DNA from: Tetraselmis striata
Taxonomy: Eukaryota; Chlorophyta; Chlorodendrophyceae; Chlorodendrales; Chlorodendraceae
Assembly: GCA_006384855.1 (NCBI GenBank)
Contig: VCJN01002617.1
Location: 34,063-98,062, forward strand
Reading direction: 5' to 3'
Length of the DNA: 64,000 nucleotides
Made by a program: the position numbers and the translations under genes. Position 1 is the stretch's first letter; each line of letters starts with the position of its first letter. Positions 1 through 64,000 of this stretch are shown here, in pieces. The notes under the pieces were generated by a model. That model searched no databases, was not told the DNA's origin, and worked only from the letters and a program-made list of their open reading frames with translations.

Positions 1-1230
1 CAAGCCCCGCGGACGACCATCCCCCCCCCCCCCCCCCCCCCCCAACCTCTTGACAGTTGACACCAAATGAGGTGAACTCCGAGAGTCCAAGGTTTCTTGC
101 AGTACTGTAGCACTGCATCGAAACACCGGTTTCGTGATGAGAGCCGGCATGGGCCACGCACAGGGCATGAATGCCGGTATTTGTTAGACCTTGAAATTAA
201 GTTGTTTCGTGACACCCCCATATCATCTCCAAATTTGCTCGACACACCCCCATAGAATACTCTGGCTTTTTAATGTTGGGTCCCCTCCAGCCCTCGCCTG
301 CTGGCGGAGGGAAAATTCGCCCCGATCGTGGAGAATCTTTAAAATGACTTCAAGTAAACATGTATATAAACACCGGGGGATGTGGCAGAGTTTGGCACTG
401 CGCACAGTGCACCGGCGCGGCCGGGGTCAGCACGGCCTTAGTCGCGCACTTGAACGCGCATGCCCCCCCCCCCCCCCCCTTCCTCCACGGGCCACAAGCT
501 CCCCTCGCTCTGTACCGACTGTCTCGCTGCCCATCCGTGCCTCATGACGGCGGTGGGTACCCGCAGCCCAAGTGCCCCACTAACCTTATTGCTTTTATGT
601 TTGTGCCTCTCGTAACTTTCTGCGAATCTGCGCTGCCTGAGGCTTAGCGATGCAGTTACGAAAGCTGAGCTAACCGATGCGCCCACCTTTCGGCCGGCGT
701 TACACGGGGCTGGCAGCGCCACACCGCGCACTCCGCACCATCTCCCGTAGCAGTTGTTGCCCAAGCAGTGTCTTGTTGCTCAGCCTCCCCGCTTGGTGGT
801 AATACTGCGTAGCCGCAGTAGTTGACCGCAACCCATTTCCCTTATGGCAAGTCGGTTAATCCACCGTCTCACATGCATGTACATGCCACTCAATCGCGCG
901 GTACCCGCCATTGTGCGACGTAGGATGAGTTCAAGGGTGTGCTCTCCAATAACAAGTTGCCCTCAAGTTTGATGTTGCCGCAGTGTATGCCTCTTTGTTG
1001 ACTCATCAGCGCAAACACTATCCCGACTGCACCCCTAAGCTTGTTTCAGAAGGCGGTTGCAAAAAAAGCTCATTGCCGATGATTGGCTGCGCCCGCCGCG
1101 AACAGCAAAGGCCATGGATGGCTTCACTGCTCTTAGATACCTGCTGTTCTGGTTAAAGACTTGCTTTGTATTTAATCAGAACAGCATGTAGTTAAGAGCG
1201 TTGTCATGAATATGATTGATATCATTTTGA

Positions 1231-1284
<54 letters not shown>

Positions 1285-1299
1285 GGGGGGGGGGGGGGG
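1231..1299. repeat. (GT)n microsatellite followed by poly-G
   Basis: About 23 TG dinucleotides are followed, after a short GCGTGTT spacer, by a run of about 16 G. Simple-sequence repeat, read directly from the sequence. Confidence 0.95.
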
Positions 1300-2315
1300 T
1301 CAAACCCCGTCGCGACTAGTCGCTGGGAAATTTTGGAGGGGAGAAGAGTCGTCGCCTTGTGAGTTCAGCCGCATGGGAAGTTGTGAGGGGGGATGAGAGG
1401 GGTGCCCCCTCCCCCCCCCCCCCCGCCCCAACCCCCCACGGGCTGGCCCTGAGAGACACAAGGTTAAAAGACAAATTCTATAATGCCGCCTCTTTGCATG
1501 GGCCGAAAAAGTGAAAGTGAAATTGATTACAACTGCCAGTCTGCTACATATCCAATGTTGGCTCAGACTGAGTTGCTCTTAGGGTATGCCATCTCTTATC
1601 ATACTAGGAAATAGTATGTAGGTGTAATTACAGTTTACAATATCGGCCATCCTCATGTGTGCCCCTGCCCCTCCTCCTTCCATCGGGTTGTAGCTAGTAC
1701 ATCAGCGCTACTTGCAGTCCTTACCTAAGTCAGTCCTATATCCCATTGAGAGCTCAGTAGGTAGACTTCGGCAGCCAGAGGCGTCCCGCCTACAACTACT
1801 AAGGTGAAATGGGGAAGGGAGCTAACCGGAATAGCTATCTAGTGCTCAGTATATTTATATCCACCTCTCAGCCGGCTAGTAGGGCTGCGTGGGGGCTGCG
1901 ATGTCCTCCGTCATGGTCATAGGGTGATGTCATACTCACAGTGAAATCTGCTGCGGTACTTAGCGACCTAACTTCCCGCTTGTCGGGGCGCGAAGTGCGG
2001 TCATAATTGCGGGAAATTCAAGTGTATTCGCATTACCGGCCACCTGTGTTTGCAGTGACCGGGATTCTTGGGCTGGTTGGCTGGGTTGTCGCGTCGGCGG
2101 ATCGCGAGGCCAATACTGGTGTCGTGAGTTGCCGGATGGGTGGTCTGTCTCGTCATCCGTCTCCCACTCGCAGCCAGAATCGCGAAGACCAAACATGCGC
2201 GGGTCGCTCATGCTGCGGGCGCGGGCGGCGTCGCCGGGGCGGCCTCGGGGCTTCTTCGGTTTGCGCTTGCGAGGTGCGGCTGCCTCGCCCTGACCTTCCG
2301 GGAGGCGCGCGCGCG

Positions 2316-2316
<1 letters not shown>

Positions 2317-2349
<33 letters not shown>

Positions 2350-2365
2350 GGGGGGGGGGGGGGGG
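2317..2365. repeat. Long poly-G tract
   Basis: A (GC)n run leads into an almost uninterrupted G run of more than 40 bases with a single A. It is among the longest homopolymers in the window. The predicted proteins over it are poly-Gly or poly-Pro and are not credible genes. The exact length is prone to sequencing error. Confidence 0.95.
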
Positions 2366-3545
2366 CTGCTCGATCTGGATCGAGTGGCGTTGGGGGTTGC
2401 GCGGTGGCACCTACAAGATGGTACGCTATCGTCAAATCATAGCGAAACATACTGCCATACTAAACGCGCGCCGCAGTAGATGACTATTATGTATACGGAA
2501 CTCGGGGGAGATATGTTTGTTCCGCCGGCTAAAAAAGCTTTTACGTGGGTGCGATCGATCGCGCGAGCCCCGCTCTCCCCGCGCTTTGCTGCACCCCTGC
2601 CGCACCACTACCTCGACGAGAGCGCCATGGATGTGGCCATGTCGTCGAGTCGAGGGGGCAGCAACGTCAAAAGTCTCCACGATTCACTGTTGTCCTTGGT
2701 CTTAGGCTCATGTGGAGCCTTCGACGTCCAGTGCTAAGGGCACATGTACCGGATGGAGATCCAAGTGGAATCATCAGGTATACCGGGCGCGACCCGCATT
2801 ATACACAGCGCCCCCAACCCACCCCGGCCGGAAGTATGGCTTTGCTCGTAACTGGATCCATGGTAGCCCAGGAGAGCCCATATATGGATACCTAATGCCC
2901 TTGGCTAGCAGGTCTGGAGGGCCCTTTCTTGGCCGTCTGTTTTGGGTTCGGCTGCCGGTGGACGCGCCTAGAGACAAGCGCGAATTCCCGCTTTTTCGCA
3001 CACCCATCTGAATGCCCATCTCCCCTCGACGTTGGAAAGCCTTAGCTCAAAATTCTTCCTCGACCAAGTTGTAGTCCTGTGAGATATGGCTTCTAGTAAT
3101 TGACTAGCATGTACTCGACCTCTCGCGCGCGCGCGATTGAGCCAACGCTTGGCCGCCATCAGTAGTCACGGCTCAATCATGGAGGGGGGCTAAGACATAC
3201 ATAACGGTGGCCGGTCATACATTAGTCTTGGTGTGGTGTCGACGCACTCCTGTGGGATTTTGCGAGCCATGGTGAGTCGGTGGGGCTTTTTCGCGTTTCC
3301 TAACGCTATGTCATCGCCGATGTGTAGCCTCCCGCCAAGCCGAAACGCCACCATCGGTAGCCTAGCTCCCTTGACACCAGTCCACCCTTAGAGTAGACCG
3401 CGAGGTCTAGGATGCGTTTGTGGCGCCCGCTTGGCGCCACTACAGAGGCGGCGGTGTGTGGCTTTGATGGGGATGGGGGGCTGCTGGATCTTGAGAAGTT
3501 GTACGGGTACGTGACGTCGTATGGATATCGGTAAATGACGGATTA

Positions 3546-3902
3546 TTATCCCTGCTGGGGGTGCCGTGGCAGGCAGTGCGACTCCGCCGCGAGCCGGGAG
3601 ATCTCAACCGCGAGTGCGGGCGTCATGATGGCTGGGGAGGACAGCTCAAGCAGCTCGGTGGTGTCGGTGGTGAGATGCCGGACTTCGACTAGTCTTTGAG
3701 GAGTGCCATCTGGGATGCCTTTCGCGGAATGTGAGCGCTTGGATAGTGAGCGTTGGGGGGAGTCGAGGGCAACGTCGGCCATACATGGTACCTCCGCCGC
3801 CCCGCGGTGGGCGCCGGTGTCGTCGTCCACCTCCATGGTGCTGTCGTTCTCCTCGTAGTTCAGCTCGAGCTCGTCTTCACCATCGGCATGTATCCCGGCC
3901 AT
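3546..3902 (-). CDS. Unidentified acidic ORF beside the YR relic
   Basis: A 118-codon open frame whose product is acidic at the N-terminus (DGEDELELNYEEND near residues 7-20) and not low-complexity. No family is recognised. It lies just upstream of, and divergent from, the tyrosine-recombinase relic at 4.1-4.8 kb. It could be a fragment of a mobile element or a chance ORF. No splice partners or promoter could be identified. Confidence 0.2.
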   Translation of the reverse strand: MAGIHADGEDELELNYEENDSTMEVDDDTGAHRGAAEVPCMADVALDSPQRSLSKRSHSAKGIPDGTPQRLVEVRHLTTDTTELLELSSPAIMTPALAVEISRLAAESHCLPRHPQQG

Positions 3903-4075
3903 GGGGTCGCTCCCGGGGCGGGGGCGGGAGTTGCGGTGGCTTGGTACACTGCGCCGGGGGATGGCGCCGCTTCGGCTTGGCGCTGCCGGTCGAGGGCGTA
4001 CTCATGCTCCTCTAGCGCCGCATCAAGGCGGCGGCAATCCGTCTTGCACTACCAGCTGACGCCGCCCTCTCGTCC

Positions 4076-4950
4076 ATGGAGTACGCCGAGCAACCAGTTA
4101 GCCAATGCTCGGCCGGGATTGCAAGGTTGACTTTATTTCGTGCGTATGTTGCGTCGGCGGTTGTCAATTACATGTTTTTCAATCGTGGTCTTACCGCCGG
4201 CGTCTCATGTAGAGTACATGACCTGCATGATGTCGACGGCTACAACATCACCCTGCAGATTTACCGCGAGATGGGCCGGGCGGCGCGTCGTGGCACTGGC
4301 GACATGCGTGTCCTACACGTCCCGGTTGTCGAGCACGCATATACCCTCGTCTCGCCCGCCGCCTTCTTCGTCACTTGATCCGCTACACGTTGCAATCGGT
4401 ACTCCACGACCATAATACCTTGGACCGCTCCCATTTCTGGGCTGTCGCCCCGGCTGAGCAATCGGGTTCATGGACGGGCGCTACGATGTCCGAGTGGCTC
4501 TCTACGGCGGTCACCCTAGTTGCTGGCGCCATCAGCCCCTGCAATGTGACGACTCCACACAATATTTGTGCGCAAGATCCTACCTCCACTGCCAACTTCT
4601 TCGGTGGCCCGCTCCTCTCCCACATTTGGCACATTGGAGGAGGGGTGCGAAACTCCGATGTCGTCCTGGGCTACATCGACCCCAATGTGACACCTTGCTG
4701 CTATGCCGCATGGTTTTTCTTTGGGGACATTGCGCCTCTCCACGACCACTTCCAAGTTCAACAAGACTCCGGAGTAGCAATGGCCTTGCCTGCACCTTCT
4801 TCCTAGCTTGCGCTACACCTTCTCCGTCAATCTACCGCTCTCTCCGTTCGCTTCTACCTGGCAAAGCAACTCCACTCTGAGTTGTTCTGAACTATTAGTT
4901 TATGGGTTTATCCCTTTCCCCAACCGCTTCATCTAGCTCTGCGATACGGG
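4076..4950 (+). pseudogene. Decayed tyrosine recombinase of a DIRS/PAT-like element
   Basis: Two consecutive frames (4076-4378 and 4375-4806) together match the C-terminal half of the recombinase encoded at 49.4-51.1 kb. Shared landmarks are the YNITL..YRE stretch, MS(D/E)WLST, the terminal YIDPNV tyrosine box and the FQVQQDS tail. The frame is broken by a stop near 4376. The lysine of the KGR hairpin is Met here, and the region of the HxxR box no longer contains that motif. About 60 bp downstream, the ACCTTCTCCGTCAATC stretch and the following sequence resemble the B1/A2 junction of the 49-kb element, so terminal-repeat sequence also survives. Catalytically dead; an older insertion of the same family. 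Confidence 0.75.
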
Positions 4951-5558
4951 GTGCTATATAGTTCACCCATCGTTGTTGCGCCCCTTCATGTGCTATGCAG
5001 CACAAGCAGACATATAGGCCGTCGCAGGAGCAAGCAGAGCAGAACCATATTTCGCTGTAGTGCTCGCACAGCGCCCCCAGGTACTACGTTTTCCGTGCCG
5101 GTCCCTCTTCGCATTCCCTGTACGTACTGCCAATTTCGGCTTCTGGAGTGTAAATCAGCCTGCTCATTAGTTTTGGCATAACCACTCCACTTTGAAACGG
5201 CATCAACTTCCGCGTCGTCAAGGAGACGGCAACGGATTCTTGCTGCTTCTTCGCCACTGCGCCATCGCACCCACTGCAGGAACGCCGACCGACACCTGCT
5301 GCACCGTCCCGCCGCCAGGCTTCCGGACCACAGTGCGCCAGGAGCTCGCAGCAGCGAATCCGTGCGAGGTGACTGCGGCGGGCCTCCCCCGCAAAGGGTT
5401 GAACGCAGCGCGAGGGGTGCGCCGGGGGGCGGCGGAGAGGGGGAGGGGGAGGAGGCGAGTCGGTCAGCGCCGCTTCCCGCCAGCAGCGACCCGCCCGGGG
5501 CGTGCGCACAGGCTGCCCGCGCGCGGTGTTCTCCCGGCTGCGAGGCCCGGCTCTAGCT
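4951..5558. other. Region upstream of SPEF1
   Basis: Lies between the recombinase relic and the SPEF1 start codon. It probably holds the SPEF1 promoter and 5' leader. No conserved element was recognised. The open frames here are antisense or low-complexity. Confidence 0.4.
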
Positions 5559-6614
5559 ATGACAATGGACCTGCCGGAGGAGGAGCTGCAGTCGCTGTAC
5601 AGCTGGGTGCGCGAAGAATCCCCCCCCCCCCCCCCCCCCCCCCCCCCGGCTTTTCTAGCAGAGCAACCGGCGCATCCGCAGTCAGTGTTACGCACGCCCT
5701 ACCAAGCAATCAATCACTCGCGATGGCCAACGTATTTGAAAATATATATGGGTTCTCAGGAAAACGCTTAGTTGAATATCCGTACTCTCTGATGAGGCTA
5801 GGGTACGTAGATACTATGCATTTTCGGTGTTGCGTCCCTTCTGCTCCAGCTTGTCTTTGAAGGTTTCGGGCGGAAGCGCTTCTCGCCACACTGCGCGCTC
5901 TGCCGACGTTGCCTTCCATGTTCCATCGGTGCCGAACCTCTCGAGCGATGTTTGAAGCGCTCGGTCATAGGCCATCTCGGGGCTGCGTCCGCACCAGCAG
6001 AAATGATACCACTGTCTCCGGGCAAGGCTTTGCTTTCAAAATGCGGAAAGATCGGCACCCACGAGCTAGCCAGCCGCGTGACAGCCTCGCCAGGGATGCT
6101 GCCCCAGATGGCTCTCCATGAGCCTCAAGCTGTTACTGCTGGCCTCCAGGAAGCTGTGCTGGATGGAGCCGGGGGGGGGGCGGGGGGGGGCGACCGGGGG
6201 CGCCCAGGCTGTTTCCCCCGCCGCACTGGGCGCCCTTGAGGCCTCCGCTTGTGGCAAACTAGAGGAAGGGGAGGGGGCTGGGGAGCAGGGACGGTCATGA
6301 TGGGCTGAGGAGCATGTGACGCTGGCGGGCCAGGTGGATGAAATCCCGCTGTCTCGCGCCAAGCGGAACATCTCCCGTGACTTCAGTGATGGAGGTGCCC
6401 CCCCCCCCCCCCCCCCCCCCGCGCTCCTTCCCACCGAGGTGGACGGCCCCCGGGCTGTCTGTCTTCCCCCGGCACGCCCACCCGCAGACCTGCATGCGCC
6501 CTCCCGTCTAATTCTCCGCTCACTGCCGCGCATCCGCCGGACCAGTGCTAATGGCGGAGCTGATGTACCACTACTTCCCAAAGCTGGTGGAACTGCACAA
6601 CTACAGGTGCGCCC

Positions 6615-6645
<31 letters not shown>

Positions 6646-7881
6646 GCCGCAGCCGGCGCCACCCCCTGCACCGCCCGGGACGCTCGGAGGAAAGGGCGCC
6701 GCACTGCAGGCTGACCCCCCGCCCGCCCGGCCGTCGCCCCCGCCGCACCGCCGCCAGCCCCGCCAACGGCTTTGCGCAGAAGATGTACAACTGGAACACG
6801 CTCAACCAGCGTGTCTTCAAGCGGCTCGGCTTCCAGGTGCCGCGCTCCGACTGCGAGAAGGTGGCAAAGGCGAGCGCAGGGGTCGTCGAGCGCGTGCTCC
6901 TGCTGGTGCGCAGCAAGATCGCGGACTACCACGGCAAGAAGAAACAGAACAGGTGTGCGCCCCCTAAGCCAGGCCAGCCCACGCCGGGGCCAGTGGTGGG
7001 CTGGGTCATAGAGGCCGCCCCCATGACAGGGCCAGGAAACCCTAGGCAAATCCTCTCCAGGCATGGGGCTGGGACGGCTCACGGGATGGAGGTTGCATGG
7101 AGTGCGAAGCTCCACCCCGCTGAGACTTCTGGGTAACCCCCCCCCCCCCCCCCCCCCCCAACACACACCGGCACCACCAGCGACCTCGGCGACCGTGTGC
7201 ACCCGCCCGCCAAGCCCTACACCGGCGCGGAGAAGTACGGCGCCGTGGCACCGCCGCCGCCGCCGCAGCTGCGGCACGAGGTGCACGCGCCGCCGGGGGG
7301 CAGCCCGCCGCACTGGCAGCAGCCTGCGCCTGGCCCGCCGCTCCATGTGCCCGCGGCCCCCGAGGTGAGAGCCCTGCCCACCCCAGCCTTTCCTCCCCAC
7401 TACACTTCCCCTTCCCCTCCCTGTACCTGGCGCATCCCCCCCCCTCCCCCTCTCACCCACCCACACGCACGCACGCTCGCATGCACACACACACATCCTT
7501 CATGTGCTCTTGGTTGTGTTGCGGGGGGGGGGGGGGGGGGCGCAGCCTGCAGCCGTCTCACAGCTGCAAACATGGGTCCACCGTCGCCACCCCAGGATGG
7601 CGCCGCCACTCGGAAAGCGCTGGCTGGCAAAGACGCCACCATCCTGGAGCTGCGGGAGACAAGCGAGGTGCGCCACAATCTGACTGCGCTCCTGGGCGGA
7701 GTGAGCGAGGATATTGGGCAGGCGCCGGGGGGGGGGGGGGGAGGGGGTTGCGCTGAGCTCTGTGCGCTGGGCGGGGCAGATCCTGGAGACGAAGGTGCGC
7801 AAGCTGGAGCAGCTGGTGCGGCTGAAGGACGCCAAGATCCAGACGCTGCTGGCCAAGCTGCAGGCAGCGGGCCTGGCGTGA
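5559..7881 (+). CDS. SPEF1: SPEF1/CLAMP-type calponin-homology protein (cilium associated)
   Basis: Seven exons join in phase: 5559-5606, 6334-6394, 6546-6606, 6758-6952, 7181-7364, 7596-7667 and 7780-7881, giving about 240 residues. The first four encode an almost textbook SPEF1 CH domain (LPEEELQSLYSW, VDEIPLSRAKRNISRDFSDG, LMAELMYHYFPKLVELHNY, NWNTLNQRVFKRLGF). A proline-rich middle follows, then a short C-terminal coiled coil (KVRKLEQLVRLKDAKIQTLL) ending in TGA. The family binds and bundles microtubules and acts in the ciliary axoneme (central pair) and cortical microtubules. The start is the ATG directly before the conserved LPEEEL motif. Several introns carry long poly-C runs near the donor. 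The exon-6 acceptor is the least certain boundary. Confidence 0.9.
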
Positions 7882-9683
7882 TAATGGAGGCTGTGGTGGG
7901 CGGCTACCTGCCCCCAATGTATGTATGTATGCATGGACGCGGCACCACCGGCACCATGCACACGGCATCAACCCGGGGGCTGCGAGGGGGGGGGGGGAGG
8001 GGGACCCCGCCCCGCGCCGAGTATTCCTATTTTTTTACTCAAAGTTATGCTTAGTTTGACACACATCTGGACGCGTTCTGATGATACGGAGATCATGTGT
8101 GTGGAAGCTCTGGGGCGCATGCAGCTTCGACACGTCTGTGCGCCACACATCGAGCTTATAGCCGCCGATTCCGCGCGCACTTGTACTGCCCCTGCCGCTC
8201 GGGCTGGCAGTGCGTTAAACCACACTGCATGCTGTCCGTGGCCGCCGCGACGATGCGCAGTGGGGGAGAAGTTTGCATCACAAGGACCTGGGAGCCTCAG
8301 AGGGCCGTATTTGTGCGTGTGGAGAGAGGGGGGGTGTCCTGCTCTATGCCAAAGCGGGGAAGTCCAAGTTCCAAAAGGGGCCTGCCTGTGCAGACCGGGC
8401 CCCACTGCTGGACGGCAGCGTGGATGCGGTGTGGTTATACGGCAGCATGGTGGAGGATCAGCCAGGCGAAAGCGCAGCCGACCCCGCGCTGTGGGCAATC
8501 CCTAGTGCTATGACACGCAGTCCTGGGTACATACCGGCGTGGCGAACTACGCTGCCAATGGGGTGGAAATGTTTGGGCTGCATGGCAGCGTGGGGTTCCT
8601 GGACACCTGGGGAGGCGCTCTGCCACCCTTCTTGCCCGACCCACGCGCCGCGGAGGCATGCACCAAGTCCAGGATGAGCTGGTGTACATAATGCACTGGG
8701 AAGGGTCGATGATGATGACAGCGGCTCCATGAGTCCTGCCCCATTCGCTCTGGGCACTATCAGTTCTGCAGCATCGTTGTGGCCTCCGATGCGATGGCGC
8801 TTGCTGTAGCACATGGACGGTAATACTGACATGACATATCCAGTGTTCTCTGCGCGATCACGGGATCCCATACTCCGCAGTATACATAGCAACTAGTTGT
8901 CCAGGGGGTTCTTTGCATTAATATTTCAAGCAGTACTGCGCATACTCCGCCAACGGAGAAGAGTAGCGAATGCCTTTTCTCCTGCCAATTCTCCTGCCAG
9001 CAATGCACAACATACTTTTCTGCTAAGGATGTTTAGGGAGTTGAAGTGTTTGACTCCACACTCGCCATTTACCGCCTGTTGAATCATTTACCACCGTAGA
9101 ATTAATCGTGGAGTGATTGACTGACCGACCGTAGTGTTTCTACAGCTATTCCAAGCTGCACATAGTCTCAGGATGAGACGATCCCAGTGACTGATCATGT
9201 CACATAACCAAGAAAGTCATATGCAACATGAGGTGCAACTAAATGCGTGGCTTGTCAAGATGGGATCACCTCTCTACACAAAGATCGGTGTGTTGTTTGC
9301 TTCTGTCCTCACAATTGGTAGTAATTGTATGTCAGGAATATCTATTGTGATAGGTATGTCAGGTACAACCGTGATGGAACAAGTATCCCTTGATTGTGAA
9401 TGGGGGTGACAGTATTGGGATCTTGTAATAAGTGAACATTACTTACACAGAACAACTCTTACGGTGAGAGAGTATTTCGTTCACATTCTGACGAATGATA
9501 GCGTGTTCCATCTCTCTCGCATGACAATACAGTGGAAAGTGTAGTTGTTACATGCTATTGTTACTTTCTATCTTGCATATGGCATCGTTTATTAAACCGT
9601 GCAGGGGCTAGCCTGCACCTTAACTCTATACAGATGTATCAAAAAGTGTGAATTTTTCCTCGCCCAGCGTCATCTGGGCCAAT
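7882..9683. other. Intergenic region between SPEF1 and the NDB gene
   Basis: No protein family or spliced exon chain was recognised. The first part is GC-rich, probably the SPEF1 3' untranslated region. From about 8.9 kb the composition becomes AT-richer. A 70-codon frame at 9197-9409 has no recognisable features. Confidence 0.45.
9548..9552 (-). terminator. TGTAA poly(A) signal of the NDB gene
   Basis: TTACA on the plus strand reads TGTAA on the coding strand, about 130 nt past the stop codon. This is the usual chlorophyte polyadenylation signal. Confidence 0.55.
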
Positions 9684-12329
9684 CTACAGGTCGCTCGTGT
9701 CGCGGCCCAAGATCTTAGCGCGAAGCCAGTCAGCAGCCACCAACACGCGGTTGCGGAGGCTAAATTGACTTGCCGTCTCAAACCCCTGCATTTCAGCAGA
9801 ACAAGTACCATCAGTCAGGAATGGAAGGCGCATGATCCAGATGACGAACATGTGGATGACAGAAATGTCGGCGCATATTGGCAACACCCATAACGGCTCT
9901 CACCTTCCAGACAGCGCCGATGCCAAGTCCAAACAGCCCACCAAGGAACGGTGCATCACTGCAAGTACACGCACGCCGTTTCACATCAGCAACACATCAA
10001 AACATAATAGGTGGGAAAGGCTTTTAGTCATGGGGATGGCGGTGCCTAGGCGCGGTTGGGGGAGCTCACATCACTGCTCTGTCATTTCCGACATACGCCA
10101 GGCTGCCCTTGTGGATATACTCGAATTTGGGGAGCTCCTCCACTTGCGTGTTGGCTGACATTTTTGTCATGCCCAGCAGCTTGGCAAAGTACGCACCCTG
10201 CTGCCCCGCTACCTGCGCAGTGGCTGGAAGTGCGCGAAGGGTGGCATCCATCTTGGCCAGCAGCTCATCAAACTCCTCCAGAGACAGCTCGCTGTTTTTG
10301 TCCAGCTGGCCCAGTAGTTCGCGTGTCTTGCTCCCCTCCTTCACGCTTGTCGCCTGAGCCACCAGCGACTCCAGACGCAGGCTGCCTGCCTGGCCATCCA
10401 GGTAGTAAGCGTAGTCCTTCAGCTGAGGGTAGGTCTCACTGGCCTTGAGCAGGAGGGCACGAAGCTCTGATCGCTGGAGTTTGCCATCACCGTTGGTATC
10501 CCCCTCAATGAAGAGTTCTGCTGCATGGGCGTGTGCCTCCTCTTGGCCAATGGTACCGGCATCCCCCAGGCAGTAGATGGAGCCGTCGCTTCCGTTGACA
10601 CGCATGTGCGCATCGGTCACCAGGCAGCGTGCATGGCCTTGCGCATCACTGGGCAACTTGTTCTTCAGCTTCTCCACCAGCGGGTTCATCTTCACGCCAG
10701 TCGCCCAAACGCAGAGGCCCTGTGGCAACTGAAAACGTTTCGTCGGACTGCTTGTTGTACACGTCGACACTCTTCTCACTGACACCTGTTGCTCGGCAGT
10801 GGAGATAGGTCTCGATGCCCATCTTTCGAAACTGCTCAAGTGTAAACTCCGAGATAGTACGGTCGTAGGTGCTGAGCATGTGGTCATCGCTTGCCACCAG
10901 CCGGATCTTGGAGAACTTCATGAGATCAGGGTACAACCGCTTCATGTTGTCATGAATCAGGTCATGCATCTCTGCTGCGACTTCGACGCCAGTGGGACCA
11001 CCGCCCACCACCACAAACGAGAGAAGTCGGATCTTCTCCTCCTCCGACATGTTGGGCAGTGCCGCGCGCTCGAAGCAGTCCGTGATCTGCTTCCGTAGCT
11101 TCCTGGCATCCTGGATGCTCTTCATGAACACGCAGTTCTCCTGGACACCAGGAGTGTTGAAGGTATTGGTGACGGATCCAACAGTGACCACCAGAAGGTC
11201 GTAGGGCAGCTTAAAGCTCTCACCAGAACCCTGCAAAGTCATGAAAGGCAAGATGTGTCAGTCACGATAGGAACAACGCTGAAGAAGTGTTAGGTGGTGT
11301 CAAAGTGCGAGGATAAAGATTCAGACGGCGTAGAACGCTGATCCCAGGTAGACAGAATAACTCACGTCAGGAAATCTAGCGACAATATTCTTCTTCTCCA
11401 CGTCGATGTCATCACACTCCGCCTCGAGAAACTTCGCCTGTGATAGAGCGGCAAGCCCGCGCGTCAGCAGAGATATATGCAGCGGATTGTCACATTCAGA
11501 TATACAATTCGAAGCGGCCGGCTCGGATAACGACGTGTACCTTGCCAGCCACGAGCTTTCGGACGGGCTCGACAATCGAGCGCTCCTCGCAGGTGCCACT
11601 CGAGACGCTGGGGAGCAGCGGGGTATAAACGAAATGGTTGCGTGGGGAGACAACGACGATTTCGTAGCGGTCACTGCGAGCCCGAACAGAGTGTCAGTCA
11701 GCACATTATATAGCATCGAGAATGTGAAGCAGCGTGACGTATTTAATCGACAGTTGGCGGGGGGGGGGGGGGGGGGGGGGGGGTGAAAGGGGTCTTACGC
11801 GACGCTCTTCTTCAGCGATTTGATGGCGCTCATAGCTCCCCAGCCCGAGCCCAGGATAACGATACGGGGCTTTCCGCCTGCGGCACCCTCTTGAATAGCT
11901 GGAAGAGCGGCCGCATTCTCAAGGACCTGCCATGCAACAAAACGGGGGCAAAAGAAATGAATGCGGCGACAGCTACTATTCTTATGGTCAGCTTCTACAT
12001 CATGGGCTGCAGCACGTATGATTATTCAAAGTGAGAAGCAGCGAGGTCGACGGTGCGCACGTATCTCGGTCATCTAAAAAGGCAATGCATCTCACCTGCA
12101 ACTCTGCGGGCGAGGGTGGGGCCTCGACTGCGGCCACGACATCGGCCCTGCGCCCGGCAGCTTTGACGGAGCGGGACGCACCGACACTGGCGGGCGGTCG
12201 GCGCGAAACTTTGGTGTCCCGCGATGGCGGCTTGGCGACAGCGAGAATTCTGTGGGCGCGACGGGCGCGAGTCGAAGACTCGGCCGCACGACAGCTCGTG
12301 GAGCCCAGCTGACAGGCCACACTCGCCAT
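9684..12329 (-). CDS. NDB: Type II NAD(P)H dehydrogenase with EF-hand (NDB-type)
   Basis: Seven exons: 12096-12329, 11799-11926, 11541-11673, 11366-11437, 10070-11230, 9904-9958 and 9684-9785, about 627 residues. Exon 1 is an Arg/Ser/Ala-rich targeting peptide ([10 protein letters not shown]). Exon 2 has the first dinucleotide-binding glycine motif (VILGSGWGA); exon 5 has the second ([11 protein letters not shown]). Between the second fold and the C-terminus is an EF-hand insertion, [13 protein letters not shown], with a weaker second loop ([12 protein letters not shown]); this marks the Ca2+-responsive NDB class. The C-terminus has the family's [13 protein letters not shown] membrane-anchoring segment. 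The enzyme oxidises NAD(P)H and reduces quinone without pumping protons, usually at the outer face of the inner mitochondrial membrane. In exon 5 the frame shifts at an A-run near 10732, so the gene as read is interrupted there. Confidence 0.9.
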
Positions 12330-13390
12330 ATTGCGGTAGGTGGTATAAGGTTTGAATGCGGGGCTCGGATCCCGCTTGAGGTTGGTAGCTCGGGTCCTTC
12401 CGAAATCTTTTACCCAGTTAAAATGGAGAGGAAGCGATGGGCAGTGTCGCAACTATGGTATGACTTCTGATAGCTCCAGGGAAGAGACTATTGCTCGAGG
12501 TGGTCGACGCTTGAAGTGATATATGATATTGTTGAAGTGGGAAACTCCGGGTAAATATATATTGTCGCCACCCCAGGTTGCTGTAGTGCCTGCGCCCGCC
12601 TGCCGTCGTCCGTCTGGCGTCCCGGCGAAAAAGCGGGACAGAGCACGTCTCGTCCGCGGCACGATGATAATATACGCGATGGACGAAAGAGCAAGTAGCC
12701 TGTATACAGTAATAATATATCGACAACTAGTCGCTACTATGCTGTATAACGTACCAAATGTAAACTTATATCGGACTGCGCCCTGATGTGCAACGATAGC
12801 CAGTAGCGACCAATCCTTAATAGAGTACAGAGAATACAGAGAGTGTGTCAGCCGTACTAGATATATGAGTGTGATGAACACAATACCTGTACCGGTAGGA
12901 ATAAGGTAGGAATGGTGGTAAGCGCTTGGCACGTAAAGTACTGATATTCCACAATTAGCTGGGAGAATTACGGTCCCGATTCCACAATGTACCATGCAGT
13001 TCCGTCGTTAGATGTGAGGTGACGACTTGTCAATTTGGCAGGTCAGAAGATGGCGGTTTTTAACCGTAATATGTATTACAGTTTCACAGCATACGGCAAT
13101 GAAACGCCGATCTGTCCGAACAGCAGCGCGCCACGTTGCCGGGTGTAAGATCCAGGCTGTGTCTCCTTTTGGAAGCACAGTCTTTTTCGCTGGCCACGAC
13201 ATGCGATTTGGGAATCATTCTGCCCGAATTTCGCCGTATCTAGTCGCCGTCAGCGCCGAGGCCGTCATATCTCGCCTATCATCCCGCTGTCCGAGTAGAG
13301 GTGCCTACAGGCAGCGACGACTCCCGCCAGTAAGCTGTACAGGGCAGTAATATGTCGCGCTCACCCCTTCGCGAGTCAACGAAAGAAGAA
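12330..13390. other. Intergenic region between two minus-strand genes
   Basis: Mixed to AT-rich DNA without a recognisable gene. It should contain the NDB promoter (right of 12329) and the 3' end of the ankyrin gene. It carries one copy of a 17-bp motif (12721-12737) also found inverted near 23.36 kb. Confidence 0.45.
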
Positions 13391-16298
13391 TTAGCGATTT
13401 CCAGTCGATGGTCGAACGTGGTCATCAGTCGACTGCCGCAGCACCTCTCGGAACTCGCGCGCCAGCTTGGCGGCCTCCAGGTGCGCCGCGAGCTTCTGCT
13501 GGCTCGCGAGCTGCACGCGCGCGTCCGCGACGCGTGACAGCTCGCCGAGGTGTATTTCTTCTAACGCCTCCAATTGCGACATGCTTAACTGCACCGACGG
13601 CAACTGTCAGTCTGTTGTCACCGGCTAAGCTATATGTAGATTGCAGCAGCCTGGCTACAGCATATTTCTGGATATAAACGCTCAACACCTGTACTTGTAG
13701 CGTGAGCACTGACGTTGCGCGGGTGCGAGCCACGGCCACGGGGCCGACTGAAATAGGGCACACGGAACTTGGGCGCGTGACTGCAGCACCGACAGCTCTG
13801 GTTCTGAAATGGGTGCTAGAAGGAGCTACGAACGGGTAGCGACATTATGCGTATTGGCCCATACACTGACACAAACCCATACACCGTAACAAGCCTCGCA
13901 GGGAGGGGGTGCAATGGGGCAGCGGGATACCTGTTCGATGCCCAGTCCAAGCACGTTCATTGGCTCTATCTCCAATGCCGCCGCCTGTCGTCACGGGGAG
14001 CACGACAAGCAAGTTGGCACCACCACGCAAATATGCCATACAAGTGCAAAGAAAGTCCGCCCCCCCCTTCATTCCCGTTCCTCAATTTAGCAACATGCTG
14101 GCACTGCAACACCCTCAGGAAGACAACTCTTACCTTGGGGTGCCGTTGCTGTAGCAGCGCCTGCGCACTAGCCAACCTCTCGACACTGGCGGGGGTACAT
14201 TCTTGGGTGGCTGTGCCTGCATTATATTGCGCGTACAGCGGATCTGGCAGGGGTGCGCCACTCTTTCTGCTTGAAGATGCAACGGGCTCTGCTTGCAGCA
14301 CAGCAGGCGCCATCCTCTCCAGTATGCTCTGGCCTGGATTCGCCCTCGGTTCCTCAGGGATGGCTGGAGACGCATTCCCAGGCTTGCCGCGGCGCCAACT
14401 GGGCTGCACCACCTGCCAGGGTTCCGTGCCCTCGTAGCTGCTCACCGCATCAGTAGCCTGCTCCTCAGGCACTGGCCCAATCTCCAGCATCCCCTCCGCC
14501 TCTCTGCTACTGGCAGGCTGATGATTTTCCTCAACCACATCTTCGCTGGCTGCTGCGGCCCTCTTTTCCCCCAGATTATCATGCGAGGACAATATCGCCT
14601 CCGTGGTTCCTAGTGGAGCACCCCTCCGCACTGCTATCTTTCGCTTCGGCTGTTGAGACGGGTTCTCATCATCCCGAAGAAGTGCGGCTGCAGCCGCCTC
14701 CGCTGCTTCCCCGCGCTCTGCCATCGCCTCACGCAAGGCGACAATAGTGGGATTGCTTGAACGGGCCCGGAGCGGCACTGCCCTCTCTGCCTCCTCAATC
14801 GGTAGCCTTCCAGCAGCATTGCGTCGGAATGGGTCCGCTCCAGCGCGGAGTAGCCTTGCAACGGTATCCCCCTGCCCTGCTGGGTCCGGGGACACGGGCG
14901 CCGCTAACACTGAGTCTGCAAGCACCAGGCGGCGAATCCATGCTGCCGTCTGTTCACTCCCCAGGTTCAAGCCAAGCCTACTTTGCCGAGGATACGAAAG
15001 TTAGATCGGTTAACCGCTGTGATTTGAGCCAGCATGGTGTCAGGAACGCTCCTAGCCCATTCGACATTAGCGCCCCCCCGCCCCCCTCTCTCTCTCTCTC
15101 CCGATTGTGGAGCTCAGCTTGAGCCACTGTGGTGAGAGGATAAGGTACCTGCTGACGCTGCAATGTGGAGCACCTGCTGGCCACTTGGTGCATGCAGCAC
15201 AGCTTCCCGCTCCTCCCCGCTGCACTGCTCCAAGTGGCGCAGCAATAGGTCTAGCACTGGGCGGCTGGCGGCACCATCCCCGAGCGCAATCGCCAGTGGA
15301 CCAAGACCGGCGCTGTTGGTGTGCCCTATGGCTGCCCCCGCGGCTAGTAGCAAGGAGGCACAGCCGAGGTGCCCGCCCGCACAGGCAAACATGAGCGCGC
15401 TGTCGCCATTGGCATTGGGGACGTCTGTGCTTGAGAGGTGCTGTGAGGCGAGCAGCACCTGGACGAGAAGTTAACATTGTACGAAGTCAGTGCCATCAGT
15501 CAGCCTCATCCACCATAGGATGAACACGATGAAGGGTCTGTGTGCGCAGCTGATCAAGCATCTGCTACTCTCTGCCATGGCCTAGTTGTCTGCGAGGGCA
15601 AAGGTGGAGCAGGGGAGAGGGTGGATAGAGGTGGAGCGGGGGGGGGGGGGGGGGGACCTTGAGCATGCGTGCCTCCCCAGTGTTAGCTGCCACATGTAGC
15701 GGTGTGTTGCCCGAGGTACCCAGCCCCGGTTCGGTGGGCGACGCGCCCCACCCCACCAGCGCATCTGCGAGGCGGAGCCAGCGTCGCTGCACAGCGCAGT
15801 GCAGTGCGGTGCGGCCGTCAGGGGTGCGCAGCCGCAGCGCCTGCTCGCGCAGCGGAGTGGCAGCACCGTCCTGTGGGAAAGCGAAAAGTGCGGGTCATGG
15901 CTTCAGCCCCACTGTTGAGACCAATGCGAGCAGGGTCCATGATGACAGTACTGCAGGCGGTTCACATGCTGCCTGGGGCGGCGGCGAGGTCATGCCGTAG
16001 GCGGTGTGAATGCATGCGCACATGTGTGCTGGCGTGCTTACGGTGTGTGTGTGTGTGTGTGTGTTCGTGCGTGTGTGTGTGTGTGTGTTCTGCAGGGGGG
16101 GGGGGGGGTGGGGGTATGAGGTGCCTCCTCGGGAAAGCACCCCACAGCTGGGTACGGCAGCTGCCATCTGCGCACCTTGTCCTCCCCGCCCTCTCGCATG
16201 AGCGGGCGCAGCACCTCGTCTTCCGTCGCCGCTGCGTAGCAGAAAGCCAGCAAGTTGGCGCCCTCTTTGTTGCTGCCGCCACCCTGTCCAGCCGCCAT
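13391..16298 (-). CDS. Ankyrin-repeat protein, function unknown
   Basis: Modelled exons: 16176-16298, 15658-15870, about 15149/15153-15458, 14134-14949 and 13391-13588, about 550 residues. The start is the ATG of MAAGQGGGSNKEG; the frames upstream close quickly. Exons 2 and 3 contain ankyrin repeats (DGRTALHCAV, GNTPLHVAANTGEARML, GDSALMFACAGGHLG, QQVLHIAASAG) and exon 4 begins with another (RLLRAGADPFRRN). The rest of exon 4 is low-complexity and acidic. The last exon is a predicted coiled coil (LEALEEIHLGELSRVADARV). Ankyrin repeats mediate protein binding; no catalytic domain is seen. The exon 3/4 junction is in phase only with a GC donor, or a GT donor plus one missing base. The last exon could also be a separate unit. 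Confidence 0.7.
16042..16108. repeat. (TG)n microsatellite and poly-G inside ankyrin gene intron 1
   Basis: TG dinucleotide runs interrupted by TTCGTGC and TTCTGCA are followed by about 13 G. On the coding strand this reads poly-C then (CA)n. Confidence 0.9.
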
Positions 16299-17118
16299 CG
16301 CGGCCGTTCCGTTGGACGCCAAACGCAGGTCCCGCGTCAAATTGCGTGCGGGGCGAGCCAAGTGCCCGCACTCGTCCTCGAATCACCGATCTTTCAGGGT
16401 TATTGCAGATTCATGTGGCTCGGACGATGACATCACTGGTGGAGGAACGTAGCGACGACTGTACTCGTCTCGCGCACACGAATCGGTCGCTGCCCACAGC
16501 GAATCAGCGTCGCGTTGCCAGCCGAATTTCCTCCCATGTAATACAACCTAGCGACTGCAGCAGCGTACAGTCTGACAGTCTGATAGTGGCTGTAACCTAC
16601 GGGCACCCGCCTGCTCCGCGGGAGCGGCGGGGCGGTAGCAACAGTGGGATGATGGGTTTGGTTATTTATCTGTTTGGTTACAGGGAGAGCGTCAAGGGAA
16701 TGCACAGAAAGTAGTCGCTACTACTGGGGAAGGAAACAGCCTTCCTGCGTTTGGTTTCCATGGGTTTGGTTCCTGCGCCAGTGGGATACTCCATCATCAG
16801 CAGCAGCGCGCAGCGCGAATATACCGGTATAGCGTCGTGCTAAACAACATTGATTATTATTTACTGTAACAATGGCTACAATAAAAGCAAATGCTGTAAA
16901 ATGAATTATATCTACAATAAAGAAATCCTCATACATACGGTATTACTCGCGTAATGTACATGGATATAATCTATATAATTACATAGCATCTACATACATC
17001 TTTCGACATGTGTTTCATTGTTATTATTATATGTATAGCGGACCATATATATACACCTTGGTGAAGTCCGTGAGCGCTCCCCTGAGTACTACGATTCCAT
17101 GATGTTCCGCGTTGCCGC
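16299..17118. other. Intergenic region upstream of the ankyrin gene
   Basis: No gene recognised. It contains one copy of a dispersed repeat (16669-16745) and an AT-rich segment at 16.85-17.07 kb. Confidence 0.45.
16669..16745 (+). repeat. Dispersed repeat, copy 1 (partner at 23521-23596)
   Basis: The stretch beginning GGTTACAGGGAGAGCGTCA and continuing through GGGGAAGGAAA is repeated in inverted orientation at 23521-23596. The copies differ by a few substitutions and by about 10 bp (GTCGCTACTA) present only here. Probable mobile-element fragment of unknown class. Confidence 0.7.
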
Positions 17119-17884
17119 TTGCCGCCCATTTGTCCCCGGCGGCTCCTGTCCCCTCCCTTGGCGAACTCCGCGCTTCATTGCTCCTTCTCGGTACAAACGG
17201 CATGCAGACCCGTTATTTTTGAGGATGCTGGCGTGAAATTCACTCCTTCAGCTTGGGCGGTCGTGTACGCTGATCACGTGGCACGTAGCTTCTGGGGGCG
17301 ACTCCAATCACGCCGCACACGAGTGGGGCGGCCGCACATGGCCGTTCCGATGTTTGCCACTACTTCAAATCCGCCCTGGGCGTGGGGTCCATATCCTGGC
17401 TCACGGATCCGTCGGTGCTTGTTACTCTTCCGCAAGGCAGCGACGGCCGGGCGGCCGATGTTTGGCTTTTTGGGTATGGTGGTATCCGCGGGAACACGGT
17501 TGCTGTCGATACCACCAGTGCCCCTATCCTCGGCGTGTGAAGCTCGGATCCAACGACTGCATTATATTGCGGGCCGCACAGCGCTACAAAATCCAAAAGT
17601 ATGACGGGAGAGTGCGAAACGCCGCCGGCATGCTTAGCTTTGTTCCTTTCGCCGTCTCCGAGTTCGGCCCGCTGGCCCCGCATGCCGAGGCCTTCTTGGT
17701 TGAGCTCGCGAAAGCTAGCCACACACACACTCGCCATAAAATCGGCAAGCTCTTGTCTGCGTGGCGCCGCTGTTTCTCCTTGCTCATCAACATGGCGCAT
17801 TCAGACGTCGCGGCGGCGCGCGCGGCACGTGATGGTGCTCTTGCGCCTACCCTGCGTCGCGTCGCTCGTCGGCATGTGTTGCTA
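17119..17884 (+). pseudogene. Retroelement-like C-terminal ORF fragment
   Basis: Overlapping frames 17119-17604 and 17354-17887 give a peptide ending FVPFAVSEFGPLAPHAEAFL ... LLINMAHSDVAAARAARD. This resembles the C-terminal region found downstream of reverse transcriptase in some plant and algal non-LTR elements, but I recognise no RT core here, so the assignment is an inference. Its 3' part is duplicated in inverted orientation at 18.4-18.84 kb, which shows that it is repetitive. No intact element boundaries are visible. Confidence 0.4.
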
Positions 17885-18174
17885 TAACCCGGGTCATTGG
17901 CGGCAAGCGCCCTCGCCGCAGCTGATGGCCTACCCCGGGGCGGTGGTCCCCATTGGTTTCATGTTTCCCTTTCGGTCTTTCCGGTCGTTCCTTGGCTTCA
18001 GTGCTTCCCTTGACCTTTTGGTTCCTGGCAGCTTGGCGATTACTTCGTGGTTCCCTTGGCTCTTCCTCGGTTCTTGGCTCCCTGGCCTCTTGCTCGATCT
18101 TGGTTTCATGCTTATGTCTCTCTTTTGCTGGCAACCTTTCATAGTTGCTGTCAATTCTGTTTGTATTGCGCATA
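17651..18174 (+). repeat. Large inverted repeat, left arm
   Basis: Pairs with 18400-18840 in inverted orientation. The outer ends are the TCCGAGTT(C/T)GGC(C/T) region and the inner ends are around TTGCGCAT / TGCGCACT. The arms differ by substitutions and by deletions in the right arm, including one of about 70 bp. A third copy of the inner half lies at about 30975-31250. Confidence 0.8.
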
Positions 18175-18221
18175 TCTAAACGCACTGATGTAATGTCTAT
18201 ATATATCTACCATATATCCCT

Positions 18222-18235
18222 ACTATCTATCTATC

Positions 18236-18277
<42 letters not shown>
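18222..18277. repeat. (CTAT)n microsatellite in the inverted-repeat loop
   Basis: Tetranucleotide CTAT repeats with one TTAT variant, between the two inverted-repeat arms. Confidence 0.95.
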
Positions 18278-18280
<3 letters not shown>

Positions 18281-18399
18281 CTGACATATAAGCCACCCCC
18301 TTCTGTAAACACATACACTATACAATATATACTACTTCACATGTGCTACACAATATTATATCGCATAATGAATTTTTACATCAGGGCTTTCACAAATAA

Positions 18400-18840
18400 A
18401 TGCGCACTAAAAACAGAACTAACAGCAACAATGAAAGGTTTTGCAGCAAAAGAGAGACATGAGCCTGAAAACAAGGTCGAGCAGGAGGCCAGGGAGCCAA
18501 GAACTAAGGAGGAGCCAAGGGAACCACGAAGTCGCTTAGCTGCGAGGAACCAAAGGGACCACCGCCCCGGGGTAGGCTATCAGCCGCGGCGAGGACGCTT
18601 GCAGCCAATGACCCGGGTCATAGCAACACATGCCGACGAGCGACGCGACGCAGGCGCAGGAGCACCATCACGTGCCGCACGCGCGGCCGCGACCCCGCCA
18701 AGAACGTTGTCTGCATGTGCCATGTTGATGAGCAAGGAGAGCTGGCCGATTTTTTGGCCAGTGTCTGTGTGGCTAGCTTTCGCGAGCTCCACCAAGAAAG
18801 CCTCAGCGTGCGGGGCCAGCGAGCCAAACTCGGAAACGGA
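18400..18840 (-). repeat. Large inverted repeat, right arm
   Basis: Reverse complement of 17651-18174, shortened by deletions. On the minus strand it still encodes parts of the same peptide (AFLVELAKASHTDTGQKIG, LLINMAHAD), so both arms descend from the same element. Confidence 0.8.
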
Positions 18841-19303
18841 TTATATCGCATAATCCTTACGGGTATAGCAGGGGAATCAAAAGTATTGCTAGCCAGGAGG
18901 CGGCGAGGAGCTAACAATAATAATCCTTACATTATCGGCGTCCGGTACCCGTATACGCCGAAATGAGCGAAAGATAGCATCAGTCAGTATCTGGCCCTAA
19001 TAATAGCATATAACAATTAAAATAGCAAGAAGCAGCCGGGCGGCCCACGTAGCGACTGAGTAAGATTCCGCCGGGCCCTCACCTGCGTCGCTTTTAAAAA
19101 TATTTTGATATGCTGCCGTGCTGCGCCGACGATGCCGCGCGTCGTCGGCAGATGCGACAATTGCGTGCCATCACAACCTGCCGCCAGCGAAAAATACTTA
19201 CTTTTAACGTTTGGGTCGAGGTCACGAAAAGGAGTAGGATCAAACCGAGACGACGGCACAACCGGCCCCATCACTGGCTGAAGCACAGCGGGAGGTGTCT
19301 AAG
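18841..19303. other. Region upstream of VTE1
   Basis: Between the inverted repeat and the VTE1 start codon. It presumably contains the VTE1 promoter and leader. No specific element was recognised. Confidence 0.4.
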
Positions 19304-22440
<3,137 letters not shown>

Positions 22441-22573
22441 ATATCCCAAAGGCTGTTGCTTTGGAAAGGCTGCGGGGTTTTATTTGGGATATACTTGGCT
22501 GCTTGGAAACAAAGGAACAACACCTCTTCCGGGCTTCTGTAGACCGGCAAGCAGTTTGGTGATTTTATCGCAG

Positions 22574-22578
22574 TGTAA
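22574..22578 (+). terminator. TGTAA poly(A) signal of VTE1
   Basis: TGTAA about 134 nt past the stop codon. Another TGTAA overlaps the stop itself. Confidence 0.5.
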
Positions 22579-23520
22579 TTAACGGTGAATGGCTGTATAT
22601 GATGAAACAGGACAGTATATAGGGAAATAAAGGGAACTTGGCGAGAGACATGCATGCGGCGTGGGCCTACTCCGCCTTCTACTCACAGCCGAAAAACAAA
22701 TATACCGTACTACCATTGTCTTTGGTAAATGATAAGTTTATATAATTTCGCTGCCGCGCTGCCACATGGACTTTTTCTTTCACCCTACCATCAATGCAGT
22801 AATCCAACTACACAGTAAACTACCGTTGTTATACCGTATGGAAGCTCCGCCTACTAAAATAAACGAATTGCGTCGCGCAGGTGTACTCCATAAGAGTACA
22901 CCCATGATAGGAAAGATCAAGTCTTCGTTGAGCGTAGCGCACAGCTCAAAGCTCAGTTTGGTCGGAGGTTGCGCCAGTGAGGTGGCACAAAATCAATTCT
23001 ATGCGGTGAAGGTCTGGCTTAATTCACCGGGTCAATTAGGCTACGGGTAATGTAATATTATGACCCGTGGGACAGAATTCAGCGGCGTATTTCTGTCCTG
23101 GATGTACTTAAAATGCTAGCGCGAGTTTTGAGATATCCACTTTGAGCTGTATGTATAAGTACGATCTCGCCAGCATATCATATATCGCCTTCTGCTAGCT
23201 CATGTAATTATTATATCGCCAGCATATACAGAAAATCGTTAACTATGTGCCCAGGATATGCCCATAATTATCGGGGCTTTTAACGTACGGTCACCGGTAT
23301 TATTCATTAGTGTTATTAAGGACTTACAAAGGAGGTTAAGTTTATAAAGATTAGCTACAGGTAGCGACTAGTTGTCGCCAACATTATGCCGGTGGATCCA
23401 TCGCGATGGATGGATGGATGGTGGATATGTAGCGACGAAATAGTCGCTATACTCCTCGTCCGCATCCGCATCGAGTGAGAAGTGCTGGACGATTGTGACG
23501 TAAATGTAGGGTTCTGCTTT

Positions 23521-23596
23521 AAAAATGTAGGCTTTTTCCTTCCCCAGTACTTTCCGTGCATTCTCCTGACGCTCTCCCTGTAACCAAAAAGGACTG
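23521..23596 (-). repeat. Dispersed repeat, copy 2
   Basis: Inverted partner of 16669-16745. It lacks the 10-bp GTCGCTACTA segment present in copy 1, and so shows the uninterrupted form of the repeat. Confidence 0.7.
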
Positions 23597-24219
23597 AGAT
23601 TACATGAGCTAGACGCAACATTCAAGAAATCCACACAGAAATCCAGAAGGAAATCCAGAAGGAAATCCAGCTACGGGCCAACAGAGGCAGGAACCGCCAT
23701 GGTAGCCTCCGACCAGGCATCGCCACCAGCCAGCCGCCGCTCCACGCAGTAGGGACGCTCTCCCCAGCACACAATCCCGGGCCACTCCAATAGCGGCACT
23801 AGGCCGAATGTAATGTGAAGGCGCCGACAGGAAAGGAGCTTCGAAGTTGAGGTCTCGCAGCAAGGAGCGGAAGTGGGGGGGTCCAACCAAAAAGGACTGC
23901 GATGGTGACGTAGCTACGTAATCCTTACTATGCACTGCCCGGCGGGACGCCCGGCGGGAGCGCCAGACGCGCGCGTTGGTCGCTCATCCGCCTACCGACA
24001 GGCCAGCACTAGCTAGTCGCTACAGTCCGCCAGCCAGCACTCGTGCGACGACACGCGCAAGCACCAGTACTTGGCGATACCTGTAGAAGCAGCGCATCGA
24101 CCCCATCGTTCGCCACTGGAGTGCCGGAGTGGCAGGTTGCCTACGTCGTTAAGCGCCAGAGCTACCGAAGAACCTCTATCATTCAGCTGCTTTCCCACCT
24201 CTCACGCCCGAGAAGACAA

Positions 24220-27200
24220 ATGGCAGCGACAAGTACATGGTCGCCGAGCTGCAGCAGCCTCCGGCGGCCCTGTCCGCTGTCGCTTGTTCCGGGACGGCCG
24301 GCCCGCAGCTGGCGGGTGGCCGCGTCGTCCACTAGCGCCTCGCAGCCCTCGCTCGACAAGGAGGCCGACTTCGTCATTGTGGGCGCAGGTAACGATGAAC
24401 ACGCTTGCGCATCAAGCCCCTGAGCTGGCACACTCCTGTACCCTGATCCCGTCCTCCTTCGCTCTCAAGCGCAGCTGTGCAGGCGGGAGGGGTGCGTAAC
24501 TGTAAACACGCAGGGATGGCGCTCGGAAATTCTGCGCGAAAGGCACTCTCAACCTGATGCGCGCACCTCGCCTGGCTGTGTTGTGCGGTGTCTGGCTTCC
24601 GAGCGCAGGCATAATGGGCCTGAGCATAGCGCGGGCGTTGCTGGAAACGGAGCGCAAGCCGCGCGTCGTGGTGCTGGAGCAGCAGCGGCAGCTGTGTTCT
24701 GGCGCAACTGGGGCAGGTGCGCCCTCGAACACTACCAGGGAGTCTTGGCCGGGCGGCCTGTAGGCACCCATGGAACCCCTATGGACCAGAGCAAGTCAGT
24801 GGCAGCGGGGGCTGTCGTGTGTGGCGACGTGCCTGAGTGTGTGCAGCGGGGGAATCTTCCCCGCAGGGCAGGGCTACCTGTGGCTGGCGCATCGAGACCC
24901 AGCCTCGCCGATGTGGCAGCTGGCAGCGCGCAGCAAGGAGCTGTGGCTCGAGCTCCAAGACGGGGAGGGTGCCTGGGAGGAAGCGGAGTGGCAGGTAGCT
25001 GCGCAGATGCCATGAGATGTTGCGTGCATGCCCGGCTCGCACATCGCAATGCCCACAGCTCACCCTTCTTGGCTTCTCCTCATTCAGCCCTTACCCCGCC
25101 TGGCGTTCCCACACCTCCAGCGCACCGGGAGTTTGCTGCTGGCATCCAGCTCGCAGGAGGCTGCGGAGCTGGCGGCGCGCACTGCCTGCTTGGAGGAGGC
25201 CGGGGTGAAGGTTGGCAGGCAGCCCACATCAACGTCCGCCCATCACCGATGCTCTGCACCTGCTGAGGGGTCGCTGCGCTCCGCCGTCGCATTCCCCAGG
25301 CGCACATACTGGAGCCCAGTGCGCTGATGGAGCTGGAGCCCGCGCTGCGCGTGCCTGCCGAGGGGGCAGGAATGTTGGTGGAGACCGATGCCCAGCTGGT
25401 ACCGCAACCCCACCCTCTTCCTGCATCCCGACCCCGCTGACTTGCACCAACAGGAAGGACCGCCCCCTTCAGTGCTGTGCTGACCATGGGTGCCGCCCTT
25501 CCCACAGAACGGACGCAACGCGGCGTTCATGCTGCTCAGTCTGTGCCGGTCGCTCGCGAGGAAGTCGGGCGGCGAGTTTGAGTGCAGCTTTGAGGAGGTT
25601 CGAGCCGCAGTTCACGCTGCTGTGGGGTGTCGTCTGGGGCTACACAGTGCCACATCCTACGCCGGCATTCCGCTCGTTTGGAATGCAACGGGGGCCGTGG
25701 TGATGTGGCGGTCTCCGTTCGGCCGATCACTCGCTCCTGCCTCACTTCACAGGGCGTGGCTGCCCTCGAGCGGAGTGAGGACGGCAAGGTATGCGGCGCC
25801 CTGACCTCTCGCGGCCGGCGCCTCACTGCGTCCAGGTATGCTGCCCCGCTGGGTGTCCAGTACACGGTGCAAACATGAACGGGCGCTAGTCGAGCAGAGG
25901 GCGAGCCTGGGCAGTGAACGGGGGGAGGTGAGTGCCCATTGCCGTGCTTCACGGCGGCAGGGGGGTGGTCATGGCGGCGGGCGCCTGGGCTGGTGACTTC
26001 CTGGCGGAGCAGCTTGAGGACAGCAGGTACGCATCGCCCCCTTGCCGGCGGATGCTACCGCCTGCCGAGCGGGACGTCCGCCTGGGCTGAGGACTGCTGT
26101 TGCGCCACATGAAGGCGGAGGTGCGGCTGGCTCCTGGTCGGCTGACTTGTGGATGCCGGTTCGCAGGTGGGAGGGCGTGATTGCGCCGCGGGGCGGGCAG
26201 CTGCTGATCCTGCCCCCGCCGGAGGGGATGCCGAAGCTGCAGCGCGGCGTCATGGAGATGTCCTACTCCAAGGTAAGGCACAGGGCCACCGCCTCACAGC
26301 CACTCACTGGCGACGTTGTACTTCTACTACATTCCCTCGCCAACCAGCTCTCATGCACAATAACGTTATACAGTTTACTTCAACCGCGTATTTTCGTACT
26401 ATTTTAGCCATGGGGAGGGGGGGGGGGTTAGAATCACCAATTGTTTAGCACCAAGGCGGCATTATTCGATCGTGACGCGGAGTTAAAACTAATTAATAGT
26501 GCCAAGCCGATATGGTACTTCCGTAGTTTATTTTGCCACGTTCTGTATAGAAAGCAGTATTTAGTTGTTTGGCGGGAGGGCCATTTAAATATTTTCCCAC
26601 GGGGCGGGGGCCAAAGGGGGAAAGGGTCAAAATCATAAGTAGTAGCAAAGTAAATGCACTAGAACGGTGAGGGTTTTGTTATGTTAAATGAAGCTGCGTT
26701 TACGCAGTCGCTATCCCGAGCAGTGTTTCGTGTGATCAGCAGCAACAGCTTCCAACGGCACTGAGACTGATCCCCAATGGTGACATTTCCTACATGTAGA
26801 TAGGCACACGTGTAAGCCAGTGTCAAATTTCGCGTAAACAGAAACCGGAATCCAAAACTCGTCGGTACTTATGTCGTCAAGATGTTGCCTGATGTACGTC
26901 TTGCAGTTCCAGCACGGAAGTCATAGTTGTCAGTCTATTGCTTGGTTCTGCCATGTCATGCCGCAACTGCCGGCAAATACCCGTCTATGTGATGGTGGTA
27001 CAGAGTCTTCGAGTACACAGATACGGGGAATTGTACGCCTCCCGCCTAGTGCCTAATGAACTGAATACCTCACCAGGGCGGCATGTTAGCCACAATAAGC
27101 GAAAGTGTGTTTAGCACTTGAGACTCCAAGGCATTGGATTATATTCTCAGATTTAGCCTTTCCCCAGCACACATGTCGCGTGTTCCCCGACGAGCCTGCT

Positions 27201-28220
27201 GCCGGCCTGAGCGGGCATCCATCTGCGGCGCCCGCCCGACCCGCAGCACTACAAGCGACTGCAGGAGGGGGCGCAGCAAGGCGACAAGGATGCGCCCAGC
27301 CAGCCGGATATCACCTTCACGGCCACTGCGGCCGCGTCCGGGGAGCTGCTGCTGGGTGCGTGCCCTGAGCTGTGCTGCTCCGAGCCGGCCTGGCTGAGCG
27401 CTGCCCACCCCCAATGACCCCCCCCCCCCCCCCCCCCCGCCCCCTCCCCCCACCAAAACACACACACCACCATCAAAGCCTCCCTCACGATCGTCCCCTG
27501 GTCTGTGCGGCGCCCGCAGGCAGCTCCCGCCAGTTCGGCGGCTTTGATACCTCCCAAGACATGCAGGTCACCACCGCCATCCTGTCGAGGGCCGCCGAGT
27601 TTCTGCCCGCCCTGACAGCCACGGCGGCGGCGGCCAAGGCTCAAGCGCAAGGTACTCAGCTGCCCCCTCCTCTCCCCCCTCTGTGTCCTCCTCTCCCCCC
27701 CCTGATCCTCCCGCTCTCATCCCCACACACACGCACACACACACACACCCGCGTGCGTGCGCATATACACTTTGCTTGCCGCCGCTGAGCACGCCCAGCT
27801 GCTGCTCCCTGCCCGCATGCAGCGGGTTCCTCCGAGTGGAGCGGCGGCCTGGTGAGGACGGGGCCGCGGCCCTGGGCGGCGGGAGGGCTGCCCTTCGTGG
27901 GCCCCGTCCCTGGCGAGCCGCGGCTCTTCATCGCCGCGGGTCCGTCCTGCCCCCCCCCCCCCCTGCCCCCCCTGTTGCGGCGACGGTGTGGCATCCGGCT
28001 CCCGCTGCGGAGGGGATGGCCCCTCCCTCAGCCCCGGCCCTGCCCCAGGTGGCGCCCCGCCGCCTGACAACATCGGCGCTCTGCTCGCTGCGCAGGGCAC
28101 GAGGGATCCGGCCTCACGCTCGCCCCCGTGACAGCGGAGATCATGGCGGGGTACCTGTACGGCGGCGGCACGGACGTCCCTGGCGCCGAGTGCCTGCTGC
28201 CCGAGACGCTGCTGAAGTGA
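24220..28220 (+). CDS. DAO-family FAD-dependent oxidoreductase, probably organellar
   Basis: Thirteen exons close in phase to 473 residues: 24220-24388, 24609-24716, 24867-24994, 25121-25210, 25300-25398, 25508-25597, 25753-25835, 25961-26026, 26167-26272, 27247-27355, 27520-27651, 27823-27939 and 28096-28220. The first ~45 residues are a Ser/Arg-rich targeting peptide. Then comes the FAD Rossmann motif (DFVIVGAG-IMGLSIARAL) and the acidic ribose-binding strand VVVLE. The middle matches the glycine-oxidase/D-amino-acid-dehydrogenase fold (VVMAAGAWAGDFL; PRGGQLLILPPP). The C-terminus has the second FAD-contact region (RPWAAGGLPFVGPVPGEPRL then HEGSGLTLAPVTAEIMAGYL). Such enzymes oxidise amines or amino acids with O2 or quinone; the substrate is unknown here. 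Intron 9 is 974 bp and AT-rich in part, unlike its neighbours. Convergent with UFC1. Confidence 0.85.
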
Positions 28221-28337
28221 GTGCTTGCAGACCCCACGCCGGCGCAGGGAACCTACCGGTCGGGCTCCGCGCTCCATGGCCCCTGCCCTGCCGCAACGCC
28301 CCCATCACGGTTCTCGCGCAGCTGGTGAGGCCGGCCG

Positions 28338-28342
28338 TGTAA
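28338..28342 (+). terminator. TGTAA poly(A) signal of the DAO-family gene
   Basis: TGTAA 118 nt after the stop codon. It lies only about 20 bp from the opposite-strand signal of UFC1. Confidence 0.6.
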
Positions 28343-28358
28343 GTCGATGGGCTGTGCA

Positions 28359-28363
28359 TTACA
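28359..28363 (-). terminator. TGTAA poly(A) signal of UFC1
   Basis: TTACA on the plus strand, about 82 nt past the UFC1 stop on the minus strand. Confidence 0.6.
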
Positions 28364-28444
28364 CAGCGCCCCATGCCCCCTCTCCCCCCCCCCCCCGGCG
28401 CGGATGTTGGGTAAAGGTCGCCGCCGCCCCGCTCAGCACCGCCG

Positions 28445-30016
28445 CTACGCCTTGGCCGTCACCTTGCCGCTCTCCACCAAGTGCGGCACCTCCGCCGCCA
28501 TCCAGGGCGCCAGGCCCAAGCACATCGCGTGCGCGATCCCAAAGTGCGGCACGTTCTTCGCCCACAGCGGCTTGAAGTGGATGGTCAGGCAGATCTTGCC
28601 TCCGCGGTACATCTTGGACGTCCTGCCACCCAGACAGTCCAAGACGCGCACAAGGGGAAGTGAGGGGACACACTGTCAGGCTGCGGGGGTCTGCTTCACC
28701 ACGCAAGCGCCGGTAGTGGCGATGCGGTAGGAGGGAAACGAGGGGGGCGGAGCAAGCAGGCACTCACTTTCCGTCCAGCTCGGGGATTGCAATCTCGGGT
28801 GCGGTCGCCTGCGCAATCCGGACAAGCGGTGGCAAAAGCAGGCGCTGAAAGGCGAGCAATGGAGGGAGAGAGACCCGCAGGGGGTCGGTGCTTCCGTATG
28901 CAAACACACACTTGTACATTATATACATTATATATACTATAGATACATATAATAAGTATGTATGTATGCATTTGATGGGGGAAAGGGCGCGTGCCCGGGG
29001 AGGGGGGGAGGGGGGGGGTTCTGCTGCCACGCGTGCTGTTAAGGATGTGGGCCGGCTCACCGGGTACGTCACGGGCACCTCAAACTCAAAGTCGAACTCA
29101 TACTTGAGCAGGTTATGGATGTACCTGCGCCACAGCATGCGCCAGGGGAGGGGGGAGGGGGCCTGAGACTCCCCCAAGACACACACACGCGCGCGCCCCG
29201 GCCTCGTTCTGTCGGGGATCGCACAGCCACTCCTGCGGCAGGGGAGGCGCCAGCGGCGTACCAGCACTTGCCGGACCACTTGGTGCCGGTGGGGTCGCAC
29301 GTGATGGTGAACCAGTCCTGGTCGTTATCTTTGCTGATCTTGATGTACTGGATGAGGGCACCCAGCTCCTGCAGGACAGGAGGCGGGGGGGGGGGGGGGG
29401 GAAGGGGGTATCAGGTGCCATAGGAGGAGGCAGTCGATGAGGTTTTGGAGGGGGGGATGCAGCAGAGAACTAGGGCGAGCGGCTAGGGTGAGAGTCCCCT
29501 CCCCCCCCCCCCCCCCCCTCCTCCCCCTCCTTCGCCATGGCACGAATACACAAAGTACTACTTGTTAATGGCTGCTGGCCTATCTGGCGCGCCGCACTGC
29601 CAATTGCGGCTGTGTGTGTGGGGGGGGGGGGGGGGGGGGGGAGGGGGGAGGGTCCCAGGGGTGGGATGTTCACTTAATCCTTAATCACCATCGTGTTTCA
29701 TCTCTGTAGGGTGTGCCAGGTATCTGTCCAGGATCATACGGGCACTGGCAGGGGCAGTGTGTGACCTGTTGCGAGGCAGTGGCTGCACGAACCCGGCATC
29801 GCCCCCCCTCCCCTCCCCTCCCCTCCCTCCCCCGCCCACCACCTTCCCTGCCGCTGCCGTCCTGGCTCGGCGCCCCCAGTCCAGATGAGAGGGGCTGCAA
29901 TGCACCTCCTTCACGCGGTTCTTCCAGGTCTCGCCGTCCCGCGGGCCCGCCTTCACGGTCAGCAGCGGGATCTTTTGCACCGTCGACTTGGTCTTGTCAT
30001 CGAACGAGTGCGCCAT
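28445..30016 (-). CDS. UFC1: UFM1-conjugating enzyme (E2) UFC1
   Basis: Five exons: 29906-30016, 29262-29368, 29061-29124, 28768-28808 and 28445-28622. They close in phase to 166 residues, essentially the length of UFC1 in other eukaryotes. The sequence follows the family throughout: [80 protein letters not shown] and [10 protein letters not shown] with the active-site cysteine, then [20 protein letters not shown]1 receives UFM1 from the E1 UBA5 and passes it to targets such as ribosomal protein uL24 at the ER. The start is the ATG of [10 protein letters not shown]. Intron 1 holds poly-C and poly-G tracts. Confidence 0.95.
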
Positions 30017-31756
30017 GTCGGCCTGCTTCGCCTGCTGCCTATGCTGGCTGGGCTGATGCCAGTCTCCTTAGCCTGCACCTTGCGGAAGCGGCGGAGCGGG
30101 AAAACCCTCGAGTAATGGGGTTGGTTACACGGGGAAGAGTCGAGTGAAGGCAAACCACTTGGCAAAACCCGAAAGCCACCAGTCGCGGCGAGGTGTCTCG
30201 CGGACTTTTCTCCACATTTATTTGGGCGCGATCATCAGCGGTAGGACGTTTCACGGTACTGGCGCTCCTGCAAGGCGCGTAAACCCCCGTAAGATTCGCG
30301 TGTAGTGTACGGTACCACTACCCTGCTGCACAATTATTACATGTACAACATATCGCCACGTGGCGTGCGGAGGCCCCGCCGTACGCGCTTATTTAATTGG
30401 CGGACCTCGTGCGGATTGGTCAGGGGCGGGCCCTTCCCTGATGTCGGGTAAATAAGACAGCTTTTGGTCAAAACGTCAAAGCGGAACCGTAAGTTTTCAT
30501 ACATGTTTTCGAGATGGCTCAATTTATGGACAAATATAATCATATCGACAGCCAATTAATAAACAAAACATGATTGAAAAATTATTGCTGCTGCGCGATT
30601 AGAATAAAGCAATGGAGCGAAAAAATAAAAAGCTATCTAAATGTGAGGGGATGCGCTTTTGGTGACAAGAGTCTGTGCTACTCCGAGGTTGTGAGGGTGA
30701 GTATGATCTTATATATTTACATGAGCTAGCAGCAGAAGTATGATCTTATCACAGTCCGGCAGGGCGCCGTGCTGATATATCAGCAGGCGCAGTGCGGCCG
30801 ACAGGGCGCAGGCGCAGCCGCTACGAGTGGTGCGCGCGCTACGCGCCTTAATGCGTGTTATTGTTGATTAGGGTTAGTGAGGGTATAGGATATATCCTCA
30901 CATTATTTCCTCCGCGCACAATAAGCAGGCGGGCGTGTGGAAGGACTACTTCAAGTTTTCTTACATCAGTGCTTTAACATGTACGCACTAAAAGCAGAAC
31001 TAAAAGCAATAGTGAAAGGTTGCCAGCAAAAGAGAAATATCAGCCTGAAACCAAGGGTCAAGCAAGCCAGGGAGCCAAGAACCAAGGAAGAGCCATGGGA
31101 ACCAGGAAGTCAGCAAGTCGCCAAGGAACCAACGGGTCCAGCAGGGAAACACTGAAAGCCAAGGAACGACCATAAAAAAACCGAAAGGGAAGCAGGAAAC
31201 CAATGGAGACCACCGCCATCAGCCGGGGCGAGTGCGCTTGCAGCCACTGACCGATGAAGGACTACTTTAATGATCAGCAGTCGCCAATCATTCAGCATGT
31301 CGCCTAGCATCCGGGATTGCGTCTGGCCCTTAAGGGTGCCGGGGGAAAACAAATCCATAATAGGGCGGAAGGGAGCTCATTGCAAGGACGATGCCATCAC
31401 GGTATCGCCGCCTCCGCCTCTGCCTGCCGTGACTGAGCAGCAGCCATATCTACAGTGATTGCCATGAGTCACAAGCTCCACGTCCGCCATGCTAAACATA
31501 TTAGATAAATGTTAGGTGTATATTCCATGCTACTTAGATACCATAATCATCTACCTGGGGCAAATTGCACTACCTTCCTAGGCATTAAGTCTCGTGGTGG
31601 GGGGGGGGGGGGTTGGGGTCGACAGGGGGCACATGGTTTCCCAGCCCCGGCATGGTGACTAGAACCGTCACGCTGTATGCTGTATCCAGCACTTCCAAGC
31701 AGGTATGCTTCCGTCACCTAATCTGGGTGGCGTTCCTAGTTTCGCTACGCTTGCTT
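30017..31756. other. Intergenic region with repeat fragments
   Basis: No gene recognised. It should contain the UFC1 promoter near 30.0 kb and the 3' end of the giant channel gene near 31.7 kb. The middle (30.5-30.9 kb) is AT-rich. It includes a copy of the repeat family of the 18-kb inverted repeat. Confidence 0.45.
30975..31250 (+). repeat. Third copy of the 18-kb inverted-repeat family
   Basis: Aligns directly with the right arm (18400 onward). Shared stretches include AAAGCAGAACTAA, GCAGCAAAAGAGA-like and CAGGGAGCCAAGAAC, and the copy ends around GCGCTTGCAGCCA. It has different substitutions from both arms, so it is an independent dispersed copy. Confidence 0.7.
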
Positions 31757-34700
31757 CTAGATACCTTGCTGAAGCTCTTTCACCATCAGTTCCAGGGATT
31801 TCACCAGTTCCTGCAGCATCCTGACGGTGCCCGTCAAGCTTTTGCGGTGCTGGCTCAGCTTGAGGTTGGTGCTCATGCCGCCTTGGTCCTCCACTTCCGT
31901 GGCGGTCAGAGGGAGCAGCCGCTGCACCGGCACGCTCAAGGTGGGCGGGTTCTCCAGGTGTTCCAGCGCCTCCGCCAGCGCAGCAACCAGGGCTTGTACG
32001 GACGCCATCATGGCGGCCAGCATGGCGTCATGCGCCTTGGTGTCGGCCTGCCTGGCGCGCTGCATGCGCACCTTGGCCATGTAGCCGGCCTCCTGGGTGG
32101 CCAGGCCATCGATGTCACCCACCATGGGCATCAGCAGCTCGGACAGCAACTTTTGCAGGTCCTTTGTCAAGTAATTGGAGTGCGCCTCAAAGGCCGCAGC
32201 CCTGGTGGCCTCCACGCTCTTGCGCGACAGCTTGATGGCCTGGGCGGCTGCCTCGGCGTTGAGGCGGCTGCGGTGGTTCTGCTCCTGCACCTTCCGCGCC
32301 TCCGCCATTTTCTCCTCGTCGTCCACGCAGATGCCGCCGTTGTCGCGCAACAGGATCTGCACCACCTCGCTCTCGTGCCGGATGGCGTCATCCAGCGGAG
32401 TGTTGCCAAAGGTGTCAATGGGGTTCACGTTGCAGGGCTTGATGCCCTCGTACTCCGGCAAAGTGTGGTAGGTCAGCAGGAAGTGGATGGCACCCAGCTG
32501 GGCCTCACTGGCGGCCAGGTGCAGCGCAGTGCGGCCATCATAGTCCTCCACGTCAGGGTCGACTCCATTGGAGATCATCACCCGAAGCATGTCAATGTCA
32601 CCTGTTGCTGCTGCCTCGCACATGGTGTCCGAATGCCCTGTCAGCAGGCAGCCCTTGGCGCGCAGCAGAGCCTGGACGGGACGATGATTGTGGCGGATCG
32701 CGTCCTCCAGCGGCTCATTGCCCATTCGATCCACACAGCTAGGATCCGCACCCTGAAGATGAGACACCGAGCACAGCCAAGCGCGTCAGTGAGGAGACCC
32801 CAGCATGGAGACAGTCAGCGGCGACCTGCACGAGGTCTTCCCGCAACTGCGGCACACAAGGGAAGCTAGGCTGAGTGATGGCAGTTGCTTTCCGCTCCTA
32901 GGGAAGCATTGCCGCATGGCAGACTGTACTCCATGGAAGCTGCACGTGCTGGGAGGCTGTATGTATGCTGTCTGATGATATTTTGACACCACACTCGATG
33001 CAGCACGAAACTACCTCCCAAACCCAACGAACACGTTTCGCTGTTGGGTACGCGCTGCAGGCGCACACCGGCTGCCACGCCCGGCTGGCATTGTCACAAT
33101 GTGCAACACCATGCCGCGCCAGTGCCATTACTGTGCGGGCAGATTGTACACATCCATAGGTGGTTGCTCAATGCGGGGCGGAATTGCGGATGGGAAAGGG
33201 AGCGCAGGTAGAGAGCCCACCTGCTCCAGGAGATACTTCACAACGTGCGGCCTCCCTTCGCTTGCCGCCAAATGCAGCGCAGTGCGGTTGTCGTAGTCGC
33301 ACACGGAGGGGTCGCCCCCATTGTCAATCAAGCGCTTGATCATCTCCATGTCATCGTCCAGGACGGCCTGGCATAGCATGCAGGCCAGATCCTGGTCGCT
33401 GTGGCGGAGCTGGGCTCCGCGCTCACGCAGGATCAGCGCGCAGCTGTCTTGCTTGTGGCGGACTGAGGGCATCAATGCACGTATATACACAATGTCAGCC
33501 ATGGCATGCCGGCGCCTGAGCAGGGCGCAGATAGCAGGGATAGTCATCTAGCGGCCACCGAGCGGATTGGCTTCAGCATGGGGGTAAACATGCGGAGGCA
33601 AATGGGCAACAAGGGTAGAGCAGGATTGATTGATTAACCAAGCATATCAAGTGCACGGCATGAAGCGCGGCATCCTTGCGAAAAATCCCTTGATGTGGTC
33701 ATTATTGTTCTCGTTTGAGAGATCGGCGGAGGAGTTTTATTTTTCGCCCCCGGGACTGGACTGGCAACAGTGAAACCTTTGCGGCAGCGTCTCTGCGACG
33801 GCCGTTTAGGCAGCGATCCAGTGACGGAAAGCCCTGGGCGGGCGACGCTTCGTCATAGTCATCAAGCAAATTGCCGAAGCATTCTGCAAGACTAACTGGA
33901 GGCCAGTGACGGAATTTCCAACACTGTTGGATCGCCGTCTAAAACACTTCCAATAACATACCCAGTTTTCTGTTTGACATTGAGCGCTATAAATCTGACA
34001 TGGTATGGAAGTTTGGAGAAAGACGCAGTGGGCGCAGCACTCGGATGGACCTCAGTTAGACGCAGGGTGACATGGATGCTGTCCCAACAGAGGCATCGGG
34101 GGGGGGGGAGGGGGGTCTCACCTGCATCGTTCATCGGTGTGTTGCCGTGTTTGTCAATCGGATTTATGTTGGCACCAAAGTCGTCTAGCAGCCCCAGCAG
34201 CAGCTCCGTGTGGCCATAGCAGGCCGCGATGTGCAAACAGGTGCGCCCGGCATTGTTGCTGCTGTTCACATTCACCACTCCAGCCAGAAACATCTTCTTC
34301 AGCTCCTCCAGTCCCCCGCGCGCTGCGGCCCGGAGGGCGCGCTCCACAGCTTCCACCTTGCGGCGGGTCTGGAGCTTACGGATGGTGTGCTTCAGGTTGC
34401 CGCCCACGAGGTCGTCAATATCATCTTGGAAGGAGCGCCCGCTTGCGCCGGACGCCATCGAGCCAGCGCGATTGATGGTGTACTCGTACGAGCTCAGCGC
34501 GTTGCGGCCAATCACCTCGTCCTCTTCAGGGTACATCTGCAGCGCCTGTGAGCCGCACAGCAAAGCTTCAGCGCCCCGCCACTCCAGCACAACGCCCTGC
34601 GCTCTACCTCTCATGCGCCGCTGGGAGCCGCCGCCAGCCCGCCAGCTCCCAGATCCGCCGCCTTCCATCGGCACCGGTGCGGCACATGCACACGGCACAT

Positions 34701-37700
34701 GCACAGCGTGCATGGCGGGAGGGCTGGGGGCCACAGGGCCAGGCAGCGCACATGCTGGAAGATGCTGCGCTCCAGCAGGAAGCACGAAGTTGGCTGCAGA
34801 GCGCGGCAGGAATAGATGTGGCGCATGCCAAAGAAGAAGCTGAGATCGCCGACGCAACGGCCCGGACCGTGCTTCCCGTCGGGCATTGGCTCCTCATTTT
34901 CCACCTGCGCATGGCAGCCATCGCAGCAGTCAGCGAGCGGCGCACTAGCAATGGGGGGGGGGGGGGGGGGGGTGTTCATGCCACGCGCCAGGGCCGCACC
35001 TCAATCACGCTCTCCACGGAGCCGGTCGAGATGATGTAGAGGTACCTTGGCATTTCGCCGGTGCGGAAGAGCACCTCGTGCGGCGTGTAGGTGCCTTCCT
35101 GCAGGAGCACGCTCACCGAGTCGAGGAAAGCATTGGAGCAGTCCTTGAACAGCGGCAGGTCGTCCAGCATGTCGCGGCTGATGCACTCTGCGACCTGGAT
35201 CTGTGGTTATTGGGCGGGGCGGTCCGCATGGAGCTCAGCAGACTGCCGCACAGCGGCGCACTGGTGCCGGCCCGGCCTGTTTTTTCTTCTGCGCCCCCAG
35301 CCTGTGTGTATTCTTTTCGTCAGATACAATTGGCGGTTGGGACCCCGCATGTCTTTTTGCCCCCTCCGGTTGTAGAGCACACATACCGTAACCACGCTTT
35401 CGGTTCACTATATAGATAGTTTATATAGTAAAGTGGTCATATATATGTGTATATATATGGTATAGAATACTTATGCATATTTATGTACTATACATTTATT
35501 ATCTAGGGTATTTAGATAGTATATATAGATAGAGCATATATCATTACGTATTGTATGCAACGCATATTCCATGCAGTATAAAGTATTGTAGACGACATAG
35601 AGCGGGCGCCCCCCCCCCCCCCCCCCCCCCCCCGCTGCGCCAAACCCCGGAAGAGAGAATAATTAAATTGACCTGAAATCTGTCAGGAAAAAACACGATT
35701 GTTGCACGGAATCTTCAACTAGATGGTGGAAGACAATTCACTATGTTGTGACTACTCCTCCGCAAATCCAATTGTTAATTGCCGAGGTTGCTGATGATAG
35801 GGTGTCTTCATTGGGGGGGGGGGGGGGGGGGTCAAGTAACCGGGGCGCACCTGCAGGGAGTGGCTGATGAGCTGGTAGATCTCCGAGAGCGCCCACTTCT
35901 GCCCATTCTCAGCGGTGCTGCGCGTGTGCGCGCGAATCTCCTCCGCCAGGTAGTTTGAGATGCCCTTGCGGGACTCGATGTAGTTCTCCACTGTCGCCTG
36001 CCTGGCGCGCGCCTCGGCCACGGCGTCGTCCGACTGCATGATCATCGCGGAGATCTCGCCCAGGACGTACGAGAAGAACACCATCGTGACCAGCATCAGC
36101 ACCAGGGAGTACACCACCTCCTGGAACGTCGACGGCGTCAGCTCGTCGACGTTCCCGACCGTCCGCAGGGAGGACGACACGAAGTAGAAGGAGAGCAGGT
36201 AGTTGTCCCACACGCCGTCCTCCCGGGTGGCGCCGTACTCCACGCCGCGGTCCATCCAGGCCGGCTGCCCAAAGGTGCCGATGTAGAGGAAGACGCACGC
36301 GGTGAGGTGCAGCACCGTCACTGTTGGGCGCACAGGCGGAGGCACGGCCGCAGGCGGGTGTGAGTCCAAGCGATGGCGCATTGACTGAACCTCTGAATGC
36401 AACGCTACAAGCCCCGGCTGCATCCCAAGTACCGCCCCTCACGCGTTGCCATTGAAAACCTGCCCGCTCCGCCAACCAACTCCAGGTGCATATCATATAT
36501 TTGCAGGCTCTGTAATTCGCCAGCTTCAAGTGGAGCCGCCACCTGTCAGGTGATATAGAATCGTATTATGGTCGCACTATACTATCAACGACACCTCTCG
36601 CAGAGTTGTGCAGCCACATGCGTTTACTCGCGAGCAAATAATACGCACAGAGCTACGACTACGACTAACAAGCCGCTTTTAAGCGGCTTGTGTCGATCTC
36701 CTGCGTTGCTTTTCAGCGGTGGATCCGTTACCAGTGGCCTTTTTGTAATTCACACCAGTAACACATACACCGCTAATAAACGCAGTACTCGTACAGTATT
36801 CCCAAATCGATCCGTGTCAGTTCTTGCATGATATCGTACATGCCGAAACTGCACCAGCAACGCCGCGATCAATCGACTACCGCACTCGTGCCGAGTTGCC
36901 ACTTCAGTCTCACGACTGCCCTTACAGGTAGTCGAATGCCGAATATAGTCTAGACTGCAGACATGCGCAGCAATGCACATGGAGTGATGTAGTCGCTATC
37001 TCTCAGTCTGGGCAGTGGCCCCTGCAACGTGTGCCATCCTATTCTGCCCAGACTGTCTAGCGTCAAATAAAATGCAGAGCCCACCGTACTACTATACGGT
37101 AAACGGCGCAGCAAGCCTGACAGCAACACGTGCATCCCCGGAAACTGACTCAGGCACAGCCCGGCGCAGCTAGGAGAGCTGGGGCACGGGTCGGAGCTAG
37201 CAGAGGAGCAACAGCACACGCATAGTGCTAGTGATACTACCACGGTTCTTTCGGGCCCGAGATGGCTCTGAGCAACATGCCCGAGATGGCTCTGAGCGCA
37301 CACACTCGCTGATTAAACCACGACCTGCATGCCCCATATCTGCGGCGGCCGCGGCAGGTTGTTGGTCCGCCATGGCAGGCACCGGGTGCATACTGGTGGA
37401 CGCGACATTAGTTCATCAAGGGGCAGAAACCCGGGGGGCCGGGGGGGGGGGGGGGGGGGGGATACCAGTGCGGTACAGCAGCAGCAGGGCGTTCTGCAAG
37501 CTGCCCTGGAAGGTGAGCTTAATGCCTTCCTTCCACCTCCTTTGCGCGATGGGGAGGCGCAGCATCTGGGCAAATAAGCGCGTCGTCAGAGGCTACTGCT
37601 GCCAGATGATAGCACGATTGGGCTAGGGTTTATGGGTTTGGGGTTTAGGGCTTAAGGGTGGCAGCATGGGCATTCAGGGTGAACGAGTGCAGGGGGAGTA

Positions 37701-38346
37701 GGGCGGGGGAACATAGTGAGCAGCGGCGTCATGGCGCGCCTACAACACTCCAAAACAATCGCATGGCGCGATTGAACTGCGGCGGCGCTGCGAGTCCATA
37801 ACACTCCCCGAAAGTTACACGATATGAAAAGGCTGCTGAGTGGCGGGAGGCAGCCGCACCTTCGGCAGGCTCAGCCAGGCCTGGACCTGCTTGCTGGAGT
37901 CCCAGGCAAACATGGGCAGCGGCAGCGTGGGCACCAGGTCGATGAGAAAGTCGCTCGTGACGTAGCGGTTGAAGATTTTGCGGGGGTTGGTGACGAGCAC
38001 GGAGCTCTCGTCGTAGTAGGCGGTCAGAAAGCCGACCACGATGTCGAGGACAAAGAGCGCATCCGTGACCTGCGCGGGAAGGGCGGGCATGCGCACGCCA
38101 TCAGCGCCGTCCAGCTGGCTTGGGGCGATAGTTGTGGGGAGGGGCTTGTCGCCGGGGGGGGGGGGGGGGGGGGGGCTTACAAAGGTGACGCTGATGACGG
38201 TTTGGGAGCGCTGCAGCTGGGCGGAGGAGATGCGAATGGGCACGATGATGAAGTTGTACAAGGCTGCGGCGTAGATGATCCACCGCCAAGCCTTGAGCAG
38301 GAACGAATCCGGAGAGATGATGAAATACGCGGACAACGGCGTCTTC
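31757..38346 (-). other. Channel module 2: S1-S6, CNBD, ankyrin repeats and tail
   Basis: Exons 21-29: 38181-38346, 37860-38069, 37466-37565, 35851-36320, 35000-35200, 34752-34904, 34122-34545, 33221-33462 and 31757-32752. S1 reads WRWIIYAAALYNFIIVPIRI. S2-S3 (LFVLDIVVGFLTAYYDESS ... NRYVTSDFLIDLVPTLPLP) is very close to plant Shaker channels. The pore region is YFVSSSLRTVGNVDELTPST, with GNV where GYG is expected, followed by S6 (LVLMLVTMVFFSYVLGEIS). The CNBD begins DLPLFKDCSNAFLDSVSVLL and has VGDLSFFFGMRHIYSCRA in place of the phosphate-binding cassette. Ankyrin repeats (GRTCLHIAACYGH, NRTALHLAASEGR, GRTALHLAASEAQ) and a ~200-residue helical tail end the protein. Confidence 0.85.
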
Positions 38347-41300
38347 CTGCAGGAGCGGCACATGGGTGGGAGGAGGGTTGTGTGTGTGTTGGGGGGGGGG
38401 GTCATGTGTCAGCCTGCGCGCCATTGGGAAGGGGGGGGGGGGGGGGGGGGAGGGAGGGAGGCACAAGATGGTAAAGTGCGGGGCGCACTCTATGTCCGCG
38501 GCCGAAGTTTCCTCCACGACGCCATCATCATCCTGCAGCTCCGGGTCCAGCAGCAGCCGCAGAAACTTGACAATGGCCTGCCACGTGATCTGCCCCTCCG
38601 CGGAGGTGCCCGACGCCGCGCTGACGAGGTCCACAAACATGGCCACGTGCGCGTCTGTGATGCCGTAGTTGGGGAACACCTCCCGCAGGAAGCCCCGGAC
38701 GTTTTGCCGGCGGAGGGGGCGCTGCAGCGAGCCTGCCCAGGCCGTGAAGGCGGCCTCGTATCGCGGCACCACGTCGGGGTCCGTCAGCTTGGCCTGCAGC
38801 TTGGCCTTGCGGATGGGCAGCCTGATACCCAAGGCGCTGTTCAGCCGCGCCGCGACTCTCGTCTCGCTCTTGCTCTTCTTCCTCTCCTCTGCCACACCCA
38901 GCAGCATCTCCTCCTCCTCCGCGCCATCGTCCTCTCGAACCTCAGGCGTGGCGTCCGTCGCCGGCGGGTCAAGGTACTTCACAAAACAGTCGAGAAACTC
39001 CTCCTTGCTGTGAGACCACAGCAGCCGAGCACCGCCGGCGGGCATGTCAGCGCAGTAGACGGGACGCAGAGGGCGCTTGCATGCGACAGCAAGCGGCTTG
39101 TGGGAAGCCGGGGGGGGGGGGGGGGGGGGGGCACTTCATGAGCGGCTCCTGCATCTTGTCCGCGGCAAATATGGCCGTGAACAGCGGCTTAAACTCCCCG
39201 AGGCGCTTGCCAACGTCCACCATGCACTTTGTGATGGCGAAGTCGTCCTCGTTTCTGAAGAGCTCAAACACATCGGAGATGATGTCCATGGCCAGCAGCA
39301 CCTCCTGCACTCAGCAGCAGAGCGGGGCGCATTGAGGACGGCAGCCAGGCGCCAGGCGGCTGCGGGCGGCACCGTCAATCGGCATGGGCGGAAGCGAGAT
39401 GCGCGAGCTCACCTGGCGAATGATCTCCGCCTTCTTGTGCGCACCCTGCGCCTCGGCGAGCTTTACCTACAATCCAAGGGGGGGGGGAGTATGTGAGAAC
39501 TCAGCTGCGCCTGTCAGTTAGCGGATGACATGACTACTGCGAACCAGGCTGAGCACCACCCGGGTACGTCCACCTGGTCGACCCACAGCGCCCCCACCAG
39601 CAAAGCCCCCACACACACCTTGCGAATGGAGCTGAGGCGCAGTGGGCCGGTGGGGAGGACGTTGCTCTGGCGCCGGGCCGCAAGCTTCTTGTCTGGGACG
39701 TTGGCGGTGATGCCGTGTCGCACAACGTTCCAAAAGTAGGCAGAGCGCACCCACAGGCCGTGCACCGTCACCGTCTGCTCGACCGTCCGCTTGCCTGACC
39801 CCTGAGCACGGTTGGCAGCAAGTGGGCAACAAGCCCACGGGCAAGCCCGCACCTTTCCACCCGGAATGCAGCACTAGCAGACATGGATGTACAGTGCGGT
39901 GGTGGACTGTGCGCAGTGGCACGTGGCGCACAGTGGAGTAGCGCAACACCACCCATGGTGCGGGTGGTACGTCAGGTCTCACCTGCGACTGCTCTACCTC
40001 TGCGAGCACCCTCTCGACGGAGTCTCTGTCCACGCCATTTGGTGACAGGCTTGCCATGAAACTGGCCAGCTCATCCTTGGTCATTTCGTCCGTGTTGCGC
40101 GTGTGCGTGTAGAAATGGTCGATGAAGGTGTCGAAGCCGATCTGCGGGGCAGGCGGGTGCGGCGGGTGGGGGGGTGAAGCGCCGTGAGGAAGCTGCCGTG
40201 GGGAAGCTGGAGCATCGGACCAGAGGGACAAGCGCGCACGGGCAAGAAATCCGTACCTGCAACAGCTCCAGTTGCGTGATCACCAGGCTCTTGAAGCTGT
40301 TGGCCACCGCCTTGGGCGGGAGGCCGCTGGCCACTTCGGTGGGTCGATGGCCTGCAACACCCGCTCACCGTCAGCAGAGCGGGACAGCAAAGGGCCAGGC
40401 CACTGCAGGTGTTACATAAGCATATGTGGGGGCGGGGGGGGGGGGGGGGGGGGGGGCGGAGGCAGCAGCCAAACCGTCGCTGATGTCGGCATCATCGTCC
40501 TCGTCCGACACGTTTTCGCGGGCCTCGTCAAGGTCGTTGTAGAGGCTCAGTCTCGACTGCGAGACCCCGTGCACCTCAAGCGCGCTCCCCCTAGCCACCT
40601 TCGACACCGCCACCGACTCAACTCGGCGGTAAAACGTCAGCCACTCGTGAGTAGCGCCCGAAACACCGTCGAAATCCTGCAGGGCGATGCGCGTTGCATG
40701 CGGTGCGTGAGTTGTGCGGAGGACACTCGTAGCGGGGCGGGACTAGGGGCGGGGAAGGGAGTGCAGGGGCGATGCTTTGTACCCAGCTGGTAATCAAGGT
40801 TCCGCCGCCGAAAAGGGGACCGGGCAAGAGGGGGGCGGGGACAAGCATGCGCACCTGTGGCGTGAGGCGCTTGTACAGCACGTCCTGCGCCAGCTGCTGG
40901 ATGGCCTCCCACAGCGCGGCAGTAGCTTCCATCATGCTTTCCGACAGAGTGATGTAGCTCTCAAGGATGGAGGCAACCGCAGGCCCGATGCTGACAAGTT
41001 GCTGCATTGCCTGGAGGTTGGAGAGGCTGACAACGGCCACCTCCTGCTCCGTGGTCTCGTGCATCTCTTTTCTGTGCAGGCCCTGTTGGCCAGAGCACGA
41101 CCGGGGCGCAGGTGAGAGAGGCGCCCTCCCCCCCTCCCCCGAACAAGCAAGAGTGCCTGCAACGGGACGAAAGCATTGACATGCCGCACATGGTGCCCAA
41201 GCAGCGGAGGGTGGGTGGAGGCTCACCATCTTGTGCATTGCCTTGACCGCGTCGCGGGCTTCTTGCGTGGCGTCCTCCATTTTCTTGGCCAGATCGGCAG

Positions 41301-44300
41301 CCGCCTTGGTGACCTCCGCCGAGGGGCTGGGACCGACCTTGCCCCCGTAAGCCTTGAGCAGGACGGCGCAGTGGTGATTGCCGTTGCACAGCGCGTCCTC
41401 CAGTGGCGCGCAGGACCAGCGGTCAAGCACGTTTGGATTGGCGCCAGTGGAGAGCAAGTACGACACCGCCAGCAGCTTGCCCTTGGCGGCGGCCACGTGC
41501 AGCGGGTAGCGCCTGTCGTAGTCGCCCTGATCCGGCTCCACACCCGCCTCCACCAGCATTGTCATCATGCGCACGTCGCCCACGGCCGCCGCGTCGCATA
41601 GCTTGCCAGCACCGGTTTTGGTCATGTTCTGTTGGAGCCGCCCGCCCGCCCTGCCGATGATGGCGGCCACCAGCGCGTGTCCGCTCTTTACAGCGTCCAT
41701 CAGCGGCAGCCCGCCCCAGCGGTCCGTCCGGTTGACGTCCGCCCCGTGAGACAGCAGATACTCCACAGACTTCTGTGCGCCGGCCGCTGCCGCAAGGTGC
41801 AGCGCCGTGCGGCCATCATAGTCGCCCAGGTTGGGGTCAATGCGGTTGGCCACCAGGCGCTCCAGCTGCGGGCGGCGCACACACAGATCAGAGGCGATGA
41901 GCGAGCACAGTGCTGGCGTCTCGTGTCCTCTCAACCTTCCATGCTCCTAGCGCCTAGGTGCCACTTGTTTTTCAACGGCGGTGCGTGGCTGTGCTTTGCC
42001 ACCCTTCCAGCGTTTTCCTATTACATTCTGCTAGTACCTGTAGCCTCTCTTCTCGTGTTGTTATTATTGACGAAGTTCCATCGCACCAGTTTGTTTAGAC
42101 CTACAGAGTTCCAGGTACGAAGGATTATGTCGAGATCATTCAGCATGTCTACCTACACCGCCGCTGACTGACGATTACTGTCTACACGGTTACATAATGC
42201 AGTTTCCAGTACTCGAGTTCGGGTACTGATACTACCAGGACGACAAAACATTCGCGCGCTGTACTACTATTGTCTAGTGTAGTAAACGTAATCTCACCGT
42301 CGCGCATCGGCCCGCATTCCTGTGCTCCTTTCTGTTCTCAAACAATGCACTAACCGTGCCCTGAATAGATGGGCAATACACAACCAAACGATGTACTTAA
42401 TGCTTCACGAGATCAATTCACAATACGGCCAAGATGTATCTGTCGGAATTCTTTCAAAAAAGCCAAATCAACAACTCATATGTTGTTCTATTCTGATCTA
42501 ATTGCCTAACTTCCATCCTAGTATACTGCAAGTTTGGCAGTGCAATTGCCCCATGTTCCTCGCCCGTGCAGCAGCATCCCTGTTGGCAGTTCTTCTCACC
42601 CCTTGTTGGCTCGCATGGCATGCAGCTAGTCGGCTGGTCGATGCTCCTAGCTCTCGATAGTAGGCGGACATCAGCACGTGGAATAAACGTTAGAAATGTT
42701 AATTACCTATATATGGTGCGGAGTTGAGTTAACACTCTAATTATTAAGATTATTGATATTATTGTTATTATTGTTATTAAGATTATTGATTAATTATTAA
42801 GATGATACTATTAGAAGATTATTGAAAAGAGTATGAAGTTCACATTATTAGGAGATAATGATGAGATATATAATAAGAATAATCATTGAGTTAACGCTCT
42901 AATAAATATTATACATGTACAGATCAGAGCGCAATAGTGCGGAGTTAGGGTGGGCGCAGGGAGCACCTGCGCCACGTCCTCCTCCGAGGCGGCGACGCAC
43001 AAAGCAGCTGCAGGGTCCAGCACTGTTAGCACCGCGCCGGCCTTGGAGAGCAGCTCCACCGCCATGCTGTTGTTGGACATGAGGGCCACGTGCAGCGGGG
43101 ACTGCCCCCAGCGGTCTGGGATGTTCTTATCCGCGCCCTCCTCTAACAGCACTTGAAGCACCTTTACGTTGCCGCTGGAGGCTGCCAGGTGGGTCACTCT
43201 ACGGTAGGTGGGGCACACCGTGAGGGCACACCGTGAGGTATGTAAGATGTGACAATGGCTGCATCAAACACGGGGGACTCTGCAAACTCCGCCAGATGGA
43301 TTGCCGCTGTAGCCGGCCAGGAGGGGCACTCACCCACAAAGGTCATAGTTAGTGGTGTTGACGTCCACACCCTTGCGGATGACGTTCCGGACAAGGTCCA
43401 CCTCGCCCATGTCCACCGCGTATATGAGCTGGTTGAGCAGGCCATCACGCGAGCGCACGACGGCCTCATGTACAGTCTGCCGCAAGAGCGCAAAGTCCTC
43501 ATCATCGGTGTCCCCCGACCAGCCCGGCAAGTCCTCGCCCTGGGCGTCCAGCCCAAAGGTGGCCAGCACGTTGCTGACAATGACGTCGTTCTGCTCCGGG
43601 AAGTTGTGCAGCAGCTCGTTGTAGGCCCCGCGAGAGAGCACCAGCACCTTGGCATCCGCAGTGGAGCGGCACACCACCTAGCGCAGCGACGTTTGCAGCA
43701 TCAATGCTGCGCATGGCTTCCCGTGCCCCAGGTAAGCTATGCAGCGGCGTCTTTGCAGTGGCGCAAGCAGCAGCACCGCAGAAGGGGGGGCAGGGCCCGC
43801 ACCTTGAAGGGCTGTGCACTGCTGAGAAAGAACGCAATCTCTCCCACCACAGACGGAATGTCCAGATTGTCGCCATACACTGAGCGAACCACCGCCCCGG
43901 TGTCTCCCTGGATGATGTCCAGCACGCCGCCAGCAACAAAGCCGAGCTCACGCCCGATGTCACCCTGCCGGATGAACTCCTCTCCGGGCATGAGGTACGT
44001 CTGCCAAATGTAATATCTGTCAGGAACCTCCCGGGAGAGCTCAATCTTGAACACGTAGCAGAAAAGAGAGCGGAATCAATGGACACACGTACCACTTGCA
44101 GGTTGAAGGTGAGGGTGGAGATGAACATGTCACTGCAGCCACGAAGCGGCGCTCCTTGTGCCATGCTGCTCTCCACCACGTGGGAGAACTGGGCAGACGC
44201 CACTTTCAGCGCCAGCGCGCGCGGAATGTCGATCGCGCCGGCGTAATTCTCCTTCAGCTTGCGGTAGCTAAACTCCAAGTAGTGCTCCAACCTGTGCCGC

Positions 44301-46956
44301 AAGTGCGCTGGCAGATCCCGGTCGGCCACAAAGTGCTGCATCATGGACATCTTGCGGCGGAAGTCCTCCAGCGAGGCGTCCTTGGAGATGAGATGATGGA
44401 AGAGGGTACCTGTCAGCAGTCAAAATGCCATGTTGGTCGCATGTGTGTTGTTCCTATGAACAGCCAGACTTTCGGCATGTTGGAGAGCGGGGCGAGGAGG
44501 GGCGAAGTGGGGGGGGGGGGGGGGGGTCCGTATCGGATGCGTGCTTGCGGCAGGATGTCGAGCTCACCTAGAATGAACGCCTCCAATATAGTCTGCAGCC
44601 CAATGACAACCACGGCAAACAACATCTCCGACCAGTTGTCAGGCCGGAGGGAGTCATAGCCAACGTTGCTGAGGGCAGACATGCCCTTGAAGAACAGCAT
44701 GGTGTAGTTCTCCCACAGCATTCCACCGCCCGGCTCGTACGGTGAGAGAAATATGCGCTCATTGAAGCGATACAGCTGGAATTCACAGGACGGGCAGCAA
44801 ATCAGCGCGGCAATGAGGGCAGGTGAGGACAGAAAGGGGGGGGGGGGGGGGGGGGGGGGGGCACGCAGTTCCTCGCGGGCTCACCCATGTGTGTGGACCG
44901 AAGTCGCGCATCATGTCCAGAAAGTAGAAGATGCAGCCAGTCCAGTGAATGGAGAAGTACAGAATGAGCAGCAGCTTCAATACCTGTGCGCAGGCAGCGG
45001 TCGAGGCGATGCGCAATGCATTTCAGCCGAGGAGAAGTGACAACCGAACACGAAGGAATACGCGCGGGATGTGTCTTTTGCGGAGAGCGGGCAGAACCAG
45101 GCGTGGGGGGGAGGGGGGGCTCAGCTTCTGTCCTCACAGCACTCACCTCCAGCGCCCGTGCGTTCACTTCTGGCTTCATTGTCATTCGGCTGAAGTACTG
45201 CGTGAGGAGGTACAGCCGAGGAAGGCGCAGCAGGCTTGCAACCCACCAGACCTAGGGTTTCCCGAGGCCGAACTGCATGTCAGTGCAGCCCAACTTTTGC
45301 CCTTATAAAAGGTCAGGGCTGCTTGCTCAACACGTTCCCAGCACCCCCGTGTATCCACAGAGTCAGTGACGTGTATAGCAGCGCACCCAGATCGGGACGT
45401 TCAGCAAACTGTATATGTACAGCAGCGAGCAGGGCAGGATGTAGATTGGCAGGGTGTTGAGAATGAAGTGCTGCAGAATAGAGTCCTTGGTTTTGTCCAG
45501 CGTCCCGTCTTTCTTCTCCAGTGGAGTCCACAGTCGGCTCAGCATAACGATGAGAAACCAGCCATCAAAGACGGTGTCCAGCAGGAGCTGCGGTCCCCAA
45601 CCTGCAGGTGCATCAGGGTATCAATGGGAGTGCCATTGGGACCTGTCTCATGCTGGTGCCTTGGCAGGGCGATGCCTCCATCCCCACAAACTTCTGTGCG
45701 CCTCAAGGAGTTCTCTCTCAGATATGCCAAAGGGTCTATACACCGCCCCACATGATCTAACAGCAATGCTGGCCACGCGTCAATGCCATGCAAAGGCAAC
45801 GCGCATTGGCATCCAGCAACACACTTTACCGCCACATCGAAACACTGTGAAGCTAATGCGGGTGAATGCGCTGTCTGTGATTGCGCCGTAGACGCTAGAT
45901 GTAGTTCTACTGTGTGCTCATGGGTACTGTAGGCACTGTAAAGCATGTAGCCCCCCTCCCCTTTAAGACAACACAGCGAATGCCTGCTGGACTGCACAGA
46001 GGGATCTCACCTGGTGTAGCAAGAACGATGCGGAAGCACATAGCCCAGGACTCGTACACCAGGGGGGGTACCATGGCATGCTGCCAGTAGATGTAGGTCT
46101 TAGAGCCTTGCACTATCATTGGAAGCGCTACCCCTAGCCACTTGATGGTGTCTCGCTGCGGTCTTGCTCGTGCCCCTCCTTCAAACTGAACAAGCCGCCT
46201 TTTGATCTGCATGTGGCGCACGACCACACATGAATGCGAAGATACAGTGCAGCCTGTGAATGCTAGAAATCGCTCTTGCAAAGACGGGATGGACTTACAT
46301 GGGTTTCGGGGCGCGCAGTCAGCCCTGTGAAATCCGTCGGCTCGCGTAAGATGCCGTTCTTCCTCCGTTTTTTGCCACCTGGTGTTCAGTGCTGGACGAG
46401 TCATGCATGTGCGCACTGCTGGCAAAATCGCTCGCTGTCACACCAGGATCAGAGGAATCAATCGGGGGTCCACAGCAGAAGCGCGTGCGTTAAGGGGCAT
46501 ACCTTTGGCCCGGCTCTTGCTGATCGACAGAGATGACAACATTCTGGTCATCTTCTTTAGATGCGGTTCTGGGCCGGCTGCTGTTTCACCGGGGCTTCCA
46601 GTTGATGTGCTACCACTGCCAGGTTTCAGCCCCAGGAATGCTGGCCGGACAACCGCCGGCTGTGTGTCAATGTCCACACTCTTGCATGGAGACTTGGAAT
46701 GCCCTTTGTTGTTGTTTCCCAGATAAGGCATCGCGCTGATATGCTGCGGCTGGGTGCGACTCCCTGAGGAACCGTCGGACCCGCTTGCACCGCTGCTACT
46801 GCCGCCCACATCATGGGCGGAGTGATCCTGAGCCATGCCGAGCGGCACCACCTTGGCGTATGCCTGTCCCGCCTTCCACTGCCATTGCATCTCTGAAGAA
46901 TGCACAGAGTCTGCGTCTGTTTGTGGTGCTGCTGCCGGAGCAAACGGCTCCTGCAT
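31757..46956 (-). CDS. Giant tandem CNBD-ankyrin channel protein (two six-TM modules)
   Basis: Twenty-nine exons were placed from 46956 (ATG of MQEPFAPAAAPQ) down to a TAG at 31757. The listed boundaries join in phase with no internal stop, for 7686 nt or about 2561 residues. Order: Ser/Gly-rich N-terminus; S1-S6 module 1; cyclic-nucleotide-binding fold; ankyrin repeats; helical tail; a ~430-residue linker; S1-S6 module 2; second CNBD fold; ankyrin repeats; helical tail. Each half resembles the plant AKT/algal CNBD-ankyrin channels, normally about 800-1100 residues. Plasma-membrane cation transport is the expected role, but both selectivity filters are non-canonical. Alternative: two adjacent genes. 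The exon beginning with ATG at 41064 follows a weak acceptor, and the 162-bp gap before it is open in frame, so a boundary near there cannot be excluded without transcripts. Confidence 0.75.
37623..37658 (+). repeat. Degenerate telomere-like TTTAGGG array
   Basis: Five or so imperfect units (AGGGTTT, ATGGGTTT, GGGGTTT, AGGGCTTAAGGG) lie inside a channel-gene intron. The unit matches the plant/green-algal telomere repeat. Too short and diverged to be a working telomere. Confidence 0.55.
38489..42966 (-). other. Ankyrin block, coiled tail and inter-module linker of the channel protein
   Basis: After a 1.1-kb AT-rich intron (41866-42966), exon 12 (41227-41865) gives further ankyrin repeats (YDGRTALHLAAAAG, RRYPLHVAAAKGK). 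Exons 13-20 follow: 40855-41064, 40475-40676, 40257-40351, 39983-40141, 39619-39801, 39413-39466, 39135-39304 and 38489-39007. The linker has an acidic run (SDEDDDADISDG), an EF-hand-like helix-loop (THTRNTDEMTKDELASFMAS) lacking a full set of Ca2+ ligands, and a Lys/Glu-rich segment (EEEEMLLGVAEERKKSKSE). No known domain was recognised in the rest. The phase of each junction is compatible with the next, including into the S1 exon of module 2. Confidence 0.65.
41866..42966. other. Long AT-rich intron of the channel gene
   Basis: It separates ankyrin exons 11 and 12, whose sequences join smoothly (EEDVAQ then LERLVANRIDPNLG). At 1.1 kb it is among the longest introns of this gene. The segment 42.7-42.9 kb is made of ATTATT/GATTATT-type low-complexity sequence unlike the GC-rich exons. 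No ORF or mobile-element signature was recognised. Confidence 0.7.
42967..46378 (-). other. Channel module 1: S1-S6, CNBD and first ankyrin repeats
   Basis: Exons 2-11: 46299-46378, 46011-46206, 45387-45601, 45147-45251, 44885-44983, 44568-44775, 44093-44409, 43803-44045, 43334-43677 and 42967-43198. Transmembrane segments include WFLIVMLSRLW, IYILPCSLLYIYSLL, a weakly charged S4 (LLRLPRLYLLTQYFSRM), S5 (LLLILYFSIHWTGCIFYFL) and S6 (FAVVVIGLQTILEAFILG). The pore helix and filter read MSALSNVGYDSLRPDNW where plant K+ channels have TTVGYGDLHP. The CNBD has PGEEFIRQGDIGRELGFVAGG and GEIAFFLSSAQPFKVRA, like the non-ligand-binding plant Shaker type. Ankyrin repeats follow (THLAASSGNVKVLQVLLEEG). 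The intron between 44093 and 44045 would be only 47 nt. Confidence 0.8.
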
Positions 46957-47509
46957 GCTCGAGCCACACAAACGGGGAATGCGGCACCGTGAGTGCGATC
47001 GCAGTCAGACAGGATGCCCCCGGTTCGATATGACTCCCCCAGTGGCCGCCCATGATTTTGAGCGTTTAAGCCATTATGACTACCTGACTACCTAACTATC
47101 ATTGATCTAACCCATGATTCTGTGCTAACCCTTGCGCACACAGATGTATAACTGCTGAGATCGACCGGCCGCATTGCCTGTCGTTTTCCCCTGGTGCTGT
47201 GACACATATTCTCACCTGTACCAACTGAGTCACGGGAGCCTCCAAAGTGCAGGAAGTAGGCACGCAGCTTGCACGTGAGCGTTGCCACTGCGGCTCGCTT
47301 GCCAGGTATCCATCGCCTCAAACATCGTCTTCAACTACGGATATAGCACGAAATTGTGTTTACCTACTGACTACCTGAACCAACTGGCCCATGCGGGCAG
47401 TGCTGCAATGTTCTGGCACGGGAGAGCCACAATGGACATGCGTGCGTGTGGTGCATACGAAAGTGCGATGTTAACCCCCCCCCCCCCCCCTTCCAAGGGG
47501 CGCACTCGC

Positions 47510-47553
<44 letters not shown>

Positions 47554-49055
47554 ATGTTAGCCGTACTCAATGACACCGAGTGGTAAAATGGTTGCTGACG
47601 AACTCGCCCCTCTGACAAGCAAGCCTGGGTAGTTTCTGGGTTGCTGTATAAAAGTCACAAACCAAGAATATTCGCGAGTATATATTCCTGTGCACGTCAT
47701 CTGAGAAAGATACCGGGTCATACTACAGGTGCATAGGTGCATATCCCGACCGGGCTTCGTGTGAGCATCGAGGGCGGGCGCGAGGCATGGGGGGGACTGC
47801 AGCTTGTCTTGGGGTCGGCCTTGAGGGGGGGCGTATATACCCGGTATATATACCTGTATACTCGAGCCGAGGAAAATACCCGATGCCGGTATAAAAATAA
47901 GCATGCCGCAATCCAGGGCACTGGTATGTGGCCAGCAACGTAGGTACGATTTCGGCTCTACCCCGCGTACAGACCAGCAAACCCCTTCCGCGAGGTCGGC
48001 TGCGAGAGTAAGTGGCGTCGTTGGGCCGGCGCGCCGCCCACGGTTGGAATTGAACGCATATAGATACACAATTACCAGCTCCCTATCAGTGACACCAGCC
48101 TAGTAGCACAGCGAAACGGGTGGGGATTTGAGTGCGATGAGTGCCGTACCAGAGTCGAGAAGCTGATGCCCGGCTCCGCCTCGCCTCTGGGCACGAGCTC
48201 TTCACGAGGCGTGCCCCAAACAACTCCCACTCCTGGCGATGGGTGGTTTGCGTATTCTCCTACCGTGTCATCTCCCGGCGGTGGGAGGACCGGCAGTACG
48301 GGAACCCTCCGCGGCGGCATCGTCCCACCGCCGAACAGCCTCGGGGTGCAGTAACGGTAGTGCCGACAGAGATCCCTAACACCTGGGGACGGCACCACGG
48401 AGGCCGAGGGTTCGACGGCTCGGCGTTTCAACCCACTTGACTAACCATGGACAGCCATTCCGGAAACGCGGACTGCCTTGTTCCTGGAAGTTGCTTTCTG
48501 AAGCGAACAAACGACAATGTGGGCACTCTGCTTGTGAATGGGCTCCGAGTATTCACATGTACACGCGGATAAAGCAACGCCGCCTACAATATTACATCAC
48601 GATGGGCGCGGGGTGCGCACCTGTACTCGTACCCTTAGCAGTCAGGTCGAAATGGTACACTCGGTTCTTCTGCAGTGGTTTTCTGCCGCTGTCCACGGCA
48701 GTATGGGTGGGCTTATGGCTGATGGGATCCAGTCTTCCTTGGCCTCCATATTTGCTCCGGAGGGGGCCGTCTCCTGGCTGGACGAGTGCGGCTGATAGGT
48801 TTTTCTTTTGATAGTCATCTCTCTTTCTGCTGGTTGTTGGAATTGTCACAACCCTATGTCACTACTAATATTTTACATATGAGAATTCGTTCGGACCGCC
48901 CGTCCTATAGGTCGAATTTGTGGTTGAAGTAGGTTGAATTTGTGGTTGGAAGTACCCTGTAGGTCGAATTTGTCCGTGTGTGTGTGTGTGTGTGTGCGCG
49001 CGCGCGCGCTCGAGCGCGCGTGGAAATATTCGCGCAGTGGTGTCTGTCTTTATAT
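46957..49055. other. Intergenic region between the channel gene and the DIRS-like element
   Basis: No gene recognised. It should carry the channel promoter just above 46957. Poly-C runs at 47477-47490 and 47512-47539, the latter with a (CA)n tail, are simple repeats. Frames at 48.4-48.8 kb resemble no family. A (GT)n(GC)n run at 48974-49010 precedes the element. Confidence 0.45.
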
Positions 49056-49082
49056 ATTTCAAAGTTGAGTCTGGTTTTGCCA
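49056..49082 (-). repeat. Split repeat B2
   Basis: 27 bp beginning ATTTCAAAGTTGAGTCTGG on the plus strand, identical to 49353-49379. Confidence 0.85.
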
Positions 49083-49166
49083 AAAAGGTCGCGTTACACG
49101 GTCAAGAGCCGAAATTGGCAGGAAGGTTTAGCGAAAAGCGTGGAGGGAAAACGGAGTCAAGGGGGG

Positions 49167-49353
49167 CGCTGCGTGGAACGCAGCGAAAACTGGAAGATGG
49201 CAGGCTCAGCTGTTCTGGCTGCTTTTATGTCTACTCGTGCTGCACCCAACAAGGGCGCAACAACAGTTACTAGTTCCCGTACCACTGCGCAGCACTTGTA
49301 GCTGAAAAAGCGGTTAGGTCAAGGATGGAAACCCCATAAACTAGTTTAGATCA
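49167..49353 (-). repeat. Split repeat A2
   Basis: 187 bp beginning CGCTGCGTGGAACGCAGCG and ending CTAGTTTAGATCA on the plus strand. It matches 52088-52275 apart from one extra T there. Confidence 0.9.
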
Positions 49354-49379
49354 TTTCAAAGTTGAGTCTGGTTTTGCCA
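49353..49379 (-). repeat. Split repeat B1
   Basis: Directly abuts A2, sharing one base, and matches 49056-49082. It lies just after the recombinase gene in element orientation. Confidence 0.85.
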
Positions 49380-49432
49380 GTCTTGAGCGAACGCAGAGAG
49401 CGGTGGATTGACGGAGAAGGGGTAGCGCCAAG

Positions 49433-51062
49433 TCATGAAGGAGGCACTGGGAAGGCCACCGCTGCGGAGTCCTGTTGGACTTGGAAGTGGCGGAGGGGGG
49501 CGATGTGTCCAAAGAAGAACCACGCGCCAGGAGAAGGAAGAACGTTGGGGTCGATGTAGTCCAGAACGACATCGGAGTTAGTGGCCCAACCGCCTTGGTA
49601 GCGGATGTGGGACAGTGGCGCCCCGATGGCGTTTGTTGCAGAGGCTGCGCCCTTGCGTAGACTGTGTGAAGTCCAGGAAGTGCCAGCAGGAGGGGCAGCG
49701 TTGATTAGGTTGACCGCTGTATGTAGACAACCAGTCTGACATCGTAGCTGCAGTCCAAGGTTTTGACTGCTCAGCCACATTGACAGCCCAGAAGTTGGAG
49801 GCAGCCAAGCCAACAGTAGCCAGGGGGACAGATTGGACGTTGTCGATGAAGTAGCGCAAGAGTCGTGCCACTCGAGGGTGCTCGGACACTGGAAGGAGAA
49901 GCACGCGCAGGTCGTCGGGTCCCCGACGGCCAGCGCGACCCTTCTCGCGGTAGACATGTAAGGTGATGTTGTAGGTGTCGACATGCACATCTTGCGCTCG
50001 ACAGGAGACGCTAGTAAGGCCCCTGGCAAAGAACAGGAAGTTGACAACCGAGGCCAGGAGGGCTCGGTAGTCGAGGTGGGACTCTGGGTAAGGAGCAGAC
50101 ACAATTAGCTCGGCCTTTGAGACGAAGCGGTAAGCTACATCCGCAGGCAGAGGGACACGCAAAGGGGCAGCGTCCAGTCGGCGCTGCCGCAACATTAACC
50201 CACGCCTTGCCGAAGTGAGGTGTAGGCTGTCCTTGGCGATCGGGACGAGGTTGTGCAGCTCGAAGAAGGTGTTGATGGCAGACAGGTAGGGCTGCAGCGA
50301 CTTAGCTGCGATGTGACCTCGCTCCCCGATCCAGGCAACGTACCGAACAACAGTAGCAGTAGTCGCTTCCAGCGGGCTGATGTTCTCGGAGTCGTGGCAG
50401 AACTCAGCGAACTGAGACAGTCTGCCGGCGTAGCTCTTGAGGGTCTGCGCGCTGAGGGAGCTGGAGAGCAGGTCCAGCGTCCGTTGGCCTAGCTCGTCTG
50501 AGCCGAACGCGTCCTGCAGCCGAGATCGCAGTGACGCAGCCCATGGAGCGATAGCTGCGGGCTCGTCGATTACGTAAGTGCGTCGTTTTACTGACAGAGT
50601 TCCACCGGCACGGCTACTGTTCGCAAAGTACTCGGCAGCAGCGGTTAGGTTCCCGGCGGTTGGCCGGTAGTTGCTGGACGGGTTTGCAGTAGCTCCAGTA
50701 CGGGTTTGCGGGGCTAGGTTCAGGTAAGAGGGCCGCCCCGCGCGCCCTTCGCGCTCGTAGCGCCTGTCCCGTGCGTAACGTACACGCGCGAAACTTGGTC
50801 GTTGCGAACCGGTTGTAACACGCAGTGTAACAACCGACGAACGCAGAGATGGGGTTGTAAGAAAGGCGGATGGTTGAGCCGCCATGTGCAGGTGTGCGGA
50901 TGGTTGAGCCGCACTCGGCTGTAGCTGTAAGAAGCGCCGCACCGAGGAAGGTCTAGATGAAGTCTGTAAGGTGGGGGGGTCAGGTCCTGACACAGGGCGC
51001 TCATCCCGCCGTTGAGCTGCAAGGGTGCGTCTTGCGGCGGTCACCGAAAGGTGGCCTCGCAA
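49433..51062 (-). pseudogene. Tyrosine recombinase of the DIRS/PAT-like element, frameshifted
   Basis: The frame runs open from 51062 to about 49720 and then continues in another frame to a stop at 49433. The N-terminal region holds an SAM-like core-binding domain (LSAQTLKSYAGRLSQFAEFC). The catalytic domain has an Arg in FFARGLTSVSCRAQDV, Lys in YREKGR, the HxxR box in SHSLRKGAAS, and Trp and Tyr in GGWATNSDVVLDYIDP, i.e. the R-K-HxxR-W-Y set of tyrosine recombinases. The break is at 49717-49724, where TGTA is repeated in tandem. The relic at 4.4 kb lacks this duplication, so it is a lesion and not programmed frameshifting. No ATG is obvious at the 5' end of the open frame. Confidence 0.85.
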
Positions 51063-51098
51063 GGCTCCTGCAGCTCCAACGAGCGGCGCCCCACGCCG

Positions 51099-51974
51099 TC
51101 ACTCGTGCTCACCTTCGCGGCTGCGTCCACGTCCGCCGCCACGTCCTCGCCCACGCCCGCGACCTGCAGCTGCAGCCGCCACTCGAGAAGTAGCGGTCGC
51201 CTTGGCGCTGCTGGCAACGGTCGCCTCGAAGACACGACGCTCGTAGTCCCTCATGAGGTCCCCAAAAATCGCAGAACCCAGATGCTCCGAAGCAGGCTGA
51301 AAATGCTGAGCTCGCAGCACATCCAGAACACCTTGGTCACCGTGCACACGCTTGATCTCATTCAGCCTCCGCAGGAAGGCTAGACGAAAACGAAACGCCT
51401 TGTCGATGGCCTCGGCGTGATTCCGAGCTCTCGCGAGGTAGGGGGTGAAGTCCTGGTTTTTGGCGGGGACGTAAGGTAGCAGCTCGTCGAGCGCCACGAA
51501 AAGGGCGGCCATGTGGGCCCCGAAACACGACATCCACAAGTACTCCTCCTGGGCCGGCAGACGCCGGTCATCCTGCTTGAGGTACTCGTTCGTTAGGTCG
51601 GTGCTTAAAGGGAAAAGTCCAGGCACTCGGCTGACCGGTCGAACGGCCTCGTAACCAGAATCTGCTCTCTGCAGTAGCTCTGGCACCGCGAGGTAATCAT
51701 CCTCGGCACTCACGGATTTTGCTCCGACACGGCCGCTCTGGGCTAGCTCTAGCAAGTCGGGGCGCTCTGCGGCTCCCCCGCTGCCTGTCGGCTGTCCCGC
51801 GAAGCGCTGCCCGGAGCCGGAGCCATGTGCCCCTTCTCCATCAACAACACGATCACGAGCCGTCAATTGTGCCACAGCTGTAGCCAGCTCTCGCAGTAAT
51901 GAAGACTGTGCCCTCATATCTGCGTTCAGCGACTCCAACGTCGGCTCAGCGACGGGTTCTTCTCCATCTGGCAT
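51099..51974 (-). CDS. Gag-like ORF of the DIRS/PAT-like element
   Basis: An open frame of about 291 codons from the ATG of MPDGEEPVAEP. It contains an N-terminal helix (LLRELATAVAQLTARD), a central segment of unknown fold (EEYLWMSCFGAHMAALFVAL; FRFRLAFLRRLNEIK) and a C-terminal Arg/Gly-rich tail (repeated RGRGRG) suited to nucleic-acid binding. It sits between A1 and the recombinase, the usual gag position of DIRS elements, 36 bp from the next frame. No zinc knuckle is seen. The gag assignment rests on position and the RG tail, not on a recognised domain. Confidence 0.65.
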   Translation of the reverse strand: MPDGEEPVAEPTLESLNADMRAQSSLLRELATAVAQLTARDRVVDGEGAHGSGSGQRFAGQPTGSGGAAERPDLLELAQSGRVGAKSVSAEDDYLAVPELLQRADSGYEAVRPVSRVPGLFPLSTDLTNEYLKQDDRRLPAQEEYLWMSCFGAHMAALFVALDELLPYVPAKNQDFTPYLARARNHAEAIDKAFRFRLAFLRRLNEIKRVHGDQGVLDVLRAQHFQPASEHLGSAIFGDLMRDYERRVFEATVASSAKATATSRVAAAAAGRGRGRGRGGGRGRSREGEHE

Positions 51975-52087
51975 GGTAACGCACGGACGTACGGACGAGA
52001 ATATCACACTCGGGTGGCGAGCCGGGTGTGGTCTTGAACAACCTGGGGTGACCTTGCTCGCAACGGGTTACGAGACAGTTTTTACAT

Positions 52088-52275
52088 CGCTGCGTGGAAC
52101 GCAGCGAAAACTGGAAGATGGCAGGCTCAGCTGTTCTGGCTGCTTTTATGTCTACTTCGTGCTGCACCCAACAAGGGCGCAACAACAGTTACTAGTTCCC
52201 GTACCACTGCGCAGCACTTGTAGCTGAAAAAGCGGTTAGGTCAAGGATGGAAACCCCATAAACTAGTTTAGATCA
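52088..52275 (-). repeat. Split repeat A1
   Basis: 188 bp, the 5' terminal repeat in element orientation; partner of A2 at 49167-49353. Confidence 0.9.
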
Positions 52276-52519
52276 ATCCTTATAAATCCGTAAACCAACA
52301 TATTACCAAATTATTACATCATCGTACCGATTAATAATTCAATATTATACAGGGTACCTGCTGGCTCTGCAGCGGCAGGGAGCAGGCGGCGTGCGCGCAT
52401 GCGCGGGGTGGCTGGGCGCCGGGCACGGGTACGTGGGCTAACTGTACTTGCCTCCCGCCCCACCGCGGCCAGTCGTCGCGGCCGACCCAGTAAGAGAAAG
52501 GCGACGACGCCGCCTCGAC

Positions 52520-55500
52520 ATGATGGCAGCGAAACGCGCCGGTACTGGCGGTGGGCGGCAGCGGCTATCGCCCACGCTGGTCCGCCCCCCCTCCCTCTCT
52601 GCCCGCCCCTCCGAAACGGCTTCCGCCCTCGTTGACCTGCACGCGGCCAAAGCTGCGTCCGTCTCCCCCCCCCCCCCCCCCCCCCCCCCCCCAACCTAAC
52701 CTATGAGTGCCAATGGTGCCCCGGGCGGGCTGACGCCCGGGGCATCATTGTCAGCAGGTGGTCATCAGCTCGTTGATCGCCGCGGCGATCGTGTACCAGG
52801 TCCACAACGCGCCCCGGCTCGGCAACGTGCACGTGCGCCCCCCCAGGCCAACTGCCGCCTCCAGCCCGCAGATCCAGTTCCCCTGCCGCTGGCTGCACGG
52901 ATTTCCCTCTATGTGCCCCTGCTGTGCCGCTGCTGCTGCTGGGTGGAGCACTGCAGGGGGCGTGAAGAGGAGAGCCGATGGGGGCGCTGAACCTGCCTCA
53001 ACCCCCCCTGCTGGTCGGCGCAGCTGTCGGAGCGGCTGAGCCACCTGCCAAACATGCCGGGGCACGATGCCTGGGACGCGCTGTACCACTACCACCCTCC
53101 TGGCGTGGTGCCCGGCGGCAGCCAGCAGGGGGAGCTTCCAGCAGGGCTGCGGGACGACCACCCGCACGCGGGTGCGCTGCCCCACCGCCCCGGTTCGCAC
53201 GCAGTGAGGCGGCGCCTCCGTGCGGATCCCCGCCTTGACAGCTGTTCTCGCCGCTGCAGGTGCCGGGGCGGACGACGACGACGCGGCCAAGCTGAGACAG
53301 GTGAGAGGCACCTGCGGCGGGCTCAGAGGAAAGCGCAGGGGTGGGACGGGCCGCAGCTGGACTGACAGCGGCATGGGTGCGGCGGCGGCGGTGGCTGCAG
53401 GAGAATGCGCGGCTGCAGGCGCAGCTGGAGCAGCAGCGGGCGGAGCTCCATGCAAAAGACGCCGCGCTGCAGGAAGCTCGGGCCAAGTGCCTTCCCCCGT
53501 CTCCTGGCCCCGTCTCCCCCCCCCACCCCCCCACCCCCCCTCTCGCTATTCCCACGCCGCCTGCACTGATCCGGTGCCATCTGCTCCTGTGCCACCCTTT
53601 GCAGGGCTGAGCCTGCCGCCGGACCGGTGGCAGCCCGCGCTGCAGGTGTGCCCCGGACTGTGCGTGTGGGGTGGGGCAGGCTGGCAATGCAGTGGGTGGG
53701 GTCCCAGCTGAGGGCGCTTGGTGTGTCGCAGGGGGGCTGCTCGCGGGGGGTGGGGAGGTAGCGCAGGGGGAGGAGGAGGAGGAAGCGGAGGGGGAGGGGG
53801 AAGAGGATGGGGAGGAGGAGGAGGAGGAGGGGGGGGAGGATGCGGCGGACATGGCGAGCGCGGTGGCAGCGGCCATGGCGGTGGTAGGCGGCAAGGCGGA
53901 GGACCTGCCGCGGGCTGACGGCGGCCAGGCGGCTGACCCCCAGGTGGATGCCGGCCCGGGGGCGGATCCGGCTTCACTCCCCACTCTGCAGTGCCCCTTG
54001 CTGCCTCGTCTGGCTCATCACTGTCGGAGCCCACCCATCCGCTGCAGCTAACGGCAGCTTCAGTGTACTAGTATCCGCCGCATATCCTACTCAACCCCCC
54101 CCCCCCCCCCCCCCCAACAACACACACACACACACACACACACACACTCGCTCCCATTCCAGGGATCTGTGCGCGCGGCGCACTCTCCCCGCTCCTCCCG
54201 CCACTCGCCTCACTCTGCACGGAAGGCAAACCTCCAGCATGTGCTCCAGGTGTGCATGCCCCCCCCCCCCCCCCCCCCCCCCCCCCAACATGCTCATTCC
54301 CCTCTGCCCCCCCTGTGCCTGCGCCTGAGCCACTTTCCCCTCTCCATCCCAACTGCCACATAACACAGAACCACAAGCACCTGCTGGAGGGCCTGGAGCC
54401 TTACATCTTCATGACGGAGGCCAACCGCACCTCCGTGTTTGCCACCGCCGAGAACTTTTTCTACACGCACGCGGGGCCGCGGCTGTCGGCCCGAGCCTAC
54501 AACTCCAAGTCGGCCAGGGTGCGCCCGGAGTCAGAGCCCCCCCCCCCCCCCCCCCCCCCCCCCTGCCCCTCAGCCTTCCTCTGTCAGCAGCGACGTGTCA
54601 ATCGATAACTGAGATGTATCATGACATCGCGCTTCCGAGCCCACATTATCATACGGGCACGAGCCCGCCTGCGCTGAAGTGCCAGGGGAAGAGTTGTTAG
54701 AGAGGGAGAGAGAGAGGGAAGGAGCAAGGGAGAGAGAGATTCGCATTGCGCTCATGCCATTATTATTAGAGAGCGGCATGGAGACCTAAAGACCCGCCGC
54801 TGAAGCCCCGGCATGTCATGCTGCTACATACATATAGATAGGCGAGTGGCGCTCAACACGGTGCTAACTACATGAGTATGACTGATACTGATCTCTGTCA
54901 ATCACTACCGGTGCCGGCGGGGCTATCTAGGAGCACTGCGAATAAGAATCTGCTGCGCCTGTCAGAGGCCAAATGTAAACGGAACTACGGCAGAACTGCA
55001 GCGAATGTCCTTATAGCCAGGTTGGGATTCGAGGGTTACATTAGGTTCTTATCGGTGCGTCGTCACCCGCAGCTCACTACTACGCGTATCACTCACACAA
55101 GTTGTTCAGCTCGGTATGAAAACATAAACTGTTACAACAAAGAAACATTTTTTTGTCAGTTATATAAAGTTTACAAGTTTGCAACTTGCACAACTGTACA
55201 AGTAATACATTCCTGTATTAAAAGACACAATATGTGTATGTGCGTCGTTGTGGTGCACTGTTTGCTGTGTGCTTGTTTGCGCCGGCGGTGCATTATCATC
55301 GGCGGAATGAAAACATTCGTTTCGCCTGCCGAATGACTCCTGTGGCGGGAGCGGCTAACCTGCGCAGCCATGGCGCAGGGCCTGCCGGAGGAGGACGAGC
55401 CGCTGCTGTCCCCAACAGGCGCGCCCGACCGCCGGCACAAGAGCTGCGCCATCGTCGGCAACGGCGTGCAGCTGCTGTCGGCCTCTTACGGCGAGGAAAT

Positions 55501-57070
55501 CGACCGGCACGAGGCGGTCATGCGCATCAACCAGGTGCGCGCTGGAGAAGCCGGGGGGGGGGGGGGGGGTTGCCTCCACCCGTTGCATCGCCACCGGGAG
55601 CAGTGCTGACACGTGAGGCAGTGGCTGCCCCCTCATGCTGGTGGTGGTGGTGGTCAGGCTGAGGCTGTTTCCGGCCGCCGCGCAGGGGCCCTTCCTCGGC
55701 TTTGAGCCCTACGTGGGCAGCAAGACGCACTACCGGCTGATCAACCACAAGTGGGCGGACGCCTACACGACCAACCCGTACCTGCAGCTGGAGAAGAACG
55801 CCACGCTGGTTGTGAGCCGCACCGGCTGGCAGGAGTTTCTCACCGTACGGCGGCTGCACCTGCCGCGGAAGGGGCACCACTCCGCCCCGCCCCGCCCGGT
55901 CTCCCCTCCTGCCTCACTTGTTCTGAACCAGCCTCGCGCGAAGGAGGGCGGCTGACCTGCGGGCGCGCTGTGCTTGCTCAGTGTGCAAGAAAGATGAAGA
56001 AGCATCGACCCGACGTGACGATGCGGCTGCTGACCCGCGAGTCAGCGGATGCAGCCGGCAACATGCTGCGCTTCATGCGGGTGCGTCCTCTCGGGCGCAT
56101 CGGTGCGGGGCGTCTCATTTACAGGGGTGCCGGCCGCGTCATGGCAACACTGCCGGAGGTCAAACCTCGATGAGGCTGCAGCTACGGGTGCCGGCGCGGT
56201 AACGATAACGCTGCGGATAGGCGTCTGCCCGCCCTGCCAGGGGTCGAATGTAGAGGCAGCTGTAGCTAATGTTCTTACAGGCGGCACACAAGCTAAATCT
56301 GAGGCTTGTATCAAGGTTCTTTGCCACAGGCGGCGCGTCGGCACGCGTAGTCTTCCTGTCTGTAGGCAGCATTGAGACCAGCCTCGTTTTTGGGGTCCAC
56401 ATCGGTGCGCCGGTGCCTGCGCGGGCTGCTGGCCGCCGCCGCGCATGCTGAGCTGCCGACCCTTGCCGGCCGTGCCCCCCATGAGCAGAAGCGTCTGGAG
56501 CAGCTGCTGGGCGTGCGGTACCCCGGCAAGGCGTCCCCCTCCTCCGGCTGGGTGGGCCTCCACTTTATGCTGCAGGTGCGCCGCTCCGCTGGACCCCCCC
56601 CCCCCCCCCCCCCCACCGCCCCGCGGCTCAGCTGCGCACCTTGACCGGCAGAGCCCGCCCCGGTCTCCGCAAGCCATCAATATGCATCGGAATAGTTAAA
56701 ATAATAAAAGGACTCAAAAGAAAATGCATCGGAACAGCAAAAAGAATAAAAGGACTCACGGTCTATTCAGTCATATTGGAAGGGAATGGTTTTTCTGAGA
56801 GAGGGGGCTTCTCTTTCTTTGGTAAATTTCTCAGGCGTCGACAACCATATCTATACTATCTATACGGGTACGACGTTGCAGCAATCATTATGAACACTTC
56901 TGGAAGGGAAAAGAAAGAACGCGCATCGCTCTTCGTCCAAATATTAATAGCAATTCAACAGTCGCCATGCGAGTCTAACCTGCTTTAAGGGAGACACCCA
57001 CCATGGTAGCGAAAGTCGCTGTCATTATGGGAATTCTCTGTCGTGAATCAACGCCCGCTGCCTCCCCCTC

Positions 57071-57101
<31 letters not shown>

Positions 57102-57575
57102 TCTTGCCCGGGCAGTCGTGCGACACCGTCACCACGTACGGCATCGGCAACGGCCCGCAGCCCAACAACCCGGGGCAGGTCAACTGGCACTACTTTGAGA
57201 ATCGGCACTTCAAATACTCCCGCGAGTTTGGCCGCGACCCGCACCACTCCTTTGACCTGGAGCACGACTCGCTGGAGGTGCCCCCTCCCCTCCTCTCTCG
57301 CGCGCGCACGCCTTTCCCGCCCCATGTCGGACACGGTGGCTGCTCCCACCCATGCCATAAATCTAAGCCCCCCCCCCCCCCCCCCCCCGGGGCCCCTGCA
57401 GCTCCTGCAGGCAGGGGGCATCCTGAGGCACGTGAAGATATCCGGGGGCGACCCGCTGCGGGAGCGAGCCATCATCAAGCAGGTGAAGATCCACCCGGCG
57501 ATGATCACGGAGCGGCTCCTCCGCACGCCGCGCGACCTGGAGCCCTACACCCCTGTGGACAGCCCGCGCGAATAG
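52520..57575 (+). CDS. GT29 sialyltransferase-like type II membrane protein
   Basis: Fifteen exons close in phase to about 619 residues: 52520-52579 (tentative), 52758-52832, 53024-53171, 53260-53300, 53401-53486, 53605-53645, 53732-53943, 54163-54249, 54369-54518, 55379-55534, 55686-55844, 55982-56080, 56366-56575, 57116-57277 and 57402-57575. Exon 2 is a signal anchor (VVISSLIAAAIVYQV). A coiled stem (ENARLQAQLEQQRAELH) and a very acidic Glu/Gly stretch follow. The catalytic half has sialylmotif L (CAIVGNGVQLLSASYGEEID, HEAVMRINQ, GFEPYVGSKTHYRLIN), motif S (GWVGLHFMLQ-SCDTVTTYGIG) and a WHYFE motif. GT29 enzymes act in the Golgi. Algae and plants lack a clear CMP-sialic acid route, so the donor may be CMP-Kdo or another sugar. 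The 860-bp intron before 55379 could instead be a gene boundary, as an ATG sits at 55370. Confidence 0.8.
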
Positions 57576-58877
57576 AGCGCCCAGCGCCGCGGCCTAAGCT
57601 CCAGTCCGCTATTTAAAACCGCAAATAAATGGGGAGGTCGGCTTGCCTGGACGCTGGCAACGGAGTTTGAGCACCCGATCCCTGCACTCGCCAGGCAGGC
57701 GGGGCTGCTATGTGTTTGCCCAGATGATGCTGTGTGGCGCCACCGACTAAAGCCATCCCACGTAAAAACAGTATTCGGAATTTCGGGAATAGACACTTGA
57801 CGGTCACGTTCGATGGGTTCGCGGCTCGCAGTCCGCGGGCACAGCCTCTCCGACGAGGAGCAGTGCCTGCGCATAGCCCAGCTTGGAACTTTCGTGAAGC
57901 GGCGTGCGAACAGTATGTGTGAGATGGGACCTGCGTTGCTTTTGCGGAATACGACCGGCACTGTGTCGTTCTCGGGTTGTTGATACTGTCGCGTTTGCTG
58001 CTACCGGCGAGAATATGTGGACTCCCGCGGCGGATAGTCACCGATACGACAGATGTGCGCCCCGTAGTACGCTGTCGACCGCGGTAGCGACCGTACCCGC
58101 GGTGGCCGTACGATTTAGCGCGAGCGCTACAGGTGCCGCCCCCGCCCGCTTGGCCGCTCGGTATGAAGACGACGTCGTGTGGCGGGGGACAACGGATTCC
58201 GAGTGAGCCGCTATAATACACTCTGGACTATTAATTCCGTACGATTCCTGTCGCTTCGTCAGCTTGCCGGTGCCCGCGCTGGAGCGGGCCAGTACATACC
58301 TCTCTGCGCCTCATCCTGGAAGCGGCGGGCGGACTGTTGCGGGGAGGGATGCAGGTACAGCCGATTCGGCGCGCTTGCAAGAACGCAGCTCGTAGTGTAA
58401 GCGCGGGGTTCGGGGCATAGTTGGTGCGTTTGGCCCTGCAAGTCCTGGAAAGGGAGGGCCATCTCACATCGTTTGACATTTTAAATCAGCCATGGTAAAC
58501 ACCCCACGGCATATGCAGATCGATGCTGCAATGCGCTTATTAGCCACTTCTCACCGAGCCTGGGAGGTAGTTTCCATATGGCACATGTGACTCCGATGTT
58601 GGGGATGCCGGCGCTGGTGTTATGTTTCTTTCACATTTGTCATCGTAGTCCTGTCACAGCAACGTTGGAATGTGACCCATGAGGGCGTGGTGACAGGCCA
58701 CATGGGTTTACATTGCATGTTCGAGAAAGGTGTGCGCCTGGTACATCCCGCCAGCACTTGAGCAGCGTCGCAGTGCCAGCCCGTTGCTGCGCGCTCGTCC
58801 AGAACGTCTCCATTTCCCCTTATGTCGAGGAAGCGCCGCCTCCGCCCCCCCCTGCCCCCCGCCCACCCGCGCCTCCC
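57576..58877. other. Intergenic region between convergent GT29 and ING genes
   Basis: No gene recognised. It contains the 3' flanks of both neighbours. Frames at 57.6-58.2 kb have no family resemblance. Confidence 0.45.
58708..58712 (-). terminator. TGTAA poly(A) signal of the ING gene
   Basis: TTACA on the plus strand, about 166 nt beyond the ING stop codon on the minus strand. Confidence 0.55.
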
Positions 58878-61021
58878 TCAGATCTTCCCCGCGTCCTTGA
58901 GCGCCTGGCAGTCCTTGCAGTACCACTCCTGCGGCACGTTGTCCGGCGAGACGCCCACGCAGCCGTAGTGGAACCACTCGATCTGCCGCCGCGCCGCGCC
59001 GCGCCGGGGTCAGCGGCTCACTGCGTGGTAGAGGCATGCCAGGAGGTGCAGGGAGCAGAGGAGAGCCGTGGGGGGCGGAAGGGGAGGAGGGGGGGGGGGG
59101 GGGGGGGCTCGCACCGGGCAGTCCTCGTTGTCGCAGCCGATCATCTCCCCAAAGGACACCCGCTGGCAGTAGCAGTACACCGGCTCGTTGCTGTCGAAGA
59201 CGTGTCCCGCGGTCAGCTCTGCAGCGGCGGGGTGCGGCACTGACGGCGCACGTCAGGCTAGGCCACGACGGGCGCTGGATGCGGGTCTGGTGAGGGGAAG
59301 GGGGCGGCGAGAAGGACGGGGGGTGGGTGTGGGGAGGGGGGGGGGGGGGGGGGGGGGCAGGACCGGGCAGCGGGAGCGGCGCCGCGGGGTCATTGGCGGC
59401 GGCGCCCATGGCCGCAGCCACCGCGGCGTTGGCGTCCTGGATGGCGACCTGCCCCGGATGCTTCCTCTTGTGCGACCGCTTGGAGTCTGCGCCCGGAGCG
59501 GGGACAACACGCCGTGGGGCGAGGGGGGGGGGGGTCATGGCCCGCCCCTCCGGAGGCATGGACGGAGGTACAGCACCCCTGCCAGCCATACTGGGGGCAC
59601 AGCCGAGCACGCCTTATGGCCCGGCGCCCCTTCCCGTACTAGACCGGCTCAGGCTCAGCCGCGCAGCGCACCCTTGCCGCCCGCCAGGGGGTCCGCGGCG
59701 TCCCGCTCCTTCTGCAACTCCGCCTGCCCCGCGCCCACAGGGGGGAAAGGGATGGCGGGGGGGGGGGGGGGGGGGGGGCGGGGGGCTCAGCCGCTGCCTG
59801 CCGGACACCGGCACACACGGCCCGGCGACAAACCGGCGGGGAGACGCGTCGGCATGTGCCGTCCCCGTTGCGCATTGAGCAGCGGGCACGGCTGCATACA
59901 AGGGCAGCCGGGTGGGGGGGGGGGGGGGGGGGGGGGGGGAGGGGGCACCTTCAGCGCCGTCAGGTCGTCGTCAAGGCGGCGGATGTGCGTGTCTACGTTG
60001 TCGTACACCTGCGAGGCCAGCGCCACCTGTGCATCGCCCCATCTCAGCGCCCTGGAAAATAAGGGAGGGGGGGTGATGGGGTGGGTAAACCGGGGCACCA
60101 GTCGCCCCGGACGCACCTTTTCGTCCTCAAACTGCAGCAGCTGCTGGATCTTGGCCTCCGCCTCGTCCCCCAGCGCAGTATCCAGCACCGCCGTCCCCCT
60201 CCCGCGCGCCCGCTTCCCCGGGGCCAACGCCTGCGCCCCGCGGTTCAGTGCCTCACCAGCGACCGGCCAGTGCTGTAACACTCAACTGGGGTTGCGAGTC
60301 GGAAACCATGGAATTGATTCGCACCATCGAGGCGGGGATCGCGCGCTGTACTCGTGGTGCGTTGTGATAGACTTCCAGATACAGGGTCTCAAACTTTAAA
60401 TCTTTCCCCTTCTTCACGAGCATGTCAGGAAAAAGGATATATAGCAAACATAAAGCGTAGACAGGGGCCACCCCATCCCCCCCCCCCCCCCTTCCCCGGT
60501 GTTCCTGGCTCCAAGACTGGCTGCCGGTAAGCCGGGTAATGCTGCAGTGGCGGGCAGTAGACATAAGGCTGGGGGGGGGGGGGGGGGGGGGGGGGGTTGG
60601 AGGGGGAGCCTCCCAGCCATCCAGCCCGACCACGACAGCGCACCTCCAGCTCTGCCGTGCCCGCCCGCAGCGCCGCTAGCTTCTCCCTCGCCACCGCCTG
60701 GATCTCCCCGCGCAGCACGTGCGACTTCTCGTCCAGCTCCCGCATTACCGCAAAGTTGCGCTTCAGCGCGATCGGAAGCTCGCTCACATCTGGCGGGCCG
60801 CCCCCCCACAGCGGCAGCTTCAGTCACCCCCCCACCCCCCCTCCCAAAAACACACATACAGCACAGAGACACAGATAGGCAGGCCAAATAAGAGAGAGGG
60901 AGAGAGGGAGAGAGAGAGAGAGTGAGAGGGAGGTGGGGGGGGGGGGGGGGGGGGGGGATCGGCGTTGGTGCTCACTGTCTACAAAGCTCTGCAGATAGGA
61001 GGTGGACGCCGGCGCCGTCAT
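58878..61021 (-). CDS. ING: ING-family PHD-finger chromatin protein
   Basis: Eight exons: 60976-61021, 60644-60789, 60117-60230, 59949-60026, 59672-59723, 59364-59486, 59115-59239 and 58878-58982, closing in phase to 262 residues. The N-terminal ING helices are clear: [62 protein letters not shown] basic linker ([12 protein letters not shown]) follows. The C-terminal PHD finger has the C4HC3 zinc ligands ([42 protein letters not shown]). ING proteins read H3K4me3 and recruit histone acetyltransferase or deacetylase complexes. Length and layout match plant ING1/ING2. The acceptor of exon 3 (60230) is the least certain boundary. Six introns carry sense poly-C. Confidence 0.93.
60891..60958. repeat. 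(GA)n-rich microsatellite and poly-G in ING intron 1
   Basis: AGAGAGGGAG units grade into AGAGAG and then into a run of about 22 G. Sense strand of the gene: poly-C followed by (CT)n, a pyrimidine tract spanning most of the intron. Confidence 0.9.
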
Positions 61022-62400
61022 TGTGCCAGACCCTGCCTGCCCTGCGCCACTGCGCGCCCCGCAAGCCGACTCGCGGCCCAAGGCAACGGCCGGCTCCCTC
61101 GGTCCAGCTGCACCCCGCTGCCGCGCCGTGCCTGCCACTGATTTGGGTTGCCGCCCGGCGGGGAGGGGTTGGGTGGCGCCAGGTTGAGTGGGAGGAGCAG
61201 CGACGGGCCGAGAGCGGCTAGACTGTCGCTCGGTGGACCTGGAGTGTGGCAGATCGGGGTGAGATGGGACCAGGCAGCGAGTGGATGGGGAAGGGGTCAG
61301 TGCCCTGGAGACTGTTGGTAGGTTGCCTACGTTGCTACCCTGTCCGCAAGGTGGTCCGCAGGGTGCGCCTGGATCGCGTGTCGATATTGTACTGTGTGTA
61401 AATAACTTCGCTGTCCGAAACGGCGGCGCCAGCACAGGTACCCAGGCGGCCGCCCTGCCCTACTGAGCTGCCCGACCGTACCGCCTGTATCCCATACTTG
61501 CTTGCCTCATGATGATGGCTGCTCGCGTGGCGGGTATTTCTAAAACCTTGGCGGTAACGATTACCCTGCATACGCTACAGCAGGTTATTCCTGGAACTAG
61601 TACGGCGCTGCTACTAAATACAAAATGCGACATGCAGCAAGACAGTCGCGATTTCGTCATAACACAGATAGAGTCCCGTGATTTTTCCGTGTAGTTACTT
61701 CAATAAAACGGGGCCAAACCGGGAAAAAGATATGATTCATATTTTTACCCTCTGAAAACCCTAGAGCCATACCCCTGAAATTGGCACAGTGCACCCTTGA
61801 AAATGCAGGCAAATGAAACAGGCAAATGCAGGCAGCAATTGACGCCTGACCCATCAGTTGACGCCGGACCCTGGCTGGACCCGCCAGAAAGTGCTGCCAC
61901 GCAACCACCCCGCCCCAGCAGCGTCGAGCTCGTGCCTCACCGCACTGGACGGCCCAGTCGCTAAGCACCGGGCGGGCAAGCTGTGATAGCGCTGCCGTCT
62001 CATCCTTCCACAGAAGCTTTAGATTTCGAGTTCCGAGACCTCACACTGCGCCCCTTCACCTGTATTGCCAGTTTAGTCGTCCATCTCGCGCCGACGATGA
62101 CACCGGCGTGCGCCCCACAGCGATGGACGGGTGCCCAGGCTCGACCCCAGCAGCAGCTTCACCTGCACAGGAGTATCCCTGCATGTAGACTGCAACGCAG
62201 CCGGGTATGCCGCAAGCGGATGGGTGCTTGCGAGCGGGCCAAAGTGGCAGTTGAATTGGCGACGAGGATTGGTTCTGGGGCCAATTGAAGGCGGCGGGCG
62301 TGTCTTGCAGGCGACCGCGCGCACAGGTTCAAGGACGCAGAGGCATGTGTGCCTGGCGCTGTTCGGGCGCAAGGCTTCCACGCCCGCAGCCGCGACGCGC
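61022..62400. other. Region between ING and the fibrillin-like gene
   Basis: Divergent intergenic region; probably contains the promoters of both genes. From about 62.1 kb there are open frames that may encode the N-terminus or targeting peptide of the downstream gene, but I could not fix a start codon. Confidence 0.4.
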
Positions 62401-63211
62401 CTGCGGGATCTTGCGCAGCAAGAACTGTTGTCGGCGGCCGACAACAGGGAAGATCCTGCAGCTGGTTGGCGAGTTAGAGGCTCTGCAAGCCGAATCTGCA
62501 GCCAGCCGCCTCAGGTTGGGCGCTACCCACCCCCCCCCCCCCCCCCCCCCCCCCCTCCCCCCCCACACACACACCCTTCTCGACCGTGGCATTTTTCCGG
62601 TGCGCAGCTGGCGCAAGTTAGAGCTCGCCATGCTCCATCCGCCGGGGTGGCTAGGGCACTGAGCTTTCGCGCCCGTGTTATGATCACACAGCGGTGTCTG
62701 GGAGGTGGTATGGTCGGATGGCGCGCTTACCTGGCGGGCGCTGGTCAGCCGAGCCGTGCAGCGCATTGGCGGGCGCTGCCGCGCGGGTCAGGCATTTGAC
62801 GTCTCCTCTGGGAGGGCCCTCAACTGGGCGGAGCTGTGGGAGGGGCGCTGCATTATCACAGGTGATCCCGCCCGCATGGGGAATAGCATCGCCGGCGTGT
62901 ACCTGTTGCTCCAACCGCCACACCATGCTGACGGCACGGGGCTGCCTATACGCTCTCGCATCGCAGCCCAGGGAAGATTCCAAGCGGCGAGTGGAAGCAA
63001 CGGCAAGCGGGGGCGGCGCAGTCTGGGTGCCTGTCCAGTGCCGTACCAAGTGGCCATCGAGGAGGGCAGCCTGATGGTGGGCGAGAGGAGCTGGGAGCTG
63101 CCAATATCCGGGCCTGGCCGCTTTGAGGTGCTGTACGGCGACGCCAAGCTGCGCATCTTCCGCTCTGCAGGCGGACTTGCTGTCCAGGTGCCCTCAGATT
63201 TCGAAATTTGA
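62400..63211 (+). CDS. Probable plastid fibrillin (PAP) domain protein, partial model
   Basis: Two pieces look coding. The first, around 62.40-62.51 kb, encodes helical sequence (QQELLSAADN, KILQLVGELEALQAESAAS), but its two halves are in different frames. The second is the open frame ending in TGA at 63211. Its GQAFDVSSGRALNWAELW and PISGPGRFEVLYGDAKLRI-FRSAGGLAVQVP resemble the middle and the conserved C-terminal strand of PAP/fibrillin proteins, which bind lipids in plastoglobules and thylakoids. The exons between 62.52 and 62.79 kb could not be joined. A start codon and transit peptide were not found. The family call rests on pattern resemblance only. Confidence 0.45.
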
Positions 63212-64000
63212 CCTCACCAGTGCTTCAGGATGTGAAATGCTGTGCTGCAACAATGAGCACATGGCGAACAGCAGGGAAGAGGGGGCGACCAGGGCACCGG
63301 TTTTGACAGCAGAGTTGTATGCTCAGTGTTCGCTCCTCATTGCTGTTAAGCCATTCTGCAAACCCTTAAGCCATGCTGCAAACCAGCGACATCGGGTTCC
63401 AGCCCGCGGCACTGCGCAGCATGTTGCCCAACTGCTGGATGCGGTGTTATTTTACCGAAGGTTGACACCTGCCCGTGTGTTGACGTTGATCCGATTTCGC
63501 CTTCGCATTGCCCAGGTAGCTATTGCTGGGCCTTGTGGCTGGCCCCTACCTGGCCTGGGGAGGCTAGTAAAGAGTATATAGCACGGATCCATGTACAGCC
63601 GGGAGGTGCGTGTATGTCGTGTAAGACTCCAAGAGTCCAGGGTCCCGAATGTAATGAGCAGCATAGTAGCTGCATCTATACTCATATCAAGCGGCAAGTA
63701 ATTGGACGCCGCTGCATTGGCTTTGCTTATCACGTTATCATATCATCATTGGCAGGGCACGCATTTCTGTACAGTTTCCACTCATCCTGACGCGGTCTGG
63801 ACGGCAGGACGTAATACAACCATCAGGCCATCACAACTTGATTTGTTGTTTTATGTCCCTCTTTCTTTCAAAGAACACAAGGTGGTTGGGCGGGAGGGAA
63901 GGGGGGGGGGGGGGGTGAAGGGGACACAGAAGGTGCGCCCAGAAGAACATATTGTCACATAATGCAAAGTTGGGCCGGAGCGCGCTCCGCGGGCAAAGAC
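63212..64000. other. Window end, no recognisable gene
   Basis: Mixed composition, with a poly-G run near 63901-63915. No frame resembles a known protein. It contains the 3' flank of the fibrillin-like gene and whatever precedes the next gene. Confidence 0.4.

Follow-up and report, generated by a model that had tools for sequence, protein, structure and literature searches.

An uninterrupted exon chain on the minus strand of a Tetraselmis striata contig raises the question of whether two complete channel modules, each with an S1–S6 region, a CNBD and ankyrin repeats, have been fused into one protein or belong to two neighbouring genes. The DNA analysed, here referred to as the window, is a stretch of 64,000 nucleotides of contig VCJN01002617.1. 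In our best reading, the locus is very probably one gene, predicted to encode a tandem two-repeat SKOR/GORK-like channel whose S1–S6/C-linker/CNBD/ankyrin subunits are joined by a linker, and it is one of at least six such loci.

The predicted gene and its two modules

The chain was rebuilt from the ATG at 46956 to the TAG at 31759–31757. It comprises 7659 nt and 2552 residues with the sole stop at its end, and thus bears out the sequence-only reading of 29 GT-AG exons connected in phase without an internal stop; the protein length proposed there, about 2560 residues, was slightly too high. All 28 introns possess GT-AG borders and all 28 acceptors are CAG or TAG. The single weak acceptor mentioned earlier may be that of exon 2 (ACTGAACACCAG), whose pyrimidine tract looks poor. 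The poorest donors by eye are those of exon 14 (GTTTGG), exon 19 (GTGCCC) and exon 23 (GTATCC). Introns 12–21 measure 108–181 bp each, while introns 11 and 23 are long (1101 and 1145 bp). When the proteins of three paralogs were aligned back to the window, 22, 24 and 20 of the 29 exons were recovered exactly, a result that is not fully independent, since the window protein had served as query in modelling the paralogs.

Poly-C/poly-G runs of roughly 14–30 bases, estimated by eye, are present in introns at 35.6, 39.1 and 40.4 kb, upstream at 47.5 kb and elsewhere; several of them directly adjoin splice sites, and such runs are likely hard to sequence. Beside the channel gene, a stop-to-stop frame at 49581–51098 of the minus strand contains a phage-integrase N-terminal SAM-like domain (PF02899, 5.7e-8) and is possibly part of a tyrosine-recombinase mobile element.

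We then searched the Pfam families in three ranges of the protein, residues 1–1029 (first half), 1030–1566 (linker) and 1567–2552 (second half), with E<=0.1. As had been proposed, the chain passes through the S1–S6/CNBD/ankyrin series twice, and each half matches the Ion_trans, cNMP-binding and ankyrin families (Table 1). The scores of the first half are weak, with 27.4 bits for Ion_trans (cut-off 25) and 24.3 bits for the cNMP-binding family (cut-off 27.5). Profiles made from four genes were also compared with PDB sequences; that of module 1 matched SKOR over profile positions 13–469 of 508 and that of module 2 matched GORK over positions 7–440 of 445, so that the closest solved relatives of both modules are the plant SKOR/GORK channels. 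No KHA domain was matched by Pfam at the C-terminus of the window protein at E<=0.1, and the NCBIfam search gave nothing useful. The two halves are indeed diverged, as the sequence-only reading stated; their identity is 26% across 788 residues and drops to 21% for the channel core.

Table 1. Features of the predicted tandem channel gene (window coordinates)
Feature	Position	Strand	Evidence
Entire gene as predicted (2552 residues, 29 exons): module 1, linker, module 2	31757..46956	-	spliced chain, paralog alignments
Exons 1-3: N-terminus (aa 1-179), poorly conserved, and start of S1 region	46011..46956	-	exon chain, alignment
Module 1 S1-S6, Ion_trans, aa 218-453	44408..46089	-	Pfam match 2.4e-6; SKOR matched by four-gene profile at 1e-43
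Module 1 selectivity filter S-N-V-G-Y-D, no GYG	44653..44670	-	alignment of genes
Module 1 CNBD, aa 560-648	43606..43997	-	24.3 bits, under cut-off 27.5; SKOR profile match
Module 1 ankyrin repeats, aa ~700-1005	41299..43452	-	Ank_2 1.3e-36
Linker, exons 13-20, aa 1030-1566 (537 residues)	38489..41082	-	recognisable in three paralogs; no Pfam match
Module 2 S1-S6, Ion_trans, aa 1584-1818	36040..38294	-	Pfam match 2e-14; GORK matched by four-gene profile at 1e-49
Module 2 selectivity filter T-V-G-N-V-D-E-L, no GYG	36139..36162	-	alignment of genes
Module 2 CNBD, aa 1918-2002	34537..35092	-	51 bits, 1.4e-13
Module 2 ankyrin repeats, aa ~2075-2395	32231..34320	-	Ank_2 2.2e-43
C-terminal tail, aa 2396-2552	31760..32230	-	exon chain, alignment

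Related loci in the genome

The genome searched comprises 224 Mb in 2903 contigs, among which the window's contig is C2113. A RuBisCO small-subunit match lies on a contig with Ion_trans matches and is therefore probably nuclear; 1IR2, 7JFO and 1GK8, Chlamydomonas entries, are among its best PDB matches, which makes a green-algal origin of the genome likely. Besides C2113, the linker search returned C1946, the near-identical pair C2737/C2497, read here as two haplotypes of one gene, and C833; each of them has module 1 first, then pieces of the linker, then module 2, as in the window. Stop-free spliced chains could be drawn through C1946 (2463 residues), C2737 (2427), C2497 (2379) and C833 (2285). 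These models come from a home-made spliced aligner driven by the window protein, in which stops are penalised and a stop can be bypassed via a false intron, and several paralog linker exons are doubtful; read with the C2737 protein as query, C2497 shows one stop. GC-AG is the best reading for some paralog introns (C1946 16437; C2737r 11193 and 13693).

Module searches added two more distant loci, C2077 and C165, where module 1 is followed by module 2 about 6 kb further on the same strand. Counting haplotype copies once, at least six gene loci contain both modules. The window's module 1 has a second copy on C1798, truncated by the contig end inside intron 11, and with this exception no lone copy of either module of similar match strength was present among the best candidates listed. 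C2762 matched as one module by tblastn, with no ankyrin match within 10 kb, and C1957, C1519 and C1944/C835 gave isolated weak module matches; these may be other channels. A search of viral contigs for relatives yielded 228 pattern matches, none of which was confirmed. A series of six consecutive Ion_trans matches (best 3.4e-64) was also noticed at G000:C901:176-5725, perhaps a four-domain Cav-type channel.

Conservation of the linker

No Pfam family was found in the linker (residues 1030–1566) at E<=0.1. Among the four nearer genes (window, C1946, C2737 and C833), pairwise identity is 15–42% in the linker versus 40–71% in the modules, and conservation in the four-gene alignment is lowest in exons 13–15. 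The linker is nevertheless recognisable. Its spliced-alignment scores are 696 in C1946, 466 in C2737 and 256 in C833, against maxima of 47, 57 and 54 in 60 dinucleotide shuffles per locus. The distant loci reach 42 (C2077; shuffle maximum 58) and 54 (C165; shuffle maximum 53). Similarity to the window linker is thus not recognisable in C2077 and at most marginal in C165, and chains drawn through that stretch are arbitrary and say little. For exons 14–15 alone, the score in C1946 beats all shuffles (79 versus a maximum of 46), while those in C2737 (51 versus 57) and C833 (41 versus 43) stay below the maximum.

The intron positions are also shared. Seventeen of the 28 window introns are common to all four nearer genes, at most two residues apart and in the same phase, a count that may be somewhat inflated because the paralog models are query-driven. 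Four of these 17 lie in the linker, at aa 1204, 1257, 1393 and 1566. Paralog linker introns exceed those of the window: the longest have 558 bp in C1946 and 752 bp in C2737, compared with 181 bp.

The linker profile of the nearer genes gave 72 PDB matches up to E 1, and among the 60 matches listed all but one appear to be EF-hand proteins. Sub-threshold Pfam EF-hands were found in the linkers of C165 (best E 0.011) and C2077 (0.024), which contain canonical-looking EF-hand loops (DEDGSELIEDGE in C165 and DEDGTEILDDDE in C2077); Pfam found no EF-hand in the linkers of the window, C1946 and C833. The linker may thus contain divergent EF-hands. Its assignment as an EF-hand region is not established, the best PDB match having an E of 0.014 and Pfam being sub-threshold or without match. 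An AlphaFold2 model of exon 20 alone had a pLDDT of 57, too low for use.

History of the two modules

We built a tree of the modules with 12 rows, the six first and six second modules of the six loci. All first modules fall into one clade and all second modules into another (100/100), and the branching on either side is nearly mirrored, with C2077 and C165 opposed to C833 together with the trio of window, C1946 and C2737. The inner forks have bootstrap values of 80–100%, some of them under the star threshold of the tool, and the innermost trio is resolved on the module-2 side only. Separate clades with nearly mirrored branching indicate that the modules split before the loci were duplicated and that the pair was copied as a unit. 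This agrees with the old duplication proposed from the divergence of the halves. Moreover, none of the 10 module-1 introns has a module-2 partner within 4 residues, consistent with an old split.

Ka/Ks was computed between haplotype copies. For the window versus C1798, the ratio is 0.17 (part of exon 1 to exon 11, with 69 gapped codons excluded); for C2737 versus C2497, it is 0.03 in module 1, 0.12 in module 2 and 0.56 in the linker, with single linker exons ranging from 0.22 to 0.93. The linker value, which takes in doubtfully modelled exons, shows weak constraint on the predicted linker. Single-base indels occur in the haplotype copies, in exons 7 and 11 of C1798 (L053) and in one module-2 exon of C2497 (L027-L028), and may be assembly errors or broken alleles.

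Selectivity filters and other functional residues

The aligned modules of the six loci contain no GYG filter (0/12). In module 1, the filters of the four nearer genes are SNVGYD, SNLGYD, TNIGYD and TNFGYD, with N, G, Y and D invariant, and those of the distant loci are TNLGYE (C165) and SHLSYE (C2077). The module 2 filters of the six genes follow the pattern [TS]-x-G-[NVQL]-V-x-[EG]-[LM], that is, GNV, GVV, GQV or GLV. The modules of the six loci likewise differ from TVGY/FG, the consensus filter of the PMC7576140 set. With GYG lost in both modules, the pore is probably not of the classical K+-selective type.

The basic residues of S4 are few in module 1, and several are located near the end of S4 in module 2. 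We also compared by eye the position of the phosphate-binding cassette arginine expected in CNG/HCN channels. Module 1 of the aligned genes has Q or H at this position; in module 2 an R or K occurs, shifted by one residue towards the N-terminus, and its equivalence is ambiguous.

One gene or two

The single fused gene is well supported by the same module order in five further loci and by the homologous linker in three of them, as well as by the shared linker introns with their phases and the nearly mirrored trees. The sequence-only reading had left open two tandem genes with a boundary in the linker, and we therefore considered whether two neighbouring separate genes, duplicated as a block, could have been falsely joined by the exon chain. 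The conservation minimum at exons 13–15 falls where such a boundary might be sought, and C1946, C2737 and C833 have a methionine at the exon-15 position (MTKAF/MAKAF) that is a possible second start, but the window has a valine there. Likewise, the paralog linker introns, as long as 752 bp, and the unrecognisable linker of C2077 and C165 would suit separate genes, whereas introns 12–21 of the window leave scant space for a 3' end and a promoter; the available part of PMC11291117 gives a median spacing of co-linear single genes of 3415 nt in Chlamydomonas and 2518 nt in A. protothecoides. Phase-matched linker introns among the paralogs speak against two genes as well, as does the lack of a lone module of similar match among the best candidates listed, apart from C1798, which is cut by the contig end. 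The gap sizes of the window, the shared linker introns and the nearly mirrored trees together make two separate genes a highly improbable explanation.

A bicistronic mRNA, with two ORFs translated separately, seems hardly credible to us. Nuclear bicistronic genes are known in green algae, with inter-ORF medians of 183 and 40 nt in two species, but the known loci, as described in PMC11291117, have their own stop and start codons, whereas the frames of the window and of the paralog models are open throughout, and the linker exons on either side of the possible boundary align in frame. The window thus matches neither this pattern nor the spacing of single co-linear genes. It is also unlikely, if less so, that the gene yields single-module proteins besides the fused one, by use of poly(A) sites or promoters inside it. 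Introns 11 and 23 are long and could house such signals, but a scan of 30.5–47.5 kb of the minus strand found the poly(A) motif TGTAA at 10 places, scattered over introns, exons and the region beyond the stop, which is uninformative and gives no positive sign. The copying of both modules together also argues against this explanation, though extra short transcripts stay compatible with it.

Proposed assembly of the channel

If one gene encodes both modules, two copies of the tandem protein would most likely form one four-domain pore, by analogy with two-repeat channels such as TPC, with a fixed 1-2-1-2 order and two-fold symmetry; the sequence-only reading had suggested two subunits per pore, which is reasonable on this analogy. 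The unlike filters, NxGYD in the nearer genes and TVGNVDEL in the window, would then alternate around the pore. Gating would probably depend less on direct binding of cyclic nucleotides than on contacts among C-linker, CNBD and ankyrin repeats, as the phosphate-binding arginine is missing from module 1 and its counterpart in module 2 is ambiguous. According to the available text of PMC12742848, the GORK CNBD is thought to be closed to nucleotides, the cytoplasmic symmetry of GORK, SKOR and AKT1 is reduced to two-fold, and ankyrin dimers of adjacent subunits keep GORK inhibited. A covalent pair of subunits would favour the same arrangement, so that an ankyrin dimer pair like that between neighbouring GORK/SKOR subunits would be built into one chain here. 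More generally, tandem channels fix the order and stoichiometry of subunits, which leaves each half free to specialise.

A more far-reaching picture, which we offer only tentatively and rate as rather doubtful, is that of green-lineage covalent channel dimers at no fewer than six loci, in which the two-fold, ankyrin-paired state of SKOR/GORK would be hard-wired, unlike non-GYG filters would alternate, and a divergent EF-hand-like linker would once have sensed Ca2+, or still do so in part of the family. With this family it can be asked directly whether covalent fusion locks an ankyrin-bearing channel in the GORK-type two-fold state, and which ions pass a pore that combines two unlike non-GYG filters.

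Comparison with known channels

In each module of the window gene, S1–S6, C-linker, CNBD and ankyrin repeats follow one another as in the plant channels SKOR, GORK and AKT1. Those channels have one module per chain, a GYG filter and four chains per pore, while the window gene differs from SKOR/GORK in its two modules per chain, in lacking GYG and in giving no KHA match. In two-pore channels (TPC), too, each chain has two 6TM repeats, and a pair of chains forms the pore. Plant TPC1 has EF-hands between its repeats; TPCs are not known to possess CNBD or ankyrin domains. The CNGK channels of animals and choanoflagellates likewise have several 6TM-CNBD repeats per chain, but, according to the available text of PMC7576140, they have four repeats and are K+-selective.

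Among the open-access literature matches listed, outside which subscription papers mostly fall, no green-algal tandem CNBD-ankyrin channel was present, and the available text of the Chlamydomonas KCN11 paper (PMC7372795) contained none of five domain words. The nearest known systems are the two-repeat tandem CNBD channels described in 2020 in dinoflagellates and oomycetes (PMC7576140, main text), which the sequence-only reading did not mention. Their repeats are about 30% identical or less, and the tree sets first repeats apart from second ones, with a similar order of branching in each group. The window gene, as a genome-level prediction, agrees with them in its two 6TM-CNBD repeats per polypeptide, in the 21–26% identity of its repeats, within the limit of about 30%, and in the separate clades of first and second repeats with near-matching branching. 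It differs from these SAR channels, by their description, in its green lineage, the ankyrins in both halves and the long linker, and from that data set, with its consensus filter as given in the main text, in its two unlike non-GYG filters. The main text names Chlorophyta once, as bearing CNBD channels, and ankyrin never. Tandem CNBD channels of two repeats are already known, and what is added here is a green-lineage, ankyrin-bearing variant with unlike filters. It extends such channels from the SAR lineages to a green-lineage genome, which suggests either that fusion happened independently once more or that the family is wider than has been noticed.
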